DNA from: a virus
Length of the DNA stretch: 26,361 nucleotides
Reading direction: 5' to 3' (one strand)
Virus record (IMG/VR): IMGVR_UViG_3300017951_000103
Span: 1 to 26,361 of that record
In this document: one piece after another, positions 1 through 26,361 of the stretch
Layout of the letters: each line of letters starts with the position of its first letter
Numbering within the stretch: position 1 is the stretch's first letter
Translations under genes and position numbers: made by a program
Notes under the pieces: generated by a model
The model's input: the letters and a program-made list of their open reading frames with translations, nothing else
The model's database searches: none
Told to the model about the DNA's origin: nothing

Positions 1-1
1 A

Positions 2-424
2 GGGGTTCTTTTTTCTGATGATGAAATTCCACCTGAGGAGAAGAAATATAAATTTGAGGGAAAGATAATCCGATTGACCGTGAAGGATTATGACAAGCTT
101 CAAAAAACCTTTCATGGGATCATGGACTTTCCAGCACACGTCATAGCCTTGGATGCAGAACTTGATGGAAGTCTGAATACCGAAAACCAACGGAAGAAGT
201 GGTATCCAGCGTTCATGGCAAAATCAAAATACCAACACGAAAATGGCTTGAGACAGGAGAAGAACTACCAACAAGCTGTACAGCGTAACCAGAACAACCC
301 CCCCCCAAGGCGCGGCTCCCCCCCCACTAGGCCAGGTATCAATCCAATCAACGGCGGTAGTCAGTATTGCACCTCTGACCCGAACTACAAGCAACAGATG
401 GCAGAAATGGGGATAGAAGAATGA
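2..424 (+). CDS. Replication protein, C-terminal part (helicase-loader/primosome-like), 5' truncated by window edge
   Basis: The reading frame is open from base 2, so the true start lies outside the window. A TTG at 74 is only an internal codon. The visible part contains a segment of the type KIIRLTVKDYDKLQKTF followed by LDAEL and KKWYPAF. This resembles the C-terminal domain found in phage replication initiators and DnaT/O-like loaders (pattern 'RLT-x-DY..W...Y....L...L..L'). The tail is a proline/asparagine-rich linker with runs of 9 and 8 C in the DNA (298-306 and 318-325). The stop TGA overlaps the start of the DnaB helicase gene as ATGA, which suggests translational coupling and a shared task of loading helicase at the phage origin. 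The family call rests on motif resemblance only; the coding status is secure. Confidence 0.75.
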   Translation, partial: GVLFSDDEIPPEEKKYKFEGKIIRLTVKDYDKLQKTFHGIMDFPAHVIALDAELDGSLNTENQRKKWYPAFMAKSKYQHENGLRQEKNYQQAVQRNQNNPPPRRGSPPTRPGINPINGGSQYCTSDPNYKQQMAEMGIEE

Positions 425-1848
425 TGACTCACGACAAGGACAAAGACGAAGAAGGAATCATGCGCTTGGGTGCTGAACGCTGGCGTGACCTGACAGACAA
501 AGAGCGCGGTGAGTTCCTGATGAGAACAGAGGACTATGGCCTCCACAACATTCAGGCAGAGCAAGCCATACTTGGCGCAATTATGTCCCATAACAACGCC
601 TACTGGCCTTGCGTGAAGCATGGTTTAACCCCTGAAATCTTCTACAACGGCCTTCACCAAATGACGTTTGAGATTATCCAAGAAACCATTGAGAATGGTG
701 GGATTGCCAACCCTGTGACACTCAAGAACAAGGTTGACCAAGATATCCTTGAGAGCCATGAGTCCCCCTCTCATTACCTTGCAAGCCTAGCCTTGGCATC
801 GGCACCAGTGGTACACCTTGAGGGGTACGTGGATATCATCAAAGACCTGCACGTGCGCCGTAGGCTGATGAAAATGTACGAAAAAGCAATACAGGAACTC
901 CGTCACCCCAATGAAATGGGACAGCTTCACAAAGTTGTTACCCAGACCTTTGGTCAATCCATGGATGAGGTTGAGGGTATTGAAGGCGGTATGAAAATCA
1001 CCACCATGGATCAAGTGACGGTTAACGTCATTGAAGGTTTCAAGGAGGATTTACCTTGCATACCAACGGGTATCACTGTTCTGGACAAGCAGTTGAGAGG
1101 TGGGTTCTTTGCCAAGAAATCCTACTGTATCGCGGCCAAGCCCAAGGCAGGTAAAACCACTATGCTTGGGACACTGTTCAAAAACATCACTGACTCAGGA
1201 CGCAAAGCAATGTTCATTGCAGGTGAGATGGGTGAAGAGGAGATACATTGCCGCTCTATGGCACGTGAGCTCCAGCGTAACTCAATCCAGTTCTACACCC
1301 ATAGGAACGATGATGCTTTCGTGAATGATGTCATGGAGTATTACAACAACAACCATGGCAAGCACGGCTTCTACTGTGACGTGGCCAACATCACCTTTGA
1401 CCAGTTGAAGCAAGCTTTCCTGATCGGAAGTCAGAAGCATGGTGTTGAGGTGTTCTTTCTGGATTACCTTGGCCTTGTGGAGGGTGCTGGCCCACGTGAG
1501 ATGGACTCGCAGTTCCAGCATCGTGTCACCAAGTGGATTGCACAGGCTTGTAAGCGGTACGGTGTGACGTGCGTGTATGCCGCGCAGCTTAACCGTGAGG
1601 GACATATTCGTGGCTCTGATGGTGCTGTGATGAACGCTGATGCTGTATTTCACCTACACAAGGAGGAAGGTAAGGCGTGGATGGATTGTCTGGCAATGCG
1701 GTATGCACCTATGTCCAATGTGGGAAGTCAGGAACATCCAGCCCTTATTGAGATTAAGAAAGGCCCGTACTTCAAGGATATTGCTGAACATGAGTCAGAG
1801 CAGCAAGGCTACGCTGAACCCATGGAAGATTGGGAGTATGGCTTCTAA
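421..1848 (+). CDS. dnaB-like: DnaB-family replicative DNA helicase
   Basis: A 475-residue protein that should unwind DNA at the phage replication fork as a ring-shaped ATPase. A DnaB N-terminal domain is visible from about residue 43 (NIQAEQAILGAIM). The RecA-like helicase domain starts near 205. Walker A is AAKPKAGKTT at 238-247 and Walker B is FFLDYLGLVE, with Asp348. The later AAQLNRE at 387-393 and the Ser/Asp-rich segment GSDGAVMNADAVFHL are the usual DnaB H3/H4 region. About 40 residues precede the N-terminal domain; a second possible start is Met14, but the ATGA overlap with the upstream loader-like gene favours 421. Loader plus helicase is a standard phage replication pair. No truncation or missing motif is seen. 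Confidence 0.93.
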   Translation: MMTHDKDKDEEGIMRLGAERWRDLTDKERGEFLMRTEDYGLHNIQAEQAILGAIMSHNNAYWPCVKHGLTPEIFYNGLHQMTFEIIQETIENGGIANPVTLKNKVDQDILESHESPSHYLASLALASAPVVHLEGYVDIIKDLHVRRRLMKMYEKAIQELRHPNEMGQLHKVVTQTFGQSMDEVEGIEGGMKITTMDQVTVNVIEGFKEDLPCIPTGITVLDKQLRGGFFAKKSYCIAAKPKAGKTTMLGTLFKNITDSGRKAMFIAGEMGEEEIHCRSMARELQRNSIQFYTHRNDDAFVNDVMEYYNNNHGKHGFYCDVANITFDQLKQAFLIGSQKHGVEVFFLDYLGLVEGAGPREMDSQFQHRVTKWIAQACKRYGVTCVYAAQLNREGHIRGSDGAVMNADAVFHLHKEEGKAWMDCLAMRYAPMSNVGSQEHPALIEIKKGPYFKDIAEHESEQQGYAEPMEDWEYGF

Positions 1849-2030
1849 TGAGATATCTTTCCGTATGTTCTGGCATTGAGGCCGCAACGCTGGCATGGCA
1901 ACCGTTAGGCTGGCAAGCCGTGGGGTACAGTGAAATAGCAAAGTTTCCCCGCGCATATCTGCAACACCACTATCCTGATGTCCCATTGCATGGTGACTTC
2001 ACAAAAATTAAAGGAGATGAACATGGATAG
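1848..2030 (+). pseudogene. DNA cytosine-5 methyltransferase, N-terminal remnant
   Basis: The 60-codon frame begins with MRYLSVCSGIEAATLAW and continues through GWQAVGYSEI, FPRAYLQHHYPDV and GDFTKI. This is the S-adenosylmethionine-binding start (motif I, SVCSGIEA) of phage Dcm-type methyltransferases, which normally run several hundred residues. Here it stops at TAG (2028-2030) before the catalytic Pro-Cys motif, so it cannot methylate DNA. The homology ends within a few codons of the ribosome site and start of an HNH endonuclease gene lying in the next frame. No continuation of the methyltransferase (no VGGTPCQ-like segment) is visible downstream. The ATG overlaps the helicase stop (TAATG). 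The stub may still be translated; I call it a broken gene. Confidence 0.82.
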
Positions 2031-2433
2031 GTTGACTTCAAAACTTTGCGCAAAATGCAAAGTGGAAAAGCCTTTATTTGATTTTCACAGACAGCCTTCT
2101 GGTCCGATGGGACGGCACAGTTATTGTAAACTGTGCGCCAACACATTAGCGAAGGAAAAGCGTGTGCGGCACGATACCCCAGAAAAGCGCCGCCGCTGGA
2201 ATTTATCTACACGCTATGGAATGTCGGATGTTCAGTATCAGAAGATGATGGAGTCACAAAAAGGCAATTGTGCTATTTGTCAAAAAAAGATGGCTCGCCC
2301 AGTGATAGACCATTGCCACAAAACTGGGAAAGTCCGAGAACTGCTTTGTCACAAGTGTAATATAACACTTCACAGTATAGAAAATACAGATCACTTAGAG
2401 TTAGCTTTAGAATATATCAGAAAACACAAGTGA
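2023..2433 (+). CDS. HNH endonuclease, phage T4 endonuclease VII type (likely homing)
   Basis: A 136-residue protein with two zinc sites. An N-terminal C9-C12/C35-C38 ribbon is followed by a recombination-endonuclease-VII core: YGMSDVQYQKMMESQKGNCA, C83-x2-C86, the catalytic DHCH at 96-99, TGKVRELLCHKCN with C109-x2-C112, and a closing ALEYIRKHK helix. Proteins of this type cut DNA and often spread as free-standing homing endonucleases in phages. The start at 2023 is fixed by AAGGAG at 2011-2016 with a 6-base spacer; both lie inside the methyltransferase stub. Its DNA is more A+T-rich than the helicase gene, consistent with recent arrival. A Holliday-junction resolving role is the alternative. 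Confidence 0.9.
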   Translation: MDRLTSKLCAKCKVEKPLFDFHRQPSGPMGRHSYCKLCANTLAKEKRVRHDTPEKRRRWNLSTRYGMSDVQYQKMMESQKGNCAICQKKMARPVIDHCHKTGKVRELLCHKCNITLHSIENTDHLELALEYIRKHK

Positions 2434-2564
2434 CAGCTTTATATACACCCCCATTATAAGGCTATAGGCAATAGTTAGGCTATCTCTAAGATGGCTTGGG
2501 TAGAGCAAAGAATACACAAGGTGGACACACTCATCAAAGAAATACAAAAAAATAATTATATCCA

Positions 2565-2601
2565 TTGACCGCAAATTATTCTGGTGATAGGCAATAGGAC
2601 A
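2565..2601 (+). promoter_or_regulatory. Candidate promoter/operator region upstream of the 2615 gene
   Basis: TTGACC (2565-2570) could be a -35 box, but the matching -10 position reads TAGGCA, a poor match. The stronger observation is a 16-bp segment at 2571-2586 (GCAAATTATTCTGGTG), followed by AGGACA at 2596-2601. The same two elements, with one mismatch in the 16-mer, recur at 10230-10263 in the divergent control region. The rest of the gap 2434-2614 is A+T-rich and shows no open frame or clear hairpin. A shared regulator site or a phage-specific promoter fits; the sequence alone does not decide. Confidence 0.45.
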
Positions 2602-2614
2602 TAAGGTGTGTGAT

Positions 2615-3250
2615 ATGAAATTAAGAGACTTAGAAAAAAATCCTCTTCCCAATCAATGGGCTTCTGACCGCAAGCGAGTTGCAGGACAGTTTGCAGAAGC
2701 AATAGAGGGTGACATAGTTCTGGTCTGCATCGGTGAGCAAGACCTCAGATGGTGCCTACTCAACTCCATGCTTGACCACAAGCCACGTCAGTTCCTTGCA
2801 ACCGTTACACGTCAAAAAGACTCATTTTGGTGTAAAAAGGATGCTGCACTGTATTTCAGAAAGAATGTAGTGAAGGTAACACTTGCAAACGTAGTTGAGG
2901 TGAGACACACTAAGAAACGTGATGATTCGTCCTCACAATCAATACACACCAACGGAAACGCAAGTGGGGCTTCGTGCCTTGCTTGCGGTTCTAAAGAGCG
3001 TGTAGCTGGCCCATACCCCCTCTGTAAGCAGTGCTATAGTTCCAAGGTTGTTACCTCATGGGACTTGGCAAAGTCATCCCCACGTGAGGATAAGCTACGC
3101 TTGAAGCGTGGTCATATCGCTGACGCTAAGACTCTGGCAAGCGGCGGTAACATCAGGATGATGGGTACAGGAGATATCCAACAAGCGTTCAACGATTACA
3201 AGAACAGACAATTGGGAGGCATGATCCCGCGCCCCCCGTCCCAGAGGTAA
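2615..3250 (+). CDS. Hypothetical protein with zinc ribbon
   Basis: A 211-residue protein of unknown function. The ATG at 2615 is chosen over the in-frame GTG at 2606 because AAGG at 2603-2606 is well spaced for it. Residues 1-95 form a mixed alpha/beta region. A Ser/Asn-rich linker follows (about 103-118), then a four-cysteine ribbon, C121-x2-C124 and C137-x2-C140. The C-terminus is basic and ends in a Pro-rich tail. This linker-plus-ribbon build is common in small phage DNA- or RNA-binding proteins, but I do not recognise a family. It is the first gene after the 2571 regulatory motif and heads the early accessory run. Confidence 0.8.
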   Translation: MKLRDLEKNPLPNQWASDRKRVAGQFAEAIEGDIVLVCIGEQDLRWCLLNSMLDHKPRQFLATVTRQKDSFWCKKDAALYFRKNVVKVTLANVVEVRHTKKRDDSSSQSIHTNGNASGASCLACGSKERVAGPYPLCKQCYSSKVVTSWDLAKSSPREDKLRLKRGHIADAKTLASGGNIRMMGTGDIQQAFNDYKNRQLGGMIPRPPSQR

Positions 3251-3267
3251 AACAAGGTAGGTTCACA

Positions 3268-3669
3268 ATGTTTAGGAAGAAACAACCATACAAGAAAATC
3301 ATCTCAGTAGACTTTGACGGTGTTATCCATGGGTACACATCAGGCTGGCAGGGAATGGATGTAGTAGAGGATGCTCCCGTTCCTGGTGCCATGGCGTGGC
3401 TGTATGACATCCATGAGAGGTTTGATATTCAAATTTATTCCAGCCGTAGCAAGTCTGTCCTCGGTCGACGGGCAATGCAGAAATGGTTGAAGCACCACCT
3501 TGAGAGAGAACTTGGCGCCCACTGGTACAAAGTTTACCGCCATATTAAGTGGCCATGGTTTAAGCCGGCGGCTTTCTTGACAATTGATGATCGTGCTATG
3601 CGTTTCACTGGTCAGTTCCCAGAGGTACGTGACATAAACGGGTTCAAGACATGGCAACAAGGAAAATAG
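3268..3669 (+). CDS. HAD-superfamily phosphatase
   Basis: A 133-residue protein with the HAD fold signatures in order. Motif I is SVDFDGVI near residues 13-20 (nucleophile and general acid Asp). A motif II-type Ser lies in IYSSRSK near 57, a Lys in FKPAAFL acts as motif III, and TIDDRA gives the motif IV acidic pair. Phage proteins of this size and motif set are annotated as HAD hydrolases or polynucleotide 3'-phosphatases, acting on nucleotides or DNA ends. No kinase domain is fused to it, so a repair-type PNKP activity is only a possibility. The next small gene starts inside its last codons. Confidence 0.85.
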   Translation: MFRKKQPYKKIISVDFDGVIHGYTSGWQGMDVVEDAPVPGAMAWLYDIHERFDIQIYSSRSKSVLGRRAMQKWLKHHLERELGAHWYKVYRHIKWPWFKPAAFLTIDDRAMRFTGQFPEVRDINGFKTWQQGK

Positions 3670-3797
3670 TAGTTGAGGTTGATACCTCAGGAATCGCATG
3701 GGCTGGCTTCTGGATAATGCTTGGCCTCATGCAACTCTCCACTGACCAGAACTGCGGGTTACTTGGAGAAATATGGCGTACCTTGACCAATGGTTAA
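3651..3797 (+). CDS. Small membrane protein (48 aa)
   Basis: ATG at 3651 lies 19 bases inside the end of the HAD gene, and the frame runs to TAA at 3795-3797. The product has a short charged start (MATRKIVVEVD), then one hydrophobic segment, IAWAGFWIMLGLM, long enough for a short transmembrane or peripheral helix. Its stop region overlaps the start of another tiny hydrophobic frame. This chaining of small overlapping frames matches the packing of the surrounding real genes. No family is recognised and no strong ribosome site is present, so coding status is moderate. Confidence 0.5.
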   Translation: MATRKIVVEVDTSGIAWAGFWIMLGLMQLSTDQNCGLLGEIWRTLTNG

Positions 3798-3882
3798 ACT
3801 GGCCATAGCAGTAGTGGTATTGGTGTGTACTTGGATATTTGGAGAAAGTGATGGGCGAGACAATGACAAAAAAGACAGATAA
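3790..3882 (+). CDS. Very small membrane peptide (30 aa)
   Basis: The frame starts at ATG 3790, overlapping the previous small gene, and ends at TAA 3880-3882 inside the next one. It reads MVKLAIAVVVLVCTWIFG followed by a highly charged tail of Asp, Arg and Lys. That is one clear N-terminal hydrophobic helix or signal-anchor plus a soluble end. It could be a small inner-membrane phage peptide. A Cys after VVVLV is near where a lipobox might lie, but the LVC context does not fit one well. No ribosome site stands out. It may be coupled to the upstream frame, or may be chance. Confidence 0.4.
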   Translation: MVKLAIAVVVLVCTWIFGESDGRDNDKKDR

Positions 3883-4138
3883 AGAATTACCTCTTTTTAT
3901 AAAGATGCACAAAGACATTTCTGAGGCGTTTGATGAGGCTCATGCAATGTTGGAGGAGGTGAGTCAGGATAATCTCTACAATCATCACACTATCATCGAG
4001 GCTTTAGGTGCGCTTGATACTCAACTTTCGTTGGCGCGTAAGGCAGTGGTAAACCTCCAAGACAAGGTTATTGCGTCAGAGGCAGCTAAGAAATCCATGG
4101 TACAGAACGTCAGGTACCTCATAAAGGTAGATGCTTAG
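3851..4138 (+). CDS. Hypothetical alpha-helical early protein (95 aa)
   Basis: ATG at 3851 has GGAG at 3841-3844 with a 6-base gap; an in-frame TTG at 3839 has no such support. The product is almost wholly helical and acidic to amphipathic: an FDEAHAMLEEVSQ segment, then LGALDTQLSLARKAVVNLQD, then a Lys/Ala-rich end. It looks like a small helical bundle or short coiled coil. No domain is recognised. It sits in the plus-strand run of small early genes and is separated from the next gene by only three bases. Confidence 0.7.
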   Translation: MGETMTKKTDKELPLFIKMHKDISEAFDEAHAMLEEVSQDNLYNHHTIIEALGALDTQLSLARKAVVNLQDKVIASEAAKKSMVQNVRYLIKVDA

Positions 4139-4141
4139 GTC

Positions 4142-4489
4142 ATGTGGACTAAACTCAAGTGCTGGCTTGGCTTGTGTCCGTTTAAGCCCAACTCTGATGA
4201 CCAGGCTTGTTGGGGTGAGTGTGTTGATTGTGGTAAGCGCGTGGGTGTCACCAGCAGAAAGGATATCCGCGCATACATAGAAAGAGAGGAAGCAATGTCC
4301 ACCTTACCATCAAAACTGAACTTGGTTTTCCATGGCCGTGTGTACAATCCCTCAGCACCCAATAAGTACGTGCTGATGTATATGGTCAATGATGAGCGCG
4401 GCGTGACACGCTTCACTGTGGCGGTCAATGATGATGAGAACTCTGACCAAGTAGTGAAAGAGATAAGGGAGCGGCTGAACAATGGGTAA
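4142..4489 (+). CDS. Hypothetical protein with N-terminal zinc ribbon (DUF1660-like start)
   Basis: A 115-residue protein. The first 32 residues carry C7, C12, C23 and C27-x2-C30 (MWTKLKCWLGLCPF and ECVDCGKRVG). This resembles small prophage proteins of the DUF1660 type, in which a Cys cluster after a short hydrophobic start binds metal. The C-terminal half (from about 50) is a separate beta-rich region (KLNLVFHGRVY, YVLMYMVNDERG), ending in a helix VVKEIRERLNNG. The last codons overlap the next start as AACAATGGGTAA. The role is unknown; the Cys cluster is what the sequence directly shows. Confidence 0.72.
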   Translation: MWTKLKCWLGLCPFKPNSDDQACWGECVDCGKRVGVTSRKDIRAYIEREEAMSTLPSKLNLVFHGRVYNPSAPNKYVLMYMVNDERGVTRFTVAVNDDENSDQVVKEIRERLNNG

Positions 4490-4661
4490 GCATCAGCCAC
4501 TACCACCATGCAAGGGTTGCGGTAAACCCCCAACTGAGTGGCCTAACTTTGTGGGACACCTATATGCAATCTTCTGCCTCAACTGTAAAAAGGAAGGTGA
4601 TGAAATAACCGCATCAACCAGATGGAAACAAGCAACGGAGTGGATAAAGAACAATGGGTAA
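4482..4661 (+). CDS. Lar-like small zinc-ribbon protein (59 aa)
   Basis: The frame begins at ATG 4482 within the end of the preceding gene and stops at TAA 4659-4661. It has C10-x2-C13 (PPCKGCGKPP) and C32-x2-C35 (FCLNCKK), followed by a terminal TRWKQATEWIKNNG. This is the layout of the Lar restriction-alleviation family and related phage zinc ribbons (CPxCG, then CxxC, then a Thr and a conserved 'A..WN' end). Lar of the Rac prophage modulates type I restriction, so a role against host restriction is possible but not shown. Both ends overlap neighbours with the same AACAATGGGTAA junction. Confidence 0.65.
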   Translation: MGKHQPLPPCKGCGKPPTEWPNFVGHLYAIFCLNCKKEGDEITASTRWKQATEWIKNNG

Positions 4662-5061
4662 ACGATATGGCAGAAACCAGAAGCGGAAGCACAAAGCCCT
4701 TATTGAGGAACTTGCCAGAGAGGTTGTTTCCCTGCAATGGAAAGTCAAGTCAGAGCAGAACAACGCCATGTATGCCCGTCAACGCGCACAACAGGCCGTT
4801 GATGAGGCTTTCCAACGCTATGCAGACAATCACGGACTCATTGTTGATGCAGTCCAGCGTATCGCGTACCACCTTGGATCAGGTTTACCCGAACACCTCA
4901 AGCCACACCTTGAACGCATTGCACCTCACTACGTCCAAGATGGCTTCAAGATGTACGCGCAAGATAGTTTTACGTCAGAAGCCGTGGAGTTGAGGGGTAC
5001 GATAGAATCGTACAACTACCAGCTTACTGTGCTGAACAACCTTGGGAGCAAGATAGGATAG
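4654..5061 (+). CDS. Hypothetical helical protein (135 aa)
   Basis: ATG at 4654 overlaps the stop of the Lar-like gene. The protein starts with a very basic stretch (MGKRYGRNQKRKHK), then a long helix rich in Glu, Arg and Gln (ALIEELAREVVSLQWKVKSE), more helix to about 75, and a final helix ending in NNLGSKIG. A basic N-terminus with a coiled-coil-like body suggests a nucleic-acid or protein-binding factor, but no family is recognised. It lies two bases before the next gene. Confidence 0.75.
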   Translation: MGKRYGRNQKRKHKALIEELAREVVSLQWKVKSEQNNAMYARQRAQQAVDEAFQRYADNHGLIVDAVQRIAYHLGSGLPEHLKPHLERIAPHYVQDGFKMYAQDSFTSEAVELRGTIESYNYQLTVLNNLGSKIG

Positions 5062-5063
5062 TC

Positions 5064-5516
5064 ATGGCTGATGGGGACATATACCGCTGGCGTTTCAAAG
5101 AGGGATACACTCATGGTATCTACGGTTACCACTGCAAGTCCTGTATAGCCATAGAGCGTAACGGTGTACTGTATGATGACTTCTGGGGTTCCTCCTCTGA
5201 GCGGTACGTGGTTGACCGTGAGAACCATGAACTCACCTATGTTGCCAACTATGATGACCTCAAGAAGGTACACCGCACAGAGTATGACTATTACCGTGAT
5301 GCTGACTGTGTTGACCTGACTCACTCAAACAGTATGCGTGACCAGACATTCATCCTGAAAGAAGCCAAGAAGTGTCCTGAGAAGATGAGGAAGGTCATTG
5401 AGAAGAGGATAGAGGACGCAGAGCGTGACATTAAATTCAAACAATCAAACATCTCACGTTGGCTGGAACACTTAGAAATGCTTGAGCAAGGTAAAATAGA
5501 TGAGGTGTATATCTAA
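5064..5516 (+). CDS. Hypothetical protein (150 aa)
   Basis: The first half (residues 1-80) is aromatic and beta-rich (IYRWRFKEGYTHG, WGSSSERYVVDREN). The second half is a charged helical hairpin (KEAKKCPEKMRKVIEKRI, then DAERDIKFKQSNISRWLEHL), probably a coiled coil. The start lies two bases after the preceding stop and the last bases overlap the next ATG, as in an operon. I do not recognise the family or function. Confidence 0.75.
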   Translation: MADGDIYRWRFKEGYTHGIYGYHCKSCIAIERNGVLYDDFWGSSSERYVVDRENHELTYVANYDDLKKVHRTEYDYYRDADCVDLTHSNSMRDQTFILKEAKKCPEKMRKVIEKRIEDAERDIKFKQSNISRWLEHLEMLEQGKIDEVYI

Positions 5517-5848
5517 TGGCTATTATGGTGCATCCAGAAAGCATTGAGGCTTTCCTTACCCAATTACGTCTTACCACAGGCACAGAACGCTGGCTACAAG
5601 GTGACTGCTACCAGTTGCACCTGATGCTCAAGGCAATGTTCCCTGACATGGCTGAGGCATGGTACGCCTTTGATGAGGGACACGTGTACACCAAGATATC
5701 TGACTTCTGGTATGACATCATGGGCGCCCACAGTAAGGCAGGAAAGCATTGGGATAAACTCAATAAGCATCCCAACATACGTGAACAAGCAAGAGCCTGG
5801 TCATCCATCAAAGAGATGCACAAAAGGCAGATATCACAAGTAGAATAA
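5516..5848 (+). CDS. Hypothetical protein (110 aa)
   Basis: The start overlaps the preceding stop (CTAATGG). The sequence has a small globular look: a helix ESIEAFLTQLRL, a Cys/His/Trp-rich middle (WLQGDCYQLHLMLKAMF), and a segment HVYTKISDFWYDIMG. The C/H/W arrangement and the HVYTKISDFWYDI element recall phage proteins of the 'host cell division or peptidase-like' unknown group, but no catalytic set can be assigned with confidence. It is separated by 18 bases from the next gene, which has its own ribosome site. Confidence 0.72.
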   Translation: MAIMVHPESIEAFLTQLRLTTGTERWLQGDCYQLHLMLKAMFPDMAEAWYAFDEGHVYTKISDFWYDIMGAHSKAGKHWDKLNKHPNIREQARAWSSIKEMHKRQISQVE

Positions 5849-5866
5849 CAATAGGAGAGTGTGATT

Positions 5867-6199
5867 ATGGTAGAGAACCCCAATAACGTGAAGGCTGAAA
5901 CCCTTGGCCTTGATGAACTGTGGACGGAGTGTGACTCAGAAACAGTCAAGTGGGTGCGTGACGAGGAAGTAAATCGCTGGAACCCAATATCAACGGCTCA
6001 GAAAGATGAGTCAGAGGATTTGGAGTTATTGATATATGAAGATGGATATGCGCGAGTTGAGATAGGTTGCTGGTCAGAACGATTTGAGGCATGGAGTCCT
6101 GAACTTCGTGGCGGTGATGGTGTAGTGGTTGGTTACAGGTTGCTCCCAAGCACATCTGATCTTGAAGATGCCGCATATCAGCTTCATGAAAGGCTGTGA
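5867..6199 (+). CDS. Hypothetical acidic protein (110 aa)
   Basis: AGGAG at 5853-5857 precedes both a GTG at 5861 and an ATG at 5867. The ATG is preferred for its 9-base spacing, but GTG is possible and would add two residues. The product is acidic, beginning VENPNNVKAETLGLDELW and containing several Trp and Glu clusters; the end VVGYRLLPSTSDLEDAAYQL forms a beta strand then a helix. No domain is recognised. It belongs to the plus-strand early run. Confidence 0.7.
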   Translation: MVENPNNVKAETLGLDELWTECDSETVKWVRDEEVNRWNPISTAQKDESEDLELLIYEDGYARVEIGCWSERFEAWSPELRGGDGVVVGYRLLPSTSDLEDAAYQLHERL

Positions 6200-6204
6200 G
6201 AACC

Positions 6205-6513
6205 ATGAACAAGATTATCAAAACTCTTGAGGCGATCAGCAATACATTAGAGACAATCGCTGATGATGTCCCTGAGGAACACCAAGGGGATGTTGATACC
6301 GCACGTGATGAACTGGACGAGGTGATATTCTACCTTATACAGATACGCGCACAGGCAGAATGTACAAACACAGAGGAGGGACAAACCATATGGAAGCTTA
6401 TGCAGATTGCTATGTCTCCTGACAGCCCTGACGTGGCTACTGTGTGTGATGAGGCCGCAAAGCTTATTGCCTTCCAGCGTGTACATATCAAGGAACTGAA
6501 AGCCAATGTCTGA
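6205..6513 (+). CDS. Hypothetical helical protein (102 aa)
   Basis: ATG at 6205 is preferred to the in-frame GTG at 6196. It follows the previous stop closely, and the first residues (MNKIIKTLEAISNTLETIAD) then form an amphipathic helix. The rest is acidic and helical (DVDTARDELDEVIFYLIQIR), ending in KLIAFQRVHIKELKANV. The build is that of a small helical bundle. The last eight bases overlap the next gene. The function is unknown. Confidence 0.7.
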   Translation: MNKIIKTLEAISNTLETIADDVPEEHQGDVDTARDELDEVIFYLIQIRAQAECTNTEEGQTIWKLMQIAMSPDSPDVATVCDEAAKLIAFQRVHIKELKANV

Positions 6514-6964
6514 TCCTATCTACTCCCTCTATGATGGGAACTATCCCAATGACAGTGAGATAGTCCTTCTGTACGTCAGAGAGGTGCCATACCCCATAGC
6601 TGGCTTCTGGCACGTTAAGAGCCAGCGGTTCTATTTCTTACACTGTGAAGTCTTTGACAGCCACTCAGTGACGCATTGGCAAAGATTCCAGTCACCATAT
6701 CCACCTGCAAACAACTTAGGGAACGTAAAACATGGACACAACCCAACACTCTGCCATCACATTCCGCGTGGTCACCAAGATGTGGGAGAAGAACCACAGC
6801 AAGAGAGCCATGGAGCAGTTCAGGAAACTAGCGGAGAACTACGCAAACAGTTTCTTCCGGCAGAAGCAGGAGGTATGTGGCCTACTATCAATGTCACCCA
6901 TCAGGGATACGATGAAAAAGGACACCCGAAACCCAAGCCTTCTACACATAGAGGCTCTGTGTAA
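6506..6964 (+). CDS. DUF551-like protein, with an extended C-terminus of doubtful reality
   Basis: The first 70 or so residues have the shape of DUF551 proteins found in many phage genomes: a start with Asp-Ser ahead of a strand (NDSEIVLLYVREV), an aromatic GFWHVKSQRFYF, and the closing VTHWQRFQSPYPP that ends that family. The frame then runs on for about 80 more residues rich in His, Gln and Pro, overlapping another frame (6732-7037) that looks more protein-like up to about 6870. The final 29 residues from an internal Met (6872; MWPTINVTHQGYDEKG) again look plausible. A lost stop or a frameshift is possible. The N-terminal call is good; the C-terminal part is uncertain. Confidence 0.6.
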   Translation: MSDPIYSLYDGNYPNDSEIVLLYVREVPYPIAGFWHVKSQRFYFLHCEVFDSHSVTHWQRFQSPYPPANNLGNVKHGHNPTLCHHIPRGHQDVGEEPQQESHGAVQETSGELRKQFLPAEAGGMWPTINVTHQGYDEKGHPKPKPSTHRGSV

Positions 6965-7037
6965 GATGCCTTCCAGCAAAACACCATATCAACTCAGCAA
7001 CATGGGACAGCAGGTGGTTGTCACAAAGGAGATATAA
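6732..7037 (+). CDS. Hypothetical protein overlapping the DUF551-like frame (101 aa)
   Basis: AGGGA lies 9 bases before the ATG at 6732. Residues 1-48 read like a real helical protein (SAITFRVVTKMWEKNHSKRA, then MEQFRKLAENYANSFFRQKQ). After that the composition changes and the other frame (6872-6964) looks more natural; the last 23 codons, from ATG 6966, could be a separate micro-ORF with its stop just before the next gene. The frame ends at TAA 7035-7037, overlapping the ATG of the nuclease gene. No family is recognised. Treat the N-terminal half as supported and the rest as open. Confidence 0.5.
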   Translation: MDTTQHSAITFRVVTKMWEKNHSKRAMEQFRKLAENYANSFFRQKQEVCGLLSMSPIRDTMKKDTRNPSLLHIEALCKMPSSKTPYQLSNMGQQVVVTKEI

Positions 7038-7573
7038 TGTTCTTCAAGATAGAGTGGTTCCAGCGTTTCACTCCCAAGAAGCGCACTGGTAATGTGATAC
7101 AATCGTGGGACACCAATATCTATACAGGAAAACACGCAGACCCGTCAGTATGCCTGACAGCAGAGATAAAGGACGGTGTTATTCATGTGATTGATGTGGA
7201 CTCCAAGAAGTTAGAGTACCACGATTTAAGAAGGTGGGTGTGTGAGAAGGCTGAACAATATGATCCTGAGGCTATACTGTTAGAGGACACCTTGGCTGGT
7301 ATGTCACTCATTCAAGACCTCAGGTACAGCACAGGACTCCCCATCATTGCTATACAGCCAACCCGCTCAAAGTTGGAGCGCATGGCACGTGTCGTAGGTA
7401 TGATAGAGGCAGGAGTATTATCTATTCCCAAACAAGCACCTTGGCTTGGTTCATTCACGTCAGAGGTCATGTCATTCCCTCACGGTAGAAGTGAGAGCCA
7501 AGTTGATAGCCTCACCCAGATGTTGGAATGGTATCGTGGCAGACAGAAACCAAAACCAGTGAGGCGCATATGA
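7037..7573 (+). CDS. Stand-alone terminase large-subunit nuclease domain (RNase H-like fold)
   Basis: The 178 residues match only the C-terminal nuclease half of a phage terminase large subunit. The start MFFKIEWFQRF equals the segment that normally follows the ATPase. Then come VIQSWDTN (Asp25), ADPSVC (Asp35), a strand VIHVIDVD, AILLEDTLAG (Glu83/Asp84), LIQDLR, a Pro-rich APWLGSF, and SQVDSLTQMLEW (Asp157). In relatives the last motif is HDDQVDS; here it is SESQVDS, so one acidic residue is replaced. No Walker motifs exist in or upstream of it. A full-length terminase is encoded separately at 11655-13253. AAGGAG (7026-7031) gives a good start. It may act as a separate DNA nuclease or resolvase. 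Confidence 0.88.
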   Translation: MFFKIEWFQRFTPKKRTGNVIQSWDTNIYTGKHADPSVCLTAEIKDGVIHVIDVDSKKLEYHDLRRWVCEKAEQYDPEAILLEDTLAGMSLIQDLRYSTGLPIIAIQPTRSKLERMARVVGMIEAGVLSIPKQAPWLGSFTSEVMSFPHGRSESQVDSLTQMLEWYRGRQKPKPVRRI

Positions 7574-7746
7574 AGTACCGTGTATTCACCATGGAGGCTG
7601 ATGTTACGCGCCAGCCTCTTGAGCGTGTGAAGGTAGAAGTCCGTGCCAGAGATGGCCTAGAGGCTTTGAAGAAGGCGCGTAAGAAACTGGAGAACGATGG
7701 CTACAAGGTCATACGTCCCCGATTACCAATCAAAGAGAAGGAGTAG
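7570..7746 (+). CDS. Small basic hypothetical protein (58 aa)
   Basis: The start ATG at 7570 overlaps the stop of the terminase-nuclease-domain gene (ATGA), which argues for coupled translation and a shared transcript. The upstream in-frame ATG at 7528 would add 14 residues that lie inside the nuclease gene, so it is not preferred. The sequence is a beta strand (MKYRVFTMEADV), then a second strand (VKVEVRARDG), a helix LEALKKARKKLENDG and a basic end. A beta-beta-alpha fold of this size is consistent with a dsRBD-like or other small nucleic-acid binding protein, but no family is recognised. Confidence 0.72.
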   Translation: MKYRVFTMEADVTRQPLERVKVEVRARDGLEALKKARKKLENDGYKVIRPRLPIKEKE

Positions 7747-7750
7747 AATT

Positions 7751-8263
7751 ATGAAAACCATGAACATTTACTTTAACGGTGATGGAGAAACCTCCATCAG
7801 CATGACCAAGGATATGCTGGAGAGCAATCGTGTGGTGCATCTTGATAACCTCAAAGATGCAATAGTTCTCTTGCGGTGTGCTTATCACAGGCTTCTTGAA
7901 CAGGAATACATACACCCGTGGCCAGAAAATGTACCAACCGGATTTGATGGCCCCACTGATCTTTTAGAGATATCTTTAGATGAAAACATACCAATGGGTA
8001 TTGGTGGTGCTGTTCAGGAGATGATGAACGGATACAAGGTAGAGCGCAAGGGCTGGAACGGTAAAGGTATGTTCTTATACTATGTCCCTGCCAACAAATA
8101 CCCCGCTGACCGCAACACACTCAAGACTATGGAAGGTGTGTTCAAAGATGACATGGTGCCATACGGTGCCTATATAGCCATGAAAACAGCGCAAGATAAC
8201 GTGGTGCCATGGCTTGCATCCCAGACAGACTTACTGGCCACTGACTGGCAGGTGGTCACATAA
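7751..8263 (+). CDS. DUF2829 (Tad2-type) domain protein with an extra N-terminal region
   Basis: ATG at 7751 has AAGGAG at 7738-7743. Residues about 84-170 match DUF2829: GGAVQEMMNGYKVERKGWNG, GMFLYYVPA, PYGAYIAMKTAQDN, and the signature VPWLASQTDLLATDWQVV. DUF2829 is the domain of Tad2, a phage protein that sequesters the cyclic ADP-ribose signal of Thoeris defence. Usual Tad2 proteins are about 90-100 residues; here a further 83 residues precede it (MNIYFNGDGETSISMTKDML, then a helical AIVLLRCAYHRLLEQEYI) that I do not recognise. Its 3' end overlaps the convergent Ref-like gene by 33 bases. Domain call secure; anti-Thoeris role inferred. Confidence 0.87.
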   Translation: MKTMNIYFNGDGETSISMTKDMLESNRVVHLDNLKDAIVLLRCAYHRLLEQEYIHPWPENVPTGFDGPTDLLEISLDENIPMGIGGAVQEMMNGYKVERKGWNGKGMFLYYVPANKYPADRNTLKTMEGVFKDDMVPYGAYIAMKTAQDNVVPWLASQTDLLATDWQVVT

Positions 8264-8575
8264 CTCACCATCAATAAGAACCTCACCATACTGTTCAATC
8301 AGCATCTCACGGCACTGGCGTAGTAATTCACGTTCAGTGCCGTACTTCTTTTCCCACGTGCTGGATCCTCCATGGAACCCTACACCATGACCACCTTGAT
8401 GATGCTGGTGACACAATGGCAGTATTTCCCACTCAGGAGCTCTCTGAGCCATGCCATAGCCATTGCGTATATGATGGATGCAAGCAGGAGAGTCCTCAAT
8501 ACCCATGTTATGACAGGCGATACAGCCAAGCCCTACAATGCGTTCACGGTGTTGCTTCTCTAATCGCTTGGACAT
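8231..8575 (-). CDS. Ref-like HNH nuclease (recombination enhancement family)
   Basis: A 114-residue protein. A metal site and HNH core are visible: GCIACHNMG (C18-x2-C21), IHHIRNGYGMAQRAP with His34-His35, and PLCHQHHQGGHG, followed by the helix KKYGTERELLRQCREML. This is the layout of Ref proteins of phage P1 type, RecA-dependent HNH nucleases, and of similar phage HNH proteins. The ATG at 8575 is used; a GTG at 8584 is an alternative, and no strong ribosome site is seen for either. The gene runs against the DUF2829 gene, sharing 33 bases at the 3' ends. A terminator lies just upstream of it, so it may depend on readthrough or its own weak promoter. Confidence 0.85.
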   Translation of the reverse strand: MSKRLEKQHRERIVGLGCIACHNMGIEDSPACIHHIRNGYGMAQRAPEWEILPLCHQHHQGGHGVGFHGGSSTWEKKYGTERELLRQCREMLIEQYGEVLIDGELCDHLPVSGQ

Positions 8576-8598
8576 AGGACACACAATAGAAGATGGGT

Positions 8599-8624
8599 AA
8601 AAAAAAGCCAGCCCGAAGGCTGGC
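8599..8624 (-). terminator. Intrinsic terminator for the minus-strand HTH gene
   Basis: A perfect 7-bp stem, GCCAGCC (8607-8613) with GGCTGGC (8618-8624), closes a CGAA loop and is flanked at 8599-8606 by eight A. Read on the minus strand this is a GC-rich hairpin followed by eight U, 30 bases after the stop of the HTH gene. It should end minus-strand transcription before the Ref-like gene. Confidence 0.9.
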
Positions 8625-8653
8625 GTAAGGTGGGGAAATTAAAATAATCTTTA

Positions 8654-9091
8654 TTATGCCTGACGTTTCTTAGCAACCATCAAGCGTTGAGCGGCTATCC
8701 ACTGACACGCATATTGTATGTATCGTGGTATTTTTGTTTCACCACGGACATAGCGGCAGATGGTCTTATAGGACATATCAAGCTTGTCAGCGGCCTCCTG
8801 GCGCGTGTAGCCCATCGTGTCTAACCACTTCTGGAAACCATCAGGAGACATCTCACGTGCTTCCTGTTCCTCTAATACCTCATCATGTGCTTTCTTGGTC
8901 AATTGCTCCTCCTTCTCTTTATGTGCAACTTCACTTACAATCCATTCACGTGCTTCCTGCTCAGTCTTGAACTGACTTACGTTCTTTCCCTGATAGTCAA
9001 CGAACCACACGTCAACGGCCTTCTGATAGTCTTGGGGTATGCTGTCACAAGCAACCTCATACCCCATGAATGAATACTCAACCCTACTCAT
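8654..9091 (-). CDS. HTH transcriptional regulator (145 aa)
   Basis: The start is taken at 9091 because GGGAG lies about 9 bases upstream on the minus strand; longer in-frame starts lack such a site. Residues 1-50 form a beta-alpha region seen in small phage and plasmid proteins (VWFVDYQGKNVSQFKTEQEA), then a charged helix (51-80). A helix-turn-helix follows at about 98-117: QEAADKLDMSYKTICRYVRG, with the form of a Cro/CI-type DNA-binding helix pair. The basic end is KKRQA. It is likely a DNA-binding repressor acting on the divergent region 10147-10304 or on the 2571 motif; the target is inferred. The first 8 bases overlap the preceding gene. Confidence 0.83.
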   Translation of the reverse strand: MSRVEYSFMGYEVACDSIPQDYQKAVDVWFVDYQGKNVSQFKTEQEAREWIVSEVAHKEKEEQLTKKAHDEVLEEQEAREMSPDGFQKWLDTMGYTRQEAADKLDMSYKTICRYVRGETKIPRYIQYACQWIAAQRLMVAKKRQA

Positions 9092-9758
9092 TTGGCTCTC
9101 TCCCATACGAACTATCAATTTCCTTCTTTAGACGCTGTATGAAGAAATTTACTGTTTCCAATGTTTCCTCAAGACTTCTGTTCTGTGCCTCTCTATTGTT
9201 AATAATGGTCTGAATAGATTTTATATGTTCATCAGTCCTTCTGCGGATTTTTTCTCTCAGTGTAGAGACATACCAACACCATCCCCTTACTTTTCCAACA
9301 CTGGCTTCAGTCACGGTTTTTTCATCTACATCTAATACTTTTGCCACCTGTTTAATCTTGAGGGTTGGGTCACCAATAGCCCAAGAAATTATTTCAGCAT
9401 TACGAAGAGAATCTATGATGTATGGAGAGTTGGTCATAAAAGAATTACCACCATTAGGCCCCTTGAATCCCCCATAGGCGATGTCTGCTATAACATCTGG
9501 TGAAAAATTTGCTTTTGGGGTTTTATTGTCTCTCTCGGCACTTGCAATACTTAAAATAAATTGCAACGCTTCTGACATATAAAACCTATCTTCATTGGCT
9601 ATAGATATAGCCCTACGCATCAGTTTTCTCATATCATCAGGGGTTGCTTCTATTATATCCTTACTTTTTACGTTAAGTTCATCAGCAACCTGATGAACTG
9701 TTGCGCCCTGCCAACCAAGGACAGAACAAAGAATTTCCGTATTACTTACTTCTGACAT
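9084..9758 (-). CDS. Hypothetical protein with helix-turn-helix-like segments (224 aa)
   Basis: No family is recognised. Two segments resemble short HTH helices: TVHQVADELNVKSKDI near residues 20-35 and IKQVAKVLDVDEKTVTEAS near 133-151, each with the alanine/valine spacing of such helices. A Gly/Asn-rich patch follows DIAYGGFKGPNGGNS. The last 60 residues form a charged coiled coil (DEHIKSIQTIINNREAQNR, then FIQRLKKEIDSS). Its A+T-rich codons differ from the late genes. It lies between the HTH gene (8-base overlap) and a 59-aa gene (13-base overlap), so the block is one operon. A regulatory or DNA-binding role is plausible but unproven. Confidence 0.78.
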   Translation of the reverse strand: MSEVSNTEILCSVLGWQGATVHQVADELNVKSKDIIEATPDDMRKLMRRAISIANEDRFYMSEALQFILSIASAERDNKTPKANFSPDVIADIAYGGFKGPNGGNSFMTNSPYIIDSLRNAEIISWAIGDPTLKIKQVAKVLDVDEKTVTEASVGKVRGWCWYVSTLREKIRRRTDEHIKSIQTIINNREAQNRSLEETLETVNFFIQRLKKEIDSSYGREPNE

Positions 9759-9925
9759 GATATTACTCTGCCTCCGTTTTCAATGTGATTAGTGACCATG
9801 GCTGATATCTGTGGTGTGAACTCTTTTTTATCATACCACCAGGTACCAGTCTTTAAGCGCACAGCCGCTTGGCTGACCTCGCCTTGCTTGTCAAGAATGA
9901 CCCGCTCTATGTTACAGGGAGTCAT
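9746..9925 (-). CDS. Small hypothetical protein (59 aa)
   Basis: The frame runs from ATG at 9925-9923 to the stop at 9748-9746 and shares bases with both neighbours: TAATG with the membrane-protein gene and 13 bases with the 224-aa gene. The product begins MTPCNIERVILDKQGEVSQA and continues with a basic, aromatic patch (RLKTGTWWYDKKEFTP) and a helix. The tight overlaps on both sides argue that it is real. Its size and charged surface fit a small phage regulator, but no family is recognised. Confidence 0.65.
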   Translation of the reverse strand: MTPCNIERVILDKQGEVSQAAVRLKTGTWWYDKKEFTPQISAMVTNHIENGGRVISCQK

Positions 9926-10146
9926 TACAGCCCCGCCACGTCACAGTAGCCTACAAGCCACTCTTCTGCACACTGTGCTTCCTTCTTGCTTGCAAACTCA
10001 GCATCAAGATGCTGGTCGACCGCCCACATGACTATTTCCATGCTGGCAAAGATCAAAGCCCAAGAGATGAGAATAGCACTGACCAGCATGATGATGTCAC
10101 CACGGTCAATGTCTTTCCATAGAGGTTGTTGTTCAAAATCGTGCAT
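9925..10146 (-). CDS. Small membrane protein, first gene of the minus-strand operon
   Basis: The start at 10146 is well supported by AGAAGGAGG about 7 bases upstream on the minus strand. A longer in-frame start at 10233 has no such site and would cross the regulatory region. The 73-residue product has a soluble, acidic beginning (MHDFEQQPLWKDIDRGD), one strongly hydrophobic helix (about residues 18-42; IIMLVSAILISWALIFAS) and a charged tail ending in WLVGYCDVAGL. It is predicted to span the inner membrane once. No known superinfection-exclusion or holin family is recognised. It is the first gene read from the promoter at 10191-10219. Confidence 0.78.
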   Translation of the reverse strand: MHDFEQQPLWKDIDRGDIIMLVSAILISWALIFASMEIVMWAVDQHLDAEFASKKEAQCAEEWLVGYCDVAGL

Positions 10147-10190
10147 AACTTGTCCTCCTTCTGTTGTTAAACAATCAATACACAATCGGA

Positions 10191-10219
10191 AATATACAGG
10201 ACATAAAGTCCAATTACAA
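10191..10219 (-). promoter_or_regulatory. Sigma70-type promoter for the minus-strand operon
   Basis: On the minus strand, TTGTAA (complement of 10214-10219) and TATATT (complement of 10191-10196) are exactly 17 bases apart. The second box matches the -10 consensus in five of six positions. The spacer contains a small palindrome, GGAC/GTCC around 10199-10211, which could be an operator. It would start RNA about 40 bases ahead of the membrane-protein gene. Confidence 0.6.
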
Positions 10220-10263
10220 CTTATTTCTCGCAATTTATTCTGGTGTGATATATATTCAGGACA
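10192..10263. repeat. Two ATATWCAGGACA repeats spaced 60 bp
   Basis: ATATACAGGACA at 10192-10203 and ATATTCAGGACA at 10252-10263 differ at one base and are exactly 60 bp apart. One copy overlaps the -10 box of the minus-strand promoter, the other the -10 region of the plus-strand promoter. A related AGGACA lies at 2596-2601. They are candidate operators for the HTH regulator. Confidence 0.55.
10230..10263 (+). promoter_or_regulatory. Plus-strand extended -10 promoter and shared 16-bp motif
   Basis: TGATATATA at 10246-10254 gives an extended -10 element (TG, one base, then TATATA) pointing to the 176-aa gene at 10305; no good -35 is present. Just upstream is GCAATTTATTCTGGTG (10230-10245), the near-copy of the motif at 2571-2586. 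CAGGACA follows at 10257-10263. Motif, extended -10 and repeat form one compact control element. Confidence 0.5.
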
Positions 10264-10304
10264 CGTAATAAGAACGATACCAAGTATTGTCAGGGTGGAT
10301 ATTC

Positions 10305-10835
10305 ATGGTGAAGAAGAAGAGGAAGGTCACAAAGACCTCAAAGAAGAAGGTACAACCGGCTGAGGCAAAGGACTTCGGCACTCCAGAACTTCACCAGCGA
10401 CTCAATACACGCAGAAAGAATGGCCGCGCCATAGTGATGAACTCCACGGCTCTGGAGTATTACCACAACATGAAGCGTGGTGGTATCACTCAACGCCAGT
10501 ATGAGGCAGGTACGCAGCTGGAGAGGGACTTCTACTTCTCTGGCCTCAGCCCATCAATGACACCTTGTCTGGATCCTTGCCACATTCCATCAGGTAACTC
10601 AGAGCGTGGTATGCTTGCCAAGGGTGAGAAGCAATGGCACCACTACAGAAGGTTCCAGAAAGCCATGGATAGCCTTGCCATACCTGATGCCAAGATGCTG
10701 GCTTTCAACGTGTGTTGTGGATCATTCTTCGTCAAGGAACTCCAGCACCCATACTTCAACGCACCATCGGCACTTCTGGGCTATTTACGTGTGGTGCTTG
10801 ATACCCTGGCTGAGTTCTACAAAATCCCTCGTTGA
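10305..10835 (+). CDS. Basic protein, candidate late regulator (DUF6456-like features)
   Basis: ATG at 10305 follows AGGGTGG at 10292-10298; a TTG at 10287 is less likely. The 176-residue product begins with about 16 residues dominated by Lys and Arg, then QRQYEAGTQLERDFYFSG and, at the end, ALLGYLRVVLDTLAEFY. The 'Q-x-x-A-G' helix and final helix recall DUF6456-type phage proteins, which appear to be DNA-binding. Cysteines sit in PCLDPCH and VCCGS. It lies alone on the plus strand between the divergent control region and the late promoter, so it may regulate late transcription; that is positional inference. Its stop codon is inside a terminator hairpin. Confidence 0.78.
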   Translation: MVKKKRKVTKTSKKKVQPAEAKDFGTPELHQRLNTRRKNGRAIVMNSTALEYYHNMKRGGITQRQYEAGTQLERDFYFSGLSPSMTPCLDPCHIPSGNSERGMLAKGEKQWHHYRRFQKAMDSLAIPDAKMLAFNVCCGSFFVKELQHPYFNAPSALLGYLRVVLDTLAEFYKIPR

Positions 10836-10848
10836 GGGATATTTTTTT
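10824..10848 (+). terminator. Intrinsic terminator of the 176-aa gene
   Basis: ATCCCTC (10824-10830) pairs with GAGGGAT (10834-10840) around a 3-base loop, followed by ATTTTTTT. The stop codon of the 176-aa gene lies in the loop and second arm. It should separate this gene from the terminase operon. Confidence 0.82.
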
Positions 10849-10895
10849 ACCTCTGTGTTATCCTGAAATAAATTATTGATATTAAAGCATTGTGT

Positions 10896-10936
10896 CTGAT
10901 TCTTGTCAGGTATAAACCCCGTGATTTTTGATACCT
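10896..10936. repeat. Inverted repeats upstream of the late promoter
   Basis: AGGTAT (10908-10913) is repeated inverted as ATACCT (10931-10936) with 17 bases between. It overlaps a smaller palindrome, CTGA/TCAG, at 10896-10909. The site ends about 25 bases before the TTGACA box at 10962. It could be an activator site or part of a packaging site near terS; no more can be said. The rest of 10849-10960 is A+T-rich with no gene seen. Confidence 0.4.
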
Positions 10937-10961
10937 CACCATAGGGAAAAATGAATTTTTT

Positions 10962-10988
10962 TTGACAAAGTAAAATTTTCATTATAGT
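10962..10988 (+). promoter_or_regulatory. Candidate late promoter
   Basis: A full-consensus TTGACA at 10962-10967 is followed by TATAGT at 10983-10988 (15-base spacer; a 17-base spacer gives the poorer TAGTCT). The surroundings are very A+T-rich. RNA would start near 10995 and meet a terminator at once, before reaching terS. Confidence 0.62.
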
Positions 10989-10994
10989 CTTATT

Positions 10995-11070
10995 TGTAAC
11001 AGTTGAAGAATTGTCATTAAAACACAGTGACTTGAGAAACAACCCCGTCTTTGAACGGGGTTTTGTTTTT
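10995..11070 (+). ncRNA. Predicted short terminated leader RNA (about 76 nt)
   Basis: It is bounded by the TTGACA/TATAGT promoter and a strong intrinsic terminator. It contains one further weak hairpin, GTCATT (11013-11018) with AGTGAC (11026-11031), then the terminator stem. There is no good start codon with a ribosome site inside. The layout matches lambda's pR'-6S RNA-tR' segment, where the short RNA forms unless an antiterminator acts. It could instead be an independent small regulatory RNA. The transcript is predicted, not observed. Confidence 0.45.
11041..11070 (+). terminator. Intrinsic terminator ahead of the terminase operon
   Basis: AACCCCGT (11041-11048) pairs with ACGGGGTT (11055-11062) around a six-base loop, followed by TTGTTTTTT. 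It lies only 34 bases before the terS start, so late transcription from upstream must read through it or begin after it. No other promoter is evident between it and terS. Confidence 0.88.
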
Positions 11071-11103
11071 TGTGTCATAAAAAATATATTCTAAGGAGTG
11101 GAC

Positions 11104-11643
11104 GTGCCTAAGAAATTTGCCGTAACTCCTGAGCAAGCGTATGAAGAATATAAGTTAATGGGTTCTGTGAGGTCAGTGGACAAACTACTCACATTCTACA
11201 AAAAAAAACTTGGTTCAAAATGCCCTAGCAAAGGCACATTCGCGAAGTGGTCAAGAGAGAATAACTGGCAAGACAGGGTAAAGCTTTTTGATCGCATGAC
11301 TGCTGAGGAGGTAGAAAAACATGAACTCCAGCGCATGGAGGAGATGAAAACCTATGACTTGAAGGGAAAGTCAAAGATAATTGCTGCACTGGCCTTTGAG
11401 CAGATGACTGACTATCTGGCTGGCCGTGAGCGTAGTGTGATTACAAACGCACGTGAATTAAGAAACGTGGCCTCCACAGCCATTGAGATGATCCGCATTT
11501 CAAAGGATATGGAAGGCTCTGTACAGGACAAAGAGGTAGAGGAGGCCGCAACAACGGCTGAGGAGCGTGAAAGACGCGCTGATGAAGAAGCAAAACGCCT
11601 TTTGAGTCACCTCACTGCTCCTGGCATGGGAGGTGTTCAATAG
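11104..11643 (+). CDS. terS: Terminase small subunit (putative)
   Basis: The 179-residue product, directly before the large terminase gene, is the expected DNA-recognition subunit that marks the packaging start. AAGGAG at 11093-11098 gives 5-base spacing to GTG at 11104; the GTG at 11098 overlaps that site and is rejected. The N-terminal half has an HTH-like region of the small-terminase kind (SVRSVDKLLTFYKKKLG, then CPSKGTFAKWSRENNWQDR). The middle and end are helical and charged, suiting ring formation. A run of nine A lies in the Lys codons at 11200-11208. Assignment rests on position and the HTH/W pattern. Confidence 0.82.
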   Translation: MPKKFAVTPEQAYEEYKLMGSVRSVDKLLTFYKKKLGSKCPSKGTFAKWSRENNWQDRVKLFDRMTAEEVEKHELQRMEEMKTYDLKGKSKIIAALAFEQMTDYLAGRERSVITNARELRNVASTAIEMIRISKDMEGSVQDKEVEEAATTAEERERRADEEAKRLLSHLTAPGMGGVQ

Positions 11644-11654
11644 GAAGGTAGAGT

Positions 11655-13253
11655 ATGGCTGGTGATAGAGTGGACGCTCACTGGCTAGACCTTTCACTGA
11701 GGGATTGCATTGCTTATTACAGTGCGATTGAGAAAACGGCCAAGGATGACACTGGCCTCAAGTACATACGGCGTAACTTTGCACAGCTTGACCTGTACTA
11801 TCTCTTAGTGAAGGTTCTAGGCCGTGAGGATATGATGAAGCAGACCAACCCGCATGGTGCGGAGTGGCTGTATCAGAGATGCCGTGAGGTGCAACGCAAC
11901 CCCAATGGTAACTTGGACTTATGGGCGCGTGAGCATTACAAGAGTACAATCATCACGTTTGGACTGACGATATTTGATATCATCAACGATCCAGACGTTA
12001 CAATTGGGATATTCTCCCTGACACGGCCATTGGCCAAAGGTTTCTTGCGACAGATAAAGCAGGAATTGGAAAGCAATACTGACCTCAAGTATTTGTTCCC
12101 CGATATCTTCTATGAAGAACCAAAGTCAGCGGCTCCCAAGTGGTCTGAGGATGATGGAATTGTGGTGAAGCGCAAGTCCAACCCCAAAGAGGCCACAGTA
12201 GAAGCGTGGGGACTGGTGGATGCCATGCCTACTGGTAAGCACTTTAAGCTACGCCTCTATGATGATGTGGTAACTGAACGCTCAGTGACAACGCCTGAGA
12301 TGATTAAGAAAACCACTTACTCATGGGAATTGTCAGATAACCTTGGCGCACAAGGCGGTTATGAACGCTACGTTGGGACACGCTACAACTTTGCAGACAC
12401 ATATGCAGAGATGAAGAAGCGTAAGGTGGTCAAGATACGTGAGTATCCCGCTTGCCCTATGATGCGTTCAGATGATGGTGCTGATTGGGTGCCAGACTTT
12501 GATCAAGCCGTGCTGATGCCTCCTGCTCTGCTACGTGATAAGCGTAGAAAGCAGGGTGTGTTCACATTCGCGTGTCAGATGCTCCAGAATCCTGTGGCAG
12601 ACAGCGTACAAGGCTTCAAAGAGGACTGGCTTGAGTATTGGGACGCTGAAAACTGGAAGAACCTGAACATTGTTATCCTGGTTGACCCTGCATCAGCCAA
12701 GAAAACCACGTCAGACTACACTGCAATGATGGTGGTTGGCATTGGTGGTGATGGTTACGTGTACGTGATTGACATGGTACGTGATCGCCTGAACCTCAAG
12801 GAACGCACAGCCGCATTGTTCCACTTGGTACGGACATACAGCCCTATCAAGGTTGGATATGAGAAATACGGACTCCAGAGTGACATTGAGCATATCAAGT
12901 ACGTTCAGGAGCAAGAGAACTTCCGCTTCAAGATATCTGAGTTGGGAGGAGGATTGAAGAAAGAGGACAGGATACGCCGATTGGTACCACTCTTTGAGGA
13001 AGGAAAGATTCTCCTGCCTCGTAATTTGATATCACGTGACTATCAAGGTCAATCGGTGAACCTAACCACTTCCTTTGTGGAAGAGGAATACTTAGCGTTT
13101 CCTGTAGGCGCACACGATGACATGATTGACTGTCTTGCCCGTGTGATGGATGAGGAGATGAGAGGCACTGCCAAGCCTTCTCCTAAGCCGAAGAAGTTTA
13201 ACGCAATACGTGAGGCTCAACGCCAGATGCGCCGTAACAGGCCAGTTGTTTGA
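11655..13253 (+). CDS. terL: Terminase large subunit (ATPase and nuclease)
   Basis: A full-length 532-residue packaging motor protein. The ATPase has a Walker A-type loop, REHYKST at 92-98, and Walker B, LRLYDD at 199-204, followed by VVTERSV. The nuclease half has ILVDPAS with Asp344, SDYTAMMVVG, GYEKYG with Glu403, and GAHDDMIDCLAR with Asp488, Asp489 and Asp492. All acidic residues expected of the RNase H-like nuclease are present, unlike in the lone domain at 7037-7573. It pumps DNA into the prohead through the portal and cuts it. It follows terS by 11 bases and precedes the portal gene. Confidence 0.96.
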   Translation: MAGDRVDAHWLDLSLRDCIAYYSAIEKTAKDDTGLKYIRRNFAQLDLYYLLVKVLGREDMMKQTNPHGAEWLYQRCREVQRNPNGNLDLWAREHYKSTIITFGLTIFDIINDPDVTIGIFSLTRPLAKGFLRQIKQELESNTDLKYLFPDIFYEEPKSAAPKWSEDDGIVVKRKSNPKEATVEAWGLVDAMPTGKHFKLRLYDDVVTERSVTTPEMIKKTTYSWELSDNLGAQGGYERYVGTRYNFADTYAEMKKRKVVKIREYPACPMMRSDDGADWVPDFDQAVLMPPALLRDKRRKQGVFTFACQMLQNPVADSVQGFKEDWLEYWDAENWKNLNIVILVDPASAKKTTSDYTAMMVVGIGGDGYVYVIDMVRDRLNLKERTAALFHLVRTYSPIKVGYEKYGLQSDIEHIKYVQEQENFRFKISELGGGLKKEDRIRRLVPLFEEGKILLPRNLISRDYQGQSVNLTTSFVEEEYLAFPVGAHDDMIDCLARVMDEEMRGTAKPSPKPKKFNAIREAQRQMRRNRPVV

Positions 13254-13285
13254 TGCTGTGACTCACAACAGGACATGGAACCGCT

Positions 13286-15379
13286 ATGAAGAACAAAGAA
13301 CACTTGGAGATGCTGCTATCACTTCCACAGGACTTTGAGATAATTGAAGCACAGTGGGATAGATGGGAACGCGCCAGCCGTAGCCATGAGATATGGGCTA
13401 AGATTGCCAAGATATGTGCTGAGTTCATGGAAGGTGACCAATGGACTGAGGAAGAGAAGCGTATCCTTGATGAGGAAGGCAGACCTTGTGTCACCAAGAA
13501 CAAGATTGCGCCCATGGTTCGGCTCATTCTTGGGTTCTTCCGGCAGAACCGCTATGATATCCGCTACCTTGCTGGCAATGATGAAGCATCGTCAGATGAG
13601 ATTGCAGAGATTCTGATTGCACAGGCCAAGCAGATTGCTGAGGCCAACCAGTCTAAATGGAAAGATGCTCAGGTGTTCCAAGACGGAATCACCACAGCAC
13701 GTGGCTTCTGGGACTTACGCATGAACTTTGACCGTAACCGCCTTGGTGAGGTTGGAGAGATGGTTCTGGATCCTTTCAGTGTCTACATTGACCCTGAGGC
13801 TTGCCAGTATGACCCTAATGACTTTGATGATCCGTGGAATTACTGGATGTATAACCGCTGGATGTCCATGGAGGATATCTTCCTCATGTATGGTGAGCGT
13901 GGTATGGAGTCAGCATTGGCTCTTGGTAATGCGTTCCCTGTGACCAATGGCCAGTATTATGACGTTGGTACCAATGAACTGTCACCTCAACGCTTCTTTG
14001 GCTTAGAGGATGCGTTCCGCTTTGACTATGACTACGGCTTTGGTGGTGGAAAGAACATCTTTGACCACGTGAACCGTAACCGTAAGCTGATACGGACACT
14101 GGACACGCAACACAGAGTTCTGAAAAAAGTACGGTTCTTTACTGACCTTGAGACAGGTGATGAGCGTATCATCCCTGATGATTGGCCAATGGAGAAGATT
14201 CAACGCATCATGCAGTACGCTCAGATGCGTGAACTACCAATTGCCTTTGGCTCTGGCCTACGCAAAGCAATCCGCTGGACTGTGACTGCTGCTGACCGTG
14301 TGCTGTATGATGATTGGGCGCCATATGACAACTTCACGCTGGTACCTTACTTCCCGTACTTCCGTAGAGGTAAGACCCGTGGAATGATTGAGGACTTGCT
14401 GGATCCTCAACGTGAGATCAATAAACGTGCTTCTGCGTTCCTGCATATCGTGATGACCACTGCCAATAGTGGCTGGATATTTGAGGATGGTGCGCTGGAA
14501 GAAGATATGGAACGTGCCTTGGAAGAAGAAGGTGCGCGTCCTGGCATACATATCAAGTACCGTGAAGGCTACAATGCTCCTGTGAAGATTCAGCCCACGG
14601 CTACGCCAATGAACATGAAGAAGTTGGAGGATGACTCCAATGCCGACATTAAAGAGATTGGTGGTATCAGTGATTCAGCACTTGGTAACATTGACCGTGT
14701 GCAGTCTGGCCGTGCTATTGTGGCACGTCAGAAGCAATCAATCATTGGTGCTGAAATCTATTTTGACAACTTTGGCCGCTCCCGTGAGCTCAAAGGCCGT
14801 GCTGTCAAAGACTTGGTACAGAAATTCTATACTGAACCTCGCCTCCTAAGAGCGCGTGGTGAAGGTAAGGATGAAGAAACGTGGATTAACCGCAAGACTG
14901 CTGCTGGTGATATCGTGAACAACGTAGCGTTGGGAAGCTATATCACAGTGGTAGATGAGGCTCCTGCATCTGCAAATATGGAACAAGCACAGTTTGATGA
15001 AGCCCTACAGCTTATTGAGCAAGGTGTTCCAATACCGCCTGATATCTTGGTTGATATGTCCTCTATGCCACGCAAAGAGGAAATCAAAGAGCGTCTTGAT
15101 GAAGAACGTATCACTGCTGAGGTGATGCGCCGCTTAGAGGCTCTAGGTATTAAGATGAATATGGGAATACCTCCTGAAATGCCGGTACCACCAGTTGTAA
15201 CAGATGGTTCACCAAATGTGGTGAATGTCAACGAGCCTCCAACTGGTGGTAGTCCACTCCCGCCAGTTGGGGGACCCATGCCACCAGCGCAACCACCCGC
15301 GCCTCCAGACATGGTTCCCCAGCAACCAAAACTGCCTCAGCCCGTATTAGGGCCTGATGGTCAACCTTTAAGGAGATAG
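13286..15379 (+). CDS. Portal protein, P22 gp1-like
   Basis: The 697-residue length, the place after terL, and segments such as VTKNKIAPMVRLILGFFRQN, LDPFSVYIDPEAC and the later DLLDPQREINKRASAFLHIV fit the P22-type portal family (the dodecameric DNA gate of the head vertex). The wing, stem and crown regions cannot be split by eye, but the C-terminal 60 residues are unusually Pro/Gly-rich (repeats of PPV, PPA, PAQPPAPP). The start at 13286 lacks a strong ribosome site. A tiny frame, ATGGAACCGCTATGA at 13275-13289, ends on this ATG and may couple translation. The portal is the hub to which the gp4-like adaptor attaches. Confidence 0.93.
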   Translation: MKNKEHLEMLLSLPQDFEIIEAQWDRWERASRSHEIWAKIAKICAEFMEGDQWTEEEKRILDEEGRPCVTKNKIAPMVRLILGFFRQNRYDIRYLAGNDEASSDEIAEILIAQAKQIAEANQSKWKDAQVFQDGITTARGFWDLRMNFDRNRLGEVGEMVLDPFSVYIDPEACQYDPNDFDDPWNYWMYNRWMSMEDIFLMYGERGMESALALGNAFPVTNGQYYDVGTNELSPQRFFGLEDAFRFDYDYGFGGGKNIFDHVNRNRKLIRTLDTQHRVLKKVRFFTDLETGDERIIPDDWPMEKIQRIMQYAQMRELPIAFGSGLRKAIRWTVTAADRVLYDDWAPYDNFTLVPYFPYFRRGKTRGMIEDLLDPQREINKRASAFLHIVMTTANSGWIFEDGALEEDMERALEEEGARPGIHIKYREGYNAPVKIQPTATPMNMKKLEDDSNADIKEIGGISDSALGNIDRVQSGRAIVARQKQSIIGAEIYFDNFGRSRELKGRAVKDLVQKFYTEPRLLRARGEGKDEETWINRKTAAGDIVNNVALGSYITVVDEAPASANMEQAQFDEALQLIEQGVPIPPDILVDMSSMPRKEEIKERLDEERITAEVMRRLEALGIKMNMGIPPEMPVPPVVTDGSPNVVNVNEPPTGGSPLPPVGGPMPPAQPPAPPDMVPQQPKLPQPVLGPDGQPLRR

Positions 15380-15382
15380 TAA

Positions 15383-15688
15383 ATGTCTAAAGTAGCAGAA
15401 TGGACTTTTGATGCAGATGGTAACGGTGCTTGGGTAGATTTAGAACATATTGCCCCATTTAATATTGTTGGTTACGGTTCAACATGGGGTAGTGGTTCTG
15501 TTACTTTTCAGTGCTCCCCTAATGGAGGTACAGATGTTATTCCAGTTACGGATACAAACCTTCCTCTTACCGCCAATGGGATTGTTGGTGTTGTTAGACT
15601 GCCAGATGGGTTTTCTGTTCGTCCAGTTATGGCTGGTTCCACTTCTCCAGATGTGACTATAGAGCTTTATGAGACGGTAGTTGTATAA
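15383..15688 (+). CDS. Hypothetical beta-rich protein (101 aa)
   Basis: It starts three bases after the portal stop with AAGGAG upstream (15370-15375). The product is Gly/Val/Thr-rich with alternating strands (NIVGYGSTWGSGSVTFQC, VTIELYETVVV), suggesting a small beta sandwich. Codons become more A+T-ending than in the portal gene. It opens the cassette that also holds the LamG protein, and its last base overlaps that gene's start (TAATG). A virion decoration or adhesin-support role is possible; no family is recognised. Confidence 0.75.
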   Translation: MSKVAEWTFDADGNGAWVDLEHIAPFNIVGYGSTWGSGSVTFQCSPNGGTDVIPVTDTNLPLTANGIVGVVRLPDGFSVRPVMAGSTSPDVTIELYETVVV

Positions 15689-17727
15689 TGTCAGTGACCA
15701 ACCCTGTTATTTCCAGTGTATGTGATACTGTCACTAGGCCTTGTGTTGATAGTCTTGTGGTGTCATCCTCGTTTTCGCCCGATGATGTTTCAAGCCTGAC
15801 ACAGTGGTTGTTTAGTTCTACCTCTTTGACATCTACGCAGGTTGTTGATGAGCGTGAGGGTACTGGCACAGCGCGTGATCCACAACCAGGTAGATGCTAT
15901 GATTTTGATGGTACAGACGATCATGTGGATACCGGTTATCAGGTTTCAGCCTCCGCAACGCAGATGTCGGCATGTGGCTGGGTCAATCTGGATTCTTTGG
16001 GTAACTATCAGCACATACTAGGCTCTATAAATTCTGGCAGTAATAAGCAGTTAACCTTACGTGTAGATAATGACAACAAAGCGCAGTTTGGCACATTTAA
16101 TGGGTCACACCATCAAGCTAAAAGTACGTCAACTTTATCAACTGGTACATGGTATTTTATAGCAGGCACTTATGATGGCTCTGAGTATAAGTTATATGTA
16201 GATGGGTCACTTGTTGCTACAACAATTGACTCAACTTTTGCCCCTGATGATACTAGTAATATATTTGTAGGTGCTCGCAATGGCACCGGTGGCGCAGCAG
16301 ATTTTCTCTTGGATGGTCAACTATACGGTGTTGGCCTATGGGATACCGCATTAACTGCTAGTCAGATTTCTGATTTATACAATGATGGGACAATTCCAAC
16401 GTCTAATTTAGAGTTTTTCTATAAATGCGATGAGTCTGACGGCACTACTGCCTATGATAGCTCAGGAAGCAGTAATGATGGTACTATCACTAACGCAACA
16501 CTAGGCACGTTCCATGCGACTGATACGGCAATAACAAAGAGCTGGTTAAATGATGTTGGTTATTCTGACGGTGCTGGCAGTGTTAAAGTTCCTAGAGATG
16601 AGAGTGACACAGCCAATGATGTTACAGGTAGCGCGTTGGATTACACTGGTGAAGTTCCTTACAACGTCAATCTGGTTGAGAGCAATTGCGGTACGTTTGA
16701 TGGAACGGATGATTATATTGATGTGCCAACGGACTTATTCGAAAGTCGTAGTACATTTTCTTATGGTTGCTGGTTCACTAGAGCAAGTGGCACTTCTGAC
16801 TATGAGCGCATAATGTTACGTGGTAAAAGTTCCAATAGCACTCGTATATCGCTTTCTTTTGGAGGGGTTAGCGTAGGGTCAACAGATGGCCTTTTAATTA
16901 ATTTTGAAGATGGCTCCACTACTTATGGGTATGTTGATAGTGTAATATCAGGAGATGATGTATGGCATCATGCAATTGTGGTATATAACGGTGGTGGGGC
17001 AACTAATGCGGATAAATTAAAATTATATGTTAATGGTACACAACAAACATTAATTTTTTCGGGTACTATACCTTCAAGTATTACATTAACAGGGGAGAAT
17101 TTTGGCCTAGGTGGTAACTCTGATGGGGGAGATTATTTAGGAGGTATGATGTATAATGCGCTTGTATGTAGTAATGCACTAACTTCAAGTGAAGTGTCCG
17201 AGATCATGGATGGGGATTATTCTAATGTAAGTCTAATTGCATTACATCCTTTTTCAGAAGGTGCAGGAACAACAATTTATGATGTTTCTGGCAATGATAA
17301 TCACGGTACTGCAACTAATATAACAGCAGCTAGTTTTTGGGCGGGTACACAAGATAACTTCCACTGGAATATAACGAAGGGGTTCCGGGAGGATTCGGGC
17401 ACCAAGATACCCGCGCTTGAAGACGGTATCGCAGCTGCTGATACTAATGCGATTACCAATCCTGCAGGCAGTTGGCACAACAACGCCGAAACCAAAATAC
17501 AGCAGTTTGATAGCCCGGCGGTGCGTGTCGCTGATACCAATAACTACTGGTTTAACGGCGCGACTATTAATGCCAAGAGCTACAGCGATATTGTGGCCAA
17601 TGTAAACAGCGCCAATAAGATCTTCGCCGATGTTGCAACCGGCAAGCAATACAAAACCATTCTTTCCTTCACCACCGCCTTAAGCGGCAGTGATCTGACC
17701 CATATCGAAAACTATACGAATCAATAG
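15688..17727 (+). CDS. LamG/concanavalin A-like double-domain protein, probable virion adhesin
   Basis: A 679-residue protein with two related lectin-like domains. The first spans about residues 70-245 (CYDFDGTDDHVDTG, WVNLDSLG, YKLYVDGSLVA, GLWDTALTASQISDLY). The second spans about 340-525 (CGTFDGTDDYIDV, CWFTRAS, LKLYVNGTQQT, VCSNALTSSEVSEIM). These are the marks of LamG_3-type carbohydrate-binding folds. The C-terminal 120 residues (from about 550) have C-ending codons and a different style, suggesting recombination. It likely binds host or environmental glycans on the virion surface. No signal peptide is present. It sits between portal and scaffold, an unusual place. Confidence 0.85.
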   Translation: MSVTNPVISSVCDTVTRPCVDSLVVSSSFSPDDVSSLTQWLFSSTSLTSTQVVDEREGTGTARDPQPGRCYDFDGTDDHVDTGYQVSASATQMSACGWVNLDSLGNYQHILGSINSGSNKQLTLRVDNDNKAQFGTFNGSHHQAKSTSTLSTGTWYFIAGTYDGSEYKLYVDGSLVATTIDSTFAPDDTSNIFVGARNGTGGAADFLLDGQLYGVGLWDTALTASQISDLYNDGTIPTSNLEFFYKCDESDGTTAYDSSGSSNDGTITNATLGTFHATDTAITKSWLNDVGYSDGAGSVKVPRDESDTANDVTGSALDYTGEVPYNVNLVESNCGTFDGTDDYIDVPTDLFESRSTFSYGCWFTRASGTSDYERIMLRGKSSNSTRISLSFGGVSVGSTDGLLINFEDGSTTYGYVDSVISGDDVWHHAIVVYNGGGATNADKLKLYVNGTQQTLIFSGTIPSSITLTGENFGLGGNSDGGDYLGGMMYNALVCSNALTSSEVSEIMDGDYSNVSLIALHPFSEGAGTTIYDVSGNDNHGTATNITAASFWAGTQDNFHWNITKGFREDSGTKIPALEDGIAAADTNAITNPAGSWHNNAETKIQQFDSPAVRVADTNNYWFNGATINAKSYSDIVANVNSANKIFADVATGKQYKTILSFTTALSGSDLTHIENYTNQ

Positions 17728-17737
17728 GAGAAACATC

Positions 17738-18238
17738 ATGCCCATTACCTTCACTGGTGATTACAACGCCTATTTCCGCCCCGCCAACACCCCATTCAAA
17801 GACCTGATCGAAGAGGCTAGCTGGCGCGGTGCCACCGTCACCCGATCCGGCGATGACGGCACCCTCACCGTCACCGATGCACAAGATCTCGACATCCCAA
17901 CCTATATGGCCATCGTTACCGCCGGCCTGAACGTCGCAGGCTTGCCCGTTTGGATTAAGATGAGCCCCGCCACCTACACTGGCGATGTCCCAACCGGTAT
18001 CCCCAACCGCAGCTACGATGACGGCCAAGGCAACACCGTCACCCGCAAATGGAGCGAGTGGAAAGACTCAACGCATGAGCATATGGATGCGGCAGATGGA
18101 GATAAAATTGTACCTGGTAATAGTTGGGGTTCTGAATTGACTGGCTCTGAAGCGAAGGTTTTATATGATCTGGTAGATTATGAATTATTAACTTCAGTTA
18201 CGTTACCTAGTGAATTACCTGCCCCGGAGCAATATTGA
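17738..18238 (+). CDS. Hypothetical virion-associated protein (166 aa)
   Basis: AGGAG lies shortly before ATG 17738. The first 107 codons are strikingly C-ending (ACC, GTC, GCC, GGC), then from about 18060 the codons turn A/T-ending to the end, so a recombination point lies inside the gene. The N-terminal part is beta-rich (ITFTGDYNAYFRPAN, TVTRSGDDGTLTVTDAQ); the C-terminal part is helical with VLYDLVDYELL. No domain is recognised. It overlaps the next gene's TTG start by TTGA. An adhesin-associated or structural role is inferred from position only. Confidence 0.75.
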   Translation: MPITFTGDYNAYFRPANTPFKDLIEEASWRGATVTRSGDDGTLTVTDAQDLDIPTYMAIVTAGLNVAGLPVWIKMSPATYTGDVPTGIPNRSYDDGQGNTVTRKWSEWKDSTHEHMDAADGDKIVPGNSWGSELTGSEAKVLYDLVDYELLTSVTLPSELPAPEQY

Positions 18239-18522
18239 GAAGATATCAACATCCCCCATCCTTTATAGAATGGATTGGTGGAGAGGGAAGGGAGCGGTAT
18301 TGTACCGTTCCTGCTCTGTTTGGTTTTAGGAAATGGTTTGAATCAAAATTTTGGTTGTTGTGTAGGCTTCATGATTATAGGTACACCTTTCATGTTGGAA
18401 CCAAATGGGCTGCTGACAGAAAATTCTGTCAAGGTCTTACCCGTGATGGGTATCTACTCTTGTCTATCATAACCTACTGTTTCTTATGTACTGTAGGTTG
18501 GTGGTATTGGTTTAAAAATTAA
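18235..18522 (+). CDS. Phospholipase A2/DUF1353-like small protein with membrane tail (95 aa)
   Basis: A TTG start at 18235 is supported by GGAG at 18226-18229 (5-base gap) and by TTGA overlap with the previous stop; no ATG is available. The core reads YCTVPALFGFRKWF, then LLCRLHDYRYTFHVG and AADRKFCQGL. The HDYxY...ADRxF arrangement is that of small phage proteins likened to DUF1353 or phospholipase A2-like folds, in which the His-Asp pair would be catalytic. A hydrophobic end (LLLSIITYCFLCTVGWWYWF) looks membrane-seeking. Enzyme activity is not proven; it might help entry or lysis. Confidence 0.68.
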   Translation: MRRYQHPPSFIEWIGGEGRERYCTVPALFGFRKWFESKFWLLCRLHDYRYTFHVGTKWAADRKFCQGLTRDGYLLLSIITYCFLCTVGWWYWFKN

Positions 18523-18540
18523 CTTCAAGGAGAAGAACAA

Positions 18541-18774
18541 ATGTTTACAAGTATTGATAACGCCGTTGCTGCCCTCAGTGGTATCAAAGGTTTTGGCATT
18601 ACTGAACTGGCCGCACATCTTGTTACCAAGGAAGGTGCTGGTACACCTACTGCCACAAGCACCGTTCCTGATATCAAGGGACAGTTCTATGTTGATACCA
18701 CTGCCAATGACCTGTGGTACAGCAAGACTATCAGTGAACCACCTGCCGTTGGTGACTTCACGAAATTAACCTAA
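18541..18774 (+). CDS. Hypothetical small protein (77 aa)
   Basis: AAGGAGAAG lies well spaced before ATG 18541. The product is neutral: a helix SIDNAVAALSGIKGFGITEL, an Ala/Thr-rich linker around GTPTATSTVPD, then a strand GQFYVDTTANDLWYSK. The 'FYVDTTANDLWYSK' ending resembles short repeats that precede or decorate tail-fibre parts, where each unit displays an aromatic strand. I do not assign a family. It lies just past the A+T-rich cassette and returns to the codon style of the core late genes. Confidence 0.68.
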   Translation: MFTSIDNAVAALSGIKGFGITELAAHLVTKEGAGTPTATSTVPDIKGQFYVDTTANDLWYSKTISEPPAVGDFTKLT

Positions 18775-18795
18775 GAGTCATAGGAGAGTGGACCT

Positions 18796-19323
18796 ATGAC
18801 CTCTTTTGATGCAACAAAACTTCCTGAACTTGGCCATGAGGATATCCATAAGCTGGATAAAACAAGGCCAATGGTTGTCTTTGGTTATTCCGATGACCAG
18901 GTGATGACCCATCATGTTGGCAGGTGTTACCCAACACCAGAGCAAAACGTATTTGCAGAAGCCTTCGTGACCAGCCTGAACACCCAACTGGATAAGGATG
19001 GATTCTGGCTGGTAATACTTGATATGCCTGAGAAGTCCTACTTTGACCGTATCTCCCGTGTCTTTCGCGTGATGGTACCTCATCGTTGGAACGCTCAATG
19101 GCATGACCGTGACGGTGATGTGCAATTCGTAGTGGACAATGAGGATGATCCTGCCAGATGGCTGGACTTTGAGTGGTCAGAACTCCTTGCTCAATGCGAA
19201 GAAGCACACAAACGCTGGAGAGAGGCTATTGATAACCTTGACCTCAGTGATCGCCAGACATTCAAACAGGCTCAAGGGGAAACTCTTGACCATGAGTATG
19301 AAGATGCTCCTGACCACATTTAG
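18796..19323 (+). CDS. Hypothetical protein (175 aa)
   Basis: The ATG at 18796 has AGGAGAG at 18783-18789 within a leader (TCATAGGAGAGTGGACC) that recurs before other late genes. The protein is aromatic and charged, with strands ARPMVVF-like and GFWLVILDMP, then MVPHRWNAQWHDRD, and a C-terminal helical region EWSELLAQCEEAHKRWREAI. Length and composition suggest a globular two-part protein. No family is recognised; it stands in the block between portal and scaffold, where small accessory virion genes are common. Confidence 0.75.
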   Translation: MTSFDATKLPELGHEDIHKLDKTRPMVVFGYSDDQVMTHHVGRCYPTPEQNVFAEAFVTSLNTQLDKDGFWLVILDMPEKSYFDRISRVFRVMVPHRWNAQWHDRDGDVQFVVDNEDDPARWLDFEWSELLAQCEEAHKRWREAIDNLDLSDRQTFKQAQGETLDHEYEDAPDHI

Positions 19324-19339
19324 AAAGGAATTAAAGGAC

Positions 19340-19636
19340 ATGGCTAAGAAAACCATTAAAGAGCAGGTTGTTGAGGCTCTTGAAGAGATTGCTGAGGAAG
19401 CTGCTGAGGCTCAGAAGGCAATCCAAGTTGAAGAACCTAAGGCAAAAGATGCGTTCCGCTTTGTGAACTTTAATGATGAAGAACAGAAGCAGAGTGAAGC
19501 GGTTACCGCTGCTGCTGTGGTTCTTCTGGATACCATCCACGCCTTACCCAAAGGCCGTGAGGCTGCTCTGGCTAAGACAAAACTGGAAGAAGCTGTGATG
19601 TGGGCTAACAAGGCCATTGCACAGGCACGTGACTGA
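19340..19636 (+). CDS. Acb2/Tad1-hairpin-like small protein (98 aa)
   Basis: ATG at 19340 is preceded by AAAGGAA (19324-19330); an upstream in-frame extension has no ribosome site and overlaps the previous gene. Residues 1-30 are an acidic helix. From about 45 to 96 the sequence has a helical hairpin with a conserved centre, LPKGREAALAKT, and a closing KLEEAVMWANKAIA. This pattern is typical of the Acb2/Tad1 hairpin family, phage sponges for cyclic oligonucleotide signals of CBASS and Thoeris defence. Many phages carry such a gene beside their capsid genes. The family match is by motif only; binding residues cannot be verified here. Confidence 0.78.
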   Translation: MAKKTIKEQVVEALEEIAEEAAEAQKAIQVEEPKAKDAFRFVNFNDEEQKQSEAVTAAAVVLLDTIHALPKGREAALAKTKLEEAVMWANKAIAQARD

Positions 19637-19649
19637 TCAACCGTATAAC

Positions 19650-19660
19650 TGATATATAAT
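19650..19660 (+). promoter_or_regulatory. Extended -10 promoter ahead of the small membrane gene
   Basis: TGATATATAAT at 19650-19660 contains a perfect TATAAT (19655-19660) and a TG extension to a second register. It sits inside CTGAT/ATCAG, a small inverted repeat that could be an operator. The similar TGATATATATT lies at 10246-10256. No clear -35 is present. Confidence 0.5.
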
Positions 19661-19691
19661 CAGCATATACACTATACATAATGAGGACACC

Positions 19692-19814
19692 ATGGAACTG
19701 GCACTACGCATCTTAGGATACAATGTGGCCGCTCTTGTTCTCATGCTTTTGACTGGCCTTATATGGTCATGGATTGCCTTCTTTGGCAGTCTCTTTGTTG
19801 CCTTAGTAGGGTAA
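19692..19814 (+). CDS. Small hydrophobic membrane protein (40 aa)
   Basis: ATG at 19692 has GAGGA at 19683-19687 with a 4-base gap. The product is nearly all hydrophobic: MELALRILGYNVAALVLMLL, TGLIW, then SWIAFFGSLFVALVG. This gives one long or two short transmembrane helices and no charged tail. A promoter-like TATAAT is 31 bases upstream. Its size fits small membrane peptides of phages (holin- or exclusion-like), but none is recognised. It lies immediately before the scaffold leader. Confidence 0.6.
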   Translation: MELALRILGYNVAALVLMLLTGLIWSWIAFFGSLFVALVG

Positions 19815-19897
19815 CACAGCGCCGCCAGCGTTAATGGGCGATTCGTTACTGTGTGACGTTACGACACAGCTTGCCGCCGAAGTTCGGGCGATTCGTT
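19814..19897 (+). repeat. Imperfect 50-bp-period direct repeat in scaffold leader
   Basis: ACACAGC at 19814-19820 and 19864-19870, and GGGCGATTCGTT at 19836-19847 and 19886-19897, both recur at exactly 50 bp; GCCGCC lies between the pair in each copy. CTGTGT at 19849-19854 is the inverse of each ACACAG, so alternative hairpins are possible. It lies between the small membrane gene and the scaffold ribosome site. Function unknown. Confidence 0.65.
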
Positions 19898-19926
19898 TAA
19901 CCCCACACGACAGAAGGGAGAGTGCC

Positions 19927-21123
19927 ATGTCTGGTACCAAACCACAGGAGCAATCCGCTCCAAACACAGAAGTTAATGCTGAAAACACAGGAGTAGAGGA
20001 CAATGTGTCCACTGCTGTAGAAGGTGAACAGCAACAACAAGCGGCTGAACAAACTCAAGAGGACAATAAGTCCATTGATGAACTCAGCACCAAAGAACTT
20101 GAGAATATGAGTATGGAGGAACTTGAAGGACTCCTTACGCAAAGTCAGGAAACCACTGACGAAAACACACCACCTGCTGATGCAAACACACCACCTGCCG
20201 ACACGGTAGAAGGTGGTGAGGATCCAGAGAACCCACCAGCATCTCAGGATGACCCACAAGATAACGGTCAGAACCAGAATGGAATACCACCTCAACGCTT
20301 GGCAAAAGAGGCTGATAAACGCCGTACTGCTGAGGAGCGTCTGGAGGCTCTGGAAGAAGAAAACCGTAAGCTTCGTGAAGCACAGGCTTACAATCAGGGT
20401 AAAGAGGATGCTACCAAGCCAGCACCCGTTGACCCACTCAAGGTGATTGAAGAGAACATTCAGAACCTTGATACAGCCTATGACCAGGAAGCGGATAAGA
20501 TTGCCAAGTCATATGAGAAGGGTGACCTCACCTACTCTCAGATGAAAGCGGCAGAGCGTCAGCTTGATAAAAACTACAACAATACCCGTGACGGTTTTGA
20601 ACAAGAGTACGCTCAATTACAACAAAAGCAGAGCGCACCTACACCTGAACAGATTAACCATCAGTTACAGACAGACACAGGATTGCAGCAACATACCATT
20701 GCACTGGCTGAGGCTAACCCATGGTTGGCCAACCTCAATGAGGCACAGTCAGTAAACCTGAATACGCTTGCTGAGAACAATCTGGCCTCTCAGGGTATCA
20801 CACGTCAGAACACTGATCCTGTGAACTTCGTGGCTCAGGTACGCTCTGTTATGTGCCAGATCGGTGTTGATATGGGCTTTGATAAGCTTCTAGCACCAGC
20901 CAATGCAGATGTCCCTGCAAAGGATGATCCTGGCACTAAGCCAACGCCAGAGCAACGCAAGGACAAACTGGACTTGGCTACCAAACATCCACCTCACCCA
21001 ACTAAGGGCGGGGTTGATGCGCCAACTGATGTCAGTAACACCATTGATTGGGAAAATATCACTGATGCAGAACTGGCAAACTCTCTGCCTCAATCCACTT
21101 TGGAGAAGATGGCGGGGCTGTAA
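19927..21123 (+). CDS. Scaffolding protein (putative)
   Basis: The gene directly before the major capsid gene encodes 398 residues that are acidic, Gln/Asn/Glu-rich and poor in Cys. It contains a long low-complexity N-terminal half (repeats of TPPADTVE-type and EENRKLREAQ), a central coiled coil (about 130-270) and a basic C-terminal segment, typical of head scaffolds that guide procapsid assembly and then leave. The ATG at 19927 has GGGAG at 19916-19920; an in-frame upstream extension runs through the repeat region and is rejected. Residues near the end are Pro/Lys-rich (TKPTPEQRKDKLD). Assignment rests on position and composition. Confidence 0.8.
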   Translation: MSGTKPQEQSAPNTEVNAENTGVEDNVSTAVEGEQQQQAAEQTQEDNKSIDELSTKELENMSMEELEGLLTQSQETTDENTPPADANTPPADTVEGGEDPENPPASQDDPQDNGQNQNGIPPQRLAKEADKRRTAEERLEALEEENRKLREAQAYNQGKEDATKPAPVDPLKVIEENIQNLDTAYDQEADKIAKSYEKGDLTYSQMKAAERQLDKNYNNTRDGFEQEYAQLQQKQSAPTPEQINHQLQTDTGLQQHTIALAEANPWLANLNEAQSVNLNTLAENNLASQGITRQNTDPVNFVAQVRSVMCQIGVDMGFDKLLAPANADVPAKDDPGTKPTPEQRKDKLDLATKHPPHPTKGGVDAPTDVSNTIDWENITDAELANSLPQSTLEKMAGL

Positions 21124-21124
21124 T

Positions 21125-21162
21125 ACCGCACAACCTTAGAATGTTCTGAGAGGTTGTACGGT
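21125..21162 (+). other. Hairpin between scaffold and capsid genes
   Basis: ACCGCACAACCT (21125-21136) pairs with AGGTTGTACGGT (21151-21162), 12 bp with one mismatch and a 14-base loop. The following bases have only a broken T run (TTCTT), so full termination is unlikely. It could be an mRNA processing or stabilising element 5' of the capsid gene. Confidence 0.6.
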
Positions 21163-21200
21163 TTCTTAAACCTTTCAGAACAAAACATAGGAGTAAACTA

Positions 21201-22319
21201 ATGGCACAAACTGATTTTGGAGCGTTGTCAACGCAACAGAAGAAGGTGTGGTCTGCAATGGTGTTTAACGCCGGTCGTGACCAGTCTTTCTTCTTGGGTA
21301 CCAACGGCTTCTTGTCCTCTGGCCTAAAAGACTCCAGCAAGCCCATCCACTTGGTGGACGAACTGACCGCTACTGAGCGTGGCGCAAAGTGTGTTCTTCC
21401 GCTTGTTCTTGATATGGTGGATGATGGTGTAGTTGGAGACAATAAATTAGAGGATAATGAAGAGGCTCTGGTAGTAGATGACTTGGAAATCCAGATTGAC
21501 CAACTACGTCATGCGGCTAAAAATAAAGGTCGTATGTCTGAGCAAAAGACCGTTGTACGGTTCCGCGCACAGGCAAAAGACAAGTTGTCATACTGGAAAG
21601 CCAATAAGACAGATGAGATTCTGTTCTTAACGGCCTCTGGGGTATCTTTCACTAACACTCTAACTGGTGGTACCCGTACTGCCACCTCTCAATTGCCTAG
21701 CTTGGCCTTTGCTGCTGATGTTTCCGCACCTACCAGCAATCGTACAGAGTATGCAGGTACCGCAACTGGTACTTCATCTCTCACGACTGCTGACAAGATG
21801 TCTTGGAACCTTCTGCTGAAAGCAAAAGCAAAAGCTGTGCGCCGCCGTTTGAAGCCTATCCGTATGGAAGGCAAAGACTGCTACGTTGTGGTAATGAGTC
21901 CTGAGCAAGCCCGTGACCTGGTGTCAGACCCAGATTACAAGGCTGCGATTGCTCATGCTGCTCCACGTGGCAAGAACAACAACCTGTTCACTGGTGCGCT
22001 GGCAATGGTTCATGGACTGATCCTCTACGAACACAATAAGGTGTATTCCACTATTGATGCTGCTTCTGGCAGTAAGTGGGGTGCTGCTGGAACTGTGGAC
22101 GGAGCGCAAGCGTTACTGATGGGAGCTCAAGCCCTTGGCTATGCCCGTATCGGTGAAGCACGCTGGGATGAGTCAGATAATACCGATTACGGCAATAAAC
22201 AAGGCGTGGCCTATTCCTGCATGATCGGTGCTATCAAGACGAAGTTCAAAAGTATCTACGACAGTAGCACTACTCAGGACTTCTCCATGATTTCCATTTA
22301 CACAGCTGCGAAGCAGTAA
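21201..22319 (+). CDS. Major capsid protein, N4-gp56/DUF4043 family
   Basis: The 372-residue length, position after the scaffold, and segments such as VGDNKLEDNEEALVVDD, LRHAAKNKGRMSEQKTVVRF and DKLSYWKANKTDEILFLTA are characteristic of the N4-gp56 (DUF4043) type of HK97-fold capsid proteins. It forms the icosahedral head shell. The leader ACATAGGAGTAAACTA precedes the ATG at 21201. Hairpins flank the gene on both sides, suggesting special mRNA handling for this highly expressed product. No odd insertion is visible. Confidence 0.92.
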   Translation: MAQTDFGALSTQQKKVWSAMVFNAGRDQSFFLGTNGFLSSGLKDSSKPIHLVDELTATERGAKCVLPLVLDMVDDGVVGDNKLEDNEEALVVDDLEIQIDQLRHAAKNKGRMSEQKTVVRFRAQAKDKLSYWKANKTDEILFLTASGVSFTNTLTGGTRTATSQLPSLAFAADVSAPTSNRTEYAGTATGTSSLTTADKMSWNLLLKAKAKAVRRRLKPIRMEGKDCYVVVMSPEQARDLVSDPDYKAAIAHAAPRGKNNNLFTGALAMVHGLILYEHNKVYSTIDAASGSKWGAAGTVDGAQALLMGAQALGYARIGEARWDESDNTDYGNKQGVAYSCMIGAIKTKFKSIYDSSTTQDFSMISIYTAAKQ

Positions 22320-22345
22320 TTGGTACTGGAAAACCCTTGATATGA

Positions 22346-22371
22346 GGGTGCTGGCTTTCGGGTCAGCACCT
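22346..22371 (+). other. Hairpin after the capsid gene
   Basis: GGTGCTG (22347-22353) pairs with CAGCACC (22364-22370), with further weak pairs inside. No U-run follows (TTAATATCG), so it may slow or protect transcripts rather than end them. An upstream CCC/GGG match (ACCCTTGATATGAGGGT) overlaps it and could form an alternative fold. Confidence 0.6.
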
Positions 22372-22414
22372 TAATATCGCAATTTTAACTCTCTAAAAAT
22401 TAAGGAGAAAAACG

Positions 22415-23254
22415 ATGGCCTATGAACATAGCCTTCAACTGACCGACTTAGCTACTGGCCGCAATATCATGCAAGCTGGTGTTGCTGTAGTCGTTCAAAA
22501 GGGTACGCCAACCAAGCTGACTTTGACAGACTTGACTGGTGCATCCAAAGACAACGAATTTGATTTTACCGATGGTAAGATTGAGTTCCGCGTTGACGAA
22601 GCGTATGGGGAAGTGGATATCTATGGCGTAACTGAAAAAGGTTATGCTTTCCAAGTCCTCAACGCAGTAGCGGGTGCTACTTCTGAACTGTTTATTGACC
22701 TCGGTCGACTGGCTCAGGATATCATCCTTCCCTTTGACATTGCCGATTCAGACATTACCGCAAACACTGAGAAAGTCACAAAGTTCTACTTTGCTGACGA
22801 TGTTGCAGTGTTGCCAGAAGGTCTTGGTGTGATTGTAGAAACTGCGGATAGCGGTATTACCGTTGACCTCGGTACTGATTCTACTTCTGGCACCAATGAT
22901 CCAGATGGTTTGTTGGATGGTGTTTCTGTTGCTGCCCTTGGCCCCAAGTTCGGGGAAATCGGTCACACAGTTGGCACAAACAACGTCATCATTGATGTAA
23001 CTGGTGGTGATGTAGAATGGACATACGGTGTACTCATGTCACCGTCTGGTACCAAGGTTGCGGCCAAAGCTGACGGTGGTGACGCCGCTGGCACTAACGG
23101 TAACGGTCTTGCCATTCTGACTCCGCATATTGCGGATAACAGCGTTGCGGCTAATCGTGAATATATCTCATTCACGCTTGCAGCAAGTGCTGATACGGCT
23201 GCTGGATTCTTCGTGATTCCAACACGCCTCCCTACTGTCTCTGCACCTGCATAA
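22415..23254 (+). CDS. Probable structural/decoration protein (279 aa)
   Basis: AAGGAGAAA precedes the ATG at 22415. The product is Gly/Asp/Thr/Ala-rich with many beta strands (GVAVVVQKGTPTKLTLTD, VDIYGVTEKGYAFQ, GVIVETADSGITVDLG) and few charged helices. That composition is usual for capsid decoration or head-fibre proteins. It stands right after the major capsid gene, the normal place for such a protein. No catalytic motif is seen. The family is not recognised; structural role is inferred from place and composition. Confidence 0.78.
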   Translation: MAYEHSLQLTDLATGRNIMQAGVAVVVQKGTPTKLTLTDLTGASKDNEFDFTDGKIEFRVDEAYGEVDIYGVTEKGYAFQVLNAVAGATSELFIDLGRLAQDIILPFDIADSDITANTEKVTKFYFADDVAVLPEGLGVIVETADSGITVDLGTDSTSGTNDPDGLLDGVSVAALGPKFGEIGHTVGTNNVIIDVTGGDVEWTYGVLMSPSGTKVAAKADGGDAAGTNGNGLAILTPHIADNSVAANREYISFTLAASADTAAGFFVIPTRLPTVSAPA

Positions 23255-23275
23255 ACAGTAGAAATCTCTGGTTAT

Positions 23276-23307
23276 AAAGGGAGGTGGCATTTTGTCCCCT
23301 CCCTTTT
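23276..23307 (+). terminator. Terminator-like hairpin after the 279-aa gene
   Basis: AAAGGGAGG (23276-23284) pairs perfectly with CCTCCCTTT (23298-23306) around a 13-base loop, and GG/CC inside adds to the stem. Only four T follow, so it may act as a partial terminator that lowers expression of the tail genes relative to the capsid. Confidence 0.68.
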
Positions 23308-23342
23308 CAGAGTCACATAAACCCAAATCATAGGAGTGGACT

Positions 23343-23945
23343 ATGGCACAATCTGCAATGACAGCCCTGCAACAAGGAGGTGGTGACAATAAGCCCACGC
23401 CTCCCTCTGAGCGGGTTGAGACAAAACCTGAGGACAAAGCGGCTGAGACTGCCGCTAAGAAACAGAATCAGGCAAAGAACAAAGAAACCATGTACAAGGT
23501 GAAAGACCTTAACGCTATCGCTGGAGAGCGCGTACATGATCTAATTGACCCACGTACTGGTAAGGTGGAAGGCTTCCGCTTTATTGACCAGTACACGGCC
23601 ATTGAAATCCCAATGCCTATTGCCTTGGGGTTGGTTGGTAATGATGCTTTTGAAGTATCAGACGCAAAGGGTCATGTCCTGAAACCACGCCGTACTGATG
23701 GTAATGACAACAATATTGGTGTCATCCTACGCGCACATGAAACTATCGCCACTTTTGATGAACTGACTCACGGTAGTCTCCTGGCACGTGCCACGGAAAT
23801 CTCTGAGAAGTCTGGTGGACCGAAATTCACAAAGGCTGTGAGCAAAGACGAGTTAATCACTTTTTTACTGGTCAACAACGGTGGTGACGATACTGCACCT
23901 GTACCTGATGAGGACGGTGTTGATATTGAAATGGATGAGGATTAA
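23343..23945 (+). CDS. Hypothetical protein (200 aa)
   Basis: The leader TCATAGGAGTGGACT before ATG 23343 is shared with other late genes. Residues 1-50 are a disordered, Lys/Glu/Gln-rich stretch (PTPPSERVETKPEDKAAETA). From about 50 to 175 there is a compact alpha/beta region (VKDLNAIAGERVHDLIDP, GFRFIDQYTAIEIPMP, GVILRAHETIATFDELTHG). The last 20 residues are very acidic (VPDEDGVDIEMDED). Placed between capsid and adaptor genes, it probably serves in head completion; no family is recognised. Confidence 0.75.
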   Translation: MAQSAMTALQQGGGDNKPTPPSERVETKPEDKAAETAAKKQNQAKNKETMYKVKDLNAIAGERVHDLIDPRTGKVEGFRFIDQYTAIEIPMPIALGLVGNDAFEVSDAKGHVLKPRRTDGNDNNIGVILRAHETIATFDELTHGSLLARATEISEKSGGPKFTKAVSKDELITFLLVNNGGDDTAPVPDEDGVDIEMDED

Positions 23946-23950
23946 CTCCA

Positions 23951-24643
23951 ATGGCTACCCGTACTGCTGCTGATATCGTAACCCACGCCTTGAGGGATAT
24001 AGGCAATCTGTCTACATATGACGATGCTGCTGACCCTCTGGCTTTTGAAATCGCTCTTGAGCGGTTTGATATGTTGCTGGCGGAAATGGTGGGGACCAAC
24101 AGGTTATGGTGGTTTGTGCCAGTACGGGAGTCATTCAATCTGACCAAGGACGTTGCGGATTATAAGCTGAACGCCATGGTCACAACCAAGTATGAGTTCA
24201 TTGATGACGTATTCCTACTCAGGAATGGTGAGGAGGAGCGTATCACGCTTATCCGGCAAGAGCGTTATGATGAACTCAAGAACGATGGGACAGCACAGAA
24301 CACTGTATGCGCGGCATATGTTGAACGTGATGATGACCCATATATCAGACTGATAGGCGCACCACAGGAGGACGGATTAAAGCTTGTCCTTCGTGGTCGC
24401 ACCTACAGTGAAGATGTTACCAATGACAATGGTGCTGTGGAGGAAGGGTTCCCTAAAGCGTGGGAGCGTTGCCTGGTCAAGATACTGGCTGCTGACCTTG
24501 GTGATGGCCCTATCACAACACTGCCAGATAATGAAATTAAACGTAAATCTGCTGCTGGACGCACTGCTGAACGCCGCCTTCGTGTGTATCACAATAAGGA
24601 AAACGTCCGTAAAATGCGCCACACAGCAACACGGAGGTTCTAA
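23951..24643 (+). CDS. Head-to-tail adaptor, P22 gp4-like
   Basis: A 230-residue protein with the start of the P22 gp4 family: RTAADIVTHALRDIGNLSTY, then ALERFDMLLAEMVGTNRLWW and an FNLTKDVADYKLN segment. In P22, gp4 binds the portal and forms the first ring of the tail machine. The middle (VFLLRNGEEERITLIRQERY) and the basic C-terminus (RKSAAGRTAERRLRVY, RRF at the end) fit a DNA-channel component. The gene begins 5 bases after the previous stop with GAGGA upstream, and the next gene starts on its stop (TAATGG). A good match to the P22-type portal. Confidence 0.83.
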   Translation: MATRTAADIVTHALRDIGNLSTYDDAADPLAFEIALERFDMLLAEMVGTNRLWWFVPVRESFNLTKDVADYKLNAMVTTKYEFIDDVFLLRNGEEERITLIRQERYDELKNDGTAQNTVCAAYVERDDDPYIRLIGAPQEDGLKLVLRGRTYSEDVTNDNGAVEEGFPKAWERCLVKILAADLGDGPITTLPDNEIKRKSAAGRTAERRLRVYHNKENVRKMRHTATRRF

Positions 24644-25515
24644 TGGGATTCAGACGCACATTGCTTGAGGCTTTCCAGCTGGCCAATGACGCATATGTTA
24701 ATGCCACGATTACCTTCTTCAAGGCTGATCCAGAGACAGGAGCCAACACGGAGGTTCTTGCCACGCTGTATGAGGCATACTCAGGAACGGACGTGCTTAC
24801 CAATCCAATCCAGTTGGATAGTGACGGTAAGTTTGCAACCAACGTGTACATTGAGGATCCAGTAATTGGTGTCATCAGTGAAAGCACGGTGGACAATCAT
24901 ACCACTGGTGTCATCTTCCCAACCAGTTCCCAATGGCGTGGAACATGGGAAACTGACCAGTCATACCTGCCTGGTGATGTTGTCATTGATGGCGTGAATG
25001 GAGCCAATACAGGCAACTACTATGTGGCAACGGCTGCTCATACCTCTGATGTGTGGGCTGATGATCTAAGTGCCAATAAGATGCAGGTGTTCTTGGAAGT
25101 TGGTGATGTCACTGCTGCAAAGAATGATGCTGAGGCTGCTGCAACGGCTGCTGCTGGTAGTGCCACGGCTGCTGCATCATCGGCAAGTTCGGCCTCCAGT
25201 TCTGCTACTGCTGCATCCAACTCTGCCTCTGCTGCTGCAACAAGTGAAAGCAACGCCAGTACGTCAGAGAGCAATGCTGCTGCGAGTGAGACTGCTGCTG
25301 CTGCCAGTGCTGCAAGTCTGAATATCCCAGCACCCATTGGCGGTAAGACTGGTGCATTTATTGTACAGAACGGATCCGATGACGGGTTCACTCGCCTTCC
25401 TCAGGGTGATAGTGGGCAGATCCTCACCTCTGCAGGTGATGATACTAATCCAGCCTGGGGTAAGACAATCAAGGAACTTGAGGCTGATGCCCTCATAATT
25501 AGTGGAGTAATGTAA
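24643..25515 (+). CDS. Tail fibre-like protein with Ala/Ser-rich helical repeat
   Basis: A 290-residue protein. The N-terminal part (about 1-80) resembles phage tail-fibre attachment domains: NATITFFKADPETGANTEVL, ATLYEAYSGTDVLTNPIQLD, SDGKFATNVY. A beta region with WRGTWETDQSYLPGDVV follows, of the carbohydrate-binding-like type. From about 160 to 225 lies a long Ala/Ser/Thr repeat (units such as AASSASSASS and SESNASTSES) as in trimeric tail-fibre shafts. The C-terminal 60 residues include QGDSGQILTSAGDDTNPAWG, a fibre-end motif. No tip chaperone or enzyme domain is present. It is TAATG-coupled on both sides. Confidence 0.83.
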   Translation: MGFRRTLLEAFQLANDAYVNATITFFKADPETGANTEVLATLYEAYSGTDVLTNPIQLDSDGKFATNVYIEDPVIGVISESTVDNHTTGVIFPTSSQWRGTWETDQSYLPGDVVIDGVNGANTGNYYVATAAHTSDVWADDLSANKMQVFLEVGDVTAAKNDAEAAATAAAGSATAAASSASSASSSATAASNSASAAATSESNASTSESNAAASETAAAASAASLNIPAPIGGKTGAFIVQNGSDDGFTRLPQGDSGQILTSAGDDTNPAWGKTIKELEADALIISGVM

Positions 25516-25886
25516 TGGCTGTTGATGCAAAGATTATTGTACCAAGTGGAAGTAGTAACGGTAAGCCCATTGCTATTACCAGCACGTCAGGCACAGGACA
25601 AACGATCCATACGGCTACAAGTACGGCTGATGAAGTGGACGTGATTGAACTCTTTGCAAGTAACGAGAGTTCCAATGATGAGACACTGACCCTGCAAATT
25701 GGTGGTACCACAGACTATACCAACACCATGAAGGTGGAATTGAAAGCCCTTGGTAACATCGGACAAGATGGTGCAATCCCTCTTGGTACCTTCACCCTGT
25801 CAGGTGGAGAGGTTCTACGCGCTATTGCTGATACTACCAACACTGTGAAGGTATGGGGCAACGTGCGGAGAATCACCAATGCATAA
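25515..25886 (+). CDS. Hypothetical structural protein (123 aa)
   Basis: It starts on the preceding stop (TAATGG). The product is Thr/Ser/Asn-rich with beta strands (KIIVPSGSSNGKPIAITST, VIELFASNESSNDETLTLQI, VLRAIADTTNTVKVWGNV) and no long helices, which fits a small beta-sandwich tail or fibre-associated protein. The layout parallels the 101-aa protein at 15383, but no clear identity between them is visible. The last 8 bases overlap the next gene's start. Confidence 0.75.
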   Translation: MAVDAKIIVPSGSSNGKPIAITSTSGTGQTIHTATSTADEVDVIELFASNESSNDETLTLQIGGTTDYTNTMKVELKALGNIGQDGAIPLGTFTLSGGEVLRAIADTTNTVKVWGNVRRITNA

Positions 25887-26361
25887 ACTGCAATTACAGA
25901 CAGCGGCCAAAAAGTCTGCCAAGCCAGCAATCATTGAGTCCACAGAGTCAATGCGTGAGCGTATTGCTGATACTCTGAACAAGACCATCAATAACAAGAT
26001 GACGCTTGAGCAGAATAAGAGTCTTGGAGATACGTTGCAAAACACGTTACGCCTTCGTGCTTTTATCCCAATGGGAGGCTTATACTTCCTGACATTGGTA
26101 CAGACTGCAAGCACTACGGTATCAGCACGGCTCTGGAAGGTGAATACATCTACTGATGAGATTGATGCTGTTGATAATGAGTCAATTACCTCAATTGGTG
26201 AGATTGTTTATTGGGATTATAACCCCAAGAACCCACGTCAGATTATGATGATCGGCACCAACCAGAAGGGTGCATTGGTCACGGTGGATATCGGTGCTGG
26301 TACCATAACGGTCAGCAAGGAAACTACAGCACGTTTTGCCAATGCTGGATCCTTTCAAGAG
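25879..26361 (+). CDS. Tail/structural protein, 3' truncated by window edge
   Basis: ATG at 25879 lies 8 bases before the stop of the preceding gene, and the frame is open for 161 codons to the window end. The start is basic and helical (MHKLQLQTAAKKSAKPAIIE), then a beta-rich stretch with GGLYFLTLVQTASTTVSARL, GEIVYWDYNPKNPRQIMMIG and ALVTVDIGAGTITVSKET. Its place after adaptor and fibre genes could suit a P22 gp10-like hub or a beta-propeller-type tail protein, but the visible part does not decide. The rest lies beyond the window. Confidence 0.75.
   Translation, partial: MHKLQLQTAAKKSAKPAIIESTESMRERIADTLNKTINNKMTLEQNKSLGDTLQNTLRLRAFIPMGGLYFLTLVQTASTTVSARLWKVNTSTDEIDAVDNESITSIGEIVYWDYNPKNPRQIMMIGTNQKGALVTVDIGAGTITVSKETTARFANAGSFQE

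Follow-up and report, generated by a model that had tools for sequence, protein, structure and literature searches.

A stand-alone terminase nuclease domain, probably a pseudonuclease, in a viral record that also holds an intact terL

The locus and its gene neighbourhood

The window, by which we mean the whole stretch of DNA analysed here, is a linear virus record of 26,361 bases (IMGVR_UViG_3300017951_000103). The proteins most similar to its portal and capsid come from Kochitakasuvirus KPP25, Acidovorax phage AP1 and a virus contig of 59 kb (capsid 53%), a kinship which suggests that the window probably represents some half of a genome of around 60 kb. No relatives emerged when its portal and helicase were used for scans. 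An ORF of 178 codons lies 3' of a DnaB-like helicase, towards the close of a series of small rightward genes, and is followed by a small basic ORF, a Tad2-like gene and then a block of genes on the opposite strand; the packaging module (TerS, TerL and portal) is located downstream in the same genome.

7025..7031, plus strand: ribosome-binding site AAAGGAG, 5 nt upstream of the ATG (from the sequence)
7035..7039, plus strand: TAATG overlap of the start codon of the nuclease gene with the stop of ORF 6732-7037 (from the sequence)
7037..7573, plus strand: stand-alone TerL nuclease domain, RNase H-like, probable pseudonuclease, 178 aa (profiles, AlphaFold2)
7570..7746, plus strand: 58-aa basic ORF (pI about 10), ATGA-coupled to the nuclease gene
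7751..8263, plus strand: Tad2-like (Thoeris anti-defence 2-like) gene, next in the operon (PF11195, 2e-23)
11655..13253, plus strand: resident full-length TerL, 532 aa, of a different lineage, HDD intact (phrog_38, 1.9e-56)

ORF 7037-7573 is protein-coding by its codon score (0.10, compared with -0.43 for each of the two alternative frames), and its GC content (0.47) is that of its neighbours. The original prediction had credited the gene with its own ribosome site and with ATGA coupling to the 58-aa ORF, and both are present: AAAGGAG precedes the ATG by 5 nt, and the stop codon overlaps the start of the downstream ORF at 7570. Its description as an early gene is drawn from position alone.

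Several neighbouring features deserve mention in their own right. About 230 bases are shared, in different frames, by ORFs 6506-6964 and 6732-7037, neither of which has a family match; one of them may be spurious or frameshifted. The 58-aa partner was considered as a relative of T7 Gp2, the inhibitor of the host RNA polymerase; two weak independent hints agree, but direct sequence comparison is weak, and the resemblance amounts to no more than a tentative pointer. A Ref-like RecA-dependent nuclease is encoded on the minus strand (8231-8584; PF16786, 7e-11), just after a terminator-like hairpin (8624-8607). Further upstream, positions 1848-2030 encode 60 aa from the N-terminus of a cytosine DNA methyltransferase (phrog_363, 2e-15), a fragment that overlaps an endonuclease VII gene (1978-2433); the remainder of the methyltransferase was not seen.

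A terminase nuclease domain without its ATPase

The 178-aa protein scores above the curated cut-offs of two terminase profiles, TIGR01630 (1.2e-12, 48.6 bits; cut-off 41.65) and PF17289 (Terminase_6C; 1.7e-7, 31.8 bits; cut-off 22.6), and its best match in PHROGs is phrog_5573 (2.6e-25), a 250-aa family. The AlphaFold2 model, with 46 relatives in the alignment, has a mean pLDDT of 93 and a pTM of 0.88. Its best matches in the PDB are TerL nucleases (TM about 0.65-0.7), headed by the Avs3-bound phage TerL, RB49 and T4 gp17, D6E and G20c; RuvC ranks later, and the model also resembles a poxvirus resolvase. A complete RNase H-like domain is predicted to fold. The profile matches and the modelled fold bear out the original prediction that the gene encodes the nuclease half of a terminase only.

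The domain aligns from position 286-287 of 485 in a full-TerL profile (44 TerLs), directly past the ATPase, and the upstream DNA adds nothing, so that the gene does start at the boundary between the two halves, as had been proposed. The N-terminal packaging ATPase that characterises a functional TerL is missing from the protein. In the six frames of the window no ATPase remnant of the stand-alone lineage was found (the resident TerL apart), and the three forward frames of the 1.1 kb upstream contain no ATPase sequence; in agreement with the original prediction, there is no full ATPase half upstream. A whole TerL broken by a frameshift or by assembly was rejected on the same grounds. The in-frame upstream sequence DAFQQNTIS was likewise discarded as a version of the TerL motif YQQNP, since the upstream extension gains just 0.6 bits.

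Known systems offer partial parallels. The split or two-piece TerLs of phages likewise have a TerL piece annotated as an ORF of its own; the terL of ICP1 is intron-split (PMC10448857), and from their family lengths we infer that phrog_5573 and phrog_4758 reflect split TerLs. In these cases the pieces add up to one TerL, whereas here the window has no ATPase half of the stand-alone lineage and a different full TerL is encoded at 11655. RuvC-like resolvases belong to the same superfamily and share the overall fold, but the structural match is weaker than that to TerL. The protein has no match among the resolvase families of Pfam, NCBIfam and PHROGs and lacks the metal-A His/Asp, and in both respects differs from a Holliday-junction resolvase.

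The active site

7109..7111, plus strand: Asp25, retained; counterpart of G20c D294 as first catalytic Asp (all 71 relatives have D)
7283..7285, plus strand: Glu83, retained; counterpart of G20c D347 as second catalytic acid (all 71 relatives have E; G20c alignment)
7490..7498, plus strand: Ser152-Glu153-Ser154 where G20c has H427-D428-D429 (His-Asp-Asp); loss of the metal-A ligand
7505..7507, plus strand: Asp157, invariant, not the metal-A ligand, kept (alignments of relatives)

In the TerL of G20c, D294, D347 and D429 are indispensable, and metal A is bound by D294 and D429 (PMC5389553). The stand-alone protein presents Asp25 and Glu83 at the first two of these positions and Ser154 at the third. 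Every relative with a residue in the metal-A column (Ser154 here, Asp429 in G20c) has Asp there (70/70 and 41/41, thus 111/111), the position of the C-terminal motif being set by family alignment and not by structure superposition. All three HDD codons are altered and the change from Asp to Ser154 (AGC) takes at least two base changes, so the conversion of HDD to SES is not a single read error. As aligned, the protein has lost its metal-A ligand. With the TerLs of PF17289/TIGR01630 (the psiM2 ORF9 type) it has in common the family, the fold and two of the three essential acids, and its C-terminal tail resembles that of its best TerL relative; it differs from them in the missing ATPase domain and in this replacement of HDD by SES.

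The residues that the original prediction had listed as kept fare unequally. Asp25, Glu83 and Asp157 are retained and invariant among the relatives, but Asp35 occupies a non-essential position (D in 58/71, S in 13/71), Asp84 departs from the Lys of most relatives, and Asp157 does not bind metal A. The alteration of the last motif had been recognised correctly, although the residue that matters is Ser154, at the second D of HDD, and not Asp157.

Mutation of D429 to Asn yields one of the least active G20c variants, and mutants of H427 and D428 are also impaired (PMC5389553). Given that loss of the metal-A ligand nearly abolishes cutting by G20c, the stand-alone protein is probably a pseudonuclease. 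Its residues suggest that it would not cut DNA efficiently, while some residual cutting is possible because Asp25, Glu83 and Asp157 are still there. The active role that had originally been envisaged, as a domesticated nuclease, a resolvase or an accessory nuclease of packaging, is hard to reconcile with the replacement of the metal-A Asp, the His and the other Asp by Ser, Ser and Glu, respectively. A variant enzyme that employs Glu153 or Asp157 in place of the lost ligand, and that would cut host, branched or phage DNA, is improbable in our estimation. The three retained residues and the likeness of the fold to RuvC and the poxvirus resolvase speak for it. The site also tolerates some change: P22, T4, RB49 and P74-26 have Asp as the metal-A residue, whereas SPP1 has His (PMC7672431). 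Tth RuvC has a His at the equivalent position as well. Ser, however, is an unusual metal-A ligand here, a mere Asp-to-Asn exchange cripples G20c, all three positions of HDD have changed in a motif whose other two members also matter in G20c, and the HMM matches are to TerL and not to resolvases.

The resident TerL and the origin of the domain

The intact terL that had been noted at 11655 encodes a 532-aa protein which keeps HDD and belongs to a separate lineage; its identity to the stand-alone domain is 23% over 146 aa. A duplicate of the resident TerL generated through terminal repeats, as in Caulobacter phages, was rejected because the identity is just 23%, and an ancestor among the KPP25-type TerLs that related phages carry is unsupported (24% over 70 aa). 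Compared with the resident TerL the domain is, by its sequence, foreign. This bears on a further possibility, namely that the protein is an accessory packaging subunit that cooperates with the resident TerL. The TerS-TerL-portal module downstream in the same genome would accommodate such a role, which we nevertheless consider highly unlikely: the two proteins are of different lineages, the gene sits in an operon ahead of the opposite-strand block, and it was not found in relatives with the resident TerL type.

The nearest sequences to the stand-alone domain are full TerLs in alphaproteobacterial genomes (41-43% identity), and in the tree it is nested among alphaproteobacterial TerLs (SH-aLRT 87) on the longest terminal branch of its group (1.31; median 0.54). 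Of 25 near-invariant columns, the domain retains 18 and breaks seven; among the relatives, 70/71 have lost none to three and the remaining one has lost 12. Such breakage of conserved positions would also fit decay. In a crude neutral simulation, which starts from the present sequence and ignores indels, the frame stayed stop-free in 3% of runs once 28% of residues had changed. Taken together, the simulation and the kept columns argue mildly, not decisively, for selection on the gene.

KPP25 (L140), AP1 (L141), MW202615 (L275) and the window have portal and capsid in common and carry several different TerL types, and terL therefore seems to be exchanged frequently in this group. One full TerL of the resident type (L018, 1582-3873) contains an apparent in-frame intein near the end of its ATPase half.

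The search for other stand-alone copies

No second stand-alone copy was found among 88 profile-scan loci, 175 domain-bearing open frames and 385 alphaproteobacterial genomes, and a scan for the pattern of ribosome site plus ATG gave none among the matches listed. At least 200 residues lie upstream of the domain in 151 of the 175 frames, and 18 others run into an end; besides that of the window, the distinct frames left over are L210, with a shortened ATPase side near the contig start, L115, RBC57 and SIO1. L115 was rejected as masked DNA, and RBC57 and SIO1 as frameshifted or split records. Most alphaproteobacterial matches are open frames of more than 430 codons, and the short ones that were opened are pieces at contig ends (G029 C6, G029 C9 and G145 C133) or a scrambled TerL fragment (G067). 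As to named phages, each match with an opened record is a full or frameshifted TerL. One genome of 3 Mb (G029, that of locus L113) has about seven TerL-like places, some ending at contig ends, which suggests many prophages or gene-transfer elements.

In related phages the same isolated gene was not found: it has no match in 11 contigs whose TerL is 49-59% identical to the resident TerL (many of them fragments) or in two relatives, of 59 and 62 kb, that are nearly complete; these searches could overlook a strongly diverged copy. A literature search found no description of a stand-alone TerL nuclease domain. With a disrupted active site and no isolated intact-domain homologue found, most of what the original prediction had named as counting against it is seen.

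The occurrence of a single copy is what would be expected if the gene were a 3' remnant of a terL, whether an old or a newly arriving one, and were surviving by chance in a packed operon while drifting to loss, its start and ribosome site being incidental. The want of a match in the 59- and 62-kb relatives and the 11 related-TerL contigs, the exchange of TerL types in the group, the broken conserved positions, the methyltransferase fragment in the same genome and the scrambled terL fragment of G067 are all consistent with this explanation. Against it stand 178 open codons (3% in the neutral simulation, which ignores indels), a start that falls exactly between the two domains, with the strong ribosome site AAAGGAG and coupled overlaps on both sides, the fold confidence of 93 (pLDDT) and a coding signature that matches the neighbours, and on balance we think it rather unlikely. 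If it does hold, the gene is a clean example of terL turnover.

A candidate binding role

Our preferred reading, which we hold tentatively and at somewhat less than an even chance, is that the gene stems from a TerL acquired horizontally and truncated, and encodes a pseudonuclease that cuts poorly and binds DNA or terminase partners. We judge a binding-only pseudonuclease likelier than a relic, and a relic likelier than an active variant nuclease. A foreign TerL would have been acquired, its ATPase half would have gone, and the RNase H-like half would have come to be encoded alone. A precedent for the loss of catalysis is the vestigial nuclease domain at the C-terminus of phi29 gp16, which has retained DNA binding (PMC7672431). 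Both domains have the TerL-type RNase H fold and (as predicted for the stand-alone protein) no catalysis, but that of phi29 has stayed joined to the packaging ATPase and no longer has the whole fold. Like it, a nuclease half without efficient cutting could still bind DNA or terminase partners. The phi29 precedent and the role of TerL as a trigger of Avs defence (PMC12931631) are among the reasons why we place binding without cutting first.

Under the favoured binding reading, the domain would most likely act by occupying a normal binding partner of TerL nuclease domains, be it branched or double-stranded DNA, the packaging motor of a rival phage, or a host sensor that recognises TerL. The latter two targets are guesses from the context beside the Tad2-like gene; this anti-defence gene just downstream makes a binding or decoy role plausible but unproven. 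That the nuclease half of a foreign TerL serves specifically as a dead decoy, binding TerL-sensing proteins of the Avs type or jamming rival packaging motors, is conceivable but distinctly improbable. The single known copy and the presence of a second gene fragment in the same genome (the methyltransferase at 1848-2030) count against the favoured reading, and overall we regard the locus as a modest but real lead, with one copy and no precedent found. TerL is among the most conserved phage proteins, and a free, probably dead domain beside an intact TerL would offer a natural test of whether pieces of the trigger are used as decoys or as weapons against rival motors.

A possible route to such genes is visible in full-length homologues. 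In several full TerLs (L151, L169, L202, L209 and others) a GGAG and an in-frame ATG are found at the domain boundary, where they mimic a ribosome site and start; these were selected for by the scan and give no estimate of frequency, but through them a stand-alone nuclease domain might arise.
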